DNA of 64,000 nt, taken from contig NZ_QFZQ01000001.1 of the NCBI RefSeq assembly GCF_003171675.1, positions 744,001 through 808,000 of the forward strand, read 5' to 3'. This DNA is from Reichenbachiella versicolor. Lineage in GTDB: Bacteria; Bacteroidota; Bacteroidia; Cytophagales; Cyclobacteriaceae. Position numbers and translations under genes: made by a program. The notes beneath the pieces were generated by a model. It was given only the letters and a program-made list of their open reading frames with translations, was not told where the DNA came from and did no database searches. Below, one piece after another: positions 1-64,000 of this stretch (within the stretch, counting starts at the first letter, position 1; the number at the start of each line of letters is the position of its first letter).

Positions 1-197
1 GGGCTCCTATTTTTAAACAAAATAAAACGCACATTTCTAGTGCTTTAGAAGCGTATATAGATAATTTAGCGCGATTTAAAAAGATGATTGATGCTAGCGA
101 TGAGGTTGATTTAATCAAAACTATGCGCGAAGCAAATGATATTAGAAGGGTCTTAGACGGTATTAACGGTAAGGCAAAAAATAAACAATTGGTATAA
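1..197 (+). CDS. tyrA: Prephenate dehydrogenase, C-terminal end (partial)
   Basis: An open frame runs in from the left edge and stops with TAA at 195-197, giving about 64 residues. The helical tail, with ISSALEAYIDNLARFKKMI and then MREANDIRRVLDGI, resembles the C-terminal dimerisation end of prephenate dehydrogenases of Bacteroidota. That enzyme converts prephenate to hydroxyphenylpyruvate in tyrosine synthesis. The next gene, only 18 bases downstream, makes DAHP and prephenate, which fits an aromatic amino acid operon. The catalytic NAD domain lies outside the window, so the name rests on the tail and the context. Confidence 0.7.
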   Translation, partial: APIFKQNKTHISSALEAYIDNLARFKKMIDASDEVDLIKTMREANDIRRVLDGINGKAKNKQLV

Positions 198-215
198 CGG
201 GAATTTTTTATAAAC

Positions 216-1310
216 ATGAAGATTGATTTGAATTTGACTCCAATGGATCAATGGATCGAAGGTGTAAAGTTGCCTTTGATAATTGGTGGTCCATGTAGTG
301 CGGAGAGTGAAGAGCAGGTTTGTGCAACTGCTAAACTGATAAAAGAGCATACAGATATTCAGATTTTAAGATCTGGAATTTGGAAGCCAAGAACTAGACC
401 TGGTAGTTTCGAAGGTATCGGAGTAAAAGGCTTACAATGGTTGAACAAGGCTAAAGAAGAAACTGGTCTTTTGACTGCTACAGAAGTAGCTACACCTGAA
501 CATGTCGAGTTGGCTTTGAAATATGAAATTGACATATTATGGGTTGGAGCTAGAACTACTGTAAACCCTTTTTCTGTTCAGGCAGTTGCTGACGCTTTAA
601 AAGGCGTTGATGTTCCAGTATTAGTAAAAAATCCTATTAACCCAGATTTAGCACTTTGGATTGGTGCATTGGAAAGAATTAATGGTGCTGGCGTTACTAA
701 GTTAGGAGGGATTCACAGAGGTTTCTCTGCTGCAACAGGTTCTAAATATAGAAATGATCCTACTTGGAGTATTGCTATCGAGTTGAAAAGATTAATTCCA
801 GATTTACCAATTGTATGTGATCCATCTCATATTGCAGGTAATAGAGATTTGATTGAGCCTATTACTCAAAAGGCATTTGATCTTCAAATGGAAGGTGTAA
901 TGATTGAGTCTCACTTGGACCCAGATAATGCTCTTTCTGATGCTAAGCAGCAAATTACTCCTCAAAGACTAGGAGAGATTTTGAATGATGTAGTGATTAG
1001 ACATGGTGAATCTGATAACACTGATTTCGAAATTAAATTGAAAGAATTGAGAAGCGATATCGATAAGATTGATGCTGAGTTGATCGAAACATTGGCTCAA
1101 AGAATGAAGATCGCTGAGAAAATCGCTGAGCACAAGAAGGATAATGAAATCACTATTCTACAGCCAGGTAGATATGATGAAATCATGGAGAATAGAGTTG
1201 CTCAAGGTAAAAAGGTAGATTTGAAGGAGTCTTTTGTGCACGATTTGTATGAATTGATTCATGACAATTCTATCAAAAGACAAACAGCCATAATGAATGG
1301 TGAAGGTTAG
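216..1310 (+). CDS. Bifunctional DAHP synthase / chorismate mutase
   Basis: 364 residues. Residues 1-265 form a class I (KdsA/AroG-like) 3-deoxy-7-phosphoheptulonate synthase: GGPCSAES at 24-31 with the metal-binding Cys27, the substrate loop KPRTRPGSFEG, KNPINPDLALW, and CDPSHIAG. Residues 270-355 form an AroQ-type chorismate mutase helix bundle (LRSDIDKIDAELIETLAQRM). The protein therefore performs the first shikimate step and makes prephenate for the upstream dehydrogenase. This order and fusion are known from Bacteroidota. The mutase domain probably also mediates feedback control of the synthase (family knowledge). A strong hairpin terminator follows, so this is the last gene of the operon. 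Confidence 0.95.
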   Translation: MKIDLNLTPMDQWIEGVKLPLIIGGPCSAESEEQVCATAKLIKEHTDIQILRSGIWKPRTRPGSFEGIGVKGLQWLNKAKEETGLLTATEVATPEHVELALKYEIDILWVGARTTVNPFSVQAVADALKGVDVPVLVKNPINPDLALWIGALERINGAGVTKLGGIHRGFSAATGSKYRNDPTWSIAIELKRLIPDLPIVCDPSHIAGNRDLIEPITQKAFDLQMEGVMIESHLDPDNALSDAKQQITPQRLGEILNDVVIRHGESDNTDFEIKLKELRSDIDKIDAELIETLAQRMKIAEKIAEHKKDNEITILQPGRYDEIMENRVAQGKKVDLKESFVHDLYELIHDNSIKRQTAIMNGEG

Positions 1311-1334
1311 TAGTAAATGAAAATGGCATTTTTA

Positions 1335-1367
1335 AAAGTCTGACTCTTTGAGAGTCAGACTTTTTTG
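1335..1367 (+). terminator. Rho-independent terminator of the aromatic operon
   Basis: The stem AAAGTCTGACTC pairs with GAGTCAGACTTT around a 4-5 base loop and is followed by a run of T. It lies 25 bases after the stop of the DAHPS-CM gene. Confidence 0.9.
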
Positions 1368-1389
1368 TGTAATACTACTAGTTATAGTT

Positions 1390-1418
1390 TTGTTTTGATG
1401 TACAAATCACTAAGTTTG
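1390..1418 (+). promoter_or_regulatory. Bacteroidota-type promoter (TTG-N18-TAAGTTTG)
   Basis: TTG at 1390-1392, an 18-base spacer, then TAAGTTTG at 1411-1418 match the -33/-7 consensus of the Bacteroidota primary sigma factor. The expected start of transcription is a few bases downstream, about 20 bases before the ATG of the basic protein gene. Confidence 0.65.
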
Positions 1419-1443
1419 CACACCAAAATTTAAAGGCGGAACG

Positions 1444-1719
1444 ATGGCTGTAACAAGATTAAAAAGAAAAGGAAGAAGAAATAAAGTAGTTGCTAAAAGT
1501 AAATTGGCTAACATCCAAAGACTTAGTGCATCTCCAGTGATAAAAAATGTAGATGTAGAGGCAATCAAAGAAGAATTTAAAAAGAATGCTTCTAAAGCTG
1601 CGCCTAAAGCAGAGAAGAAAGAAGTAAAAGAGGAACCAAAGGCTGAGAAAGCTGCTCCAAAAAAGAAAGCCACTCCTAAGGCTAAAAAAGAGGAAGAAGC
1701 CAAAAAAGAAGAAAAATAA
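1444..1719 (+). CDS. Small Lys/Ala/Glu-rich basic protein
   Basis: 91 residues. The N-terminus MAVTRLKRKGRRNKVVAKS is strongly basic. The middle, SASPVIKNVDVEAIKEEF, is ordinary sequence and the rest is a low-complexity tail of K, A, P and E, as in histone H1-like or ribosome-associated proteins. I believe similar short proteins with this N-terminus occur in related bacteria, but I cannot give a function. It is monocistronic, with its own promoter and a strong terminator. Nucleic-acid binding is an inference from charge alone. Confidence 0.8.
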   Translation: MAVTRLKRKGRRNKVVAKSKLANIQRLSASPVIKNVDVEAIKEEFKKNASKAAPKAEKKEVKEEPKAEKAAPKKKATPKAKKEEEAKKEEK

Positions 1720-1744
1720 TAAGCATCCGCTTACACTCATGAAG

Positions 1745-1775
1745 GGCTGTTTCGATTCGAGACAGCCTTTTTTGT
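1745..1775 (+). terminator. Rho-independent terminator after the basic protein gene
   Basis: A 10-bp stem (GGCTGTTTCG with CGAGACAGCC, one G.U pair) around a 3-base loop is followed by six T. Confidence 0.92.
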
Positions 1776-1820
1776 TTTATACTATTTTGTTATAGCTAAT
1801 TATTGATTTATCTGTAAACA

Positions 1821-1854
1821 AAAAGCCCGTTCCGAGTTATTCGGAACGGGCTTT
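1821..1854 (-). terminator. Terminator of gyrB
   Basis: AAAGCCCGTTCCGA pairs with TCGGAACGGGCTTT around a 4-6 base loop. Read on the minus strand it ends in a T-rich run and lies 25 bases beyond the gyrB stop. The symmetry suggests it may also stop leftover rightward transcription. Confidence 0.9.
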
Positions 1855-1878
1855 AGTCTTTTTGACTCTTTAGTAGTT

Positions 1879-3846
<1,968 letters not shown>

Positions 3847-4089
3847 TTATGCTTCGTCATGTAGAGTTCTTTGAGTAAATAACATGTCATAGTTAAAACT
3901 ATTAACATGCTCAAGAACAGATGCATGATCATCATATAAAATCTTTCAAATCTAATCAAAATAGGTTCGATCATAAGCTTAATATTAGGATAATTTATAC
4001 GTCATCTAGCACTATAGAGTAAGTCTGAAAATTGTTAATGGTTTTACTTGATTAAATTGCGTTTCATTGTAATTAAAAAATAAGAATAC

Positions 4090-5115
4090 GTGTCTCAATC
4101 ACCTATTTTGAAGGATATATCCCTTCAGCCATATAATACATTTGGACTAGATGTCAAGGCCAATTATTTCTTGGAGTTTACTAGTTTGGAAGAATTGAAA
4201 TTTGGACTCAATTGGTCAAAGGATAATTCAGTAGAAAACTTCATCTTAGGAGGAGGCTCTAATATTTTATTGACTACAGATTTAGACTTCTTAGTAATGA
4301 AAAATTCTTTGTCAGGTATAGGGCAGATAAAAGAAGATAAGGAGCATGTATGGGTCAAAGCACAAGGTGGAGAAATTTGGCATGACTTTGTTATGTATTG
4401 TATTGATCAAGGCTGGGGAGGAATAGAGAATTTATCTTTAATTCCAGGTTCTGTGGGTGCTGCACCAATGCAAAATATAGGTGCCTATGGAGTAGAAATA
4501 AAAGATGTTTTTGATTCTCTTGAGGCTCTTAATATAGAGACTGAACAGACTGAAGTTTTTGAAGCAAAAGCTTGTCAATTTGGATATAGAGAAAGTGTAT
4601 TTAAAAGAGCGTTAAAAGGGAAGTATGTGATTACGTCGATGACATTGAAACTTAGTAAACAGCCAAGAATTAGTGTTTCATATGGAGCTATTGAGGAAGT
4701 GTTGAAATCTCATGACATAACTGAACCTACCATCAAAGATGTAAGCAATGCGGTAATTGAAATTCGTCAATCAAAACTTCCAGATCCAACTAAGATCGGT
4801 AATTCTGGGAGCTTTTTTAAGAATCCAGTGATTCCTGAAAACCAGTTTGAACAATTGAAAATTAAACATCCAAATATTCCTTCATATTCTCAATCTTCAG
4901 GAGACGTTAAAGTGCCAGCAGGTTGGTTGATAGATCAAGCAGGTTGGAAAGGCTACAGGAGAGGTGATATTGGTGTTCATGATAAACAGGCATTGGTCTT
5001 AGTAAATCATGGTGGTGGAAATGGTAGTGAAATCCGTCAATTGTCTGAAGATATAAAAGCATCTATCAAGGAGCAGTTTGGAATCACTCTTGAGACAGAA
5101 GTGAACTTATACTGA
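4090..5115 (+). CDS. murB: UDP-N-acetylmuramate dehydrogenase
   Basis: 341 residues with a GTG start; no ATG lies in a better place. FAD-binding elements are NTFGL at 16-20, GGGSNIL at 54-60 and PGSVGAAPMQNIGAYG near 119-134. GYRES at 166-170 and GNSGSFFKNP at 237-246, with catalytic Ser241, identify MurB. The length and the C-terminal LIDQAGWKGYRRGDIG match the type I (E. coli-like) enzyme. It reduces UDP-GlcNAc-enolpyruvate to UDP-MurNAc in the cytoplasm for peptidoglycan synthesis. One base separates its stop from the next ATG, so the two genes are co-transcribed. Confidence 0.97.
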   Translation: MSQSPILKDISLQPYNTFGLDVKANYFLEFTSLEELKFGLNWSKDNSVENFILGGGSNILLTTDLDFLVMKNSLSGIGQIKEDKEHVWVKAQGGEIWHDFVMYCIDQGWGGIENLSLIPGSVGAAPMQNIGAYGVEIKDVFDSLEALNIETEQTEVFEAKACQFGYRESVFKRALKGKYVITSMTLKLSKQPRISVSYGAIEEVLKSHDITEPTIKDVSNAVIEIRQSKLPDPTKIGNSGSFFKNPVIPENQFEQLKIKHPNIPSYSQSSGDVKVPAGWLIDQAGWKGYRRGDIGVHDKQALVLVNHGGGNGSEIRQLSEDIKASIKEQFGITLETEVNLY

Positions 5116-5116
5116 T

Positions 5117-5914
5117 ATGATAAACTTAAAGGATTACTGGGTATTAGTAACTGGAGCATCATCTGGTTTGGGAGAGTCTATAGCCTTTGAATTGGCCTCT
5201 AGATATCAGGCTAACTTAGTATTAGTAGCGAGGAGGGAAGAGAAGTTGGAGGCTCTAAAAAACAAAATTGAAGAAGCAGCGGATGTTGAGATTAAGTTGA
5301 TATCTGCGGATTTGAGTGAGGCGAAACAAATCGATGAAGTAATCAAAGAGTGTTTGAATCTCAAAAACTTCTATGGCGCGGTATTGAATGCAGGGATGAC
5401 TTATTTAGGTAAGTATGTAAAGCAACCTTTGGATAGTCAACAATCAATTATTCAGCTCAATATTCAAAGTTCAGTGCAGTTGACTGATGCTTTCGTAAAA
5501 CATTTTGAACTGTCTGGTGATACTGGTAGACTTATGGTCATTTCTAGTTTGGCGGCAAAAGTACCAGCTCCCTATCAGTCTATTTATTCAGGGACAAAGG
5601 CATTTCTAACTAATTTTTACCATAGCTTAAAGCATGAGTTAAGAAACAAGAAACTAAAGCTATCAGTTTTTAGCCCTGGGGGAATCAAAACAGAAATGAC
5701 CGATGCTGATGGGTTCCAAGATATGGAGAAGTTTCTAATGCCAGTCAATGAAGCAGCTGCATTAGCTGTAACCACTTTTATAAAAGGTAGTCATGATTTT
5801 ATCCCAGGTATAGGTAATAGAATAGGTATTGGTGCTCTTTCATTGTTTCCAACTAGAATATTCTCAAAGGTGATGGGAGGGAAGTATTTAAAATCTATCG
5901 AGAAAAACAAATGA
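5117..5914 (+). CDS. Short-chain dehydrogenase/reductase (classical SDR)
   Basis: 265 residues. TGASSGLG at 12-19 is the nucleotide-binding loop, ARR at 38-40 suggests NADP preference, NAG lies at 91-93, and the active site is Ser144, Tyr157 and Lys161 (YSGTK). The PGGIKTEM element follows. The last 60 residues resemble the DltE/DHRS7-like branch, where lipids or alcohols are common substrates, but the substrate cannot be read from the sequence. It is coupled to murB by a one-base gap, which may only reflect co-expression. Confidence 0.9.
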   Translation: MINLKDYWVLVTGASSGLGESIAFELASRYQANLVLVARREEKLEALKNKIEEAADVEIKLISADLSEAKQIDEVIKECLNLKNFYGAVLNAGMTYLGKYVKQPLDSQQSIIQLNIQSSVQLTDAFVKHFELSGDTGRLMVISSLAAKVPAPYQSIYSGTKAFLTNFYHSLKHELRNKKLKLSVFSPGGIKTEMTDADGFQDMEKFLMPVNEAAALAVTTFIKGSHDFIPGIGNRIGIGALSLFPTRIFSKVMGGKYLKSIEKNK

Positions 5915-5971
5915 AAGATATAGCAGCTCGGATTGTTAAAAGTTAAGAGTGTGACTATTAATGTTTCAATT

Positions 5972-6006
5972 CGATGTCGTAGGGTTTCTTGTAAGACATC
6001 GGTTTT
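5972..6006 (+). terminator. Probable terminator after the murB-SDR pair
   Basis: CGATGTC at 5972-5978 pairs with GACATCG at 5995-6001, and GTTTTAT follows. The loop is long (16 bases), so confidence is moderate. Confidence 0.55.
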
Positions 6007-6078
6007 ATAAAAATTGTGGTTGGTTGCGTGAATAGTTCTATAAAAACTTAATTTGTGAACAAATCATTAAACACAATT

Positions 6079-7890
6079 ATGAAACTCATTACTTCTATTA
6101 CCATCCTTGCCTGTTACTTTCTATTGCTTTCTTGTACTTCTGTAGAGAAAGCTCCGACTCCCGAGCAAATTGAACTTGAATCTAAACGAGCCAATGATTT
6201 TTTTGAAAAGTCATTTAATCAGTTGCTAGATCGAACACCTTCATGGCAGTCTTATCTGGGAATTAAAACTGACTATGACAAATGGGATGATATTTCTCAA
6301 GAAAATGCTCTTAAGGAAATCGAAATAGCAAAAGAACAACTTCAATATCTATTAGATTCTATCAATCCCAAGTTATTAGATAAACAAACAGGTATTAGCT
6401 ACCGATTGTTTAAAGAGAATATGGAGAATCAGATAGCAGATTATAAATGGAGGTTACATGATTATCCAGTAAATCAAATGTTTGGAGTTCACTCCGGAAC
6501 ACCAGCTTTCTTAATCAATATACATCAAGTGTCAGATTCTAGTGATGCCGTGGCCTACATAGAGAGGTTAAAAGGAATAAAACCATATTTCAAACAGTTA
6601 ATTGATGGGTTAAAGCTAAGGGAAGACAATGGAATAGTACCTCCTAAGTTTGTATTCCCTAGAGTAATAGACGATAGTAAAAACGTTATTAGTGGAAAAC
6701 CTTTTGAAGGTGAAGGGACAAATGCTTTGCTTGAGGACTTTACTAGAAAAGTGAATGGAATCGAATTGATGGATGAAACCAAAGAAGCTTTAATAGCTGA
6801 GGCAGAGGCAGCCTTGATGAATTCCGTAAAACCTGCTTATGATGAGTTAATTACCTTTCTTATTAATCAGGAGAAAAGAGCTACTACAGATGATGGTGTT
6901 TGGAAGATGCCAGAAGGGGATGCCTTTTATGCTAATGCTTTGAAACGTACGACTACCACGGATATGACCGCAGAAGAGATTCATGAAATAGGTCTTAAAG
7001 AGGTCGCTAGAATACATGATGAAATGAGAGCGATCATGAAGCAAGTAGAGTTCGAAGGTACTTTGCAAGAGTTTTTTGTATTCATGAGAGACGATGAACA
7101 GTTTTATTATCCAGATACAGAAGAGGGTAAGAAAGCGTATTTGGACAGTGCTGTTGTCATCATAGATGACATGAAAAAGGAGTTGGATTCATTGTTTATC
7201 ACAAAGCCAAAGGCCGATATTATAGTAAAACGTGTTGAGGCATTTAGAGAGAAATCAGCAGGAACTGCTTTTTATCAATCTCCAGCGCCTGATGGATCCC
7301 GACCAGGAACGTATTATGCCAATTTATATGATATGACTAATATGCCTAAGTATGAAATGGAGGCTTTGGCATATCATGAAGGAATTCCGGGTCACCATAT
7401 GGAGAGAACAATCTCTCAAGAGTTACAGGGTATTCCTGAGTTTAGAAAATATGGTGGATATACAGCTTATGTTGAAGGATGGGGACTTTATTGTGAACTC
7501 GTTCCAAAAGAAATCGGGAAGTATTCAAATCCATACTCAGACTTTGGAAGATTAGCTATGGAGCTATGGAGAGCTTGTCGTTTAGTGGTAGATACTGGTA
7601 TTCATTTGAAAAAATGGACTAGAGAAGAGGGGATTAAATATTATCAGGAAAACACCTCTGCTAGTGAAAAGCAGTGTATTAAAATGGTTGAACGTCATAT
7701 AGTAATGGCTTCTCAGGCTACTGCATATAAAGTGGGTATGTTGAAAATCTTAGAATTGAGAGCTAAAGCCAAAGAACAAATGGGAAGTAAGTTCGATATT
7801 AGAGAGTTTCACGATGTAGTCTTGACAAGTGGAGCAGTTCCTTTGAATATTTTAGAGTCTCTTGTAGACGATTACATTAGCTCAAAATAA
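6079..7890 (+). CDS. DUF885 family lipoprotein, putative zinc peptidase
   Basis: 603 residues from the ATG at 6079. A GTG eight codons upstream is possible, but the ATG gives a cleaner signal peptide. Residues 1-18 form a lipoprotein signal ending in the lipobox LLSC, so the protein is probably anchored in a membrane facing the periplasm or outside. The rest is a DUF885 domain. HEGIPGHHME near residues 433-442 is a HExxxGHH-like metal site, and YVEGWGLYCE near 460 supplies further ligand residues. Members are suspected gluzincin-type peptidases; the substrate is unknown. It is monocistronic with a perfect downstream terminator. Confidence 0.9.
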   Translation: MKLITSITILACYFLLLSCTSVEKAPTPEQIELESKRANDFFEKSFNQLLDRTPSWQSYLGIKTDYDKWDDISQENALKEIEIAKEQLQYLLDSINPKLLDKQTGISYRLFKENMENQIADYKWRLHDYPVNQMFGVHSGTPAFLINIHQVSDSSDAVAYIERLKGIKPYFKQLIDGLKLREDNGIVPPKFVFPRVIDDSKNVISGKPFEGEGTNALLEDFTRKVNGIELMDETKEALIAEAEAALMNSVKPAYDELITFLINQEKRATTDDGVWKMPEGDAFYANALKRTTTTDMTAEEIHEIGLKEVARIHDEMRAIMKQVEFEGTLQEFFVFMRDDEQFYYPDTEEGKKAYLDSAVVIIDDMKKELDSLFITKPKADIIVKRVEAFREKSAGTAFYQSPAPDGSRPGTYYANLYDMTNMPKYEMEALAYHEGIPGHHMERTISQELQGIPEFRKYGGYTAYVEGWGLYCELVPKEIGKYSNPYSDFGRLAMELWRACRLVVDTGIHLKKWTREEGIKYYQENTSASEKQCIKMVERHIVMASQATAYKVGMLKILELRAKAKEQMGSKFDIREFHDVVLTSGAVPLNILESLVDDYISSK

Positions 7891-7922
7891 TTAGGCTTTT
7901 AGTCAATTTAGACTAGCTATGG

Positions 7923-7966
7923 GTGATAGTGAAATGTTGAATATATGTTTCACTATCACTTTTTAT
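7923..7966 (+). terminator. Terminator of the DUF885 gene
   Basis: GTGATAGTGAAA at 7923-7934 pairs perfectly with TTTCACTATCAC at 7948-7959 and is followed by TTTTTAT. Confidence 0.9.
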
Positions 7967-7985
7967 AAATAGAACTTACTGCAAA

Positions 7986-9038
7986 TTAATCTTGTAGAAT
8001 ATTACTTACGAATGTTGATTTTAATAACATCCACAGAAGGAAGAATACAATAGCCCATTTCAAATAGATAGGGTAGAAGTCGGTAGTGTCCTTGAATCGA
8101 TTTTCTTTGATCTCCGCTTTTTCGTATTTGTCGATAAGCGAAAACACTTGTTCAAGTGCTTGATTGTCCGAAACTCTAAAGAACTCTCCATGACCTATCT
8201 TGGCTATTTCTCTGAGTGTAGTTTCATTTAAAGAGTTTTCAACATATCTAGGTCTTCCAAAAAAATCTTTGCCGAAAGGTACTTTTCCTTCCTTACCAAT
8301 AGCGATCGTATAGATTTTAATATTATATGCGTCTGCTAACTCTGCGGCTATAATTGGATCAATATTTCCAGCCGTATTATCTCCATCTGAAAGTAGAATT
8401 ATAACCTTAGACTTAGTCTCAGATTCTCTCATACGGTTTGTACCAACCGCTAAAGCACTTCCAATGGCAGTACCGCTCTTTTCAATTAGACCAAAATCTA
8501 TATCATCGATATATGTATTTAATAAGTTGTAGTCTGAAGTTAACGGTGATTTAGAAAATGCTTCACCAGAGAAAACTACTAGCCCGATACGATCTTGGAA
8601 TCGACCTTCGATAAAACTCTTGGCAGTTCGTTTTGCGGCTTCCAGCCTATTAGGTTTGAAGTCTTCGATTTGCATGGACTCAGATATGTCAATCAACAGC
8701 ATGATGTCAATTCCCTCAGTCCATTGTTCTACTTTTTCATTTGTTTTCTGAGGTCTGGCCAGTGCGGTAAGAAGTAGTGCGAAAACAATAAGCAGGATGA
8801 TGTTAGGAATGTGGCGAAGAAGACTTTCTGCGCTCCATTTGATATCTCTCTCCATTAAGGCTACCGAGAGTTTTTGTCCTTGTAGGATAGTATATAGCCA
8901 CCAACCGATTAAAAGTAATGGAATGCCAGCCAAACCATAAAAGGCTATCTTATTTTCCCATTGAAAATTCTGAAGTATAGACCATGAAAACCACTTCAGA
9001 GATACCCAATCAGATGTGTTGCCAAATTGCTCACCCAT
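7986..9038 (-). CDS. batA: VWA domain membrane protein (BatA-like)
   Basis: 350 residues. There are membrane helices near 31-52 and 78-94, a von Willebrand A domain from about 108 to 300, and a C-terminal helix near 324-342. The metal site (MIDAS) is complete: DISES at 117-121, the Thr of SPLTSDY, and SDGDN. This is the Bat/CoxE arrangement in which the VWA domain faces the periplasm and is thought to act with a MoxR ATPase in envelope stress or complex assembly. It is the third gene of a minus-strand operon after the DUF58 protein. No second VWA gene (batB), TPR protein (batC) or moxR is in the window, so the operon is reduced or split. Confidence 0.85.
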   Translation of the reverse strand: MGEQFGNTSDWVSLKWFSWSILQNFQWENKIAFYGLAGIPLLLIGWWLYTILQGQKLSVALMERDIKWSAESLLRHIPNIILLIVFALLLTALARPQKTNEKVEQWTEGIDIMLLIDISESMQIEDFKPNRLEAAKRTAKSFIEGRFQDRIGLVVFSGEAFSKSPLTSDYNLLNTYIDDIDFGLIEKSGTAIGSALAVGTNRMRESETKSKVIILLSDGDNTAGNIDPIIAAELADAYNIKIYTIAIGKEGKVPFGKDFFGRPRYVENSLNETTLREIAKIGHGEFFRVSDNQALEQVFSLIDKYEKAEIKENRFKDTTDFYPIYLKWAIVFFLLWMLLKSTFVSNILQD

Positions 9039-9102
9039 TTCGTATTTGTTTATTGTTTTCCTATTGCCAGTTGTAAGGAGTTAAACATGTTCTTGATATA
9101 AT

Positions 9103-9139
9103 AATGAGTTAAAATCAATTAGACTGATTTTAACTCATT
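9103..9139 (-). other. Hairpin across the stop codon between two Bat-operon genes
   Basis: AATGAGTTAAAATCA at 9103-9117 pairs perfectly over 15 bases with 9125-9139, around a 7-base loop. The upstream gene ends at 9119 inside the loop, so half of the stem is coding sequence. No convincing T-run follows on the minus strand. An RNA-processing or stability element, or a partial terminator, between DUF58/BatD-like and BatA expression is possible. Confidence 0.6.
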
Positions 9140-10012
9140 TACTTTCTCTTGATACTTGTTCGCAGTGAAATCTTCTAATGATTCGAAATTTTTATGAATT
9201 TCTTCTAATGTGACATTGCTATAAATAGCCCTATCTATGTTTTTGAGCGTGTCGATAAGTAAAGATTCATAACCAACTCTTTCAATTTCTTTAGATGTGT
9301 ACTTAGTGAAAGGTTTATCCTCTAGTTTCTCCATATAGGTCTTCCAAACAATCAATACTTCTTCTATCAATGTCTTATCAGATTGGTTTTTTCGAATATT
9401 TGAAATTCCGATCTCCAGATTGATAGAGAACCTTTCAAAGTCTTTTTTCATTCGATATAGTTTAATCCTCATTTTTATCTTCTTGCCGAAGAGAATTGCT
9501 GCTCCTATTATTAATACTGCGAAAATTCCGAGACCAATCATCAAGTATGGGTAATTAAAATCATAATCCACATCGAAGTAGTCTACATTCTTTATTAGAC
9601 TCAATGAGTCTGGAACTTGAGCCACATATTGAACTAGAATGACCGAATCCAAATTGGACATTATTTCAACACTATCAGCACCGTTGAGTATATAAATAGG
9701 AAGTTGTAGGCTCTGAATAGGATCGATTTCAAAAGTAGAAATACCGTATACTACGCTATCAGTAGCCATAGTACTGTCTACCGTCGTTTCGAAATACTTC
9801 TTACTATAGAATTCGAAAGATCCAAAACTGTATGTAGAGTCTGGATATATAATTTGCAGCCTTTTAGGATACTTAACAGTAAGTGCATAGCCAATTTCTT
9901 GACCTATTTTGATACTGTCGGACAAGAATTCTCCACGAGGCTTGATTTCTTGAGCCCTTAATTGGGAAATCCCTAATACGAAAATGATGATGGCTAAAAG
10001 TCGTTTATCCAC
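9119..10012 (-). CDS. BatD/DUF4381-like membrane protein
   Basis: 297 residues. A signal peptide (1-20, ending RAQ) is followed by a beta-rich outer region of about 130 residues. One membrane helix lies near 153-172 (YLMIGLGIFAVLIIGAAIL), and a basic, helical cytoplasmic part of about 120 residues follows. This layout, between a DUF58 gene and a VWA gene, matches the oxygen-tolerance BatD or DUF4381 partners of MoxR-type operons. The assignment is from layout and position rather than a sharp motif. It overlaps the DUF58 gene by 8 bases. Confidence 0.75.
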   Translation of the reverse strand: MDKRLLAIIIFVLGISQLRAQEIKPRGEFLSDSIKIGQEIGYALTVKYPKRLQIIYPDSTYSFGSFEFYSKKYFETTVDSTMATDSVVYGISTFEIDPIQSLQLPIYILNGADSVEIMSNLDSVILVQYVAQVPDSLSLIKNVDYFDVDYDFNYPYLMIGLGIFAVLIIGAAILFGKKIKMRIKLYRMKKDFERFSINLEIGISNIRKNQSDKTLIEEVLIVWKTYMEKLEDKPFTKYTSKEIERVGYESLLIDTLKNIDRAIYSNVTLEEIHKNFESLEDFTANKYQEKVNELKSV

Positions 10013-10883
10013 TTTTTCTAACCTTGTTTCTGATTTTAAATAATTTAATCAACTTCGGAACATAGTCCTCAGCAGTATTGATATTGAGGTAGTCAGCCCC
10101 ATTTCTCCTACAAAATCCTTCTAAATCGACTTGCTTATTGCCAAACGAGTTATCAAGTTTCTGTCGGAAAGATTTAGAATTAGTGTTTTTCCAGAAAGTC
10201 TTTCCTGATTCTTTATCAATCATCGGGATAATACCCAGTTTTGGGAAAGAAGTTTCTCTAATGTCACTAAGATGTATGACTACCAAATCGTGATATCTGG
10301 CTAGCCCTTTCAAGTCATGTTCATAGTTTTCATCAATGAAGTCGGAGATCATGATGATCACACTTTTCTTCTTGAACATACCAAGAGCAAACTTGACAGC
10401 AGCACTAATGTTGGTTCTTTTTGATTTGGGCTTTAGTTTAAAGATTTCGTTGACAATCTGAAATGAATGCTTCATTCCTTTGCCGGGTTTGACATATTTT
10501 TCTTTCTGATCAGAAAAACAGATTAGCCCTACCTGACTGTTTTCTTTCAAAGCAGACGTAGCCAATAGTGCACATATCTCCTTGCTGACGTCTATTTTTT
10601 GTTGTCCTTTGGCTCCTATTTCTTGAGAAGCACTGACATCTAGCATGAAAAATACGCTTTGCTCTTTCTCTTCTTTGAAAGTCTTGACAAAAGTTCCATG
10701 ACCTTTTGCTGATACATTCCAGTCGATCGTTCGGATATCATCTCCATAGGCGTATTGACGAACGTCATCGAATTCCAATCCAGAGCCCTTGAAAATAGAG
10801 TGAAAGTCACCTTGCATCTGAGAATTAATGGCCTTTCTGATTCTTATCTCGTATTTTCTTAACTTTTTGAGGATGTCCTTCAT
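10005..10883 (-). CDS. DUF58 domain protein
   Basis: 292 residues, no signal peptide or membrane segment. The DUF58 signature is plain: GSGLEFDDVRQYAYGDDIR from residue 33, then TIDWNVSAK. A VWA-like fold follows, with FFMLDVSASQ (the DxSxS metal motif is kept) and a second strand ending MISDFID. DUF58 proteins act with MoxR AAA ATPases, and here the gene starts a three-gene operon with BatD-like and BatA-like proteins. The usual upstream moxR is missing: the next gene is divergent. Confidence 0.93.
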   Translation of the reverse strand: MKDILKKLRKYEIRIRKAINSQMQGDFHSIFKGSGLEFDDVRQYAYGDDIRTIDWNVSAKGHGTFVKTFKEEKEQSVFFMLDVSASQEIGAKGQQKIDVSKEICALLATSALKENSQVGLICFSDQKEKYVKPGKGMKHSFQIVNEIFKLKPKSKRTNISAAVKFALGMFKKKSVIIMISDFIDENYEHDLKGLARYHDLVVIHLSDIRETSFPKLGIIPMIDKESGKTFWKNTNSKSFRQKLDNSFGNKQVDLEGFCRRNGADYLNINTAEDYVPKLIKLFKIRNKVRKSG

Positions 10884-10932
10884 TCCTTGTACTTTTGAAT
10901 CCGTAAAATTATTCTTTTACAGAACTTTTCAA

Positions 10933-11688
10933 ATGTTGAAAAACTTCATTTTTGGAGCGTTAGTGACGCTCTTTTTTATTCAATGCAGTTCGCGGCAAAA
11001 TAGCGAAAAAATACTCACACGTGCACAAATGGTATCTGTTTTAACAGATATTCACATTTTGGAAGCCAAAGTTCAACAATTATCGATTCGTAAAAAGGAC
11101 TCGGCTATCAAAATCTTCAATAGCTATCAACTGGACTTATTCGAAAAGCATAATGTCACTAAGAATCAGTACGAAAGGAGCTATACATACTATGCTGAAA
11201 GACCCAAAGAGCTAGAAGCCATTTATGCTATTATAGTAGATAGTTTGAATCTTCAAGAACAGAAAATAAATATGCTCGTATTGAAGCAAGAAGAATTGGA
11301 AGCGTTGGCTGAAGAAGCTAGACAAGATTCTATTGCACAAGTAAAATTGAGAATGGATTCTTTAAAGGTTTTGGCTGATACATTAGATATATCTGTTGAT
11401 TCTCTGATTTTCTTGACTGATTCCATGCAATACAATCTAGATTCGCTAGGGTTGACAGGGTTCTATGATGCGTATTTTGATTCATTGGCTAGAGTAGATT
11501 CTATTCAATTACTGGCTGATACTCTTGGGATATCGACAGATTCATTGAAGTATTTGGGAGATTCTCTAGGTTATACCTTGGACTCGATAGGCATGGTAGG
11601 ACTGTTTGATGAGGAATTAGATTCTTTATCAGAGGAATTGATTGTTGAAGATTCTTTAGAGAATAAGGAAATAATAGAAGCGAAATAA
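10933..11688 (+). CDS. DUF4296 lipoprotein with duplicated C-terminal segment
   Basis: 251 residues from the ATG at 10933. The longer frame from 10828 overlaps the divergent DUF58 gene and spoils the signal peptide. A lipoprotein signal (MLKNFIFGALVTLFFIQC) precedes a helical domain with MVSVLTDIHILEAKVQQL, characteristic of DUF4296, a surface or periplasmic family of Bacteroidota with unknown role. The C-terminal 105 residues are Asp/Ser/Leu-rich and contain a 47-residue tandem duplication: LADTL begins both units, at 147 and 194. One base separates its stop from the mutS2 start. Confidence 0.85.
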   Translation: MLKNFIFGALVTLFFIQCSSRQNSEKILTRAQMVSVLTDIHILEAKVQQLSIRKKDSAIKIFNSYQLDLFEKHNVTKNQYERSYTYYAERPKELEAIYAIIVDSLNLQEQKINMLVLKQEELEALAEEARQDSIAQVKLRMDSLKVLADTLDISVDSLIFLTDSMQYNLDSLGLTGFYDAYFDSLARVDSIQLLADTLGISTDSLKYLGDSLGYTLDSIGMVGLFDEELDSLSEELIVEDSLENKEIIEAK

Positions 11689-11689
11689 A

Positions 11690-14095
11690 TTGCGAGCATA
11701 CCCATTAGATTTAGAGGCTAAACTCAGCTTCGATAAAGTAAAAGACATACTTGAGGAGAATTGTATTAGCGATATGGGTAAAACCTATGCGCAAAAGGTA
11801 GCTATCTCCAGTCATACTAAAAAAATTAACGAGTGGCTGAGTCAAACTCGTGAGTTTATTCATATTCTGACTTCCAGTACAGGCTTCCCTCAGTCGGGTT
11901 ATATTGATGTATCCACACATCTCAAACAATGTGAAATACCCGGTACATTTCTAGATGAGGATTTGCTATTTGATATCAAGTTGGTTTTGGATACACTGAT
12001 CAAAGTCAATAGATTTTTCAAAGAAAATGGAGAGGAGTATCCTATTTCCACTGAGCGTTTTTCCAATGAACTATTAGATGAAGGTCTGCATCATCATTTA
12101 GACCTAAAGATTGATGAAAAAGGGCTGCTTAGAGACAATGCTAGTCGTGAATTGATGGAAATCAGAGAGAAGATTTCCAAAGCTCAAATTAGGGCTAGGA
12201 CTTCTGTCAATAAAATATTGAAACAGGCTAACGGTCACGGGTATACACCTGAAGATGCAGGTTTAACAATTCGTGACGGGCGATTAGTGATCCCTGTATT
12301 AGCTGAGCACAAGCGTCATATCAAAGGATTCGTACATGATGAATCTTCTACTGGACAGACAGTATATTTAGAACCAGCTGAAGTTCTTGAAATTAATAAT
12401 GAAGTACGAGAGCTCAAATATGCAGAGCGTCGCGAGATCATTCGTATACTGACAGAGTTAACCGATCACGTTCGTATCAATTCTGAAGGAATCAAGAAAG
12501 GGTTGAAGATGCTTGGGATTATTGATTTTGTACGAGCAAAAGCCCAGTTTGCTGTCGACTACAATTGTATTTGTCCAGAGCTTTCTAATCAGCAGCTGGT
12601 AGAATGGCAAAATGCCAGACACCCTATTCTTGAGAAGTCTTTAAAATCCACAGGTAAGAAAATAGTTCCGCTCAATATTAAATTAGATAAAGAAGATAGG
12701 ATACTATTGATATCAGGTCCAAATGCAGGTGGTAAGTCTGTATGTTTGAAGACGATTGGATTGATCCAATATATGATCCAATCTGGTATTCCAGTATCAG
12801 TAGGAGAAGGGTCTAAGTTCGGAACCTTTGATTCGATCTTTATTGATATTGGGGATGAACAATCAATAGAGAATGACCTCAGTACGTATAGTTCGCATTT
12901 GACGAATATGAAGTACTTTCTTGAAAATGCAGGTAAAAAGACTATTTTCTTAATTGATGAATTCGGTACTGGTACTGAGCCACAGTTTGGAGGAGCTATT
13001 GCAGAGACAGTTCTATTTGAGTTGAATAAAATGCGTACTTATGGTGCTATCACAACTCACTACGGTAATCTTAAAAAGCTGGCAGATAAGCAAAAAGGCA
13101 TCATCAATGCCGCAATGAAGTATGATGTGAAACGCTTGGAACCGATGTATGAATTGGAGATAGGAAAACCAGGTAGTTCGTTTGCATTGGAAATAGCTGG
13201 TAAGATCGGTCTAGATAAAGATATGCTAGAACGTGCAAAGAAAAAGGCTGGTGTTTCGCATGTTCAGTTTGATCGATTGCTCAATGAATTGGAGAACGAA
13301 AAGAACCATATTGATAAGCAAAAGAAGGAGATAGAGGCAAAAAACCAGCGGTTAGCAGATAGTATCAAGGACTATGAAGATCTTAAAGTTTATCTCGAAA
13401 AGCAGAAATCAAAGGTCATCTCTGAAGCTAAGCAAGAGGCTTCTCGCGTCATAAAGGAGTCCAATAAGAAGATCGAAGCTACGATCAAACAGATTCAAGA
13501 ATCTAAGGCGGATAAGAAACGAACTTTGGAAGCGCGTGAAAAACTTAAGTCGCACGAGGCGAAGTTGGAACGTCAGCCTAAGAAAAAAGAAGCTCCTAAA
13601 GTAGCTGTTGCGATCAAAGATATTGACCCAGTAGTCAAAGTAGGAGATAAGGTTAAGATCATAAAGTCAGGAGCAGCAGGAGAGGTAGTTTCCATTAAAG
13701 GAAAAGATTTAGAATTGCAGCTAGGTGGACTGACTTCAAGAGTCAAGTTGAAGGATGTAGAAAAAATCTCGTCCAAGCAGTATAAACAGACAGCTGAAAA
13801 TAGAGTGCAGCAGATTACGGGGATCGATCTCAATAAGAAGATGGCGATGTTCAGTCCTACATTGGATATTAGAGGAGTTCGTGCCGAAGAGGCCATAGGT
13901 AAGGTGGAAGATTATATAGACGAAGCATTGCTACTTGGTCATACTGAGGTTAAAATTTTACACGGCAAAGGACACGGAATACTTCGTGATTTGGTCAGAA
14001 ACGTACTTCGTGGTAATCACAAAATTATAAGTGCTGTAGATGAGCATGTCGAACGAGGTGGTGCTGGTATTACAGTGGTAACTTTAGAAGAATAG
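11690..14095 (+). CDS. mutS2: Endonuclease MutS2 with Smr domain
   Basis: 801 residues. The start is TTG: no in-frame ATG occurs near it, and the N-terminus YPLDLEAKLSFDKVKDIL aligns with the usual MutS2 start. A core and clamp region is followed by the MutS ATPase: Walker A SGPNAGGKS at 342-350 and Walker B LIDEFGTGTEP near 421-431. A long coiled coil (about 535-640) leads to the Smr nuclease domain from 725, with LDIRGVR and HGKGHGILR. MutS2 binds branched DNA or stalled ribosomes and cleaves nucleic acid through Smr. It is probably translationally coupled to the preceding lipoprotein gene. Confidence 0.96.
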   Translation: MRAYPLDLEAKLSFDKVKDILEENCISDMGKTYAQKVAISSHTKKINEWLSQTREFIHILTSSTGFPQSGYIDVSTHLKQCEIPGTFLDEDLLFDIKLVLDTLIKVNRFFKENGEEYPISTERFSNELLDEGLHHHLDLKIDEKGLLRDNASRELMEIREKISKAQIRARTSVNKILKQANGHGYTPEDAGLTIRDGRLVIPVLAEHKRHIKGFVHDESSTGQTVYLEPAEVLEINNEVRELKYAERREIIRILTELTDHVRINSEGIKKGLKMLGIIDFVRAKAQFAVDYNCICPELSNQQLVEWQNARHPILEKSLKSTGKKIVPLNIKLDKEDRILLISGPNAGGKSVCLKTIGLIQYMIQSGIPVSVGEGSKFGTFDSIFIDIGDEQSIENDLSTYSSHLTNMKYFLENAGKKTIFLIDEFGTGTEPQFGGAIAETVLFELNKMRTYGAITTHYGNLKKLADKQKGIINAAMKYDVKRLEPMYELEIGKPGSSFALEIAGKIGLDKDMLERAKKKAGVSHVQFDRLLNELENEKNHIDKQKKEIEAKNQRLADSIKDYEDLKVYLEKQKSKVISEAKQEASRVIKESNKKIEATIKQIQESKADKKRTLEAREKLKSHEAKLERQPKKKEAPKVAVAIKDIDPVVKVGDKVKIIKSGAAGEVVSIKGKDLELQLGGLTSRVKLKDVEKISSKQYKQTAENRVQQITGIDLNKKMAMFSPTLDIRGVRAEEAIGKVEDYIDEALLLGHTEVKILHGKGHGILRDLVRNVLRGNHKIISAVDEHVERGGAGITVVTLEE

Positions 14096-14099
14096 ATTA

Positions 14100-14369
14100 T
14101 CAAATCTGTAAAATAGATTCGTCAATTTGCTCTAGGTACAAATCCAAATTAATCGGTTCGTAGGAGCCATGAATAGATAAGTTCTCTAGAGTTTCCGTGT
14201 GATAAACAACTTCTACAAATAATCCCAAACAATAAAATAACGCTGTAGAGAAGTGGTCGAACTCTTTACTTCCCAGTGGTATCCGGTTGTAAAACAATAT
14301 TCTTAGTTGAGCTTCTTTGTTTAAAGACTGGAATACTTCCAGTGACATATCTAGATGCTTATTATTCAT
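14100..14369 (-). CDS. Small conserved-looking protein of unknown function
   Basis: 89 residues, soluble, with no recognised domain. It has ordinary composition, including aromatic and charged residues (LRILFYNRIPLGSKEFDHF), and an acidic C-terminus. It converges on mutS2, with only 4 bases between the stops and no terminator. The even composition and ATG start suggest a real gene, but nothing identifies its role. Confidence 0.6.
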   Translation of the reverse strand: MNNKHLDMSLEVFQSLNKEAQLRILFYNRIPLGSKEFDHFSTALFYCLGLFVEVVYHTETLENLSIHGSYEPINLDLYLEQIDESILQI

Positions 14370-14588
14370 TTTTTTTATTGGGATTGATTTGTGCTCCTAT
14401 TGATTCCAGAAGCCAAAAACCTTACTGTACTACATTCATACGATGATGCTATTTTTAAGATTGTCAGATGAAGGTAGGTTTCGCGGTTTATCATTGAATA
14501 TGTCAATATTGTTCTTTTGGGGTTAAAACCATCAGAAAGTATCGGCGTCTCTTTATAGGGTGAAATTCGCTGAAATAAGTCCCTACAA

Positions 14589-14674
14589 GAGCAGACACTC
14601 TGCTCACATAAGGACACGATGTCTGCTAAGTACTGAGCAGAGTGTCTGCTCAATAGTGAGCACATATTCTGCTC
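14589..14674. repeat. Cluster of GAGCAG/CTGCTC palindromic units
   Basis: Four related short units lie in 86 bases. The units at 14589-14606 and 14634-14651 are exact reverse complements of each other over 18 bases, and each is itself a small hairpin (GAGCAG, 5-base loop, CTGCTC). A third, at 14658-14674, keeps GAGCA and TGCTC, and a degenerate unit with GTCTGCT lies at 14613-14627. No coding sense was found; an overlapping 96-codon minus frame here is probably chance. It sits in the gene-free stretch 14370-14958. Confidence 0.8.
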
Positions 14675-14786
14675 TTATGAAAGTAATTATACATGAGTCA
14701 TTAGATTCATTGTATGAGGACTAGTAAGCTGTATCGATATCTATTCAATTTTGTCAATTTTTGAAAGGTCTTTTATAATAGCCTTA

Positions 14787-14861
14787 CCTGTCCAACACTT
14801 GTCCCTTATGCGGGACAACACCTGTCCAGCATAAGGGAAAGAACCTGTCCTGCATAAGGGA
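14787..14861. repeat. Three CTGTCC-n-GCATAAGGGA repeat units
   Basis: Units at 14821-14838 and 14844-14861 are identical over 18 bases except for one central base. A third copy, inverted, lies at 14802-14819 and forms with its surroundings the hairpin TTGTCCC-6-GGGACAA. A bare CCTGTCC precedes them at 14787. The sequence is unrelated to the cluster 130 bases upstream, but the plan is the same: one inverted unit and then direct units, with a variable centre. Confidence 0.8.
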
Positions 14862-14958
14862 TCAAAATAGGATAAGCTATGATGATAGAATAGGATAACA
14901 GAATTGCATTCTTGTGATCAATATTTTCGACAATATTCTTTAGCTCTGTTACTATTCA

Positions 14959-15921
14959 TCAGATACATTGAATGACATACATATACAGAGGCATTCCTAT
15001 AGTGATATTGAAAGGGAAGGTGATAGCCAGTGCCATTGGGAGGTATAAACTTGGGTTGGCTTTAGGAGCAGCTATTCTCATTGCAGCAGGAACAGCGATA
15101 TAAGAAGCACTAGCAGCTAGTATGGACAGTAAGAATCGATCTCCATCTTGGGATAGAAATAGTCCAGATAAAGCCGCAATGAATATGCCATTCACAATAG
15201 GAACTAAAATTGAAAAAGCAAGTGCAAACCATCCTTGTTTGAGTAATGAACCAATTTTATGTCCACTTGATATTCCCATATCCAATAAGAAGACGGCAAG
15301 AAACCCTTTGAATATATCTGTTGTAAATGGTTTGATACCTTCAGCTTGTGCGTCGCTTGCTAAAAACCCTATTACCAAACTTCCAAGAATCAAGAGTACA
15401 CTACCATTCGTCAAAGCGTGTTTGATGACGTCAGATATTTTTTTCGAAGAGTCACTTTCAGTTGAATGTATGCGCATAAGGAGAACTCCTATGATGATTG
15501 ATGGAGCTTCCATCATTGCCATCACTGCGACCATATGACCTCCAAAATCAATTTGTTTCATTTCAAGAAAACTAACCGCTGTCACGAACGTAACCGCACT
15601 CACAGATCCATAGGCAGCAGCTATAGCACCTGAATTCTCTACATTGAATTTAAGTCTCAATACAAAAAATGTGTACACAGGGACTAGCAGAGCCAGAGTT
15701 ATTCCACCTATTACTGCATACACGATTTCATTGTTAAATGTGCTATGCGAAAGTTCTTGACCGCCTTTGAAACCAATCGAGAGTAATAAATACAGTGAAA
15801 TGAATTTGGAAGATTGCTTTGGAATTTCAAGATCACTTTTGATTTGAGATGCTAGTATTCCTAATACAAAAAACAGTAATGCAGGGTTGGTTAAGTTGTC
15901 AGCAAATAGTTGTAAATCCAT
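14959..15921 (-). CDS. SbtA-family sodium-dependent bicarbonate permease
   Basis: 320 residues with about ten predicted membrane helices. The N-terminus (NLTNPALLFFVLGILASQIK, then LLLSIGFKGGQELSHS) and the middle element AAAYGSVSAVTFVTAVSFLE match the SbtA family, in which sodium drives bicarbonate uptake across the inner membrane. Members in non-photosynthetic bacteria probably supply bicarbonate to carboxylases. The PII-like regulator SbtB, often next door, is absent. A small membrane protein gene lies 2 bases upstream instead. Substrate specificity is inferred from family only. Confidence 0.85.
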   Translation of the reverse strand: MDLQLFADNLTNPALLFFVLGILASQIKSDLEIPKQSSKFISLYLLLSIGFKGGQELSHSTFNNEIVYAVIGGITLALLVPVYTFFVLRLKFNVENSGAIAAAYGSVSAVTFVTAVSFLEMKQIDFGGHMVAVMAMMEAPSIIIGVLLMRIHSTESDSSKKISDVIKHALTNGSVLLILGSLVIGFLASDAQAEGIKPFTTDIFKGFLAVFLLDMGISSGHKIGSLLKQGWFALAFSILVPIVNGIFIAALSGLFLSQDGDRFLLSILAASASYIAVPAAMRIAAPKANPSLYLPMALAITFPFNITIGMPLYMYVIQCI

Positions 15922-15923
15922 AT

Positions 15924-16109
15924 TTAGTTGAGATTGTTTGAGTAGTTTGATAATAGTGCAATGGTGGCAAGCATTGCCAGTATGATTGAAGCCTCAAGTA
16001 GGTAAGCAAATAAACCATTCGAGAAAATATAAGTAATGGCTAGTGCCACTGATAGAATTGCCAAAAGCAATATGTAAACGGATTTGCGATTCAGTATTCT
16101 GTTTTTCAT
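15924..16109 (-). CDS. Small two-helix membrane protein upstream of SbtA
   Basis: 61 residues if started at the ATG at 16109 (MKNRILNRKSVYILL); a start at 16136 would add nine residues. Two membrane helices (VYILLLAILSVALAITYIF and LLEASIILAMLATIALL) are joined by a short loop. Two bases separate its stop from the permease start, so the two are almost certainly co-translated. An accessory or regulatory subunit of the transporter is an inference from position and size. Confidence 0.7.
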   Translation of the reverse strand: MKNRILNRKSVYILLLAILSVALAITYIFSNGLFAYLLEASIILAMLATIALLSNYSNNLN

Positions 16110-16325
16110 GCCTTCTTCTTTTTTACATAAAGTCACGCAAAACTATCTTTTTGGTTTATTAATCAATATTTATATTAATAATGAAAACGTTTAACAATGA
16201 TAAATGTGTTATGGTGCTAAATTGGGGAAATAGCAGACAGCTGACAACTTATAGATTCTATGATGATAGATGTTAACAAAAACATTATCAGTTCGTTAAT
16301 CCTGATAAATCAAAACATTAGAAGC

Positions 16326-17193
16326 ATGAAACGATACTTTAAACTATTACTGAAACTGAGTCTAAGTCTTTATCTTCTAATTGGAATTCAGCATCAAATC
16401 CAATCACAATCTCTTAAGCATTATCGTAGTTTGGACGAGGCGTTGTTAGAACCAGAAACCGTAGAATGGTTGGAATTGAATTCCGAGTCGATGATTAATT
16501 TCCCTGATGAACTCTTTACATTTCCTAATCTTAAGTATCTAGATTTATCAAATACTAGAATTGAAAAAATATCCAGACAATATTTCGGATCTTGATAATT
16601 TAATGTCCCTTAATTTGTCTGGAACAAGTATCACAGAACTTCCCGAAACAATAGGACAGATGCCTTCATTAATGTCTATAAACCTTTCACACTTGGTAGA
16701 CTTCAATGTTGATCAAACTATTCCTAAACTCGCAGAGATTTCTACTTTAAGAAGTGTGGATTTGGGGTATGATAATATTTCTCAACTACCTCAATCCATG
16801 GGGCTTTTGACAGATTTAGAGGTGCTGTATCTTTCTGGTAATCCATTGAAAACCTTACCGGTGGAGTTCAAGGAAATGTCTCACCTACATACATTATATA
16901 TCAATGATGATGAGTTTTTGGAAATAGAAAATACGATGAACGTATTGGCTACTGTCCCTACGCTATACGAGTTGCATTTGGATAATTATGGGCTGGAAGA
17001 CATTCCTAAGGAATTTCACAAATTGACTCAGCTGCGTTCGTTGTTTATCTATGATAATCAAGCTACATTATTTCCTGAGCTGATCAAAGAAACTAATATG
17101 AGGTCATTGGATATGAAGTACAATCCTGTACCTAGAGACTTTGGATACGACTATAGACTTTCCCCATTAGTTACATTGACATTGGGGGACTGA
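16326..17193 (+). pseudogene. Leucine-rich repeat protein gene with a frameshift
   Basis: The start at 16326 gives a signal peptide (LLKLSLSLYLLIGIQHQIQSQ) and leucine-rich repeats, reading LKYLDLSNTRIEK before running into a stop at 16594. The same repeats continue one base out of phase from 16561 (YPDNISDLDNLMSLNLSGTS) to 17193. The break falls in a run of six A at 16564-16569; five A would restore one frame of about 288 residues. The intact product would be a secreted LRR protein of about eight repeats. The shift needed is +1, which is unlike common programmed slippage, so a recent mutation or a sequencing error is most likely. Confidence 0.85.
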
Positions 17194-17205
17194 GGCTTTC
17201 AGTGG

Positions 17206-18321
17206 TTATCTTATTAATTTCATTTTCATATTAAGTCCTTTCTCAAAGAACTTAATTTTCGCAGTTTCATTCTCTTCCGCAAGACAAAGTGCTAAACCTT
17301 TGTTCCCTGCACGGCCTGTACGACCACTTCTATGCGTAAATTCATCTAAATGCATAGGTAACTCATAATGGACTACAAAACCTAAGTCCTTCACATCAAG
17401 ACCTCGAGCGGCGACATCAGTCGCTACTAGCAATTGAATTCGTTCTTTTTTAAATGCTCTCATTACCTTATCTCGTTCAAGTTGTTTCATTCCTCCTTCG
17501 AGCACATCAACAGACACATCTTTTCCGATCAATAGGTTGGTTAAGTTGATAGCCGATTTTTTAGTATTACAGAAAATCAATCCTCTCGAATTTGATTGAG
17601 AGTTGAGGAAAGAAAGCAGGATCTTAAACTTTTCGGGAGTCGTTGAGACCGTGTATTGATAGTTAATGTCTCGATTGGCCTCTAGACGCATCTCAGCCCC
17701 AATAGATTTAGCCTTAGGAGAAAGGTAAGTTTTGATAATTTGTTTTACATGGTCAGGCATAGTAGCGGAGAACAACCAGGTTTGCTTTTTAGATTTAGTG
17801 ATTTCTAAGATTTGGTTGAGTTGCTTCTTGAATCCCATACTCATCATTTCGTCCGCCTCATCTAAGACCACCGTGTTGATACCGTCAAGTTGAATTGCCT
17901 TACGCTCCACTAGATCAAGTAATCGACCTGGAGTAGCTACGATTATATGAGTAGGTCTCTTTAGGCGTCTGATTTGTTCGTCGATCTTAGCGCCTCCATA
18001 TACAGACTCGATAAAAATCTTCTCAGTATACTTCGTGAACTTGAAAAGCTGTTTGGCAATTTGCTGACAAAGTTCACGAGTAGGAGATAAGATTAGAGCT
18101 TGTATTTGTTGAACTTCAGGGTCAATATTCATTAAGATAGGTAAGCCAAAAGCTGCTGTCTTACCACTTCCAGTTTTCGCTTGAGCGATGAAGTCTGTTT
18201 CCATTTCTAAGAGAGTCGGTATAGCCTTAGCTTGAATTTCTGTTGGTTCTTTGATACCTAGTTCGTTCAGCCCTTTTCGTAGACTCTTTGATATTCCTAA
18301 TTCTCCAAATGAAATTGCCAT
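17206..18321 (-). CDS. DEAD-box RNA helicase
   Basis: 371 residues, a bare two-domain helicase core. Q motif at residues 24-30, Walker A AKTGSGKT at 48-55, PTRELCQQ at 80-87, TPGRLLD at 130-136, DEAD at 154-157, SAT at 185-187, and in domain two GLIFCNTKKSA, ATDVAARGLD and HRSGRTGRAG. It unwinds RNA with ATP. There is no C-terminal RNA-binding extension like that of DbpA or CsdA; the tail ends 25 residues after motif VI. The role may be in ribosome assembly or cold growth, but this cannot be told from the core alone. Confidence 0.95.
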   Translation of the reverse strand: MAISFGELGISKSLRKGLNELGIKEPTEIQAKAIPTLLEMETDFIAQAKTGSGKTAAFGLPILMNIDPEVQQIQALILSPTRELCQQIAKQLFKFTKYTEKIFIESVYGGAKIDEQIRRLKRPTHIIVATPGRLLDLVERKAIQLDGINTVVLDEADEMMSMGFKKQLNQILEITKSKKQTWLFSATMPDHVKQIIKTYLSPKAKSIGAEMRLEANRDINYQYTVSTTPEKFKILLSFLNSQSNSRGLIFCNTKKSAINLTNLLIGKDVSVDVLEGGMKQLERDKVMRAFKKERIQLLVATDVAARGLDVKDLGFVVHYELPMHLDEFTHRSGRTGRAGNKGLALCLAEENETAKIKFFEKGLNMKMKLIR

Positions 18322-18380
18322 GATTATGTATCGTGTTTGAGTCGCGAAGTTACATGAAGGAGAGGATACTTATAGATACG

Positions 18381-19178
18381 CTAAACCACAAAGAACAATA
18401 CCAACTCAAATAACCCACAAACTACCAAAATGATACTTGTATTGAAAGCTTGTGAAGGACGTTTAAGGTAAAAGAATAGACATATACATAATAGTGTGAC
18501 AGGGATGATATAGCCAAAAAAATTGTAGATATTGTAGAGCTGATGATGAGCTTCTTGATGACCATTGATATTCAACATTACGGTCATAGGCTTAGAGAAA
18601 ATCGGAGTGATTAAAACGACAGCTTCTTGTAAATAAGTTCCATGTCCTATGATTTCTCCTCCTTCAAATCTCATTTGGTATTTCTGAAAGTAGATGTCAT
18701 CATATCGATAGTGACTAGTACCACTACTGTATTTCCCTCCACCAGAACGTTCGAATACTTTGTTAAAGCCAATGATTTTATCTAAGTATTCTTTTCTAGG
18801 TAGAAGGTAGTCTGCTGCTAGAAGCAAGTTGAAAATAAGAATAATTACAGCGACAGATCGAAAGTATTTATTACACTTAACCATCATCTGGTGAAGCATT
18901 TGCTGCTGTTGGATTTTTTCTTCTCGTTTCTTACGCATGTATTCGCGTTTGAATACCTCTCTTGGGTCTTCGTAGTGAGAAGGAGTGTCTATATATTTAG
19001 GCTGAGGAGAAGTAAGGTAATCATATGCCTCCTTGATTTCTATAAATTTTGATTTGGCATCAGCAGCTTGATTTAGGTCAGGGTGATAGCGCTTAGACAG
19101 CTTTCGGTACGCTGATTTTATTTCGTCTTCGGTTGCCGACGGATGTAGGTTTAGAATATTTAGATAGTGCTCTCTCAA
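18381..19178 (-). CDS. Membrane-anchored J-domain protein
   Basis: 265 residues. A J domain occupies 1-60, with the HPD loop at 32-34 that stimulates DnaK. A charged linker with a short coiled coil (about 75-100) leads to one membrane helix near 108-126. A beta-rich segment, probably periplasmic, and two more helices near 216-236 and 245-264 follow. There is no Gly/Phe region or zinc domain, so this is a type III (DnaJ-like) co-chaperone that would recruit DnaK to the membrane. The client is unknown. Confidence 0.9.
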   Translation of the reverse strand: MREHYLNILNLHPSATEDEIKSAYRKLSKRYHPDLNQAADAKSKFIEIKEAYDYLTSPQPKYIDTPSHYEDPREVFKREYMRKKREEKIQQQQMLHQMMVKCNKYFRSVAVIILIFNLLLAADYLLPRKEYLDKIIGFNKVFERSGGGKYSSGTSHYRYDDIYFQKYQMRFEGGEIIGHGTYLQEAVVLITPIFSKPMTVMLNINGHQEAHHQLYNIYNFFGYIIPVTLLCICLFFYLKRPSQAFNTSIILVVCGLFELVLFFVV

Positions 19179-19285
19179 GTCATTCTTATTATTATAATGC
19201 TAAGATAATGACTTGCTGTATGAATGAAGTTTCAAATTATACCCTACTAAGCAATGCATATCATTTGCACATCACTTTACCTTCA

Positions 19286-19822
19286 TCAATTTTCATGAAC
19301 TCCGCTTTTGATAAGTTTCATTGCGAGAGTAAATGTGTCTTTGTTGAGCAAAGTCAAACGGGTCTGAAAATCATTGATTAAAGGCTTTCGATGAATCAAT
19401 GGTGAGCTTGTAAGGTGCTTGTCACAACTAAGTACTGTTTGAATGACTGGGTTGTACCGGTCAGCATCATATCGTTCAAATACTTCTTTTCTATAAGTCC
19501 TATATCTATACCAATTGCTGGATAGAGCGTTCATATCTTCGAAATAAGAATTGAGTGAAGGTTTATCGCCATCTATGCTCTGTATGTCTTTATTTCTTAT
19601 ATCAGATAAGCAGGTACCTGTGTATAATGCCCAGAGTTTAATGATGGCAGAATTAAGACAACTTTCTGCATTATAAATGAGGTCTGAACGAAATCTAGTA
19701 GGTATAATCATAACTCTACCAGAGGTGATAGCCCTTAATAGGGCTTTGAAATCAGGGATTAAGGCACTTTCCATAAAAAAGTCCCGTGCACTCTCACCCT
19801 GTATACTGATGAGGTGTAACAT
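19286..19822 (-). CDS. Hypothetical protein
   Basis: 178 residues with an ATG start, no signal peptide and no membrane helix. It is rich in Arg, Tyr and Leu (NWYRYRTYRKEVFERYDADRY) and I recognise no family. The length is greater than chance frames usually reach at this base composition, and no frame on the other strand competes over its length. It lies between the J-protein and katG without obvious co-transcription. Confidence 0.5.
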   Translation of the reverse strand: MLHLISIQGESARDFFMESALIPDFKALLRAITSGRVMIIPTRFRSDLIYNAESCLNSAIIKLWALYTGTCLSDIRNKDIQSIDGDKPSLNSYFEDMNALSSNWYRYRTYRKEVFERYDADRYNPVIQTVLSCDKHLTSSPLIHRKPLINDFQTRLTLLNKDTFTLAMKLIKSGVHEN

Positions 19823-19970
19823 ATTGAATGGTAATAACAGTTAATAATCTTATTTATTTACGGTAATGAACCAACAAAAGGTACATTTCGACTTCCCTAC
19901 CCTAATCAATAGCGTCTGATATCCAGCCCAATGATTGGTGATTTGTCAGTGATATCGAAATACAATCTCA

Positions 19971-20034
19971 TTATTCTGAGCGAAGCGAAAGATATAGATA
20001 TGTGTCAATCGTTTCGCTAGCGCTCAAAATAACA
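19971..20034. repeat. REP-like extragenic palindrome
   Basis: The segment begins ATTCTGAGCGAAGCGAAAGA and returns as GTTTCGCTAGCGCTCAAAAT, giving an imperfect stem (GAGCG, GCGAAA) around about 25 bases. The first arm resembles the CATTCTGAGCGAAGCGAAG word that I know as a widely scattered extragenic repeat in bacteria. It lies just beyond the katG stop and could act as its terminator hairpin. Confidence 0.6.
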
Positions 20035-20071
20035 AGCTTTTAGTCTTCACCTTTTAATGGTAAAATCAGAC

Positions 20072-22327
<2,256 letters not shown>

Positions 22328-22525
22328 TTATAAGTTGTTTAAAAAAGTAGGTACAAGTAAATCAATCCAGTAGGCAATACCTTTTAGATTTTATCTAATG
22401 GATTTATTCTCGTATAGAGAATTCTTATAGATAATACGAAACCTACCATAACCTATAAGTTACGGAATTTGAAGCGCAATAGGAAAAACACCCCCAATAC
22501 TTACTTAGTTAAGAAAAAAGAGGGT

Positions 22526-23893
22526 TTATTGATTGAGTCTGGAAGACCAATCTACTAGTTCGGAAAGTTTGTTGATGTTAAGCTTCTTATATATGTTCTT
22601 TTTATGTTGCTCTATGGTACGGACAGACCTTACTACTTTCTTAGAGACTTCTCTAGTAGACATTCCATTTGAAAGTAAAGCAAACATTTTCTTTTCAGTC
22701 CTAGTCAACTGTTCAAATTTCGACAGCTTTTCTTTTGAATTAAAAGAATTGTTAAGTGCGTCAGAGATCTTTTTACTAAACACTTGTAGCTGATCCGTAG
22801 AGTTGGTCATACAGTAGAAAATCCCATTTTTCACATCCAGTCTCACACTGGTAATCACCATCGTATAGCCTTCTTGGTTTTCAGGTTTCAGTACGATTCT
22901 GTGAAAATAGGTTAGTATTTTGTTCTCATCATTGGACTCAACTAAACCCTTGAGAAGACTTTTAACCCTAGGGACATCTTCTGGATGTGTCACTAACTCT
23001 AGAAATTTTCCACCAAGTGACTGGATTTCCTCAAGGCTACTCTCAAACTCTTTGCATGTTTCTTCATCCATGAATAGTACCGTAAAATCATTTGTGTAAT
23101 GAAGGTGGTAAAATCCTGGATATTTGGGAGAAGAATAACCTTTGCGCTGATGAAAGATCTCTGGTAATAGAGACTTAGCACTATTGATATTTTGATTTTT
23201 TGGTGTTTCGCTCTTTACTAAGTCAAATGCTCGTCCATACTCATACAATTGAACAAATGAATTGACTTCGAGTTTTTTAAATATTCTTTTCTTATAGGTC
23301 TTGATGGATTGTGGTGTGAGGTTAAGCTTTTTCTGAATCTCGTCCGTTGTTGTATTATTAAGCCAATAGGGGAGTAAGCTTCTTTCTCCAGAAGATAGTA
23401 ATTGGATCTTTTCAAAATTAGTCCGTGCGAATTCAGTGTCCTCTATAATTTGATCAATTCTACCAAATTGATCCATTACATTTTGTATTTCAACACTGAA
23501 TTGTAACAGACCTCCTAATTCTTTAACGACCATTCCTGTCGTATACAGAGCATGATAGTTGCCATTCTTATATTTAACTCGCTGAACAAAACTATAGGTG
23601 CTATAGTCATCAATATGCTCTAAATAATGAATACAAACCTTTTTTGCATGTTCTAAATCATCTGGATGGCATATGTCAAGATTGACAGCCGAATCTCCAA
23701 GTTCTTTGAGGGACTTGAATCCAAGATTGCGGCAGAGTCTAGGGTCCAGGTATAATAACCTAAAATCGTCAATAGCATTGATATGAATGGAACAAGGGAG
23801 AGAATTGGCAATGACATCTAGATTGTCTTTATGAGCAATTAGAGTTTCTAATAAGCCTTCGCTGCACTTTATATCAAGAGTAGTGGATTTCAT
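22526..23893 (-). CDS. Tandem PAS-LuxR regulator (duplicated sensor and HTH)
   Basis: 455 residues made of two copies of one module. Module 1: PAS-like fold near 30-145, LuxR-type HTH near 163-222 (LSSGERSLLPYWL...SIKTYKKRIFKKL). Module 2: PAS-like fold near 258-370, HTH near 394-452 (LTRTEKKMFALLSNGMSTRE...TIEQHKKNIYKKL). No kinase, receiver domain or membrane segment is present, so it should sense a small signal in the cytoplasm and bind DNA directly, possibly folding like a dimer in one chain. HTH 1 is the more divergent copy. It lies upstream of katG on the same strand, making peroxide control a reasonable but unproven guess. Confidence 0.85.
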   Translation of the reverse strand: MKSTTLDIKCSEGLLETLIAHKDNLDVIANSLPCSIHINAIDDFRLLYLDPRLCRNLGFKSLKELGDSAVNLDICHPDDLEHAKKVCIHYLEHIDDYSTYSFVQRVKYKNGNYHALYTTGMVVKELGGLLQFSVEIQNVMDQFGRIDQIIEDTEFARTNFEKIQLLSSGERSLLPYWLNNTTTDEIQKKLNLTPQSIKTYKKRIFKKLEVNSFVQLYEYGRAFDLVKSETPKNQNINSAKSLLPEIFHQRKGYSSPKYPGFYHLHYTNDFTVLFMDEETCKEFESSLEEIQSLGGKFLELVTHPEDVPRVKSLLKGLVESNDENKILTYFHRIVLKPENQEGYTMVITSVRLDVKNGIFYCMTNSTDQLQVFSKKISDALNNSFNSKEKLSKFEQLTRTEKKMFALLSNGMSTREVSKKVVRSVRTIEQHKKNIYKKLNINKLSELVDWSSRLNQ

Positions 23894-24363
23894 GTAAGTA
23901 GGGTAATAGACGGTATGTATATTCAGTTAGGCTACAGGCTGGAATCAGCAAGATAAGATATTAAGAGTGAAATCGATTTAATAAGATGCTAAAAAATGAT
24001 TCAGAGCTCAAAAGATATGCAAGTAATATGTAGTTCTCTTTAATAGGTTGGTTTTGTCGGTGAAGAGTTTTGTGGAACTAAAACTACTTAATGCATGTTC
24101 CTTTCAAGGCTGAATTCATAAGTAAGGTTTTAGAAGCGATAAGTAGAAATAGTTAAATAAGTGTACGAGTAATTATTTCAAGATTCGTTTAATCTTATAT
24201 CTCACGTTTCACTCCCTACATATTATGTCTTTACGCCACTTATTAACCGTTGAGTTTAAAATAAATAATCAATAGGCTCTTAATTGAATTCGTTTTTTTA
24301 CTTTCGTGTATCCAACTTGATCATAGAATATTCATATACTATTGCTGTTACTTTAAATATTCA
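23894..24363. other. Intergenic, 470 bases, no gene seen
   Basis: AT-rich spacer between two divergent genes. TACTTTCG at 24299-24306 resembles a -7 box for the rightward gene, but no TTG lies at the proper distance. No hairpin or repeat stands out. Confidence 0.5.
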
Positions 24364-26388
24364 ATGATGACAAATTGCTACTACTCACTCATTCAAAAGC
24401 TAAAGAGGGGGGGAATCTTTACTTATTTTATACTCTCCACTTCTCTAGCGTTTGCCGTTGATGAAACTGTCACATCGCTTAATACTGATGCAGAGGCAAA
24501 GGCAAAACTGATCAATGTTTTTTCTAATGGAGGTACTATTACTTTTCAAGAAGGCTCTTGGTCAATAAACTTAAATTCCGGCGAAGCCAAATTGAAAAAG
24601 GATGTTACTATCATAGGTAGTAATATAGCCGGAACGGCAGATAACAGAGGTGCATATGACTCTCCTGCATCCAATATTAAATCTATAGTTACTTTCACAG
24701 GTGAACGTGTACAGATCACATCTGGATGTAACAATCTTAATATTTCAAATATCCAAATCAATAGACGAGGGTTTCATGCTGTGAATAGACATCAACCTGA
24801 TGTCGACATATCCAATTGTATATTTGATATTGAAAGTGCTCCTAATGCATTTTTAGATAAGCAGATATTTAGATGCCCTGATGGTTTGGGAGGAAGTATT
24901 AAGAACTGTACTTTCTTAGGTTTTGAAAAGTCAATCGTATCGAACCGAACAGCTTCCAAAAGTTTTGATCCGTTTGTGGATAGAAAAAAGCTGGTAGTAG
25001 AATGGTGTAACTTCATTCCTTCAGTGGTTTATCAATCTGAGATTGCAGAGTTTCTAACCATAGATGCTGGTAATGATGAATTCCCTGCATTATGGGATCA
25101 GAATTTCACAGAAGTCAAAAATTCGAAAATGAAGAATTGTAGAACTTCGATTTCTAAAGGAAGCAATGTGAAAATCACTAATAACATATTTGACTTTGAT
25201 ATCTACAAAAAAGAAGTTGTTCATGCGGAGGAGTTTAGCCAAAATATCATCATGGATGGTAATACGGTTAATCTATCAGGAACTTTGACGAATAGACAGA
25301 TATTCAACTTAGGAGCAACACAGTCTTGTACCAATATTACAATGATTAATAACACTGTCAATCAACCAGCTGGTTCTAATTTGTTGGGATTTTTTGCTAT
25401 TGGTATGGCGTTGGATGATATTACTATTACTGGTAACACTATCAACAATCCTGTTGCAGGAAAAGACTACATTAGATCATGGGGATGTGGTTCGACAGGT
25501 TTAAACATTGGTTCAGGTCAGCCAGGTTTAGGTGTCGATCATCAAGATATTACTACCAAAGCCTGTCCAGATGAAGGAATTGGCCCAGATGGCACATATT
25601 TAATAAGATGGAACGATAAAGAGTATTTGGCCAACGATGGTGGTCTAGTGAAATTAATAGAATCAAGTAGTCCCGATTCTGATGATAATTTTCTTTGGGA
25701 AATCGAACAAGACCTAAAGGAAGCTTCTACCTTAGGTAATTATTATATTATTAAAAATGTAGGAACAGGAGAATACCTATATGTTTATAAAGGACCAAAT
25801 GCTCCGCAGCAACGTGCTCAATTGAATAATCGGTTTTCCAATGGAGGAGAAGGTGCAACCAATGCTGAAATAAGATCCTTTTCTACCGAAAGAAAACCAG
25901 GGTGGAGTGTATTTAAAGGTACTAATGGAAAGTACGTATTCTCACCTGGAGGGAATGAACATAAAAGTGCACTAAGAAAGGTTGGGGATTTGGCTTCTCT
26001 ATTTGTGATAGAGAAAAGGGAAGCATCTACTTCTGAATGGAGCTTCATCAAAGCCACAAAGAAAGATACACCAGATCCAGATGATCCTGATGCACCAGAT
26101 ACTCCTGACACTCCAGATGACCCTGATACCCCAGACCCCGATGAGCCGATAGTAAGTGATATAGAGGAGGTAAATTCTAAGGAGGTGGTGGTATTCCCGA
26201 ACCCTGCAGAAAACATATTGAGCATAAAAGGGCTGTCTGAAAACCTGGTATATGAAATACACAATAGTGTTGGTGTTGTAGTATTGAAAGGTACAGCATT
26301 CGCACAAATAGATATTAGCAATCTTGACTCAGGTGTTTACATATTGAAACTTGAAGGAGAAAAATCTATAAGGTTCGTAAAAAAGTAA
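24364..26388 (+). CDS. Secreted right-handed beta-helix protein with T9SS sorting domain
   Basis: 674 residues. A signal peptide ends near AFA at residue 31. Residues 45-410 are a parallel beta-helix of the kind found in polysaccharide lyases (repeated N-rich turns such as SNIKSIVTF, NNLNISNIQINR, TNITMINNTVNQ). Residues 412-550 look like a beta-trefoil, ricin-type carbohydrate-binding domain. A Pro-Asp-Thr linker (about 555-590) precedes a C-terminal type IX secretion domain, FPNPAENILSIKG to the end, finishing in KK. An exported polysaccharide lyase or binding protein is likely; no catalytic residue could be fixed. A terminator follows. Confidence 0.87.
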   Translation: MMTNCYYSLIQKLKRGGIFTYFILSTSLAFAVDETVTSLNTDAEAKAKLINVFSNGGTITFQEGSWSINLNSGEAKLKKDVTIIGSNIAGTADNRGAYDSPASNIKSIVTFTGERVQITSGCNNLNISNIQINRRGFHAVNRHQPDVDISNCIFDIESAPNAFLDKQIFRCPDGLGGSIKNCTFLGFEKSIVSNRTASKSFDPFVDRKKLVVEWCNFIPSVVYQSEIAEFLTIDAGNDEFPALWDQNFTEVKNSKMKNCRTSISKGSNVKITNNIFDFDIYKKEVVHAEEFSQNIIMDGNTVNLSGTLTNRQIFNLGATQSCTNITMINNTVNQPAGSNLLGFFAIGMALDDITITGNTINNPVAGKDYIRSWGCGSTGLNIGSGQPGLGVDHQDITTKACPDEGIGPDGTYLIRWNDKEYLANDGGLVKLIESSSPDSDDNFLWEIEQDLKEASTLGNYYIIKNVGTGEYLYVYKGPNAPQQRAQLNNRFSNGGEGATNAEIRSFSTERKPGWSVFKGTNGKYVFSPGGNEHKSALRKVGDLASLFVIEKREASTSEWSFIKATKKDTPDPDDPDAPDTPDTPDDPDTPDPDEPIVSDIEEVNSKEVVVFPNPAENILSIKGLSENLVYEIHNSVGVVVLKGTAFAQIDISNLDSGVYILKLEGEKSIRFVKK

Positions 26389-26427
26389 TCTTTCTATAAG
26401 TAGTACTGAACATTGGTACTAAAAATC

Positions 26428-26472
26428 AAAACCTCGAATTTGACCTTAAGGTTGAGTATCGAGGTTTTTTTA
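26428..26472 (+). terminator. Terminator of the T9SS beta-helix gene
   Basis: AAAACCTCGA at 26428-26437 pairs with TCGAGGTTTT at 26459-26468, with an inner CCTTAAGG, and seven T follow. Confidence 0.88.
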
Positions 26473-26651
26473 TTATTGTTAATTCAGGTTCTACATTGCC
26501 ATTTGACTCTTAGATAGATGGTAGTGTATGGAATATCGGTATTGATTGAATTCCTATTGCTAAGACGAGAAAGAAAAAATAATTTCTATAATCATACGAT
26601 ATTCAAAACGAGTATCGTTTGTTGGTTGTTTACAATTTTATCCCTGTATTA

Positions 26652-27644
26652 ATGAATAGAATAATTAGAATAACCGCACCGTACATAGCATCAGTTGTTT
26701 TCAGCTCCATTATGTTGTTTTCATGTGATTCGACTGATGATGAATCTTCTCAAGGTTCGCAAACTGAGCAAGAAATAGAAGTGATCACACAAAAACTATC
26801 TGGAGAATGGAAATTGGTAAGTAGTATGGTAGATGGTGAGAACGTTTCGGTAGAAGATTTTGAATGTTTAAAGAATTCTGAAGCTACATTTAGCGAAGAC
26901 AAATACTTTATCAAGTACGTGAACATGGGCTCTAGTTCAGGTCTTTGTTCTATGATATCGGAAAGGTCAGGAACTTATTCGGTCATAGATTCAACCAGTA
27001 TTTCCTTCTTTGGATCTGATGATAAAGTTGAACTAATTGATGAATCCGTTCATATTACTTATAGTAATGAAGCTAGTGAATCTCAAACAGATGTCTTTAT
27101 CAGAAAAGACAGTGAAGCACTTGTAGTAAGTGATCAAGAGAAAACCACGAATATCCAGACTTCTCCAGAGGAAGAAACCGACAAGACAGAAAAGGAGGAG
27201 ATCAAATTTGATGGGTCTGCAGTTATCGAAAAATTAAAAGGTACATGGACACATGAGTCTTCTGATGAATGTTCTAAAAAGAATACTTTAGAGTTCAAGT
27301 CCGATGAAGATTTAGAATTTGTTCAATACAAAGCGACATTTAATCGAAACGATTTATTGGACTACAACATAGGGGTGAGTTACCCCATTCCTAGTAAATT
27401 CTCAGCTAAAGTGTCCAAAGGTAGAGATCAGGTTACTTTTGATACAGAAGCTTCTTGTCAATTCATTAAAAAGAGTCAACTAAACTATATCGTCAAAGAC
27501 GATAAGACGGTTCTATTGGAAGGAGTATCGGCAGTTACGATTGAGGTAGAGAGTGACGATACCATTGTCTTGATTTATAAGTATCTGGATAGTGATTCCA
27601 AAGATCAAACTGTTGAGTATTCGTATAGAAAAATGGTGAAATAG
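26652..27644 (+). CDS. Lipoprotein with two lipocalin-like repeats
   Basis: 330 residues from the ATG at 26652; a TTG 33 bases upstream only adds a poor leader. The signal peptide ends in the lipobox MLFSC. Two related regions, about 45-155 and 195-325, each begin with a helix and a GxW strand (KLSGEWKLV and KLKGTWTHE) and continue with paired Cys residues and antiparallel strands. This is typical of lipocalin-like DUF domains in surface lipoproteins of Bacteroidota. The ligand is unknown. It is monocistronic with its own terminator. Confidence 0.8.
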   Translation: MNRIIRITAPYIASVVFSSIMLFSCDSTDDESSQGSQTEQEIEVITQKLSGEWKLVSSMVDGENVSVEDFECLKNSEATFSEDKYFIKYVNMGSSSGLCSMISERSGTYSVIDSTSISFFGSDDKVELIDESVHITYSNEASESQTDVFIRKDSEALVVSDQEKTTNIQTSPEEETDKTEKEEIKFDGSAVIEKLKGTWTHESSDECSKKNTLEFKSDEDLEFVQYKATFNRNDLLDYNIGVSYPIPSKFSAKVSKGRDQVTFDTEASCQFIKKSQLNYIVKDDKTVLLEGVSAVTIEVESDDTIVLIYKYLDSDSKDQTVEYSYRKMVK

Positions 27645-27722
27645 ATTTAGGTTCTACTATCGTATACTAATATGTGATAATAGCACCTGTCCGTTTCTGA
27701 AAGTATTTAATTAATAATAGAA

Positions 27723-27766
27723 GCTCGATCAACCGAGATGAAATACTCTGTTGATCGGGCTTTTGT
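27723..27766 (+). terminator. Terminator of the lipocalin-like lipoprotein gene
   Basis: GCTCGATCAAC at 27723-27733 pairs with GTTGATCGGGC at 27750-27760 (one G.U), followed by TTTTGTTTT. Confidence 0.88.
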
Positions 27767-27983
27767 TTTAGATCATCATTCATTTACTCATACTCAAGAG
27801 TAAAAGTTTTGATCATCTAATATTGAAAACACTGAAGTTATTAGAATCGAGAAATGAAACCCAGTAGGCTATAGCTCCACCACTAAAATCGACTCGATTT
27901 ATAGAAAAATACCAAATTAGGGGACTATCAATTGATGTATCTGATTAACATCTTTGCGGATCTTTAATTAATCAAGTGCATTT

Positions 27984-30170
27984 ATGAAAAATTATTACTT
28001 TTTAAATAGGTATTTATGCCTGTGTATTTTATTTGTAGGGCTCTTCTTCGGGTGCGGAGGAGACGAAGAACCAAGTATCTCAGATGATCCTGATACGGCT
28101 ACCTCTCCTAAGCCTTCATTAACCAGTTTTAGTCCGTCTAAAGGTATGGTAGGTACAGAGGTTATTTTGACAGGAGTAGACTTCGATACGAATTCAGATA
28201 ATAATGAAGTCGAGTTCAACGGGACTGATGCAGATGTGATATCATCTACAGAAACTGAAATCAAAGTGCTAGTTCCGTCTGGAGCCACAGACGGGAAGAT
28301 CACGTTGACTACTCATGAAAAGACCCTCACTAGCGAAACTGATTTTATAGTAGAGCCGACACCTAGCACAGCGCCAGTGATCTCAGGGTTTTCACCCGAG
28401 AGTGCTGATATAGGAGAAGAAGTCACCATCACAGGTAGCAACTTCGGCGAAACAGTTTCAGAGAACTTAGTTGAGATTAATGGAGTCAAAGCAGAAGTGA
28501 TTTCAGCGAGTAAGACTGAACTCAAAGTAACAGTGCCAGTGGGTGGAACTACTGGTAAAATCAAAGTAACAGTGAATGATCAAATCGGACTCACAGAAGC
28601 CGACTTTGAAGTCCTCCAAACCCCTACTATCACTGCGATTTCTCAGGATAGAGGATTTGTGACAACTAAGATTACCATTACAGGAACCAACTTCAGTACT
28701 GAACTATCTGATATAGAGGTGAGGTTTGGAGGGGAAGAAGGTAAGTCCGCAGTATTGTTTTCTTCTACAGAAACTGAAATAGTACTATTTGTTCCAGATA
28801 ATGTAGGTTCTCGCAATATCTATATTTCTGTCAATGGATTGTCAGTAGAGAGTACTGAGACTTTCGAAGTTATAAGGCCTTACAGACATTGGTTTTTTAG
28901 TTCGTCTCCTATTGAAGTTGGAGCAGAGTTAACCATTAACATGTTTGACCTTCCATCAGAGGATATTTACACAGTTAGCTTTATTCAAGGTGATAATGAA
29001 GTATTTGCTACTGTAAAATCTTTTGATAACAATAAACTAGTAGTAGATATACCAGATGATTTGACAACTGGAAACCATGCTGTACGGGTACAAGCTTTAA
29101 ATTATGTATTGACTACTAGTTCTATCAATATTTTCAAAAATTGGAAAGTTGCAGGTACGGACGGTCTAGACATAGCACCTGGTAGTACCAATGGACATCA
29201 CGATATAGCAGTAGCCGAAGATGGTACTATATACTATGCCTTTAGAGAAGAAGGGAATGGAGATAAGTTATCAGTCAAAAAATTCAATGGTACCAGCTGG
29301 GAGTTAGTAGGTAGTCGCGGTATTTCTGCTGGTGGTATTGGTAATTTTCCTACCATTTCTGTATTTGATAATGTTCCTTATTTAATTTATAACAGTTGGC
29401 AGGGTGAGGCTGATGATCAGCGAGGAATGAAGGTGAGAAAGTTTAACGGGTCTACTTGGGAACAAGTTGGAACCAATTTGGTGACTACCGATCTTAATGC
29501 TCGAGAAGCTATACTGATAAGAAAAAAGAGAGCTCCGATTAGTGAATTCTACGATTACTATATAGGATTCATCGATCCCGATAATATGAATCGAGGTCAA
29601 TTGGCAGTTTCTAAGCTTGGTAGTGATAACACTTGGACACCAGTAGGAACTAATCCAATTATCTCCAATTTCCTTAATCTCTATGCTTTTGGATTTGATG
29701 GTGATGGCAACTTGGTGGCCGGAGGGAAATCAAATCAGATCGCCACATTTGCACCTAGTGCGTCTGACTGGACTGTCACTACTATGACTAATTTGACTAC
29801 TGTAAGAGAAGGAGCTATGGTATTCGATAGTAAAGGAGATCTGTGGTATGCCTATACTGATATCAATTCCAATGTCGTATTGAGAAAGAAAACAGGGAAT
29901 AGCTGGGGACAAGTAGTTAATGCTAACCCTCCAAGGAATTGGTTGAGAATAAATTTGACAATAGAAAAAGACGTTTTGTATTTATCTGGAACCGAGAATG
30001 GGTCTGCTAATGTAAATGTGTACAGTCTGGAAGATGATGCATGGGGAATAGTAGGAAAAGAAGATTTTAGATCGAATGTCGGACAACCACGAACAGTATT
30101 CAGTCAAGGAAATCCATATATAATGTTCTCAGCACCTCGTAATGTAGCTGTATACACATTGGAGTTATAA
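27984..30170 (+). CDS. Surface lipoprotein: IPT/TIG domains plus beta-propeller
   Basis: 728 residues. The signal and lipobox (FVGLFFGC) are followed by an acidic GGDEEP start that favours surface export in this phylum. Three clear IPT/TIG domains lie near 45-127, 131-208 and 211-295, each with the pattern PxxG-xxG-V/I-T-GxxF. A fourth weaker one is near 300-388. The C-terminal 340 residues repeat a blade pattern (KKFNGTSWELVG, RKFNGSTWEQVG, SKLGSDNTWTPVG), indicating a propeller. It is probably a binding or adhesion protein; no enzyme site is seen. Confidence 0.88.
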   Translation: MKNYYFLNRYLCLCILFVGLFFGCGGDEEPSISDDPDTATSPKPSLTSFSPSKGMVGTEVILTGVDFDTNSDNNEVEFNGTDADVISSTETEIKVLVPSGATDGKITLTTHEKTLTSETDFIVEPTPSTAPVISGFSPESADIGEEVTITGSNFGETVSENLVEINGVKAEVISASKTELKVTVPVGGTTGKIKVTVNDQIGLTEADFEVLQTPTITAISQDRGFVTTKITITGTNFSTELSDIEVRFGGEEGKSAVLFSSTETEIVLFVPDNVGSRNIYISVNGLSVESTETFEVIRPYRHWFFSSSPIEVGAELTINMFDLPSEDIYTVSFIQGDNEVFATVKSFDNNKLVVDIPDDLTTGNHAVRVQALNYVLTTSSINIFKNWKVAGTDGLDIAPGSTNGHHDIAVAEDGTIYYAFREEGNGDKLSVKKFNGTSWELVGSRGISAGGIGNFPTISVFDNVPYLIYNSWQGEADDQRGMKVRKFNGSTWEQVGTNLVTTDLNAREAILIRKKRAPISEFYDYYIGFIDPDNMNRGQLAVSKLGSDNTWTPVGTNPIISNFLNLYAFGFDGDGNLVAGGKSNQIATFAPSASDWTVTTMTNLTTVREGAMVFDSKGDLWYAYTDINSNVVLRKKTGNSWGQVVNANPPRNWLRINLTIEKDVLYLSGTENGSANVNVYSLEDDAWGIVGKEDFRSNVGQPRTVFSQGNPYIMFSAPRNVAVYTLEL

Positions 30171-30202
30171 GCAATAATTAATTGGTTTAGTGTTAAAAAA
30201 AG

Positions 30203-30250
30203 GGCTGGTCTAATGGAGATGTGTTTCACCATTGATCAGCCTTAGTTTTA
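30203..30250 (+). terminator. Terminator of the TIG lipoprotein gene
   Basis: GGCTG and AATGG pair with CCATT and CAGCC across a small internal loop, then TTAGTTTTA. The rest of the gap up to 30523 is AT-rich with no gene seen. Confidence 0.75.
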
Positions 30251-30523
30251 TCAGTCAAGTGAGCAGTCTACGCCCTATCAGAAAGGAGTATTTCTCGTAA
30301 TTGAATACCCTTATAAGTAGATTAAAACTTTTCATAAACTAACAGTTTTAATCTTTTCAAAACAAAAAGTCATCTCATTGGTGATAGGACGATGAATTAA
30401 TCCACCTGTATAATAATTGTCGATTTTAGTATGGTGTGTCAACTTAAAAACAAAAAACAGATGGAAAAAATATTAGGTTGTTGTATAATACAATAACTCG
30501 AACAATTTATTATTAGAAATAAT

Positions 30524-31156
30524 ATGATGCCACTCAATGATATACTTCTATTTGGTTTAGCTGCTTTAATAATGGTGATTTCACCAGGCCCAAATATGAT
30601 TTATCTAATTTCAAGGTCATTATCCCATGGAAAAAGTGCTGGAATTATCTCGCTTTTCGGTGTAATGTGTGGCTTTTTGTTTCATATACTTATGGTTTCA
30701 TTTGGTTTAACTGCAATATTTTTTGCAATTCCTTATGCCTTTCTTGTAGTGAAAGTTTTAGGTGTAGGATATTTACTTTACTTAGCTTATCATTCGATTA
30801 AGTCAGAAAATAGAGTTTTCAATGCTAACATGAATCTAAAGCCAGATAAGCCATTGAAACTGTTTAATATTGGACTTATGACAAATATTCTGAATCCTAA
30901 AATGGCTATATTTTATTTGTCTTTTTTTCCTCAATTCATAAGACCTGAAAATGGTTCGATTTTAGGTCAAAGTTTTCAATTAGGAATAGTTCAAATAGTG
31001 ATAAGTTTCACAATAAATTTATTAATTGTTATTTCCGCTGCTAAAATGGCTTCTTGGTTTTCAAAAAAGCCGATTTGGTTAAGGATTCAAAAATGGTTTA
31101 TGGCTTCAGTGTTAACTGGACTAGCTATGAAAATGGTAATGGTTAAAGCAAAGTGA
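30524..31156 (+). CDS. LysE/RhtB family exporter
   Basis: 210 residues with six predicted membrane helices. The N-terminal signature AALIMVISPGPNMIYLISRS (SPGPN at 20-24) and the later NPKMAIFYLSFFPQF are characteristic of the LysE/RhtB family, which exports amino acids or derivatives across the inner membrane. The substrate cannot be predicted. It is a single gene, with more AT-rich codon use than its neighbours. Confidence 0.93.
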   Translation: MMPLNDILLFGLAALIMVISPGPNMIYLISRSLSHGKSAGIISLFGVMCGFLFHILMVSFGLTAIFFAIPYAFLVVKVLGVGYLLYLAYHSIKSENRVFNANMNLKPDKPLKLFNIGLMTNILNPKMAIFYLSFFPQFIRPENGSILGQSFQLGIVQIVISFTINLLIVISAAKMASWFSKKPIWLRIQKWFMASVLTGLAMKMVMVKAK

Positions 31157-31681
31157 CGTTCTAAACCATTTATTCTTAATGCAGCTAACAATCTTTAAAT
31201 CCTAAAAGCAAGCCAACCTTAATAAAAGAATCAAAAGAAAGTCTTGTTTATATAGATCCATTCCCACCTAGATAAACACGCTAAACATAGCCCTTTACTT
31301 CTACCTATACTAGCAGCTAAGTATGCTGAGCTATTTAGATGAAAAAAAATCGTAGAGATTAAAAGATTCATTTAAAAACCGTTAGTTCAATGTAATGGAA
31401 GCGACATCTGTTATGAATAGTAAATAATTTAGGTTGTGAATCAAACCATTAAAGACTAGCCTTGCGTTAGTCTGGAAAAGGATTTTTCAATTCCTTAGCA
31501 TCCAGATAATTTAACTCAATCAATAGTTTCAGGGAATCCCAAAGGATTTTTAGTCCAATTGTTAATTGGCACTAGTCTTAACCCAAATTTTCTACACGAG
31601 CTAGAATCGAACGCTGAAGATATTCAGTATTGTCGTGGAGCTTGGTTTTTTCAAATAGATACTTATCTAATTGTTCTAAAT
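31157..31681. other. Intergenic stretch without a clear gene
   Basis: A frame could be extended upstream of the PAS gene to a TTG at 31559, giving 41 extra residues of uncertain reality. Otherwise no gene, repeat or strong hairpin was seen. Confidence 0.4.
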
Positions 31682-32188
31682 ATGATTGCGAAAGAGAAGA
31701 AAAGCAAAACCCAAACACCACAAGTCAACCCCATGCCGTTGATGAGTTGGGATATTTTTATGTTTGAATATCAAAGGAGACTGGTTCAGTTTAAAAAAGA
31801 ATCAGAGATGAAAAAAGTCCTTTCTTTCACTAAGAAGTTCAATTGGAAAAATGACTTAATCACAGAGTTTTCTAAGAATCATTACGAAGCACTGATCATT
31901 ACAGACAGGAATCAAAATATCATTTGGGTCAACGATGGTTTTACGACTATGACAGGGTATTCCAAAAGGCATGCAATTAACAAGACGCCTAGATTCCTAC
32001 AAGGAGACCAAACTTGCCAAGAAACTAAGAAAAGGATTAGGCAGAAAATAACACAAAACCAACCATTTCATGAAGTGGTGGTAAATCATAGAAAAGACAA
32101 TTCACTATACAAGTGTGAGGTTAAAATAATTCCATTATATAATGAAGATACTACGCATTTTATAGCCTTCGAAAGACAAGTCGGTTAA
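31682..32188 (+). CDS. Single-PAS protein (LOV-like sequence without the flavin cysteine)
   Basis: 168 residues from the ATG at 31682. A helical N-terminus is followed by one PAS domain (about 65-168): ALIITDRNQNIIWVNDGFTT, then the segment TPRFLQGDQT. In light-sensing LOV domains the last segment reads NCRFLQG with the photoactive Cys; here that position is Pro, so a flavin adduct cannot form. No output domain follows, so it would act through protein contacts. A longer version from TTG at 31559 is possible. Confidence 0.75.
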   Translation: MIAKEKKSKTQTPQVNPMPLMSWDIFMFEYQRRLVQFKKESEMKKVLSFTKKFNWKNDLITEFSKNHYEALIITDRNQNIIWVNDGFTTMTGYSKRHAINKTPRFLQGDQTCQETKKRIRQKITQNQPFHEVVVNHRKDNSLYKCEVKIIPLYNEDTTHFIAFERQVG

Positions 32189-32387
32189 TAGGCTTAGATG
32201 CATTATTGCCGTATGCTTTCTAATCTGTATCAGTAAAGAAAAAGGTTATATAAAGGTCCTTTAAGAGATAAGAGAATTATAAAAATCTATCACCTAGCTG
32301 TTCAAACGTACTATTTTGTGTAATTATCTCAAGTGTTCCGTATAATTACTGAAGTTTGCCTTTAAAGAATAAGCACAAAGCAACAGT

Positions 32388-32879
32388 ATGAATCAAAGTC
32401 TAGAACTGGTCAGTCGGGAAGTATATTCAAAATTAGGACTTCCAGTCTCTAACTATCAAAAAGAGTCCGAAAGCCAAGATTACCAAGCATGTAGGTTTCA
32501 GCTCAATGGAAGGAATGTCATTTGCAGAGATGCTAAAATCACTCCAAAGAAAGTGGGGCAGTTTGTGACGTTTTGGAAAAGAGAACAGGATGGTCCCATA
32601 GAACCATTTCAAGATTCTGACCCCTTCGATTACTTTATTGTCAATGTAAGCCAAGGTAATGAATACGGACAATTCGTATTTCCGAAATCTACCTTAGTTA
32701 ATAAAGGTTTGATTTCAACTATGATAAAAGAAGGGAAGCGAGGGTTTAGAGTATATCCATCGTGGGATGAAACGCAGAGTAAACAAGCGCAAAGGACTCA
32801 ACAATGGCAACTAAACTACTTTTATAAAATTGGTCAAAACACTGATTTCGACGCAGTATCTAAATTGTATAGTAGGTAA
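32388..32879 (+). CDS. MepB family protein
   Basis: 163 residues. The segment CRFQLNGRNVICRDAKITPKK, then VGQFVTFWKR and DPFDYFIVNV, together with GQFVFPKSTL and GKRGFRVYPSWD, is the conserved pattern of MepB. This short soluble family takes its name from the Staphylococcus mepRAB operon, where its function is unknown. No MATE pump or MarR regulator is adjacent here. Confidence 0.9.
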   Translation: MNQSLELVSREVYSKLGLPVSNYQKESESQDYQACRFQLNGRNVICRDAKITPKKVGQFVTFWKREQDGPIEPFQDSDPFDYFIVNVSQGNEYGQFVFPKSTLVNKGLISTMIKEGKRGFRVYPSWDETQSKQAQRTQQWQLNYFYKIGQNTDFDAVSKLYSR

Positions 32880-33194
32880 AAATGTTGTGTTAGTCCATTA
32901 TTTAGTGAAATATAGAGACTAACAATTTGACGATTTATTTACTTCACAAATAAAACCTCAGTTTTCAAACGTTTTTTGAACTATAACCGGATCGGTTACG
33001 TTAATCGTGCAAAATATGAGAGGAGTATTTCAATGGCAAGGTGATAACCTTTTGTGGTGATTCAGAGCCTCTATGGAATAGTGAGACAAAATCCCATAAT
33101 ATATTCCGCTTTCCAAGGTCGAAGAATTTTCCGTTTTGTGAATTGTGATACTATCTCAAATTGAACTTAATAACCCATAATTTTTTAATAAGGT
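32880..33194. other. Intergenic, 315 bases
   Basis: GTTAGTCC and GGACT/ACTAAC-like arms at 32889-32925 may form a weak hairpin behind mepB. Nothing else was recognised. Confidence 0.4.
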
Positions 33195-33959
33195 ATGAAT
33201 TACAAAATTTTAACCGCGTTCGTATTGAGTGGTTTCATGATGTCGTGTGGAGGAGGAAAACAAGCCAAGCAAGTCGAACAAAGTCTAGATACTGAAAAAG
33301 TAGAAAATGAGGCTGTGAATACGCTTAAATCTAAATTAGAAGAACGTAAATCGACTTTTAGTCTCAAGGCCGATGAGGACACTAAAAAGGTCTACAAGGA
33401 AGGTATAGAGTCAGTAGAAAAGAGTGGGATAGTCACTTCAGCCAAGCAGGTAGGGGATAAGGCGCCAGAGTTCACCTTGAACAATGCCCTCGGTGAGCCG
33501 GTTTCTTTATCAGAATATCTCAAGAAAGGTAAAGTAGTGCTTACCTGGTATAGAGGTAACTGGTGTCCATATTGTAATCTGACATTGCATGCACTGCAGG
33601 AAGAGTTGTCTAACTTCAAAGCAAACGGTGCAAACTTGATCGCTTTGACTCCAGAGCTACCAGATCAATCGATCACTACCAAAGAAAAGCACGAATTGCA
33701 GTTCGAGGTATTAAGTGATATTGGTAATACAGTAGCCAAAGAATATGGTATAGTATTTAAACTTACTGATGAAGTAACTAAAAGATACAATATGGCCTTT
33801 GAACTGAATAAGCATAACGGAGACGAATCAAACGAGCTTCCATTAGCAGCTACCTATATCATCAGCCAAAATGGAGAAATAGAATATGCTTTCTTAGATG
33901 CTGACTATAGAAATCGCGCAGAGCCTACAGAACTAACGAAATTCTTGGAGAAGAAATAA
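33195..33959 (+). CDS. AhpC/TSA-like thioredoxin-fold lipoprotein
   Basis: 254 residues. The lipobox MMSC puts the modified Cys at 18. A helical linker (25-80) leads to a peroxiredoxin-like domain: GDKAPEFTLNNALGEPV from 87, then WYRGNWCPYC with Cys124 and Cys127. The WCPYC motif combined with TWYRG marks the peroxiredoxin-like branch rather than true AhpC. It probably reduces peroxides or disulfides in the periplasm. It is a single gene with a strong terminator. Confidence 0.88.
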   Translation: MNYKILTAFVLSGFMMSCGGGKQAKQVEQSLDTEKVENEAVNTLKSKLEERKSTFSLKADEDTKKVYKEGIESVEKSGIVTSAKQVGDKAPEFTLNNALGEPVSLSEYLKKGKVVLTWYRGNWCPYCNLTLHALQEELSNFKANGANLIALTPELPDQSITTKEKHELQFEVLSDIGNTVAKEYGIVFKLTDEVTKRYNMAFELNKHNGDESNELPLAATYIISQNGEIEYAFLDADYRNRAEPTELTKFLEKK

Positions 33960-33985
33960 GTTATTTCTCAACACTTTCGAAAACC

Positions 33986-34031
33986 AAAAGCCGATCTGGT
34001 GCATAAACTATTGCATTGGATCGGCTTTTTA
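33986..34031 (+). terminator. Terminator of the thioredoxin-fold lipoprotein gene
   Basis: AAAAGCCGATC and GGTGCA pair with TGCAT and GATCGGCTTTTT around a short loop. Confidence 0.9.
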
Positions 34032-34238
34032 TTGTTAGTTGATAAACTGCTCTCAGTCGAGCTCTCTTGACAGGTTGAATCATTGCTAATCATGATGCAT
34101 GAAAGTCGTTTCTACCAGTCTGTATTCTATAAAGGTTTAGTTGATGAAATAGAAGTTGATTCTAAGTAATACTATATAGAAAAGCAGATTATCAAAGCGC
34201 GTATCATAGAAATGAAAGAGGTTCAGATATGAATGCTG

Positions 34239-34294
34239 AAAAAAAAGAGCAGCCACGAATGTGAACTGCTCCTTTATCTAATTAACCTAACCTG
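34239..34294 (-). ncRNA. Small RNA, array copy 1
   Basis: Promoter: TTG at 34326-34328, 20-base spacer, TAGCTTTG at 34298-34305 (minus strand). Conserved tail, then stem GAGCAG/CTGCTC closed by A-U at the second pair, then eight T. The start is estimated from the box. Confidence 0.75.
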
Positions 34295-34582
34295 ATGCAA
34301 AGCTAAAATGCCTCTCTGATACTTACAATGATTTTCTAAAAAAAAAACTCAACAAAATTTAACTCTTCGCTACAAAGTAAAGTATCAGTATAAGAAGCAG
34401 TTTTAGTCGTAGTAATATATACTAGGAGAGGGGAGTCACACGACTCGTTTGATAGAGCAGTCACGTTTCCGTTAGTCATCTTATGGAAGATTAATGAATG
34501 ATAATAAAGAGTAGTAAATGTACTGTTCTAGGAAATGAGAATTACTCAAAAGGTGTGTAATAGTTCTCTATTACTATATGCA

Positions 34583-34640
34583 CAAAAAAAATAGAGCAGT
34601 CACGAATGTGAGCTGCTCCATATCTAATTAACCTAACCTG
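34583..34640 (-). ncRNA. Small RNA, array copy 2
   Basis: Promoter: TTG at 34672-34674, 20-base spacer, TATCTTTA at 34644-34651. Hairpin GAGCAG/CTGCTC with the inner CAC-GTG pairs kept; T-run TATTTTTTTT. Confidence 0.75.
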
Positions 34641-34881
34641 ATGTAAAGATAGAATGCTTCTTTTACACTCACAACGGTTGTAATTGTTTTTTGTAAAATT
34701 TAATCAGCAGCGATAGCTAAGTGGTTTGGCTGAACTTTAGGCTAGTCAAGCAATATAATGTTGAAGGTACTTTTATGTACTTAGTAAAGGAGGCCTCACT
34801 ATTGGCTGAAATCCGAAATTGAATGGTAGTTGTTGATACTTTTAAGAGAATCGCCTTAAGTAAGGCTTTTATTATAGGTGC

Positions 34882-34938
34882 AAAAAAATAGAGCAGCCAC
34901 GAATGTGAACTGCTCCATTATCTAATTAACCTAACCTG
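34882..34938 (-). ncRNA. Small RNA, array copy 3
   Basis: Promoter: TTG at 34970-34972, 20-base spacer of unrelated sequence, TACCTTCG at 34942-34949. Hairpin GAGCAG/CTGCTC, then TATTTTTTT. Confidence 0.75.
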
Positions 34939-35076
34939 ATGCGAAGGTATTAAGATTTTCTTGTATTCCCAATGACTCGTATTGATTTTAGTAAAAAATA
35001 TTTCGTTTGTTGATCGTAATAGGTGTGATTTTGCCCGGAGAGGAGTTTGGTTTTGGTTTTGGTTTTGAAACAGTAT

Positions 35077-35131
35077 TAAAAAAAGTAGCAGCCACAAAGT
35101 GAACTGCCCAACTATCTAATTAATCTGATTT
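35077..35131 (-). ncRNA. Small RNA, array copy 4 (diverged)
   Basis: Promoter: TTG at 35163-35165, 20-base spacer, TAGCTTTG at 35135-35142. The tail has drifted (ATCAGATTAATTAGATA) and the apical loop is shortened to CAC-AAA-GTG on the plus strand, yet the stem and the T-run remain. This is the most divergent copy. Confidence 0.65.
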
Positions 35132-35292
35132 TTGCAAAGCTAAAGTTCTCTATAAATATACACAACGGTATTGTTAAATTATCTACTGTTCTATACTACA
35201 TGAAGATTGGAATTCAAATGCTAATTATTAGGGTGCTTTGTGGAGGAGAGGCTTAAAAAATGTTAGAGAATTACCTTGATGTATTATAGGTG

Positions 35293-35348
35293 AAAAAAAC
35301 AGAGCAGCCACGAATGTGAACTGCCCCATATCTAATTAACCTAACCTG
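35293..35348 (-). ncRNA. Small RNA, array copy 5
   Basis: Promoter: TTG at 35380-35382, 20-base spacer, TACCTTTG at 35352-35359. In the RNA the stem is GGGCAG/CUGCUC with G.U at the second pair; a T-run follows. Confidence 0.78.
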
Positions 35349-35507
35349 ATGCAAAGGTAAAATGTTGTTTTTACACTGACAACGGTTTTGTTCTTTTTTT
35401 AGTAAAAAATGTTAGTCTAAAACTGTACGATGAAGATTGGTGAATAGAGTGTCTATATATGAACACTATTGCTATGAGAATGGCTTTTTAATAGTCACAG
35501 CCTTGAT

Positions 35508-35564
35508 AAAAAAAATAGAGCAGCCACGAATGTGAACTGCCCCATATCTAATTAACCTAACCTG
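35508..35564 (-). ncRNA. Small RNA, array copy 6
   Basis: Promoter: TTG at 35596-35598, 20-base spacer, TACCTTTG at 35568-35575. Stem with G.U at the second pair; T-run TATTTTTTTT. Confidence 0.78.
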
Positions 35565-35723
35565 ATGCAAAGGTAGAGTGATGTTTTTACACTAACAACG
35601 GTTTTGTGATTTTTTAGTGAAAATAAATGGTTTAAAAAACCTGATATGATGGCTGATAAATGAGTGTCTAAATGGAGATGCACTTGTTAAGAAGTGAGCT
35701 TAAAGTCAGTCCTGAGATATTTG

Positions 35724-35781
35724 TAAAACAAAAGAGCAGCCACGAATGTGAACTGCCCCTTTATCTAATTAACCTAACCTG
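35724..35781 (-). ncRNA. Small RNA, array copy 7
   Basis: Promoter: TTG at 35813-35815, 20-base spacer, TAACTTCG at 35785-35792. Stem with G.U at the second pair; T-run interrupted once (TTTTGTTTT). The leader just after it shares about 40 bases with copy 8. Confidence 0.75.
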
Positions 35782-35939
35782 ATGCGAAGTTAAAATGATG
35801 TTTTTACACTAACAACGGTTTTGTTCTTTTTTAGTGAAAATAAATATGCTAAAAATCTATGGAAATGGTTAGAGAGTAATCGCCTAAATCAAAGACGTAA
35901 TTGAAGGGGGGAAGCTTAAAGTCAGTCCTGAGATATTTG

Positions 35940-35997
35940 AAAAACAAAAGGGCAGCCACGAATGTGAACTGCCCCTTTATCTAATTAACCTAACCTG
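35940..35997 (-). ncRNA. Small RNA, array copy 8
   Basis: Promoter: TATCTTCG at 36001-36008, with TTG at 36027-36029 after only 18 bases. The stem is GGGCAG/CTGCCC, a full G-C at the pair that is A-U or G.U in other copies. T-run TTTTGTTTTT. Confidence 0.75.
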
Positions 35998-36029
35998 ATG
36001 CGAAGATAAAGTGTTGCTTTATATTTCAA

Positions 36030-36564
36030 TAGCTATTTGAAATATTTTTGCAAAAATTATATTTCGAATGGTATGGTTTCAGGTGAAAACCGACTTCATT
36101 TTAAGTCTTACTCCAATTTTCTTCAATTTTTTTTGTTCGAGTCTCTACTCTGATCCTTTCTAGGAAAAGTGCTCTTTTTCAGGGAGTTATTTATTACGAA
36201 TCATCTACAATTTGACATTGCACATCATTTAATCTAATGGTTAAGGAGTATTCGTTGATTGTAAAACTCATTTATGGTGTTAGAAGATCTTATTCTACAC
36301 TTAATAGTTGTTCGAAACAGTTTTTGTTTGACTCGGTCTTATTTCATGAAAATATGTGTGATTAATGTAGAAAAATATAGTAGGAAATAGGTGGAGGGAT
36401 AATAATGCGGATATGCTCATGTGATAGGGCAAAACCTGTGTAAATACCGATTAAATCAAGAGAGTAGTAGTAGTTAACGGGCAAAGAATAGCCAACTCTT
36501 TTAGTTTTAACTCTAAGAAAGTCACCTAGGTAGGTGATGGTATTTACAAATAATCATTATTATC
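36030..36564. other. Intergenic, about 530 bases, no gene seen
   Basis: AT-rich spacer between the small-RNA array and a rightward lipoprotein gene. The only clear structure is the palindrome TCACCTAGGTAGGTGA at 36522-36537, about 30 bases before the next start codon, which could be an operator or attenuator. Confidence 0.5.
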
Positions 36565-36723
36565 ATGAAAACTTTTTTTAAATTGTTCGCAGTATTAGTT
36601 TTTCCATTTATCTGTAGCTCTTGTGCTGAAGATGAAATGCCTGTAAAGGAAGAAAAACAAAACCAAGAGGTTACTAGCCCAGAATCAGGTAGAGGAGGGG
36701 GATTGCCAGATAGTGGTATATAA
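36565..36723 (+). CDS. Very small lipoprotein
   Basis: 52 residues: a basic start (MKTFFKLF), a hydrophobic stretch, the lipobox ICSSC with the modified Cys near 20, then a hydrophilic tail of about 32 residues ending in a Gly-rich turn (GRGGGLPDSGI). After processing it would be a 33-residue lipopeptide. The good signal peptide, the ATG and a dedicated terminator 24 bases downstream support a real gene. No function can be assigned. Confidence 0.75.
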   Translation: MKTFFKLFAVLVFPFICSSCAEDEMPVKEEKQNQEVTSPESGRGGGLPDSGI

Positions 36724-36746
36724 TCCAGATAGAAAGTTTAAAGAGT

Positions 36747-36779
36747 ACTGGAAGAAATAAAGAGTTTCTTCCAGTTTTA
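36747..36779 (+). terminator. Terminator between the small lipoprotein and TPR genes
   Basis: ACTGGAAGAAA at 36747-36757 pairs perfectly with TTTCTTCCAGT at 36765-36775, then TTTAG. The T-run is short. Confidence 0.7.
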
Positions 36780-36804
36780 GATTGAGATATAAAAGATTGG
36801 TCAA

Positions 36805-38061
36805 ATGGGTCTAAAGTGGTTGACAATTTACATAATTATGTTTGCTAATATTTTATCAGTTCAAGCTGACTCTTCTTATTTTCAAAAGTTAATAAGTGAG
36901 GCTGAAGATAAAGATGTAGCGGAAATTTCGATAAAACTATTAGATGAGTATTTGTCTCAATCCCAGAATACAAATCTTAAGGAGCTTGCTGAGTTTAATT
37001 TTTTAATAGCAAAGCAGTTTTATAGGCAGAAAGAATATTTAGAAAGTTTGTCTTTTCTTCTCAAGTCAAGAGAGCAGGTTATAAAACATGGAGACCTTCG
37101 AAAACTTGAATGTGAAATAATTTATCAGTCTGCTTTGATCAATTATTTCATGAACAATTTTACAGAAGCGCAAAAACAGTTTGAGCTTGCATTATTGATT
37201 GCCAAGGAATTAAATGAAACTCGTAAAGTGATTTCATGTGTTTTTAATATTGGTTTAGCCTTCCGTAATCAAGGGAAATATGAAGCTTCGACTGAGAAGT
37301 TTTTTGAATGTCTGGAATTAGCCAAGAAGAATAATATGAGTGAAAAAATTTCTTCTTGTTTGAACGAATTAGGCTGGAATAGTGAAGATATAGGTGATTT
37401 AGAAATGGCTTCAAGGTTGTATTATGAATCAGGACAAGTTTCAGGAATCAGTCAAGAGTCTATAGCGATATCTGAATTAAATCTGGGTCATGTTAATTTG
37501 GTTCAAAATAATTACAGGAGAGCAATAGTATTGTTATTACAAGCAGAAAAGCGAATTAATGAAAATTACCTTTTTACTTATGTACCAATATTAAATAGTT
37601 TGGGTAGAAGCTATTACCATTTAAAATTGTATGATTCTGCTCTATTTCATCTCAATAAAGCATTTCACCTTAATCTTCCAGACTCTTCGAATATGGCCTA
37701 TCATCCTGCAGAGTTGAGAGAGTCTTATCAGTATCTAAGGTTGGTAGCCGAAGCAAAGGAAGGGAAGTATTTATTGACAGATCTAGGCGTGGTAGAAAAA
37801 ATGGCCGAGTATAATAGTAATCTGATGGTCAATTTGAATGATGTTGAAAAAGCTAATGCTCAGCTGATGATTCAGGACTATGAAAATGGACTGATGAATG
37901 AAAAACTTGAAAGCAATTATCTCATTTGGGTTGCCATTGCCTCTGTATTAGTGATTGCTATGTTGATTTGGGGTGTTGTGGTATACTATGCTAGAAAAAG
38001 AAAGAGAGACAGCTACAAGTCTCTACTAGATGAGATAGACCAATCATTAATCAATCATTAA
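36805..38061 (+). CDS. TPR membrane protein, copy 1
   Basis: 418 residues. A signal peptide (to about residue 22, VQAD) is followed by six or more tetratricopeptide-like helix pairs (about 30-300), including SGQVSGISQESIAISELN. A short coiled segment leads to one membrane helix near 378-400 and a basic cytoplasmic tail of only about 25 residues. In this phylum the same layout normally ends in a LuxR HTH or histidine kinase; here there is no output domain. It is closely related to the next gene, 9 bases or more downstream, so this is a tandem duplication. Confidence 0.85.
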   Translation: MGLKWLTIYIIMFANILSVQADSSYFQKLISEAEDKDVAEISIKLLDEYLSQSQNTNLKELAEFNFLIAKQFYRQKEYLESLSFLLKSREQVIKHGDLRKLECEIIYQSALINYFMNNFTEAQKQFELALLIAKELNETRKVISCVFNIGLAFRNQGKYEASTEKFFECLELAKKNNMSEKISSCLNELGWNSEDIGDLEMASRLYYESGQVSGISQESIAISELNLGHVNLVQNNYRRAIVLLLQAEKRINENYLFTYVPILNSLGRSYYHLKLYDSALFHLNKAFHLNLPDSSNMAYHPAELRESYQYLRLVAEAKEGKYLLTDLGVVEKMAEYNSNLMVNLNDVEKANAQLMIQDYENGLMNEKLESNYLIWVAIASVLVIAMLIWGVVVYYARKRKRDSYKSLLDEIDQSLINH

Positions 38062-38133
38062 GGTATTAAGTTGTACTCCTTACTTTCTGATTGTTTTACT
38101 AACTTAAAATTGTTGAGAAATAAGACCAATACA

Positions 38134-39372
38134 ATGAGCCTAAAACTATCAGTCTTTTGGCTATTTATTTTTACTAGTACTTTTCTTGCCAAAGCAGATC
38201 TTGACTTATCCAATTTACAAAAACTCAAAGTAGAAGCGGAAGCATTAGATTCTGCTGATCTATCGATTCAATTATTGGATGAATATCTTTCTGAAAATGG
38301 CAATGTGAACAAAGCTGAGCTTGCAGAGTTTTATTTTTTAGTAGGAAACCAATATTACGAACTTAGGGAATATATGAAAAGCCTGTCTTTTCTACTCAAA
38401 TCAAAGGAACTAGTTCTAGAGGATAGAAGCCTTCGGGAATTAGAATTTGAGATAGTTCAGAAGTCTGCTTTAATCCATTTTTTTTTAAACAGTTTTGATG
38501 AAGCTAATAATGAATTTAAAGAAGCTTTGGTAATAGCGGAAGATTTGGGGATGACACCTCAAAAGCTTAACTGTATTTACAATATAGCCTTATCGTTTAG
38601 AAAACAAGGAGATTATGGTGCTTCCACGGAAATGTTTTTGAAATGTCTAGAATTGGCTAAAAGTAATGGGATGAGCGAAATGGTTTCGTCTTCATTGTGT
38701 GAGCTTGGATGGAATAGTGAGGATTTAGGAGATTTGGATGAGGCTGCCAGATTATATTATGAATCCGGACAGGTGTCAGGAATAGGAGAGGAGTCTATTG
38801 CAATATCAGAGCTGAATGTCGGTCTTATTTATATGAAGCAGAAGCGATATGACAAGGCTCTAAGTTTAATTCGCAGTGCTGAAAGGCGTATGAATGAGGA
38901 TTACCTTATGACTTATATTCCCATATTATATAGTTTGGGAGAAATATATTATCATTTGAAGTCGTATGATTCTGCATTAGTATATCTAAATAAGGGGTTT
39001 AATCTTAATTTCAATCCTTCAGGTCAACCTCATCATCCAGCAGAATTGAAGGAGTCTTTTGAATACCTCAAGCTGGTGGCTGTAGCCAAAAATGATAGCG
39101 ATCTATTAGAGGATCTTGGTATAATAGAAAAAATGGCCCAGAACAATTCTGAACTGGAAAATAGTAATGTCAAATTGATGGTGAAAGACTTTGAGATAGG
39201 CCTTCAGAATCAAAAGCTTGAAAAAGAATATTTGATTTGGGTGATATCTGCGAGTATGTTGATGATCGCTATTATTTCATTAGTCAGTTGGCTATACTAT
39301 TCTCGTCAAAAGAAAAGAAATAAATACAAAACTTTTATCAAGGAACTGGATCAGACCTTGGTCAATCCATGA
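38134..39372 (+). CDS. TPR membrane protein, copy 2
   Basis: 412 residues from the ATG at 38134, which gives a clean signal peptide (MSLKLSVFWLFIFTSTFLAK); the frame is open from a TTG at 38071. It matches copy 1 along its whole length: SGQVSGIGEESIAISELN, LNSLG/LYSLG-type helices, and the same C-terminal helix and short tail (KYKTFIKELDQTLVNP against SYKSLLDEIDQSLINH). The last 11 bases overlap the 3' end of the convergent HTH gene. It may be a signalling receptor that passes its state to another protein through the membrane helix. Confidence 0.85.
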   Translation: MSLKLSVFWLFIFTSTFLAKADLDLSNLQKLKVEAEALDSADLSIQLLDEYLSENGNVNKAELAEFYFLVGNQYYELREYMKSLSFLLKSKELVLEDRSLRELEFEIVQKSALIHFFLNSFDEANNEFKEALVIAEDLGMTPQKLNCIYNIALSFRKQGDYGASTEMFLKCLELAKSNGMSEMVSSSLCELGWNSEDLGDLDEAARLYYESGQVSGIGEESIAISELNVGLIYMKQKRYDKALSLIRSAERRMNEDYLMTYIPILYSLGEIYYHLKSYDSALVYLNKGFNLNFNPSGQPHHPAELKESFEYLKLVAVAKNDSDLLEDLGIIEKMAQNNSELENSNVKLMVKDFEIGLQNQKLEKEYLIWVISASMLMIAIISLVSWLYYSRQKKRNKYKTFIKELDQTLVNP

Positions 39373-39841
39373 TATTGAGGTCTTTTCTGACTTTGGTACG
39401 TAACTTCTCATAGGCTGTCATAGCCGATATTCTACTATCTTGTTGCTCAGCTATCTGTTGATACAGCCCTGCCACCATCGAGTTGATTTTACTAATTATT
39501 TCCGTTGGGAATACTCTGAGCTTTTGAAGCTCTTGCATGTATTTGATGATCGATGTTTCATCCTGATGGTCAGTAGAATCTAAAAATGTCTGTAGAGCAT
39601 CATTGTCGAACTCAGACTTGCTTTCGCCTAAGATCATCGTGCCTTCTCCAGTAATTAACCATCTCAGGTTGATTTCAGGGTATTTGGCTACTGCATTTTG
39701 AAGAATTTTAGGACCTATTTCTGACTCACGCCTTATTTGTGCCTTTAGATATCCAGGTTTCACTCCAATATCGGATTCAAAAGCACTGTTTTTTAGTCCT
39801 TTTGAGTCAGCAAATTCCAGTAATCTAGAGGCAATACTCAT
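39362..39841 (-). CDS. Phage-repressor-like HTH protein
   Basis: 159 residues. The N-terminal 65 residues form a CI-type HTH: ASRLLEFADSKGLKNSAFES, then the turn GVKPGYLKAQ, and the LRWLITGEGTM segment that closes this domain in many repressor-like regulators of Bacteroidota. The remaining 90 residues are helical, without an S24 peptidase domain, so it is not a LexA/CI autoprotease. It is divergent from a 104-codon gene across a 160-base AT-rich gap, its probable operator region. It overlaps the TPR gene by 11 bases at the 3' end. Confidence 0.8.
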   Translation of the reverse strand: MSIASRLLEFADSKGLKNSAFESDIGVKPGYLKAQIRRESEIGPKILQNAVAKYPEINLRWLITGEGTMILGESKSEFDNDALQTFLDSTDHQDETSIIKYMQELQKLRVFPTEIISKINSMVAGLYQQIAEQQDSRISAMTAYEKLRTKVRKDLNIMD

Positions 39842-39999
39842 TTATTGAGATTTATTTCGTTCAAATGAACTTTATTTTCGTTCAATTGGGTTATTTTTGT
39901 TAGCGTAAATACGAAGGTATTCACACAAATATAGTTCTAGACTGATAATTGTTTCAATATTCGGTCAATTGATCTAAAACAAAATGAAAAGTTTTCTGA

Positions 40000-40314
40000 A
40001 TGGATAGGAATAGCCTCAGTTTAATGCTTCAAGAACATACTAGACTTTCTCATGAGATTAATAGATATGTTTCTAAGGGCAGCGAGAGTACTTATTTAGA
40101 CGAACTATGTGAAATATACACTGTTCAGGAGCGTGAGCTATTGGCGATGGTTCCATCAGGACTGGAAAGTGAAATTTCTAATGCATTGAATATAAAGGTT
40201 GTTTATAAGGATATGACCCCACTATTCATTCATATGGTAAAATATAGTGACTTGGACTCTAAGAATATTTTAGTCCGTCACGAGTCGGATAGAGATTATC
40301 CGAGAAATAAATAA
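40000..40314 (+). CDS. Hypothetical protein divergent from the HTH gene
   Basis: 104 residues with an ATG start, soluble, mixed charge. N-terminal helices (SLMLQEHTRLSHEINRYV) are followed by a strand-rich part (NIKVVYKDMTPLFIHMV). I recognise no domain. It starts 160 bases from the divergent repressor-like gene and may be its target. Confidence 0.6.
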   Translation: MDRNSLSLMLQEHTRLSHEINRYVSKGSESTYLDELCEIYTVQERELLAMVPSGLESEISNALNIKVVYKDMTPLFIHMVKYSDLDSKNILVRHESDRDYPRNK

Positions 40315-40420
40315 AAATACCTTTCTAGCTTTTATAGATAAGCAAGAGGGGCAGCAGGATCAACCTAATTACACGAAACGGATCCAGCAGCATTACAAGG
40401 TGAAGTCTAGGTTAAAATTT

Positions 40421-40451
40421 GAGACCCGGTCTGTTAATCAGACCGGATCTC
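40421..40451. other. Intergenic hairpin
   Basis: GAGACCCGGTCTG and CAGACCGGATCTC form a 13-bp stem with one mismatch around TTAAT. No T-run follows on the plus strand (AGGCCTAA). It may terminate the 104-codon gene or protect the end of the sensor mRNA. The surrounding gap 40315-40638 holds no gene. Confidence 0.6.
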
Positions 40452-40638
40452 AGGCCTAATTTCCAGAGTTAAGTCTGCTTATCTACCCTAACTAAGTCTA
40501 ACCAAGCTTTCAACTACATTTTCTATTTACCCCGCTTGATGAATTGGAAATGCTGTTTCCAGTCGAAAAAGATTGTTAGAACTCCTTTATTTATTGTTTT
40601 TAGCCCTTCTTATAGTTTCGTGAGTAACGCCAACTAGA

Positions 40639-43422
40639 TTAGTTTTTACGCTCATTTCTTAACATTTCTTGAATTTTTCTAATGTATCCATCAAGATTTC
40701 TTGCGGATACTTTGAGCGTATCAAAAATCTCCCTTTTGCTGATATCATCAGGTCTTAGATCAAATAATTGAATCAATCCCAGTATGTTACTTACAGGTTT
40801 TCGAAGCATGTGAGAATTGAAAAAAGCATGATCTTCTAGGATTTGATTCTTTAATTTAAGGTCGTTCGTTCGGGCATTTACCATTTCTTCCAAAGAATCG
40901 TTATAGGTCTGTAGTTCCTCAGCCTGCATTTGGATAGTTCTATACTGCACTTCCAACTCTTCTTTTTTGTGGTTGATTTCTTTTGTTCTTTTTTCGACGA
41001 TTCGTTGAAGAGTTCTTTTAGACTTTTCTAGACTCTTCGTTCTCCAAAAAATCAGAAGCCTTATGGCGAAAATGCCTAATAGAATGAATCCTGATATTGA
41101 CCATGTAGATGCCCACCAAGGTTTAGCTATTTGGATCTTTATTTTTTTGATGCTATCACTCCATGAACCGTCAGCATTTTGTGTGGTGACATGGAAGGTG
41201 TACTTCCCTGGCCTTACATTTTTGTAGGTGATTTCAAAGTCGTTTGTTCTGTGCCAGTCGTAGTCAAAACCTTCAAGCTTGTATCTATACATGATTTTGT
41301 TGCTGTAATTGTAATTGGCACTAGCAAATGAGATATTAAATCTTCGATTAGTTGTAGGTAGGTTGATGACATCAGTATTGATAATGGGACCATCATCTAT
41401 TTGTTCATATTGTTCTGTACTGGTATTGTATGATGTAAATTCAGTAATGAATGTTTTGGGGTGTTCGATTTTTGTCTCTAGGATACTATCAGGATGAAAG
41501 AATGTGATTCCTTTCCATCCACCAAAGTAAATATTACCATCGGCGTCGGTCATGCCAGATCGGCTTTGAAAAATGTTGCTCATCAGGCCATCATCTTTAC
41601 TAAATGTCAGCGTCTCTTCTGTTTCAGGGGCGTACCGAAATATTCCATTTTCTCCAGATACCCATAAATTCCCGTTTGAATCGATTTGGATATTATCAGT
41701 TGTGTTAAAAGGTGTATTTGCGCATTTATGTACTTTACTATATTGGCCATTCTTAGCATTTATTCTTAATAAACCATTGTTTTTGGTACAGGCGTATATT
41801 GTTTCATTATGAACAGATAGATAGTTTATCATTACTTTGGATAACAGAGAGTCGGAAGGAAGGATTTTTGAAACTTCACCTGTGGCAGAGCGAAATTTCA
41901 ACAGTCCTTTGTCAGTACCGATCAGAAGCTCATCTTTTGATAGACGAGCCATACAATTGAGAGGAAGATTAAATTCGAAATCTAATTTGGGGTAGGTGAC
42001 CTCAAGTGTATTATTATTCAATTTCCCCATTTTTCCCCAGCTCAATAGCCAAGTAGTTTCATCATTTTCTTTGAAAGCATTTAATAAAAACCTACCCGTA
42101 AAGAAGAACTCTTTTAAAACCTTTCTTTTTTTGACATCATAGATTGTGGTTATTCTTCTACCGCTCAACAAGAGCTTGGACTCATCAATTTTCTTTATTA
42201 GAAAAATGTTTCCATTAATAAGATGACCATCAAGGGGCAACATCTCAAGAATGTCTTTTTTAATGTCGTATTCATATAGCTCGCCTTTACTGGCATTGAT
42301 ATACAGTTTTTTATTGAGAAACTCTATGCCTTCAACGAATTCGCTTTGAAAACACTTGTCGTCATTTCCACTGAGTATGGTTTGGAACTTGTTGCTTTGA
42401 TTATCTAAGAACATAATGCCAAAATTCCAGGTCGAGATCCAAATGTTTCCCATTGTGTCTACAAAAGCCTTGTGAAAGACATCCGTTACTAATCCTCTTT
42501 CTGGGTTTTTCTTGATGATTGTAAAATCTTCATTTTTGATATCATATATTTCAAGTCCGTCGTTACTACAGGTGTACAACTTGCCATTTAGATCTAAGGC
42601 TGTGTCAAAACATAAGACTGTAGGTTGATTTTGAGAAATGATTTTCATTTCGTAAGTGTCCAAGTCGAGTTCAAAAGTTCCTTTTTTGCCGGTTAAGTAG
42701 ATTTTGTTTGAATTTTGATCATAAGTCGATGCTACTATAGGTCCTATCCTAAAATCTTTATTCCCAAGCTTTTTAATTAGTGGGGTGATATGTACTGGAG
42801 TGTTATTTCCTTTTTTGTAATAGAGATCGTAGTGCCCAATAACCCATCCGCCATCTGGTAAATTCTCTATAAATAAACTGGGTGTATCTAATACTAATTT
42901 TAACCTATTACCTTTTTCTTGAGAGTTGAGATCATAGGAAAAAAGTCCTTTTGGAGTTGCCAAGAAAATATGATTTTCAGCGATACTTATTTCTGAAACG
43001 TGATCAATCTTTAAGTTGAGAAATTCTTTTTGTAAGTGGAAATATTTAGTGACAGTATCTAATGAGTAATCATATTTGTAGAAGCCTCGATTCATAATAT
43101 CGAAAACAATATCACCGTTTTCTAGAGTGGCTATTCTTTTGGTTCTGCCAGTGGGTACATAGCTATGATCGTCAGTTAATATCCATACTCCTTTTTTGTG
43201 AATGCGGACTACGCCTTCTTCAGTAGCTGCCCATACGAAACCTAATTTGTCCTGAGTAAAATCATAGATCCTATTGTGTGGTAATCCATGTTCAGTGTTG
43301 ATATTAATGAACCTTAGGTGTCTATTTGGATTCTTTGAATAGGCGGATAGAGAAATGAATATAACAAAGCAAAAGGCTGTTAAATTCCTAATCAAATGCT
43401 TCACTACCATTCTCTTATTCAT
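40639..43422 (-). CDS. Propeller/Y_Y_Y sensor with kinase dimerisation helix but no ATPase
   Basis: 927 residues. A signal peptide (about 1-28) precedes two periplasmic beta-propellers with regulator-propeller repeats (GLPHNRIYDFTQDKLGFVWA; later DSNGNLWVSGENGIFRY). A Y_Y_Y domain follows (near 680-760, YRYKLEGFDYDWHRT), then a membrane helix near 772-793 and a coiled coil. It ends in a histidine-kinase-like helix pair (HAFFNSHMLRKPVSNILGLI). The chain stops right after that pair, so the N, G1 and G2 boxes of the ATPase are missing. No response regulator lies nearby. The propellers usually sense sugars or other ligands. Confidence 0.88.
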   Translation of the reverse strand: MNKRMVVKHLIRNLTAFCFVIFISLSAYSKNPNRHLRFININTEHGLPHNRIYDFTQDKLGFVWAATEEGVVRIHKKGVWILTDDHSYVPTGRTKRIATLENGDIVFDIMNRGFYKYDYSLDTVTKYFHLQKEFLNLKIDHVSEISIAENHIFLATPKGLFSYDLNSQEKGNRLKLVLDTPSLFIENLPDGGWVIGHYDLYYKKGNNTPVHITPLIKKLGNKDFRIGPIVASTYDQNSNKIYLTGKKGTFELDLDTYEMKIISQNQPTVLCFDTALDLNGKLYTCSNDGLEIYDIKNEDFTIIKKNPERGLVTDVFHKAFVDTMGNIWISTWNFGIMFLDNQSNKFQTILSGNDDKCFQSEFVEGIEFLNKKLYINASKGELYEYDIKKDILEMLPLDGHLINGNIFLIKKIDESKLLLSGRRITTIYDVKKRKVLKEFFFTGRFLLNAFKENDETTWLLSWGKMGKLNNNTLEVTYPKLDFEFNLPLNCMARLSKDELLIGTDKGLLKFRSATGEVSKILPSDSLLSKVMINYLSVHNETIYACTKNNGLLRINAKNGQYSKVHKCANTPFNTTDNIQIDSNGNLWVSGENGIFRYAPETEETLTFSKDDGLMSNIFQSRSGMTDADGNIYFGGWKGITFFHPDSILETKIEHPKTFITEFTSYNTSTEQYEQIDDGPIINTDVINLPTTNRRFNISFASANYNYSNKIMYRYKLEGFDYDWHRTNDFEITYKNVRPGKYTFHVTTQNADGSWSDSIKKIKIQIAKPWWASTWSISGFILLGIFAIRLLIFWRTKSLEKSKRTLQRIVEKRTKEINHKKEELEVQYRTIQMQAEELQTYNDSLEEMVNARTNDLKLKNQILEDHAFFNSHMLRKPVSNILGLIQLFDLRPDDISKREIFDTLKVSARNLDGYIRKIQEMLRNERKN

Positions 43423-43675
43423 GCTACTTCGTATGTCTCTATTAAATTGGCCTTCTTACTAAAAGTTAATCATACTATTGCTCAAAGCCAATCATTTATG
43501 GATCGAATGAGTGTCATTCATTCTATTACTATCACTGACATGTCGCATGAAGCCATCTGTGTTTTATTAGGTGTAAACATGAGGCTTGGAATTGTTTTAT
43601 TTTTTCTTGAGTATATCTATAATTTTGTTCTTTTCAATCTAAATTTTCATCGCTAGGTGTGGTAAAAAGAAAAAC

Positions 43676-43683
43676 TATATTTG
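43676..43683 (+). promoter_or_regulatory. Probable -7 box (TATATTTG) of dcp
   Basis: TATATTTG fits TAnnTTTG exactly and lies 24 bases before the dcp start. The -33 region (GTGTGG) is a poor match. Confidence 0.5.
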
Positions 43684-43707
43684 CCCACATAACAATACAC
43701 CCCATTT

Positions 43708-45867
43708 ATGAAAAAACTATTTATTATAGCGACAGTGGCGCTTTTTGCTGCTTGTCAAACTCAAAAAGATCAGACTGAAATGCAGGCTGTAGAAAATCCT
43801 TTTTATGTGGAGTGGGATACTCCATTTGGTGCTCCTCCTTTTTCACAAATTAAAGACGAACATTACAAGCCGGCTTTTGAAAAAGGGATGAAAGATAATC
43901 TTGCAGAGATCGATGCAATAGTCAATAACCCTGAAGCCCCGACTTTTGAGAATACCCTTGAGGAATTGGAAAGAGTAGGTAAGCTTTTGACCAAAGTGCA
44001 ACGTGTGTTTTATAACCTAACAGGTTCAAATACAAATCCTAAGATGCAAGAGTTAGAGCGAGAATTAAGCCCATTGATTTCTGCGCACTATGACAAGATC
44101 ACATTAAATGCAGGACTGTTTAAGCGTATCGAAGCAATTTGGCAATCGCGAGAGAGTCTTGGGTTGAACAAAGAACAACTTAAGCTACTTAAGGATACTC
44201 GTAAGCAATTTGTGAGAAGTGGAGCATTATTGAATGAGGAAGAAAAAGCGCAAATCACAAAGATTAATACGGAGATATCTGAATTGACTACAGCATTTGG
44301 TCAGAATCTTTTAGCTGAAACGAATGGTTTTGAATTGGTTTTGGATTCAACGGACTTAGATGGTCTTTCTGAAAGTATCATTGCTGCAGCTGCTGAGTCA
44401 GCGACTCAAAAAATGGAGAAGGCTGAGACTGAAGAAGAGAAAGCTAAGTACAAAGATAAATATGTGTTCACTCCTCATAGAAGTAGCATGTATCCTTTCT
44501 TGACTGAGTCTAATCGTCGTGACTTAAGGGAGCAATTGTACAAAGCATATGTCCAGCGTGGAGATAATGATAATGCAACGGATAATAAAGAAATCACTGC
44601 TAAAATAGCGAAACTTCGTGCTGAGAGAGCTAAGTTGATGGGATACGAAACTCATGCTCATTTTGTACTAGAAGAGCGCATGCTAAAGACTCCTGAGGAA
44701 GTTTACGATTTGTTGATGCAGCTATGGAAGCCAGCTTTGGAAAGAGCCAAAGTGGAAGTGGCAGATATGCAAGCAGTAGTGGATGCTGAAGGTAAAGACT
44801 TTGAAATCGCTGGCTGGGACTGGTGGCAGTATTCAGAGAAAGTGAGAAAAGCTAAATATGATTTAGATGAGGCAGCTATACAGCCTTACTTATCTCTTGA
44901 CAATGTACTCAATGGAGTTTTTGCTACTACAAATAAACTTTGGGGGCTGACTTATACGGAGATTTTTGATGTAGAAGTTTATCACCCAGATGCGAGAGTA
45001 TGGGAAGTGAAAGACAAGGATGGAAGCCATTTGGGCATATTTATAGGTGATTACTTCACTCGTTCTAACAAACGAGGAGGAGCATGGATGAGTAGTTTCA
45101 AAGGCCAGTCTAATCTAGATGGTAGAAAGCGTCCTATTGTTGTCAATGTATGTAATTTCCCTGCTCCTATAGGAGATGCTCCTTCGTTGCTTACTTTCGA
45201 GCATGTGACTACATTGTTTCACGAGTTTGGTCATGCTATGCATGGTATCATGACTGACGTAACTTATGGTAGTATGTCAGGTACCTCAGGTCCAAGAGAC
45301 TTTACAGAGTTTCCAGCGCAGCTATTAGAGCACTGGGCTAGTGAGCCTGAGATTCTTAAAACGTTTGCTACACATTATGAAACTGGAGAAGTAATCCCAG
45401 ATGAGTTAATCGCCAAGTTGCTCAAAGCCTCTAAGTTCAACCAAGGTTTTGCTAATACAGAATATCTGGCAGCTTCATTGCTTGATATGGATTGGCATAC
45501 GATCAAAGCAGACGAAGAGCTGAAAGATGCAGATGCTTTTGAAAAAGCTTCATTAGATAAGATTGGTTTGATTGATGAAATAGCTCCTAGATATCGCAGT
45601 ACTTATTTTGCACATATTTTCTCTGGAGGATACGCTGCCGGATACTATGGATACGTTCATTCTGCTGTTCTTGATTCAGATGCTTTCGAAGCTTTCAAAG
45701 AAACTGGAGATGTTTTCAATCCTGAACTTGCTGCTAAACTTAGAAAGTATGTCTATGAGAAAGGTTCTACTGAAGAGGCTAAGGATCTTTATGTTCAGTT
45801 CCGAGGAAGAGAACCAGAGATCGATGCACTATTGAAAGTGAGAGGTCTTGACGGCTCTATGGAATAA
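43708..45867 (+). CDS. dcp: M3 family peptidyl-dipeptidase lipoprotein
   Basis: 719 residues. A lipoprotein signal ends at AAC near residue 16. The rest is the long helical M3 metallopeptidase fold, with zinc motif HEFGH at 505-509 and the third ligand Glu about 25 residues later (FTEFPAQLLEHWA). FSGGYAAGYYGYVHS near 640 is the usual substrate-binding Tyr-rich segment. Dcp removes dipeptides from peptide C-termini. The lipobox places this one in the envelope, so it probably degrades imported or periplasmic peptides. A strong terminator follows. Confidence 0.95.
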   Translation: MKKLFIIATVALFAACQTQKDQTEMQAVENPFYVEWDTPFGAPPFSQIKDEHYKPAFEKGMKDNLAEIDAIVNNPEAPTFENTLEELERVGKLLTKVQRVFYNLTGSNTNPKMQELERELSPLISAHYDKITLNAGLFKRIEAIWQSRESLGLNKEQLKLLKDTRKQFVRSGALLNEEEKAQITKINTEISELTTAFGQNLLAETNGFELVLDSTDLDGLSESIIAAAAESATQKMEKAETEEEKAKYKDKYVFTPHRSSMYPFLTESNRRDLREQLYKAYVQRGDNDNATDNKEITAKIAKLRAERAKLMGYETHAHFVLEERMLKTPEEVYDLLMQLWKPALERAKVEVADMQAVVDAEGKDFEIAGWDWWQYSEKVRKAKYDLDEAAIQPYLSLDNVLNGVFATTNKLWGLTYTEIFDVEVYHPDARVWEVKDKDGSHLGIFIGDYFTRSNKRGGAWMSSFKGQSNLDGRKRPIVVNVCNFPAPIGDAPSLLTFEHVTTLFHEFGHAMHGIMTDVTYGSMSGTSGPRDFTEFPAQLLEHWASEPEILKTFATHYETGEVIPDELIAKLLKASKFNQGFANTEYLAASLLDMDWHTIKADEELKDADAFEKASLDKIGLIDEIAPRYRSTYFAHIFSGGYAAGYYGYVHSAVLDSDAFEAFKETGDVFNPELAAKLRKYVYEKGSTEEAKDLYVQFRGREPEIDALLKVRGLDGSME

Positions 45868-45886
45868 ATAATACCAGAAAAAGACT

Positions 45887-45919
45887 AAAAACGGCTCGGG
45901 AATCCGAGCCGTTTTTGTT
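45887..45919 (+). terminator. Terminator of dcp
   Basis: AAAAACGGCTCGG at 45887-45899 pairs perfectly with CCGAGCCGTTTTT around GAAT, and T-rich sequence follows. Confidence 0.95.
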
Positions 45920-45938
45920 TAGTGAAAATACTATTCTT

Positions 45939-46694
45939 ATGATTATGAGGTTTTTATTTCCTTTCATTTTCTTATCTATTCTTTGTTTGAGTTTTAGAGC
46001 TCAATCTCATCCAGAAGACGAACTTATTATTCGTGAGATAGAAGAAGGACAGCTAGAGGTTCAAGATCAGCAAGTCAGTGCTGAGTATGCTGCTGCCTTG
46101 AAACGACAGAGGATTCGCAAACTTTCCGCAATGCCTTGGTATGAAAAATTTTTCGTGTTTGTCAAAGCGGGTATAGAACATATTATACCTAAAGGGCTCG
46201 ATCATATTTTGTTTGTTTTGGGTCTGTTTTTTTCTAGTCTTATTTTAGGATCATTGCTCTGGCAGGTATCAGCTTTTACACTAGCCCACACGATCACTTT
46301 AGCCGTTGCCGCCTTAGGGATAGTTCAAGCGCCCGCTGGAATAGTAGAACCTTTGATAGCTTTATCTATTGTATGGGTAGCAGCGGAAAACTGTATATTC
46401 AAAGAAGCTAGTAAATGGAGGCCGTTTGTTGTTTTTAGTTTTGGGCTTTTGCACGGATTAGGTTTTGCATCTGTATTGAGCGAATATGGATTGCCTCAAG
46501 GCAATTTAGTTCCTTCACTATTAGCCTTTAATATAGGTGTAGAAGTAGGGCAATTAATTGTATTAGTAGTAGCAGCATTATTAGTTTGGTTCATTAGGGA
46601 CAAAAGTTGGTATCGCAAAAGAGTACAAATACCAGCTTCTATAATGATTGCATTAGTGGGTTTGTTTTGGTTTGTAGAAAGAGTATTCTTATAA
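45939..46694 (+). CDS. HupE/UreJ-like membrane protein
   Basis: 251 residues from the ATG at 45939; an upstream TTG lies in the dcp terminator region. A signal peptide (to about 25) is followed by a 40-residue soluble segment and then six or so membrane helices. Landmarks are GLDHILFVLGLFF, TLAHTITLAVAALGI and FSFGLLHGLGFASVL with conserved His residues, as in the HupE/UreJ_2 family. Relatives are linked to nickel, cobalt or other metal uptake. No hydrogenase or urease genes are near, so the metal is open. Confidence 0.85.
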   Translation: MIMRFLFPFIFLSILCLSFRAQSHPEDELIIREIEEGQLEVQDQQVSAEYAAALKRQRIRKLSAMPWYEKFFVFVKAGIEHIIPKGLDHILFVLGLFFSSLILGSLLWQVSAFTLAHTITLAVAALGIVQAPAGIVEPLIALSIVWVAAENCIFKEASKWRPFVVFSFGLLHGLGFASVLSEYGLPQGNLVPSLLAFNIGVEVGQLIVLVVAALLVWFIRDKSWYRKRVQIPASIMIALVGLFWFVERVFL

Positions 46695-46804
46695 ATACCA
46701 TTTACTATTCATAATAGTACGTCCTTGCAACTTTTCAGAAAGTATGAAAAACTGAGTTGATCTTACCAGTCTCATAGAAAGGTTCGAAAATAAGAATAAA
46801 TTTT

Positions 46805-47428
46805 ATGATAGAATTTCTTCAAAGTCGTTGGGATAAATTAACCTGTGATCTACCAGATGTTAAGACTGATTTTTACAATCAAATAATCGAACTATACAGT
46901 AATTCTAAGAGGCATTATCACAATCTTAATCATATTACAGCTCTTCTAAGGCTAGTACAGCAATACAGATACCTTTTAAAATCTCCTCAAACCATTGAAT
47001 TTGCGGTATGGTATCATGATGTAATCTACAATGTCTCCAAAAGCAACAATGAAGAAAGTAGTGCAGAGATGGCAAGAAATCATTTAACTCAATTGGGAGT
47101 CGAAGAGTCAGTAATCTCTGAGTGTCAAGAAATAATAATTGCTACGAAGTCGCACCGGTTGCCCAAAGGCCTAGATTCTTTTGATGCTAAATTCTTTTTG
47201 GATATTGACCTCTCTATCTTGGCTGCCGATCAAGAAGGGTACCTAACATACACTAAACAAATAAGAAAGGAATATGGCTTATATCCTGACTTCTTATATA
47301 ATCGAGGGCGTAAGAAACTACTTCTAGAGTTCTTAAATGTTGATAGAATATATCAAACGAATTTATTTTTTGAAAATTGGGAAATACAGGCGAGGGATAA
47401 TATAGAAATGGAAATTGGTGGTCTATGA
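46805..47428 (+). CDS. HD-superfamily phosphohydrolase (predicted)
   Basis: 207 residues. YSNSKRHYHNLNHI (residues 31-44) and the HD pair in AVWYHDVIYN (about 66-75), with later His in TKSHRL, form the metal site of the small COG4339-type HD family. DLSILAADQEGY follows, then a helical C-terminus. It is cytoplasmic, probably hydrolysing a nucleotide or phosphoester; the substrate is unknown. It stands alone on the plus strand. Confidence 0.88.
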   Translation: MIEFLQSRWDKLTCDLPDVKTDFYNQIIELYSNSKRHYHNLNHITALLRLVQQYRYLLKSPQTIEFAVWYHDVIYNVSKSNNEESSAEMARNHLTQLGVEESVISECQEIIIATKSHRLPKGLDSFDAKFFLDIDLSILAADQEGYLTYTKQIRKEYGLYPDFLYNRGRKKLLLEFLNVDRIYQTNLFFENWEIQARDNIEMEIGGL

Positions 47429-47445
47429 GTTCAGAAGTATTTGGG

Positions 47446-47856
47446 TCATGTTAATTTGTCGGTTCTAATTTCGGCTATTAAATCATTCGCTTCTTCTAGA
47501 CTAGTTACTACTATTCTGAAATCCTTGCTGCTTACTTTTTGTGCAGTTTTATCGATACTCATCTTCGTCACGCTTCTATTGATTACTTGAATAGATTTGT
47601 ACATGCCGTGATCTAATGCATATTTCATGCATTTAGCTATTACCGCTTTAGTTTCAATAGTCGGTGTTCCAAACTCACTCAAATCAGCAAGTGTTATAAA
47701 ATCTTTTGATTCGAAAGAATCTACTACTGATTCGAATTTTTGGATCAATCTTTCTCCTTCTGTTTCGGCATCGGTCTTACTCCAAAAGCCTTTCAGTTTC
47801 ACATGCAATATTTCATTGTCCTCATTCCGTACTTCAAAAAAATCAGAATCTGTCAT
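47446..47856 (-). CDS. STAS/SpoIIAA-like protein
   Basis: 136 residues, soluble. The pattern of strand (ILHVKLKGFWSK), helix (ETEGERLIQKFESVVDSF) and strand (FITLADLSEFGTPTIETKAV) resembles the SpoIIAA/STAS-like fold found in short proteins of Bacteroidota. The phosphorylatable Ser of true anti-anti-sigma factors is not evident. It converges on the HD gene. The role is unknown. Confidence 0.6.
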   Translation of the reverse strand: MTDSDFFEVRNEDNEILHVKLKGFWSKTDAETEGERLIQKFESVVDSFESKDFITLADLSEFGTPTIETKAVIAKCMKYALDHGMYKSIQVINRSVTKMSIDKTAQKVSSKDFRIVVTSLEEANDLIAEIRTDKLT

Positions 47857-48191
47857 ATCATATTGTTTTAGTTATCATTCATTAAACAACTAAAGAAATC
47901 TAAAAAATAATGATTAATTAAAAATTGTCGTTCAAACAACAATATCTGTCGACGAAGAGGAGATCAGTCTGATTCGGGTATTGACATCATATTTCATCGA
48001 GTGATAGTACTATTTTATCTATCTCTTCTATGAAATAACCTAATTGAAAAAGATGGTAGATAACTATCATGGTCTGGTTTTAGATTTCAGTGGCAGTTTG
48101 ACCCGAGGTCTAATTTAAACCTTGGTATATGATTCTTCAGTGAAGACAAGCCAATTCAATTAATTTCAATTTATTAACACAATTAATTTAA
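47857..48191. other. Intergenic, 335 bases
   Basis: Separates two divergent genes and must hold both promoters, but no box of the TTG/TAnnTTTG type is convincing. No repeat was seen. Confidence 0.4.
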
Positions 48192-50240
48192 ATGATACGT
48201 TTATTATCTATCCTTTTTCTAACTACTGTGGTACTATTCTCATATTCCCTGGCGCATGGAGAATCGTCACCAATAGTTCTTGAAAATGATCAAATCAAAG
48301 TAACTATTGATGAGTCAACAGGCTCCTTTTCAGTTTTGGAAAAAAAGTCCAATCACCTGTGGAAGGAAGATCCTTGGGTGAAAGCAGCAGGGCTTTTGTC
48401 TATCCGAAACAAAGGGAAAATAGAGGATGTGAATATTTCACTTTGTGAAAAAATTCAAGTTAAGAAAGAAGGGGATTACAAAGTAAGAATTGCGTTTACA
48501 AATCCTGTTTTTAAGGACGGTTCAGTAGCTAGAGGAATTAGTATTGATACTGAGTTGCGACTCATAGAGAACCTTATGAAATTGGAGGTCGAGGTAGTAT
48601 CTGTGAACAAAGGGGGATATGCCTTGACCGAGTTAAGATACCCTGTAAGAGCCTTCAGCTTAGAGACCGATGTTGATAAAGGGGCTGCTGTAATTCCACA
48701 GAAACAAGGTGTAATTTGTCCATCGTACATTTTTCCGATGAATGGAGGTTCTTTCTGTCTATGGGATGATGCTACCTATTATGGGAAAACTAGAGGGAAG
48801 TTACCATTATTTGATAATGGTAATGGTCTGACTATGCCATGGTGGGGAACTCATACTGAGAAGACGGCAGTAGTTGGAATAGTGGACATATCTGCTAGAC
48901 CTAAAATGTTTTTCAATATCAATAATAATGGCCAATATCTGTTCAATAAGGAAGGAGTGATGTCTCCTTACAAAAGAATTGAATTCTTAGATCCGGTTTG
49001 GAACTTGAATAGAATGAATGAACGTAAATTGATTACTTACGAGTTTATTCCTGAAGGTACACATGTCGAAATGGCGAAAGCCTATAGAAAACAAGCTATT
49101 AAGGATGGGTATTTTCTATCATTAAAGGAAAAAGCAAAAAGAGACCCTGATGTGAATAAACTATCCGGTGCAATATATATGGGGGTCTATGGAGCATACC
49201 CTCATTATGTAGAGATGCCAGGTATGGCTTTTACTTTCAAAGACTTGCAGGACATTATCAAAGCTACTCATAAGGAACTTGGAGTGGACAATGCATTTTT
49301 CCATGCTTGGGGTGTGTTTTCAAATTTTGTTCCGAATTGTTGGCCAATAAATGAGAACTTAGGTGGAGTATCTGGGCTTAAAAAGGCTGTGGACTTGACG
49401 AAAAAGTATGGGTATCTATATTCATCATACCATGCATATTCGGCCACCTTAGAGCATGCTCCTAATTTTGACACAGATTTGTTCGCTACCGATAATGAAG
49501 GGAAACTCAAAAATACAGGAAGTAGATGGGCTAATATAGATCAGGATAAACAACTAGGGTTAGCCCAAAAAAGCTTGCACAAAGAGATATCAGCTCTAGA
49601 GCTGGAGGCTGATATTACGGACATTTCGTTTGCTACTTTTCCAGACGAAGACAATACGGGATTATATAATTTGGCGAAATATGTAGATTCATTGAATCTG
49701 GTAAATGGTACTGAACACGGACAACAACAATTTATACCTTACTTTGATATGTTTGAAGGATTGACCTATTTACCAAATCCAAATTTGGTGCAGTTTTCTC
49801 ACAGGGCACCATTGTTCAATTTAGTGTATCATGATGCAATTGCCATTTTTGGAAAGATTCAAGATCCAGATAATCAAATTTCCATCAATGGAGACTTTAG
49901 AGTTAAATCGTTGAGGAATATACTTTTTGGTATGGGAACGACGATTTTTTTCTCTCCATATGAATTCGAAGGAATGAAAGAAATGATAAAAATGGCTAAT
50001 GAGATAGTCAGTCCAGTAAATAGAGAAACATTCTTTGCCGAATTGACAAATCATGAATATCTAAGTGATGATTTTAAATTACAACGTTCAGAGTTTTCAT
50101 CAGGCACTGAGGTAATAGTTAATTTGGGTCCAGTAGATCAGGATACAAAAGACGGAATTAGAATTCCAGCTTATGGCTACAAGGTGACTTTTAGCGATGG
50201 AAAGGTATCTGAAGGTAGCTTTAAAATTTCGTTGAATTAA
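48192..50240 (+). CDS. Secreted glycoside-hydrolase-like protein
   Basis: 682 residues with a signal peptide to about residue 24 (SLAHG). The N-terminal 270 residues are a beta-sandwich (VLENDQIKVTIDESTGSFSV). From 285 the motif YEFIPEGTHVEMAKAYRKQA introduces a TIM-barrel-like region with acidic strand ends (FFHAWGVFSNF, ADITDISFATFPDED, INGDFR). A small C-terminal sandwich ends the chain. The layout recalls DUF5696 and GH101/GH129-like enzymes, where Asp and Glu act on alpha-linked GalNAc or galactosides. I am not certain of the family. It is a single gene followed by a perfect hairpin. Confidence 0.7.
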   Translation: MIRLLSILFLTTVVLFSYSLAHGESSPIVLENDQIKVTIDESTGSFSVLEKKSNHLWKEDPWVKAAGLLSIRNKGKIEDVNISLCEKIQVKKEGDYKVRIAFTNPVFKDGSVARGISIDTELRLIENLMKLEVEVVSVNKGGYALTELRYPVRAFSLETDVDKGAAVIPQKQGVICPSYIFPMNGGSFCLWDDATYYGKTRGKLPLFDNGNGLTMPWWGTHTEKTAVVGIVDISARPKMFFNINNNGQYLFNKEGVMSPYKRIEFLDPVWNLNRMNERKLITYEFIPEGTHVEMAKAYRKQAIKDGYFLSLKEKAKRDPDVNKLSGAIYMGVYGAYPHYVEMPGMAFTFKDLQDIIKATHKELGVDNAFFHAWGVFSNFVPNCWPINENLGGVSGLKKAVDLTKKYGYLYSSYHAYSATLEHAPNFDTDLFATDNEGKLKNTGSRWANIDQDKQLGLAQKSLHKEISALELEADITDISFATFPDEDNTGLYNLAKYVDSLNLVNGTEHGQQQFIPYFDMFEGLTYLPNPNLVQFSHRAPLFNLVYHDAIAIFGKIQDPDNQISINGDFRVKSLRNILFGMGTTIFFSPYEFEGMKEMIKMANEIVSPVNRETFFAELTNHEYLSDDFKLQRSEFSSGTEVIVNLGPVDQDTKDGIRIPAYGYKVTFSDGKVSEGSFKISLN

Positions 50241-50251
50241 AAAGCCATACA

Positions 50252-50293
50252 TACGTACATGTTTGATTAAGCTTCAAACATGTACGTACTTTT
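50252..50293 (+). terminator. Terminator of the glycosidase-like gene
   Basis: A perfect 15-bp stem (50252-50266 with 50274-50288, containing GTACATGTTTGA) around a 7-base loop, then CTTTTAA. The stem includes the palindrome ACGTACATGT. Confidence 0.8.
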
Positions 50294-50650
50294 AATATCA
50301 TCCAAATGATGCGTGACCAGTTTATTTATGCGTATCCAAAAGGTGTCATCTGTAATGAAAACTCTCAAAGTTATAAAGGGTTTTCTGGGGATTTAATTAG
50401 AGATCATATCTTAGATTTCAGTGTCTTCCTACTTAGGTTGATATGTGTACACATCTTCTTCAACAAATTTCCTGTCCTCTTACCAAGAAAGATTATAACT
50501 CCTAGTGTCTAATGTAAAGTGGTACGGAGTCACCTTTATATTTTAAGTGTCTTTGTACTAATCTCGGATCAAGCGGAAAACCTGTGGGGAAATAGTACTA
50601 TGCATAGATTTTATAGAGTCTGAACAAGAAAAAAGGGGTTAAATATATTT

Positions 50651-50804
50651 TATGCACACCCTTAGACCCTTGCATATATGCAAGGGTCTAAGGGTGTGCA
50701 TATTTTTAAAAGGGTCAAATAGAAATTATGCACACTATATGGGGTGTGCATATATGCAAGGGGGTTAGGGTATGCATATATGCAAGGGGACTAGGGTGTG
50801 CATA
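50651..50804. repeat. 26-nt palindromic satellite with a perfect 52-bp palindrome
   Basis: Five units of exactly 26 bases follow the pattern TATGCAAGGG-n6-GTGTGCATA or close to it. Unit 1 (50651-50676) is inverted and unit 2 (50677-50702) direct; together they are a perfect 52-bp palindrome followed by TTTTT. After 24 other bases come three head-to-tail units at 50727-50752 (degenerate), 50753-50778 and 50779-50804, then a run of eight T. It lies in the gene-poor stretch 50241-51199; small frames at 50306 and 50910 look like chance. Confidence 0.92.
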
Positions 50805-51111
50805 TTTTTTTTGATAGATAGGTTGTATGATTTACATCTTATATTTTTTGTTTGAGGTATTAAAATAGCAGGATGGTTATTCATCTTCAGACCGACTTAT
50901 ACTTTGGAACTATGCAGTGAAAGTTGAACAACAATAAATTAAGGAGTTTTGACAGATTTGGTGCCGCTTTAATGAATGATTAGAACCAAGTAAAGCTATT
51001 GGGTTGAAGTTTTTTAAAATTGAAATAAATTTTCTAACAACATAAAGCGGATTTAAAAATTCTAAGTCCCATCCGTGTAGTGTATATTCTGGAATTTTAT
51101 TATAATTCACT

Positions 51112-51180
51112 CAGGGCACGGGTTGAACCCGATGTATGCATCGAAGATTGTATGATAAAAACCTAACAAGCTACGCCCTG
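51112..51180. other. Structured element upstream of the XRE gene
   Basis: CAGGGC at 51112-51117 pairs with GCCCTG at 51175-51180. Inside are two adjacent hairpins, CGGGTT/AACCCG and CGATG-4-CATCG, and an unpaired A-rich stretch with CCTAACAAGC. The closing stem ends 20 bases before the XRE start, so it could be a 5' leader structure. tRNA and integron attC readings were considered and do not fit. Confidence 0.6.
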
Positions 51181-51199
51181 CTGTTGAAACCAGTATACT

Positions 51200-51412
51200 A
51201 TGGATATAAATGAGATTTGTGCTAGGGTATTTCTATACTCTCGAAAGTATCTTAAATTAAATCAAAAGCAATTTGCAAAAGAGCTTAGAGTCAATCAAAC
51301 GACTATCTCTAAAGTAGAAAGGGCTATTCATTTTCCTAATGCTATTACTTTGCAACGGCTAGAAGCAATCATGGGCAAAAGTGTAAGAGAGTTAGCAAGG
51401 TTGTCTAGGTAG
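51200..51412 (+). CDS. XRE-family HTH regulator
   Basis: 70 residues, a bare HTH_3 domain: RKYLKLNQKQFAKELRVNQT, then TISKVERAIHFPNAITLQRL. It is cytoplasmic and presumably binds DNA as a dimer. The following 139-codon gene starts 28 bases later and is probably co-transcribed. Small XRE proteins often serve as antitoxins or element regulators, but the partner shows no toxin motif. Confidence 0.9.
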   Translation: MDINEICARVFLYSRKYLKLNQKQFAKELRVNQTTISKVERAIHFPNAITLQRLEAIMGKSVRELARLSR

Positions 51413-51440
51413 TTCATTCTTCAATTAACAAAAATAGAAT

Positions 51441-51860
51441 ATGATAGCATTAGAAGAAATGACACAGATACAACTAAGATACCTGAGAGATAAATTGTCT
51501 GTGGAGGCTGTAGAGTTAGATCAATATATTGTCAGAATACAAGAATTATTGTCTACAGAACTTTTCAAGAAAGAAATATTTCTAGGCGAGATTGATGGAT
51601 TGAAAGAGAGTCTAACAAATGCTAAAAGTTTGTTAACTCACCTACAGCATACAGATACTCCTCAGAAAATGATTAATGACCAAAAGCTGACAGTGGATAA
51701 GATCCAAATAGAATTGGATAGAACTATCAATAGCAGTACTATTAAAGTATTGACTGACGAAGAGGCTTTTCTTCAACAATTTAAGATCGATGATTTAAAA
51801 TCGGAGAAGCAACGTCGAGAAGATAAAGTGATAGAAATAGAGAGACTTCTTACTGCTTAA
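51441..51860 (+). CDS. Coiled-coil protein paired with the XRE gene
   Basis: 139 residues, almost wholly helical with heptad spacing of Leu and Ile and many charged residues (LRDKLSVEAVELDQYIVRIQ; LKSEKQRREDKVIEIERLL). No signal peptide, membrane helix or known domain. The tight placement behind the XRE gene suggests a shared operon. The role is unknown. Confidence 0.7.
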   Translation: MIALEEMTQIQLRYLRDKLSVEAVELDQYIVRIQELLSTELFKKEIFLGEIDGLKESLTNAKSLLTHLQHTDTPQKMINDQKLTVDKIQIELDRTINSSTIKVLTDEEAFLQQFKIDDLKSEKQRREDKVIEIERLLTA

Positions 51861-51924
51861 CACTTTCTGGAATAGCTACTAAGTTTTTGCTATAGGAATA
51901 AATGGAGGTAAGTTGCTTTGTAAT

Positions 51925-52923
51925 TCAATTACCCTTCAAACGTCCCCATAGCTGGGTCAAAAGCTTTTTAGCATCTCGTTTTTCTTTTTTGACTTCGACG
52001 AACTGTACATGATCAGAATCGTCCGCTACGATTTGATAGCTAAATACAAAGTCTTTAGCATCAGCTTCCATACTCATAAGTCCAAATCGAAGGTCATTGA
52101 AGTATAGTATTCTATCTTTCTTAGTGATAGTATACCAGCCCTCCGAAATATTGATCATTTGTTTGACTTTTTCATTGTCAGATAAACTTCCGAGAAGATG
52201 ATGGTTCTTAGGATAGGAAATAAATTCGATAGGCTTCGTGTCAAAAAATGAATAATTACCTAGGAGATAGGCTTCATCAGTATCCACGTTGGCACTCCAG
52301 AGGATCGTATTTAGTGGGGAAGGTCTTGTATCTAGTTGAGTGTATGAGATATTTTGAGATTTCAGCGCTACTTCAAACTCTGAGTAGGTTAACCATTTAA
52401 GAAATACAGTGATAGCCAAGTAGGATGAGCTAACCCAAAGGCCTAATTTATTATAAAATTGACGTTTAGGATTTGTTCGTCTATGAATCATCGTGATAAT
52501 CAAACAAATCAAAAAAGGCAGCGTGTATAATGGATCTATGACAAAAATGGTCTTATAAGCAAGTCGAAGGTCATATGGCCATAGAAGCTGTGTACCCCAT
52601 GTAGTATGAGCGTCTAGTAGAGGATGTGTGATGAATGCCCAGAAAAATAGCCAAGACCATGCTTTGAAGTCCTTGAGTCGTTCATATAACGATACGATCC
52701 ATCCAAAAAATGGCGCAAATAGGACTGAAAATACTATGGAATGAGTAAAACCTCTGTGTACGGCTAGTGCAGTCACTGTATCGGTGAAGTGAGAGGCTAT
52801 TACATCTAAGTCTGGAATTGTTCCACCTATAGCTCCGTAGAGCATAGCCTTATTCCCCACTTTCTTACCCAAAACAGCTTCTCCCACAGCTGCGCCTAAT
52901 ACTATTTGTGTTACAGAATCCAT
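51925..52923 (-). CDS. YdjM-like membrane-bound metal-dependent hydrolase
   Basis: 332 residues. The N-terminal signature MDSVTQIVLGAAVGEAVLG, then GTIPDLDVI, the HRGFTHS motif at about 56-62 and HPLLDAHTTWGT match the YdjM/DUF457 family, whose His and Asp residues bind metal at the inner membrane. Four to five membrane helices occupy the first 185 residues. The C-terminal 140 residues are a soluble domain without a known match. The reaction is not known for the family. Confidence 0.9.
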   Translation of the reverse strand: MDSVTQIVLGAAVGEAVLGKKVGNKAMLYGAIGGTIPDLDVIASHFTDTVTALAVHRGFTHSIVFSVLFAPFFGWIVSLYERLKDFKAWSWLFFWAFITHPLLDAHTTWGTQLLWPYDLRLAYKTIFVIDPLYTLPFLICLIITMIHRRTNPKRQFYNKLGLWVSSSYLAITVFLKWLTYSEFEVALKSQNISYTQLDTRPSPLNTILWSANVDTDEAYLLGNYSFFDTKPIEFISYPKNHHLLGSLSDNEKVKQMINISEGWYTITKKDRILYFNDLRFGLMSMEADAKDFVFSYQIVADDSDHVQFVEVKKEKRDAKKLLTQLWGRLKGN

Positions 52924-53362
52924 ATCAGGTTCAAACTTACAGTATGATCAGCGAATCAGTGATACTGGCCCTTTCTGACTTACAAATATTCCATAGTTAA
53001 ACTTGGGATAATTTTTCTAACGCATTAAGCAGGTTAAAAAGGAAGAGGAAGAATTATAAAAACTTTGTAGTCTATGGTATGAAGTGTATTTTAGGATTTT
53101 ATTTTGAAAATATATAAATGTTTGATTATCAACCTTAATGAGGTGGTGACCTGAGACTGAATTAAATAAGGTGAAAAAAATAACTAGATATCTGTAACAT
53201 TAGATTTCTAAAAGTCGTTGGTGTTCGGATTCAAGTCAAAGTGATAGTGATAAGCTAAAAGAAAATTGTACTCCATAGTATAGTCATGTTCTTAGGTGGA
53301 ATGATCGAATATGATGGAGTTGATAGAAAAGTATTTTAAATCTTAAACTGTCTCAATTGAAC
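52924..53362. other. Intergenic, about 440 bases, no gene seen
   Basis: Separates two divergent genes. It is AT-rich, with no convincing promoter box, hairpin or repeat. Confidence 0.5.
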
Positions 53363-54160
53363 ATGATAGAAGCACTCTTTTTTGTTAAGCTACTTATAGC
53401 TATTTCCTTTGTAGTAGGCCTTTCTCTTTTAGCTGAAAATGTAAGTACTAAAGTAGCTGGTATTCTATCCGCTTATCCTACAGGCTCTGCTATCTCTCTC
53501 TTTTTCTTTGGCTTGGAAGTAAGTCCAGAGTTTGCAGCAGATAGTGCCATTTATAATATGCTGGGATTGTCAGCAGCATTATTTTTTGTTTTAGCCTATT
53601 ACTTGGCTTCTACATATTTTAATAAGTTCAGTATTTTGTGGTCTTCCATATCTGGGATACTTGTATATCTAGTTGTGGTTTGGTCGATACATTATATAGA
53701 AGTTAATAGGTATATAGCATTTTTGATTCCTTCCACGATAGCAGTTTTGTTTGCGTTTGCCTTTAGAAATATTAAAAATATTGATATTCAATCCCGAGCT
53801 AAGCTTAGTTATCGAACCTTATTACTGAGAGGTAGTTTCGCAGCATTGATAATAGTGGTAATCACAAGTCTCCCCAACTATGTAGGAGCATCTTGGTCAG
53901 GGCTCTTTTCAGCATTTCCGACGACTCTATTTCCTTTTATGTTAATTATTCACTTCACTTATACTAAAGATCATGTACACACGATCATTAAAAATGTACC
54001 AATAGGGGTGTTTTCTTTGATTATATACTCATTAGTGGTCTCTCTAATTTATCCGGTATTAGGGATATACTGGGGAACTCTAGTCTCGTTTATAGCTGCG
54101 ACTCTTTACTTGTTGCTATTTAGAGAAGTGAAAAAGAGAATGGTGTTGAGCCAGGTATGA
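53363..54160 (+). CDS. Integral membrane protein, about ten helices
   Basis: 265 residues from the ATG at 53363; a TTG two codons earlier is possible. The chain is nearly all hydrophobic. Halves 1-115 and 150-260 have a similar pattern: each has a long helix followed by a short polar loop with a Pro-Thr pair (AYPTGSAISLFFFG; AFPTTLFPFML). This suggests an inverted or direct internal repeat, as in small transporters. I cannot name the family. Confidence 0.75.
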   Translation: MIEALFFVKLLIAISFVVGLSLLAENVSTKVAGILSAYPTGSAISLFFFGLEVSPEFAADSAIYNMLGLSAALFFVLAYYLASTYFNKFSILWSSISGILVYLVVVWSIHYIEVNRYIAFLIPSTIAVLFAFAFRNIKNIDIQSRAKLSYRTLLLRGSFAALIIVVITSLPNYVGASWSGLFSAFPTTLFPFMLIIHFTYTKDHVHTIIKNVPIGVFSLIIYSLVVSLIYPVLGIYWGTLVSFIAATLYLLLFREVKKRMVLSQV

Positions 54161-54285
54161 AAGAGAGTCAAATGGTATTGAGCGTGTTTAAAAGAGTTAC
54201 ATGTTATACTTAACACTCAGGTCACAGCTTTGTTAATGTGATGCTGTACCTTTAGGAGTACTTTTAATCACTAATACCATACAAC

Positions 54286-54654
54286 ATGACAAATGCAATC
54301 AACTGGTTCGAAATACCAGTAATAGACTTTGAAAGAGCCAAGACTTTTTATGAAACAGTACTAGGGGCTAAGATGATGCCTTTCGACATGGGAGGGATGA
54401 AATCAGCTTTTTTTCCTGCCGATCTAGAAAATGGAATCGGTGGGTGTATTTTGAAAAGCGAAGGTTTTGAACCGTCTACTACAGGAACATTAGTGTATTT
54501 GAACGGTGGTGATGATTTACAAATTCCTCTTTCTAGAGTAGAGGAAGCAGGAGGGAAGGTGACACTTGCCAAAACTGATATCGGTGAAAACGGGTTTATG
54601 GCTAAGTTCATCGATTCGGAAGGTAATCAAGTGGCTCTTCACTCGATGAAATAA
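54286..54654 (+). CDS. VOC (glyoxalase/dioxygenase-fold) family protein
   Basis: 122 residues. NWFEIPVIDFERAKTFYETV at the start and EGNQVALHSMK at the end are the typical first and last strands of VOC domains. The metal ligands normally at the first and last strands are only partly present (Glu8; His near the end is shifted), so enzymatic activity is uncertain. It is a stand-alone gene. Confidence 0.9.
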   Translation: MTNAINWFEIPVIDFERAKTFYETVLGAKMMPFDMGGMKSAFFPADLENGIGGCILKSEGFEPSTTGTLVYLNGGDDLQIPLSRVEEAGGKVTLAKTDIGENGFMAKFIDSEGNQVALHSMK

Positions 54655-54997
54655 TAATTTAATCGCAGGACGATAGCTCTATGGTTTGAATTAACCGACT
54701 CTTTGATCGGATTTGAAAAATTTAGAAGATACCTTATACACTAGAGTCGGGGAGTTTTATCAATATTCAATTAACACTGGTAGAAAGAGTCTGTTGGATT
54801 CTATAATAGTATTGGTCATGTCGGATGCTTTTCTCAAGATATTGGAGAAGAGCTATTCGAGATCTGACAGATACTGTTTGTATCAGCCTCAGATCCGTAA
54901 TGATCTATTCTTGTTTTCGTAGAATTTCAAGATGAATATTGTTACTATACAATACCCCAATTTTTGACAGAGATAAAATAGAATTTGATTAATTAAT
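54655..54997. other. Intergenic, 340 bases
   Basis: A 69-codon frame from a TTG at 54713 has no recognisable content and no good start signal, so I do not call it. No repeat or terminator was seen. Confidence 0.4.
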
Positions 54998-55456
54998 ATG
55001 TCTTTTGAAATAACTCCTTTGACCTCAAATGACCAAGTACCTTATCATCTTCTTGAGTTAGCTGATCCTGATAGAGAGAAAATAGATTCTTATCTGTCAA
55101 CAAGTATGATTTATATAGCTAAGTCAAGCTTCCAAGTGATAGGGGTGATAGTTATTTCTGATAAAGGTTTTGATAGTGCAGAGATTAAAAATTTAGCAGT
55201 AAAGGAATCTGAACAAGGAAGGGGCATAGGAAAGAAATTAATTAGATATGCTCTTCAAGTATGTTCTCAAAAAGGAGTGGTAAAACTAGAAATCGCAACG
55301 GGAAATTCTAGTATAGGTCAGTTAGCTCTCTATCAGAAAGAAGGTTTTGAGATCCGAGAGATCATCAACAATTATTTTGTGGATCACTACCACGATCCCA
55401 TTGTTGAAAATGGTATTCCATGCAAACATAAAATTGTACTGGAGAGGTGGGTTTGA
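54998..55456 (+). CDS. GNAT family N-acetyltransferase
   Basis: 152 residues. The acetyl-CoA site is clear: EIKNLAVKESEQGRGIGKKL (Q/RxxGxG at about 78-84), then LALYQKEGFEIREIINNYF for motif B. The N-terminal acceptor region is short. It transfers an acetyl group from acetyl-CoA to an unknown amine. Confidence 0.92.
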   Translation: MSFEITPLTSNDQVPYHLLELADPDREKIDSYLSTSMIYIAKSSFQVIGVIVISDKGFDSAEIKNLAVKESEQGRGIGKKLIRYALQVCSQKGVVKLEIATGNSSIGQLALYQKEGFEIREIINNYFVDHYHDPIVENGIPCKHKIVLERWV

Positions 55457-55604
55457 AGTTTTTTCCCTTAAAGACCTTTAATAAATAGTCTTATGGGTTT
55501 CTAATTATTCAATGATGTACGTACGGTAAAGCCTTATGACTATCTATTAAATAGTTTGTGATTAGTTTACACTAATTTTCAAGAATTAGAATTTGATTAA
55601 TCTT

Positions 55605-57494
55605 ATGAAATACCTTTTTGTATTAGTTTTTATTGGGATTACGTTCAACTTATTAGCTCAAGAAATTCCTGAGGAAAAAGTCAAAACATCGGTAAAGGAT
55701 GTGACAGTATTTTTAAAGGGAGCCCAAATAACTAGAAGGAAAAACGTCAAATTGCCAAAAGGTAAATCTGTTGTTAGGTTCACAGGGCTTTCACCTTTTA
55801 TTGATGCCAAAAGTATTAAGGTGAAGGTCGGTGGCGAGGTGATAGTATTGTCTGTGAGTCATGAGCAGAATTATTCTGCAAGTGTCAAGAAGGATAACGA
55901 ACTTGTTGAGTTGGAGAATGAAGTTCAAAAACTTCAGGATAAAATCGAGATAATTTCACTAAAACGGTCGATAATTCTTGAAAGAGTTAGTTTTTTGAAA
56001 GACAATAAGGTGATTTCTGGTTCTGATCAGACCACCTCGGTTAACGACCTTCAAAGTACATATAAGTTTTATAGTGATGAGCTTACTTCATTGATGATGG
56101 AGAAACTGGATCTTGATAGGCAATCAAAAGAGCTTGAGGAAGATAAGAAGGATCTTAATGACAAGATTAAGAAACGCTACGATACTAAAGAATATCCTAC
56201 TGGAGAGGTGTTAGTTAGCGTGGATTCAAAAAAGGAAGGTACTTTTTTATTTGAATTAGCTTATTTGGTAAGTAATGCAAGCTGGTTTCCGTCTTATGAT
56301 ATTAGAGCGAATAATATTGAAGAACCTATTAGTTTAACCTATAAGGCCAATGTAAAACAGGATACAAAGGTTTCTTGGGATAATGTTTCTCTCAAATTAT
56401 CTTCAGCAGATCCAAATGTCTCTGGTGTAGCACCGAAGCTAAAGACGTATTTTTTGGATTATTATACCTTGCCTCCGAGTTATAAAAATGTGGATATAGA
56501 AAGAGTTACTGGAGTAGTGTTAGATGAGAATGGAGCACCAATGCCAGGGGTAAATATATTGATCGAAGGAACCACGATTGGAACCATTTCAGATATTGAT
56601 GGAAAATATGATATTACCATACCTAATTATGCCCAAAGCTTAAAGTTCTCTTTTATTGGATATAAGGATCAGTTAAGAACAATTTCTAGAAATGCACTCA
56701 ACGTTACAATGGAACTTGATGAAAGCCTTTTAGAAGAAGTTGTAGTCGTAGGGTATGGAGAGTCTAGTGATATAGGATATGCTTTATCAGGTGCAGTTGC
56801 TGGCGTCAATGTAGAAAGAGGAGTACGGGTTAAGTCTAATCTGTCTGATAAAAGAAATGGAATCCCTATTACTCAGGTAGAAAGACAGACTTCGGTAGAT
56901 TTTACAATTAAAAGACCTTATTCTATTAATTCTGATAATAAAAAGTATACTGTTGATATTGATGCTTATCTGTTGGATGCTCAATACCATTATTATTCGG
57001 TTCCTAAAATTAACAAGGATGCTTTCTTGATTGCTTCTGTTACAAATTGGGAAGCTTATAACTTGTTAGAAGGAGAAGCTAATCTATTCTTTGAAGGTAC
57101 GTATATTGGAAAAACAGTTTTGGATGTGAAATACGCTTCAGATACAATGCAGATTTCCTTGGGGAGAGATAAGCAGATTTCGGTTAGTCGTAAGAAGGTA
57201 CGAGATTTTACGAACAAGCAGTTTATCGGTAGTAAAAAAGAAATATCTCGAGCGTATGAAATAGTGATTAAGAATAATAAAAGTCAGGAGATAGATATAA
57301 CGATAGATGATCAGATACCTGTCTCTACAATGCAAGAAATTGAAGTTACACCTATTGATATTTCAAGTGGTGAGTTTGCTGAAGAAACTGGCAGTGTTTC
57401 TTGGGATATCATTCTAAAACCATCAGAATCTAAGAAAATAGAGTTCAAATACTCTGTGAAGCATCCGAAAAATAAGAATCTAACTGTGGAATAG
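55605..57494 (+). CDS. DUF4140/DUF4139 protein with inserted carboxypeptidase-regulatory domain
   Basis: 629 residues from the ATG at 55605, with a signal peptide ending LLAQ. The DUF4140 region (about 30-125, VTVFLKGAQITRRKNVKLP) is followed by a coiled coil (about 100-200) and the first half of DUF4139 (TGEVLVSVDSKKEGTFLFEL, NASWFPSYDIRA). Then an insert of about 100 residues carries a CarboxypepD_reg-like fold (TGVVLDENGAPMPGVNILIE) and EEVVVVGYG, the stretch that opens SusC/RagA-type TonB receptors. DUF4139 then resumes (QTSVDFTIKRPYSI) to the end. It resembles MuiA-like envelope proteins. Function unknown. Confidence 0.88.
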   Translation: MKYLFVLVFIGITFNLLAQEIPEEKVKTSVKDVTVFLKGAQITRRKNVKLPKGKSVVRFTGLSPFIDAKSIKVKVGGEVIVLSVSHEQNYSASVKKDNELVELENEVQKLQDKIEIISLKRSIILERVSFLKDNKVISGSDQTTSVNDLQSTYKFYSDELTSLMMEKLDLDRQSKELEEDKKDLNDKIKKRYDTKEYPTGEVLVSVDSKKEGTFLFELAYLVSNASWFPSYDIRANNIEEPISLTYKANVKQDTKVSWDNVSLKLSSADPNVSGVAPKLKTYFLDYYTLPPSYKNVDIERVTGVVLDENGAPMPGVNILIEGTTIGTISDIDGKYDITIPNYAQSLKFSFIGYKDQLRTISRNALNVTMELDESLLEEVVVVGYGESSDIGYALSGAVAGVNVERGVRVKSNLSDKRNGIPITQVERQTSVDFTIKRPYSINSDNKKYTVDIDAYLLDAQYHYYSVPKINKDAFLIASVTNWEAYNLLEGEANLFFEGTYIGKTVLDVKYASDTMQISLGRDKQISVSRKKVRDFTNKQFIGSKKEISRAYEIVIKNNKSQEIDITIDDQIPVSTMQEIEVTPIDISSGEFAEETGSVSWDIILKPSESKKIEFKYSVKHPKNKNLTVE

Positions 57495-57590
57495 GTTATG
57501 AGTTTGAAGTAACAAAGTTTTCTTTGAAACTGCTGCTCTATCAATCTCTAAACAAAAACAGCTAATTTCGGAGTTTATTTAGATATTGCT

Positions 57591-57992
57591 ATGGAAGATA
57601 ATGATCGCTATCACGAACTTGCCAAAGAATCAGGAAATACTCTCAAAGCTTATGTTCTTTCAGTAGCATCTGGAGGTACAGGTGTGTTTTTTGTGGCTTT
57701 AACTAGTAATGATGCTCTTAAATTTACATTGTTACAGAAGACATCATTGTTGATTGCTTTGCTTTCCTTTTTGAGTACGGTGATCTTTTGTTTGATTGAG
57801 TTAAGGGTGGATGCGCGGAGGTTCTATGCTACTGCGCAAGAGCTCGAAAAGGAGGAGTCAAAACAAAATTGGACTAAGATTAAAAAATATAAGTCAGTAA
57901 GAATGAAGCTTATTAATTCCTCTTATGTTTCGCTTGGGCTAGGCATACTTTCTGTAGGAGTGTATCTAACAAGTAAGATATTAATGTATTGA
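57591..57992 (+). CDS. Small membrane protein with two helices
   Basis: 133 residues. A short polar start, then helices near 20-37 and 48-67 (FTLLQKTSLLIALLSFLSTV), a charged segment rich in Arg, Lys and Glu (about 70-105), and a last helix near 110-130. Two or three membrane passes with a cytoplasmic charged loop are likely. I recognise no family. Confidence 0.7.
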   Translation: MEDNDRYHELAKESGNTLKAYVLSVASGGTGVFFVALTSNDALKFTLLQKTSLLIALLSFLSTVIFCLIELRVDARRFYATAQELEKEESKQNWTKIKKYKSVRMKLINSSYVSLGLGILSVGVYLTSKILMY

Positions 57993-58114
57993 ACGTTATT
58001 TTTACGTTTATTTGATCACACTATAGAAAATAGCAGATTAATCACTTACTTTTGGAAGTCGGTAAATAATTACTCTGACCATCCAACCAATTAAAGAAGT
58101 TGTTTTTGATTACA

Positions 58115-58148
58115 GCCCTGATAGAGAGATTTATCGGGGCTTTTTTAT
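58115..58148 (+). terminator. Terminator after the small membrane protein gene
   Basis: AGCCCTGATA at 58115-58124 pairs with TATCGGGGCT at 58133-58142 (one G.U), then six T. Confidence 0.88.
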
Positions 58149-58236
58149 GATCAATGAATACTAAGAATACTAATAAGAGATGACCTTGTTCTGTACTTGA
58201 AAGTTTTCTTCCTTAGTACTCAATCTATTTTTGTAT

Positions 58237-58947
58237 TTAATAATGACCGCTAAGTTCGAATTTCTCTTTTAAAGAATCGAGTAGGTTGCCTTCTTCGCAT
58301 TTCAAAGTACGAGCAGGATAGTCATTTATGAATTTGTGATTGTGGGTAGCCATTAAAACAGCTGTTCCACTTCTGTTGATTTCTAAAAATAAATTAAAAA
58401 TACCATCAGATACTTCGGGGTCAAGGTTTCCAGTAGGCTCATCAGCGATCAATATAAGAGGTTCGTTTAGAAGAGCTCTCGCTATCACCACTCTTTGCTG
58501 CTCTCCTCCGGATAGCTGATGTGGCATTTTATCTGCGGCTGCTCCTAGTCCTACGCGCATCAATACTTCAGCCAATCGGGTTTTCATCTTGGTTCTGTCT
58601 TTCCATCCAGTTGCCTTCATGACGAAATTTAGATTTTCCGTAACTGTGCGGTCAGCAAAGAGTTGGAAATCTTGAAAAATAATGCCGATTTTCCTTCTAA
58701 GGAATGGTATGTCTTTACTTTTTATATTGCCAATGTTGTAATCAGCGACGATCACTTCACCATTGATCAAAGGAAGATCTGCGTAAAGAGTTTTGAGCAG
58801 AGAGGACTTTCCACTACCTGTTCGCCCTACTAGGTAAACAAACTCACCCTTTTCAATTTCAAAACCTATATTTCTTAAAACGGCATTGTCTTCTTGGTAG
58901 ATGTCAGTCTCTTTGACAGAAATCACAGGTTTTGATTCAAATTCCAT
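58237..58947 (-). CDS. ftsE: Cell division ATP-binding protein FtsE
   Basis: 236 residues, an ABC ATPase. Walker A GRTGSGKSS at 41-49, Q loop GIIFQDFQLF near 88-97, signature LSGGEQQR at 145-152, Walker B ILIADE at 165-170, and the His switch ATHNH. The FQDFQLFADRTVTENL segment and the short C-terminus separate FtsE from LolD. With FtsX it links the divisome to peptidoglycan hydrolases. ftsX is not adjacent, which I believe is usual in this phylum. Confidence 0.9.
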   Translation of the reverse strand: MEFESKPVISVKETDIYQEDNAVLRNIGFEIEKGEFVYLVGRTGSGKSSLLKTLYADLPLINGEVIVADYNIGNIKSKDIPFLRRKIGIIFQDFQLFADRTVTENLNFVMKATGWKDRTKMKTRLAEVLMRVGLGAAADKMPHQLSGGEQQRVVIARALLNEPLILIADEPTGNLDPEVSDGIFNLFLEINRSGTAVLMATHNHKFINDYPARTLKCEEGNLLDSLKEKFELSGHY

Positions 58948-59163
58948 ATTATTAGTAGATTTAATCGCTAGGTGAAACTATAGAGTTTAATCGATTATAA
59001 TTAGAGATGAGTATGAATAAAGTTGATAAATTTCCTTAGAGAAGGTAAATGAAACTTACGACTAACTCATCAGCACGAAAATAGAAAAATAATATAAAAC
59101 CTTAGTCTGGTTAATTAGGGATTATAGAAATAAGGAAGAAACGAAGGGAAAGGAAATAAAAAT

Positions 59164-59254
59164 GGCAAACCAACATCGCACCGCTACGACTATCTACCCT
59201 TGCTTCTTTCCAGACCTGGGGGAGTTCGATAGGAGCTGGTCGTATCGATTTGCC
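59164..59254 (-). ncRNA. ffs: Signal recognition particle RNA (small bacterial type)
   Basis: Read on the minus strand, the domain IV hairpin carries CAGGTCTGGAAAGAAGCA with the GGAA-type tetraloop and the asymmetric A-rich loop that bind Ffh. Outer arms pair back along the helix (GGCAAAtC...GTTTGCC; ATACGAC...GTCGTAGCG). The length of about 91-100 nt matches 4.5S RNA. A promoter box lies just upstream. Confidence 0.93.
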
Positions 59255-59258
59255 GCTG

Positions 59259-59266
59259 CAAAACTA
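59259..59266 (-). promoter_or_regulatory. ffs: -7 box of ffs (TAGTTTTG)
   Basis: TAGTTTTG on the minus strand fits TAnnTTTG and ends 4 bases before the SRP RNA helix. It gives an internal control for the promoter-to-start distance used for the small-RNA array. The -33 region (TTCGG, about 19 bases upstream) is weak. Confidence 0.7.
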
Positions 59267-59355
59267 GTTCTAATTTCTTATTATCCGAATGTTATTAACT
59301 GAATTTGCAATTCAAATTTTCTATAGCGTCTTAACTCTTTGTATATCAGGGAGAA

Positions 59356-59802
59356 TTATTTTGATAAAGTTTTTAAAGCCTCCTGCATGTGTTTCTTGCC
59401 ATTGAACCTTGATTCAAAAACCTCAATTAAGATTCCATCTTCATCGAAAATAAAAGTTACACGCTGAGCCATTAAGCCAAAAAACGACCTTTTGAGTCCA
59501 AAAGACGCTTCTACAGATTTGTCTTCATCACTAAGTAATGTGTATTTTAAGCCATGTTTCAAAGCAAAATTAGCATGAGATTCAGGGCTATCTGCACTTA
59601 TTCCTATTACTTGAGCATTCAAATCATTGAAGGTCTCATATTCACTTTGAAAACTACAAGCTTCTGCCGTACAGACTGGAGTTTCGTCTTTTGGATAGAA
59701 AAAAATAACTGTTTTTTTACCTAAAAGAGAACTACTTTCTACCTCTTCTTTGTTTTGATCCAGCAACTTAAAAGCTGGCATTTTTGATCCTTTATTTAGC
59801 AT
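59356..59802 (-). CDS. bcp: Peroxiredoxin PrxQ/Bcp
   Basis: 148 residues, cytoplasmic. The active site TPVCTAEACSF has peroxidatic Cys44 and a second Cys at 49, the spacing of atypical two-Cys PrxQ enzymes. GKKTVIFFYPKDETP and ADSPESHANFALKHGL are the flanking family signatures. It reduces peroxides with thioredoxin. Its start is one base after the end of the nucleotidyltransferase gene, so it is the second gene of that operon. Confidence 0.94.
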   Translation of the reverse strand: MLNKGSKMPAFKLLDQNKEEVESSSLLGKKTVIFFYPKDETPVCTAEACSFQSEYETFNDLNAQVIGISADSPESHANFALKHGLKYTLLSDEDKSVEASFGLKRSFFGLMAQRVTFIFDEDGILIEVFESRFNGKKHMQEALKTLSK

Positions 59803-59803
59803 G

Positions 59804-60700
59804 TTATTTCCATAGAGGGTTAGGGTATTTACCGTTGTTTACTTCGTTTGTGACAGATGCTCTGGCCGTTTCAGTGTCTTCTTTATAAGTTACACCAAAC
59901 CATTTAGCATCCGTTTTTAATACTGTAACTGTAGCTCGTCCGTCATGAATCATAGCGTCTACTACTGAGGGTATATAATATTCGTCTTTAGTAATGTCTT
60001 TAGCGTTTTTGAGAAACTTTTGGAAGCCTGTTTTGATCTCATCAAATACGCTTTGTTGAAATCCCCAAAAGTTCATGGAAGCTACGCCTTCACTGATAAG
60101 TTCCTCTCCATTTTTTCCTTCACAGTATATTTTTCCATCTTTTTCATAGATGCCATGAGTTTCTACTATAGATGTTAATAAACTGTTTTGATCACTTTTT
60201 GATAACCCTCTTGATACTGTACCATTTTCGGAGAGAGTATTGATCATGTCATAGCCAACCATCGCAAAGTCACTTGGTTTAGTGTTTTGAGTTAAGAAGC
60301 TGGCCATAGCTTCAAATGCCTCTTTGCCATAGAAGTCATCTGCATTGATCATGGCAAATGCTCCGTCTATCTGATCAATAGCACTGTAGACAGCGTGACC
60401 TGTTCCCCAAGGTTTTAACCTTCCCTCAAGTAGTTCATCTGGGATTACTTCTGTAAAGAGATCTTGATAAGCGTACTCTACTTTAGATTTTAGATCGCCC
60501 AATTTTTCGATCAATTCGAAAGTGTCTTGCTCCACATCTTTATTAATCACTAAAACGACCTTTTCGAAGCCACTACTGAGTGCATCATAGATAGAATATT
60601 CCATGATGGTTTCCCCTTTTGGTCCCATAGGTGCGACCTGTTTTGCACCTCCGAATCTACTTCCTCTTCCTGCTGCTAGTATTAAAAGTGTTGGTTTCAT
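59804..60700 (-). CDS. Sugar-nucleotidyltransferase-like protein
   Basis: 298 residues. The nucleotide-binding start LLILAAGRGSRFGGAKQ (residues 4-20) and the metal-binding INADDFYG near 118-125 define a GT-A nucleotidyltransferase. The following segments (FAMVGYDMINTLSENGTVSR; MNFWGFQ) occur in a Bacteroidota group annotated only as NTP transferase. It likely activates a sugar phosphate for envelope glycans. It precedes bcp in an operon. Confidence 0.88.
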   Translation of the reverse strand: MKPTLLILAAGRGSRFGGAKQVAPMGPKGETIMEYSIYDALSSGFEKVVLVINKDVEQDTFELIEKLGDLKSKVEYAYQDLFTEVIPDELLEGRLKPWGTGHAVYSAIDQIDGAFAMINADDFYGKEAFEAMASFLTQNTKPSDFAMVGYDMINTLSENGTVSRGLSKSDQNSLLTSIVETHGIYEKDGKIYCEGKNGEELISEGVASMNFWGFQQSVFDEIKTGFQKFLKNAKDITKDEYYIPSVVDAMIHDGRATVTVLKTDAKWFGVTYKEDTETARASVTNEVNNGKYPNPLWK

Positions 60701-60837
60701 TTCTTAAAATTTAGAATATTAACTCTTCGTCAATAATTGTGTTATCTATGCGTTAACCAAATGTCAAATGGCATGAAATTGGTAAGAGAACACGCCGTTG
60801 AGACGCAATTATACTTTGATTATTTCTTAATTTGCAC

Positions 60838-61197
60838 ATGATGAAACGTATCCATTACATTATATTTTTGATGGCTTTTGGCCTTTCTATGTTACTTGCT
60901 GATGAAGCGGCTGCACAGACGTCAAGAGATTCGGAAGTGAAGGAAAAGTCCAGTAGTAGTAGAAAGGTTTTTAAGAGTAGAAAAGTAGGTTCTAAGAAGT
61001 ATACTATTAACTACGAACAAGGTCTAAAAGAATATGAGGCACTCATGAAGCAGAATAAGAAAAAGTATGCGAAAATGAGTAAGGATATGGAAAAGCCGCA
61101 ATACAGTGACCCTCTGTACTTCGGACACAAAAAGAAACCTAAAAAACGACCTTTAAGCAAACGGAAGTTTTGCGATGAATGTGGGATCGTACATTAG
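60838..61197 (+). CDS. Small secreted basic protein
   Basis: 119 residues from the ATG at 60838; the next codon is also ATG. The signal peptide (IIFLMAFGLSMLLADEAAAQ) is followed by a Lys/Ser-rich segment and two conserved-looking patches (TINYEQGLKEYEALMKQN; QYSDPLYFGHKKKPKKRPL). It ends in KFCDECGIVH. The CxxC pair near the C-terminus could bind metal or form a disulfide. Function unknown. The acylphosphatase gene follows after 19 bases. Confidence 0.7.
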   Translation: MMKRIHYIIFLMAFGLSMLLADEAAAQTSRDSEVKEKSSSSRKVFKSRKVGSKKYTINYEQGLKEYEALMKQNKKKYAKMSKDMEKPQYSDPLYFGHKKKPKKRPLSKRKFCDECGIVH

Positions 61198-61216
61198 CAC
61201 TATCAATCAAATTATC

Positions 61217-61492
61217 ATGAAAGCCGGCAGATCACTAATTATCAAAGGAAAAGTTCAAGGAGTATTTTATAGAGCCAGTACTATAGCGCAAGCACAAAAA
61301 TTAGGTTTGAACGGTTGGGTTCGAAATCTATCCAACGGAGATGTGGAAGTTAAAATGTATGGGGAAACGGAAAAACTTGATGACCTAACAGTTTGGTGTA
61401 AAGTAGGTCCTGAGATGGCAAGAGTAGAAGAAGTGAATATGGAGGAAATACCTTTTGAAAAGATATCAGGATTTGAAGTAAAGTACGATTAA
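61217..61492 (+). CDS. acyP: Acylphosphatase
   Basis: 91 residues from the ATG at 61217. KGKVQGVFYRAST carries the phosphate-binding loop and catalytic Arg, and GWVRNLSNGDVEV the catalytic Asn. Length and fold order are standard. It hydrolyses acyl phosphates such as carbamoyl or acetyl phosphate. The frame is open upstream to 61175, but that start would overlap the preceding gene and add a nonconserved tail. Its stop overlaps the convergent gene by 4 bases. Confidence 0.95.
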   Translation: MKAGRSLIIKGKVQGVFYRASTIAQAQKLGLNGWVRNLSNGDVEVKMYGETEKLDDLTVWCKVGPEMARVEEVNMEEIPFEKISGFEVKYD

Positions 61493-62061
61493 CTAGCTTT
61501 TTTCAGTTGTACCTTTTTCTCTTTCACTACTACTCGTTTTACACCATTTCTTTTTAGAACTTTTATTTCAAAGTGGTTATTAATTACAGACTTAACATAG
61601 TTTCGGATGAAAACAGGATTTGATCCAGGCTCTTTTAATGCTGTAAGATGAAGGATTCCCTTGATAAAGGTAGTATTGTTTGTTAGGTCATCTATCCATT
61701 TATCGAATACTTCTGTCCACTGCTCTCTGTAAACTTCTTCATGTGTACGACCATCCCACATGATTTCAAGTTGATTATCACCATGTTTGTATCGGTAGAT
61801 TACGCAAAGGTTTTCATAGATTCCTGAGAGATCTGATTTGTCTTCGTAGTCGTAATCTAATATTCTTTGGAAAGTGCTATCCACAAGACCAAGTGGATTG
61901 AACAGTACTTTGTACTTGTCAAAAGATTTTTTGATCATATATCCAGCTAAAAAATTAAAAAGCCCTTCTTGAGCCTTTTTTAGAAGGATATTTCTGTCCT
62001 TATCAAAGTTTTGAAGAAATTCAGAAGATTCCAGTTCTCTAGTCAAAGTATCGTTGTTCAC
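61489..62061 (-). CDS. Conserved-looking hypothetical protein
   Basis: 190 residues, soluble, with charged N- and C-termini. The middle contains FNFLAGYMIKKSFDKYKVLF and LEIMWDGRTHEEVYREQWTE, and the end is strongly basic (KRNGVKRVVVKEKKVQLKK). I recognise no domain. The even codon use and ATG start support a real gene. It overlaps acyP tail to tail by 4 bases. Confidence 0.7.
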   Translation of the reverse strand: MNNDTLTRELESSEFLQNFDKDRNILLKKAQEGLFNFLAGYMIKKSFDKYKVLFNPLGLVDSTFQRILDYDYEDKSDLSGIYENLCVIYRYKHGDNQLEIMWDGRTHEEVYREQWTEVFDKWIDDLTNNTTFIKGILHLTALKEPGSNPVFIRNYVKSVINNHFEIKVLKRNGVKRVVVKEKKVQLKKAS

Positions 62062-62247
62062 AAGTTATTCACAAAAGTAGGAAGCTTATTGTTGATAAAA
62101 AAGTAACCTATTCATAATGATTAGAATTGAACCAAAAAAAGAGGTGTGTTTTATTAAGTCAGCTGAATTTGAATTTGAAAAGTCAATTTGTCCACCTACA
62201 CTTTCGCCAATTTCATAGTTATTTGAAGATTCAATTACGAACTAAGT

Positions 62248-64000
62248 ATGATGAACGTAACTAAATCTTTAATAATTGGATGGCTTTTTACAGGTCTTCT
62301 TTCGTGTCATTCAGCTTCTCAACTAGATATTAGAACAGAGGTCGATTCAAGAGTTGTTGAACTCATGTCGAAGATGACATTAAAGGAGAAGGTAGGACAA
62401 ATGACCCAGCTTACCATAGGCTCTATGTCTAATAAAAAGGTTAAAAGGCATTTTGGTCTGCCTATTACCTTAGATACAGCTAAAGTTCGCAGGTATATAG
62501 TTGAATACGGCATTGGGTCTGTGCTAAACACAGGAAGGTTTGCTCATACCAAGGAACAATGGAATGAGCTAATAGGTTACTTTCAAAAACTGGCCTTAGA
62601 AGATACGAAAAATGGAATTCCTATTCTTTATGGTATTGATGCTATACATGGGACTAATTATACCGTGGGTGCAACTTTATATCCACAGCAAGTAGGTTTA
62701 GCGGCAACTTGGAATCCTTCGTTGGTTGAAGAATTGGCAGAATTGACTGCTTATGAAACTAGAGCCTCTGGTATTCCGTGGACATTCAGCCCTGTATTGG
62801 ATCTAGGAATAGACCCTAGATGGCCTAGAATATGGGAGGGGTTTGGTGAAGATCCTTATTTGACTGCTCAGATGGGGTTGGCGATGCAATCTGGGTTCCA
62901 AGGTGATGATATATCTGATAGCAGCAGAGTAGCGGCTTGTATTAAACACTTTATTGGATATAGCAATCCTAGAAGTGGAAAAGATAGAACTCCAGCTTGG
63001 ATTCCTGAGAGAATGATGCGAGAACTTTTTATTCCCCCATTTAAGGAGGCTATTAATCAAGGTGCAACCTCTATTATGATTAACTCAGGAGAGGTGAATG
63101 GAATACCTGTACATGCTAATTACGATATCTTAACTAAGCTATTGAAAAAGGAGTTGAATTTTAGTGGTCTGGTAGTTACTGATTGGTATGATATATACAA
63201 CCTAGTAGAACGTCACCATGTAGCTGTAGATAGAAAAGAAGCTACAAAAATGGCTATAAATGCAGGGATTGACATGGCTATGGTGCCGAACGATATTGAA
63301 TTTGCTGATTGCCTAACAGCTTTGGTCAATGAGGGAGAAGTTCCTATGTCAAGAATAGACGATGCGGTTCGTAAAATTTTGAAGCTCAAGTTTGATCTTG
63401 GACTATTTGATAGCCCTTTGACAGATTTTAAAAATTATCCTGATTTTGGGTCTGATAAACATATTGCTAAAGCTAAAGAAGGGGCATTAGAGTCCATTGT
63501 GTTGTTGAAAAACGATAACGATATCCTTCCTCTTAGTAAGAGACAAAAAGTACTGGTATGTGGACCAAATTCCGATAATATGAGAGTATTGAATGGAGGC
63601 TGGTCTTACACTTGGCAGGGGCAAATGACTGACCAGTTTGCCAAAGAGAAGCTTACGATACTGGAGGCGATTCAGGGGAAAGTAGGTCATGATAATGTTT
63701 TGTTTGAAAAAGGGGTGGCTTATTCAAAAGGGAAATATTGGAAAGATGAAATAGTGGATATGAAAGCCCTAGAATCGGCTGCTATGAATGTCGATGTGGT
63801 GGTAGCTTGTATCGGAGAGAATACATACACTGAGAAACAAGGAGATCTTGATGATTTGGTTCTGTCTGTGAACCAAAAGGAATTAGTAAAGTTATTGAGT
63901 ACAACAGGTAAACCGATAGTATTGGTAATAAATGAGGGGAGACCGAGAATAATAAGAGACGAGGTTAAACTATCTGATGCTGTAATTGATGTTTTATTAC
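62248..64000 (+). CDS. GH3 family beta-glucosidase (3' end beyond window)
   Basis: 584 codons are present and the frame is open at the right edge. Start ATG at 62248 (a second ATG follows directly). A signal with a possible lipobox (TGLLSC) is followed by the GH3 barrel: VDSRVVELMSKMTLKEKVGQ, IPILYGIDAIHG, TWNPSL, CIKHFIGYSNP, and the nucleophile Asp312 in VVTDWYD. The second GH3 domain begins with LLKNDNDILPLSK. It hydrolyses beta-linked glucosides or xylosides in the periplasm or at the surface. The acid/base residue region (ACIGENTYTEKQGD) is just included. Confidence 0.95.
   Translation, partial: MMNVTKSLIIGWLFTGLLSCHSASQLDIRTEVDSRVVELMSKMTLKEKVGQMTQLTIGSMSNKKVKRHFGLPITLDTAKVRRYIVEYGIGSVLNTGRFAHTKEQWNELIGYFQKLALEDTKNGIPILYGIDAIHGTNYTVGATLYPQQVGLAATWNPSLVEELAELTAYETRASGIPWTFSPVLDLGIDPRWPRIWEGFGEDPYLTAQMGLAMQSGFQGDDISDSSRVAACIKHFIGYSNPRSGKDRTPAWIPERMMRELFIPPFKEAINQGATSIMINSGEVNGIPVHANYDILTKLLKKELNFSGLVVTDWYDIYNLVERHHVAVDRKEATKMAINAGIDMAMVPNDIEFADCLTALVNEGEVPMSRIDDAVRKILKLKFDLGLFDSPLTDFKNYPDFGSDKHIAKAKEGALESIVLLKNDNDILPLSKRQKVLVCGPNSDNMRVLNGGWSYTWQGQMTDQFAKEKLTILEAIQGKVGHDNVLFEKGVAYSKGKYWKDEIVDMKALESAAMNVDVVVACIGENTYTEKQGDLDDLVLSVNQKELVKLLSTTGKPIVLVINEGRPRIIRDEVKLSDAVIDVLL

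Follow-up and report, generated by a model that had tools for sequence, protein, structure and literature searches.

A tandem array of predicted small RNAs in Reichenbachiella versicolor and a proposed sponge for them in the 3′ UTR of a glycan-use operon

Eight short units that lie in tandem on the minus strand of a 64-kb window of the Reichenbachiella versicolor genome (the window being the whole stretch of 64,000 nucleotides that was analysed) are best read, from their sequence, as predicted small RNAs (sRNAs) of about 56–60 nt. Our main proposal, which we hold with moderate confidence, is that they belong to a FopS-like multicopy sRNA family, and that this family is titrated by a sponge in the 3′ UTR of a GH31–GH97–transporter operon when that operon is on. 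According to this scheme, every sRNA would have a sigma-ABfr-type promoter to itself; its seed would be the conserved 5′ tail, which is unpaired and about 20 nt long, the hairpin of an intrinsic terminator would form its 3′ end, and it would act in trans on other genes. The 3′ UTR of the operon would have been expanded into four tandem modules of tail-complementary sites; upon transcription of the operon, this UTR would bind and remove the sRNAs, and other genes, probably further ones for glycan use, would thereby be relieved of repression.

Little of the post-transcriptional control in Bacteroidota has been mapped, and these bacteria are described as being without the classical sRNA chaperones (PMC11697453). 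An array and dozens of matching sites, neither of them found in the congeners searched, would make a clean and testable case of the joint origin of an sRNA and its titrator. If the scheme is true, it extends the trap or sponge principle to glycan use in Bacteroidota, in a genome in which no RRM-type partner was found. We found no published description of this sRNA family or of its proposed sponge in the one open-access library searched.

The array and the wider family

The first-pass annotation, which had been made from the letters alone, described eight minus-strand units, and all eight are present (Table 1). Each has the TTG and the TAnnTTYR box that had been claimed for it, separated by 20 bases in seven units (u2–u8) and by 18 in u1. 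The further suggestion that these boxes match the promoter consensus of Bacteroidota is in agreement with the published sigma-ABfr consensus, which has TTTG near −33 and TAnnTTTG near −7 (PMC7366714, excerpt). The comparison with the SRP RNA gene of the same window also holds, as that gene lies at 59159–59262 on the minus strand with TAGTTTTG just upstream. Allowing up to two mismatches, AGGTTAATTAGATA occurs 12 times in the 64-kb window (in the eight units and at four other places) against 1.4 expected, a count that was reached in none of 100 shuffles. A T-tract/A-tract is found at about −60 to −43 in most copies of the family.

Table 1. Predicted sRNA units of the array and their promoters (positions in the window)
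Unit	Feature	Position	Strand	Score (bits)
u1	sRNA unit: tail, hairpin, T-run	35940–36000	−	89.1
u1	promoter, TTG-N18-TATCTTCG	36001–36029	−	
u2	sRNA unit	35724–35784	−	86.4
u2	promoter, TTG-N20-TAACTTCG	35785–35815	−	
u3	sRNA unit	35508–35567	−	85.2
u3	promoter, TTG-N20-TACCTTTG	35568–35598	−	
u4	sRNA unit	35292–35351	−	82.6
u4	promoter, TTG-N20-TACCTTTG	35352–35382	−	
u5	sRNA unit, tail diverged, triloop	35076–35130	−	54.6
u5	promoter, TTG-N20-TAGCTTTG	35135–35165	−	
u6	sRNA unit	34881–34941	−	88.3
u6	promoter, TTG-N20-TACCTTCG	34942–34972	−	
u7	sRNA unit: bulged C; U-A replaces U·G beside apical helix	34584–34643	−	80.9
u7	promoter, TTG-N20-TATCTTTA	34644–34674	−	
u8	sRNA unit	34237–34297	−	87.5
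u8	promoter, TTG-N20-TAGCTTTG	34298–34328	−	

The claim that several spacers are unrelated in sequence while boxes and length persist stands only in part: boxes and length are kept, but 6 to 15 of the 20 spacer bases are common to the units compared (ten pairs among u2, u5, u6, u7 and u8, the lowest being u5/u6 with 6 and the highest u2/u7 with 15). Part of the likeness between units is due to duplication, since 121 nt are common to u2, u3, u4 and u7, and 108 nt to u1, u2, u6 and u8. It might be argued from these shared flanks, and from the spacing of about 216 bp between successive units from u1 to u5, which do show local duplication, that the units are what is left of a mobile element, or the outcome of neutral local duplication. 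We give this explanation next to no credence: ORFs of at least 80 aa are absent from 33,959 to 36,805, so that the array has none of transposase size; a plasmid search gave no match; one phage match (H1) was set aside as chance, being 52 nt inside a coding sequence; and dispersed copies with compensated stems occur elsewhere in the genome. The possibility of a transposon end, which had been named beforehand as a test of the sRNA reading, was thereby checked and found no support.

Two further observations concern the flanks of the units. The sequence ACCGTTGTNAGTGTAAAA around the −33 box is common to u2, u3, u4 and u7 (window 34620–35850), and is perhaps the site of a regulator or merely a sign of recent duplication. 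At 34452–34465 of the window, between u7 and u8, there is a lone extra 3′ arm of a terminator (ATAGAGCAGTCACG, plus strand) without a tail, possibly from a dead unit.

Downstream of the promoter boxes, the CATC and the conserved 19-base tail that had been ascribed to every unit are found as an exact AGGTTAGGTTAATTAGATA in seven of the eight, whereas u5 lacks the CATC and its tail has diverged. The hairpin and the T-run are confirmed; the terminator-type stem has a single bulged base, and its apical helix is 3 bp long. Seven of the eight units fold better than their shuffled sequences (z from −2.8 to −5.7), with most of the tail unpaired, and u5 folds no better than shuffles (z −0.12). Perhaps u5 is decayed or re-targeted. 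The promoter boxes, the conserved unpaired tail and the compensated terminator hairpin fit separate small transcripts, from which we infer transcription of the units, and the first-pass proposal of a multicopy sRNA family is supported to that extent.

The family is larger than the eight copies of the array. A covariance model was built from 11 copies and used to search the 5.25-Mb genome; it recovers its 11 source copies (E 3e-6 or better, the scores being high by construction), and after these no further copy, solely the 3′ UTR sites discussed below and matches at noise level (E 0.7 or worse). The 11 strong matches comprise the eight in the window, two that lie 178 bp apart on contig C13 and one on contig C16. 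At the DNA level the tail is identical in 10 of the 11 copies. In the copies outside the window, the tail is retained and the stem is replaced on both sides: the C13 pair has the stem GCGGAAG/CTTCCGC with the apical helix CTC/GAG, where the array has GGGGCAG/CTGCCC and CAC/GTG, and the C16 copy has a third type of stem with the apical helix CGC/GCG.

Over the 11 copies, 94.2% of 120 cells pair, a count that is lowered by three rows (the two from C13 and the one from C16) being one base out of register in part of the stem. The covariation score of the family stem was reached by none of 500 shuffles. Three stem pairs are changed on both sides, a number equalled in 19 of the 500; when the partner strand is slid, 39–61% of cells pair, and the slide by −1 has four pairs changed on both sides.

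The −7 box lies directly upstream of 10 of the 11 copies, and a TTG at 18–21 bases from it in nine; the second C13 copy (C13b) has no clear TTG, and the C16 copy has neither promoter box directly upstream. The latter copy is situated about 110 nt past the stop codon of rhaM, a gene for L-rhamnose mutarotase with which a run of sugar-catabolic genes ends, and, because of this position and the lack of promoter boxes directly upstream, would be a 3′-UTR-derived member of the family. A peptide-coding reading was also considered, as an ATG is present at the base of the stem in six of the 11 copies. We rejected it in view of five copies having none, of the two unlike peptides that the ATG opens (of the MxQxTFVxALFF type in four copies and MAEVLVRGFRYFF in two), and of all of these running through the T-run.

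Complementary sites in the 3′ UTR of a GH31–GH97–transporter operon

With up to three mismatches, the 19-nt tail matches the whole genome at 17 places, of which 10 are in the family, seven are in one 3′ UTR and none is elsewhere; the reversed tail, as a control, gave three matches. The seven UTR matches fall where C16 ends and C17 begins, on contigs that the first-pass annotation had not been shown. These contigs are very probably neighbours in the genome, as both ends enter one 12-bp minisatellite and their flanks continue a single repeat unit. C17 carries genes for GH31, GH97 and an MFS transporter, all directed toward C16, and a gene for a LacI-type regulator lies about 940 bp further upstream. 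From their families and spacing, the three genes probably form one operon for alpha-glucans.

Past the stop codon of the transporter gene there are four tandem units of about 570–585 bp, as judged by the spacing of terminator-like hairpins, and these appear by eye to be degenerate copies of the 3′ end of the transporter gene together with its UTR. Read in the sense of the operon, the modules contain sequence complementary to the sRNA tail. Each contains a compensated hairpin, a row of anti-tail sites and a terminator-like hairpin; between them the four modules hold 14 anti-tail sites, recurring at about 30-nt steps, and the minisatellite, which interrupts the first module and within which the assembly breaks, adds at least 22 further units that can pair with the tail. 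For the four modules, RNAalifold predicts a single hairpin, with changes on both sides in three of its 11 pairs; the row of anti-tail sites is left unpaired. Units 3 and 4 of this alignment are nearly identical, so that it amounts to roughly three rows that are independent. A model of the four modules recovers those four, and in seven congeners gives no strong match (best E 0.046). Modules 2–4 would need read-through or promoters of their own, because they sit behind terminator-like hairpins; by eye, no promoters of their own were seen. On the minus strand of C16 (L015:8350–8380), just past a neighbouring CLC channel gene, the module hairpin recurs together with a T-run, and this hairpin may be derived from a terminator.

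The strength of the predicted pairing was compared with several controls. In the sense of the mRNA, the UTR has 11 distinct sites at or below −20 kcal/mol (three on C17 and eight on C16), the best of −28.3 kcal/mol, against a best of −14.1 on the opposite strand of the C16 part and of −18.9 for 40 shuffled tails set against the UTR; 60 random 2-kb segments gave a mean of −15.0 and a minimum of −22.8 kcal/mol. Windows that reach −20 kcal/mol make up 29 of 232 in the UTR, compared with 45 of 246,528 sampled elsewhere (1.23 Mb, both strands). A lone strong duplex is uninformative, since the sampled background windows reach −24.6 kcal/mol, and it is the density of sites, not any single strong duplex, that sets the UTR apart.

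Counts of uninterrupted Watson–Crick or G·U pairing give a similar picture. Runs of at least 11 nt number 42 in 2.4 kb of UTR (22 of these are units of the minisatellite), where the sample would predict 1.4 and the other strand has two. With the minisatellite masked, 13 runs of at least 14 nt remain in the UTR and none is found on the opposite strand; the mean was 0.04 both for 150 shuffled tails (maximum 3) and for 150 random genomic 23-mers (maximum 2). When the full sRNA is cofolded with eight UTR site windows, the hairpin stays intact, the tail is paired and the net energy is −20.4 to −25.3 kcal/mol, against a mean of −5.3, a 1% tail of −11.9 and a minimum of −17.7 kcal/mol for 400 random windows. 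The minisatellite alone reaches −12.1 kcal/mol, near that 1% tail, and the tail of u5 pairs poorly (−10.1 to −14.5 kcal/mol) with the seven UTR sites tested.

Within the 18-nt core of the 14 sites, a list that is partly circular in that sites were chosen by their pairing runs (two being scored over 11 positions on account of a small insertion, and a module-2 site with a deletion left out), there are 16 changes that keep a wobble pair, no pair-breaking transition and 21 transversions. All the transversions are at core positions 1–2 and 16–18, and all 15 changes within positions 3–15 retain a G·U pair; counted once per site class, the figures become seven, none and nine.

The strand specificity of this complementarity and its tolerance of wobble bear on a reading in which the tail acts as DNA, for example as an operator that follows directly on the promoters, with the hairpins as plain terminators and no trans-acting RNA. 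The near-identity of the tail at the DNA level and the C16 copy without promoter boxes directly upstream would suit such an element. Against it stand those two features of the pairing and the units themselves, which span about 60 nt with a promoter and a terminator and enclose no gene; we regard it as very improbable.

A more serious alternative, though still an unlikely one, is that the 3′ UTR is itself the direct regulatory target, to which the sRNAs would bind and thereby alter the stability of the operon's own mRNA, in either direction, or terminate it. The same complementarity between tail and UTR would be predicted, and the sites do lie between the transporter stop codon and a terminator-like hairpin. 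On the other hand, 14 sites, repeated modules and a minisatellite exceed what one regulatory site needs, and titration would favour such numbers. We infer from this, and from the pairing described above, that the sRNAs pair with the UTR in the cell, that the effect is titration rather than regulation of the operon, and that the genes repressed lie elsewhere. A more tentative extension of the sponge proposal, which we think doubtful, is that the multicopy sRNA and the multi-module sponge act as a rheostat, in which expansion or contraction of the minisatellite would alter the number of sites and thus, heritably, the strength of the sponge; if this is true, variation in simple-sequence repeats would be connected with the titration of sRNAs. 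Our confidence in both the sponge and the rheostat is lowered by the background duplex of −24.6 kcal/mol, by the weak energy of the minisatellite and by possible distant kin in two congeners.

Distribution and candidate repressed targets

The first-pass annotation had not recognised the family, and Rfam provides no match for it either: a scan of 34100–36200 with E up to 5 gave nine sub-threshold matches, none of them to FopS. The covariance model was run against 98 genomes (its own, seven congeners and 90 others), where it matched its own genome and gave one weak match (L031 in genome G039, E 9e-4), and against 395 genomes of the class, overlapping the 98, where only its own was matched; both runs used strict filters, with 55 and 13 candidates scored per genome, respectively, which weak relatives can escape. 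With three mismatches allowed, the tail pattern gave at most three matches per congener among the eight genomes of the genus, about the control rate. In two congener loci (L042 in G005 and L044 in G007), AGGTTAGGTTAAATAGGTT, which is tail-like with three mismatches, precedes hairpins; the loci score 24.4 and 21.1 bits, respectively, and may be distant relatives of the sRNA.

In a collection of 84,980 species, the exact 18-nt tail pattern occurs in one record, a Flavobacteriales MAG (L061). At L061:7078–7134, and likewise at L031:1501–1562 in the same-family genome, a tail-like sequence apparently, as judged by eye, follows right after a stop codon and is itself followed by a terminator. The two matches could be chance or a wider 3′-UTR motif and are taken as chance; tail k-mers showed no enrichment as a general 3′-UTR element. 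A 17-nt tail pattern matched one viral contig (L062), which was set aside as it has, by eye, no hairpin of the family type, and the hairpin sequence had no match among viral contigs. Beside relatives of the adjacent AhpC/TSA-family gene, the array was absent in five loci of three genomes.

Orthologues of the transporter (68–74% identity) are found in five congeners, and two congeners have no close one. All five have, by eye, a terminator-like hairpin soon past the stop codon. In the 1,000 nt past the stop, their best duplexes with the tail are −11.5 to −17.1 kcal/mol, with no pairing run of at least 14 nt and one of at least 11 nt over all five. The sRNA and a sponge-like UTR thus occur together in one of eight species of the genus, and neither was found in the other seven; this co-occurrence is one evolutionary event and not a correlation, and rests on one species.

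Translation starts were searched for putative repressed targets. Among 938 ORFs (1.30 of 5.25 Mb), there was no clear excess of tail complementarity, 58 starts being at −12 or better compared with a mean of 39 and a maximum of 81 for shuffled tails. Nor was there an excess of complements to the 14-nt core with up to two mismatches across the genome (68, against 119 for the reversed control), and AACCTAACC-N0-30-ATG occurs 27 times, compared with 54 for its control, and 11 of the 27 are antisense to units of the family. Starts of SusC/TonB genes were rejected as weak, the best duplex being −13.2 kcal/mol among 30 of 54 matches examined (including 19 over the cut-off, with the first ATG taken as the start).

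The best candidate for a repressed target is a GH16 glycoside hydrolase gene, just before whose start the tail-complementary sequence CCTAACC is repeated (C17:199108–199170, L237, between a sulfatase gene and the GH16 gene). This stretch gives a net −19.8 kcal/mol for an 80-nt window, where the controls were shorter at 60 nt; the evidence is weak, as it is a single site picked from a genome-wide scan. The candidate suggests repression of glycan-use genes, as for FopS. Other candidates at start regions are a sulfatase-like gene (−17.7) and a gene whose start is preceded by CTAATTAACCTCACC at a distance of about 50 nt (−18.2). Separately, at position 7577 of contig C3 (L225:1509–1550), there is a 10-bp minisatellite, GGTTAGGTTG, of about four copies and apparently intergenic, the complement of which could pair with the tail.

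If these were ordinary FopS-like sRNAs that repress glycan-use genes at their translation starts, the match to the UTR would be incidental, for instance an old inverted copy. The architecture is that of FopS (PMC11697453, excerpt), and the repeats before the GH16 start would be expected. Such an account, which we think distinctly improbable, leaves aside the 30-nt steps of the sites, their maintained wobble pairing and their predicted unpaired state beside a compensated hairpin, and is not helped by the lack of clear enrichment at the 938 sampled starts. Titration by the UTR remains the reading that we prefer.

Comparison with known systems

Several paralogous sRNA genes with shared seeds are found in the LhrC set of Listeria and the Qrr set of Vibrio, and the array family is like both in being multicopy with a shared seed. 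The Rfam search matched it to neither. In LhrC there are three CU-rich motifs (PMC8383071, excerpt), unlike the tail of the array, which is GGUUAGGUUAAUUAG.

The closest described parallel that we found is FopS, a 14-member family of paralogous sRNAs in Bacteroides thetaiotaomicron, in which an unpaired 5′ seed is followed by a terminator hairpin, with canonical sigma-ABfr promoters and a context of glycan use (PMC11697453, excerpt). One member, FopS-14, is 3′-UTR-derived, the protein partner RbpB is an RRM-1 protein, and pairing takes place at susC starts (PMC11697453). As far as this account goes, the likeness extends to the multiple copies, to the unpaired seed ahead of an intrinsic terminator, to the sigma-ABfr-type promoter and to one member in a 3′ UTR. 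The differences are that the array was not matched to FopS in the Rfam scan (FopS may not be in that copy of Rfam); that, with E up to 0.001, RRM_1 (PF00076) has no match in the R. versicolor genome, where a control Bacteroides genome does match; that the tail shows no strong pairing at the 30 of 54 SusC/TonB starts examined; and that eight copies are here in one tandem array. Membership of FopS itself thus fails both on sequence, in that there is no Rfam match, and on the RRM partner.

The chb trap and the SroC sponge use one or few sites. In both, a transport or catabolic transcript titrates an sRNA by pairing, the sRNA being ChiX for the chb trap and GcvB for SroC, and SroC is itself 3′-UTR-derived (PMC8383071, excerpt). 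The 3′ UTR of the GH31–GH97–transporter operon resembles them, as they are described there, in carrying in sense the complement of an sRNA seed, its transcription being deduced from the direction of the genes. It differs from them in scale and setting: the multicopy sRNA, here of a different phylum, is confronted with four modules that hold 14 sites and, in addition, with at least 22 units of the minisatellite, and titration is what we propose.
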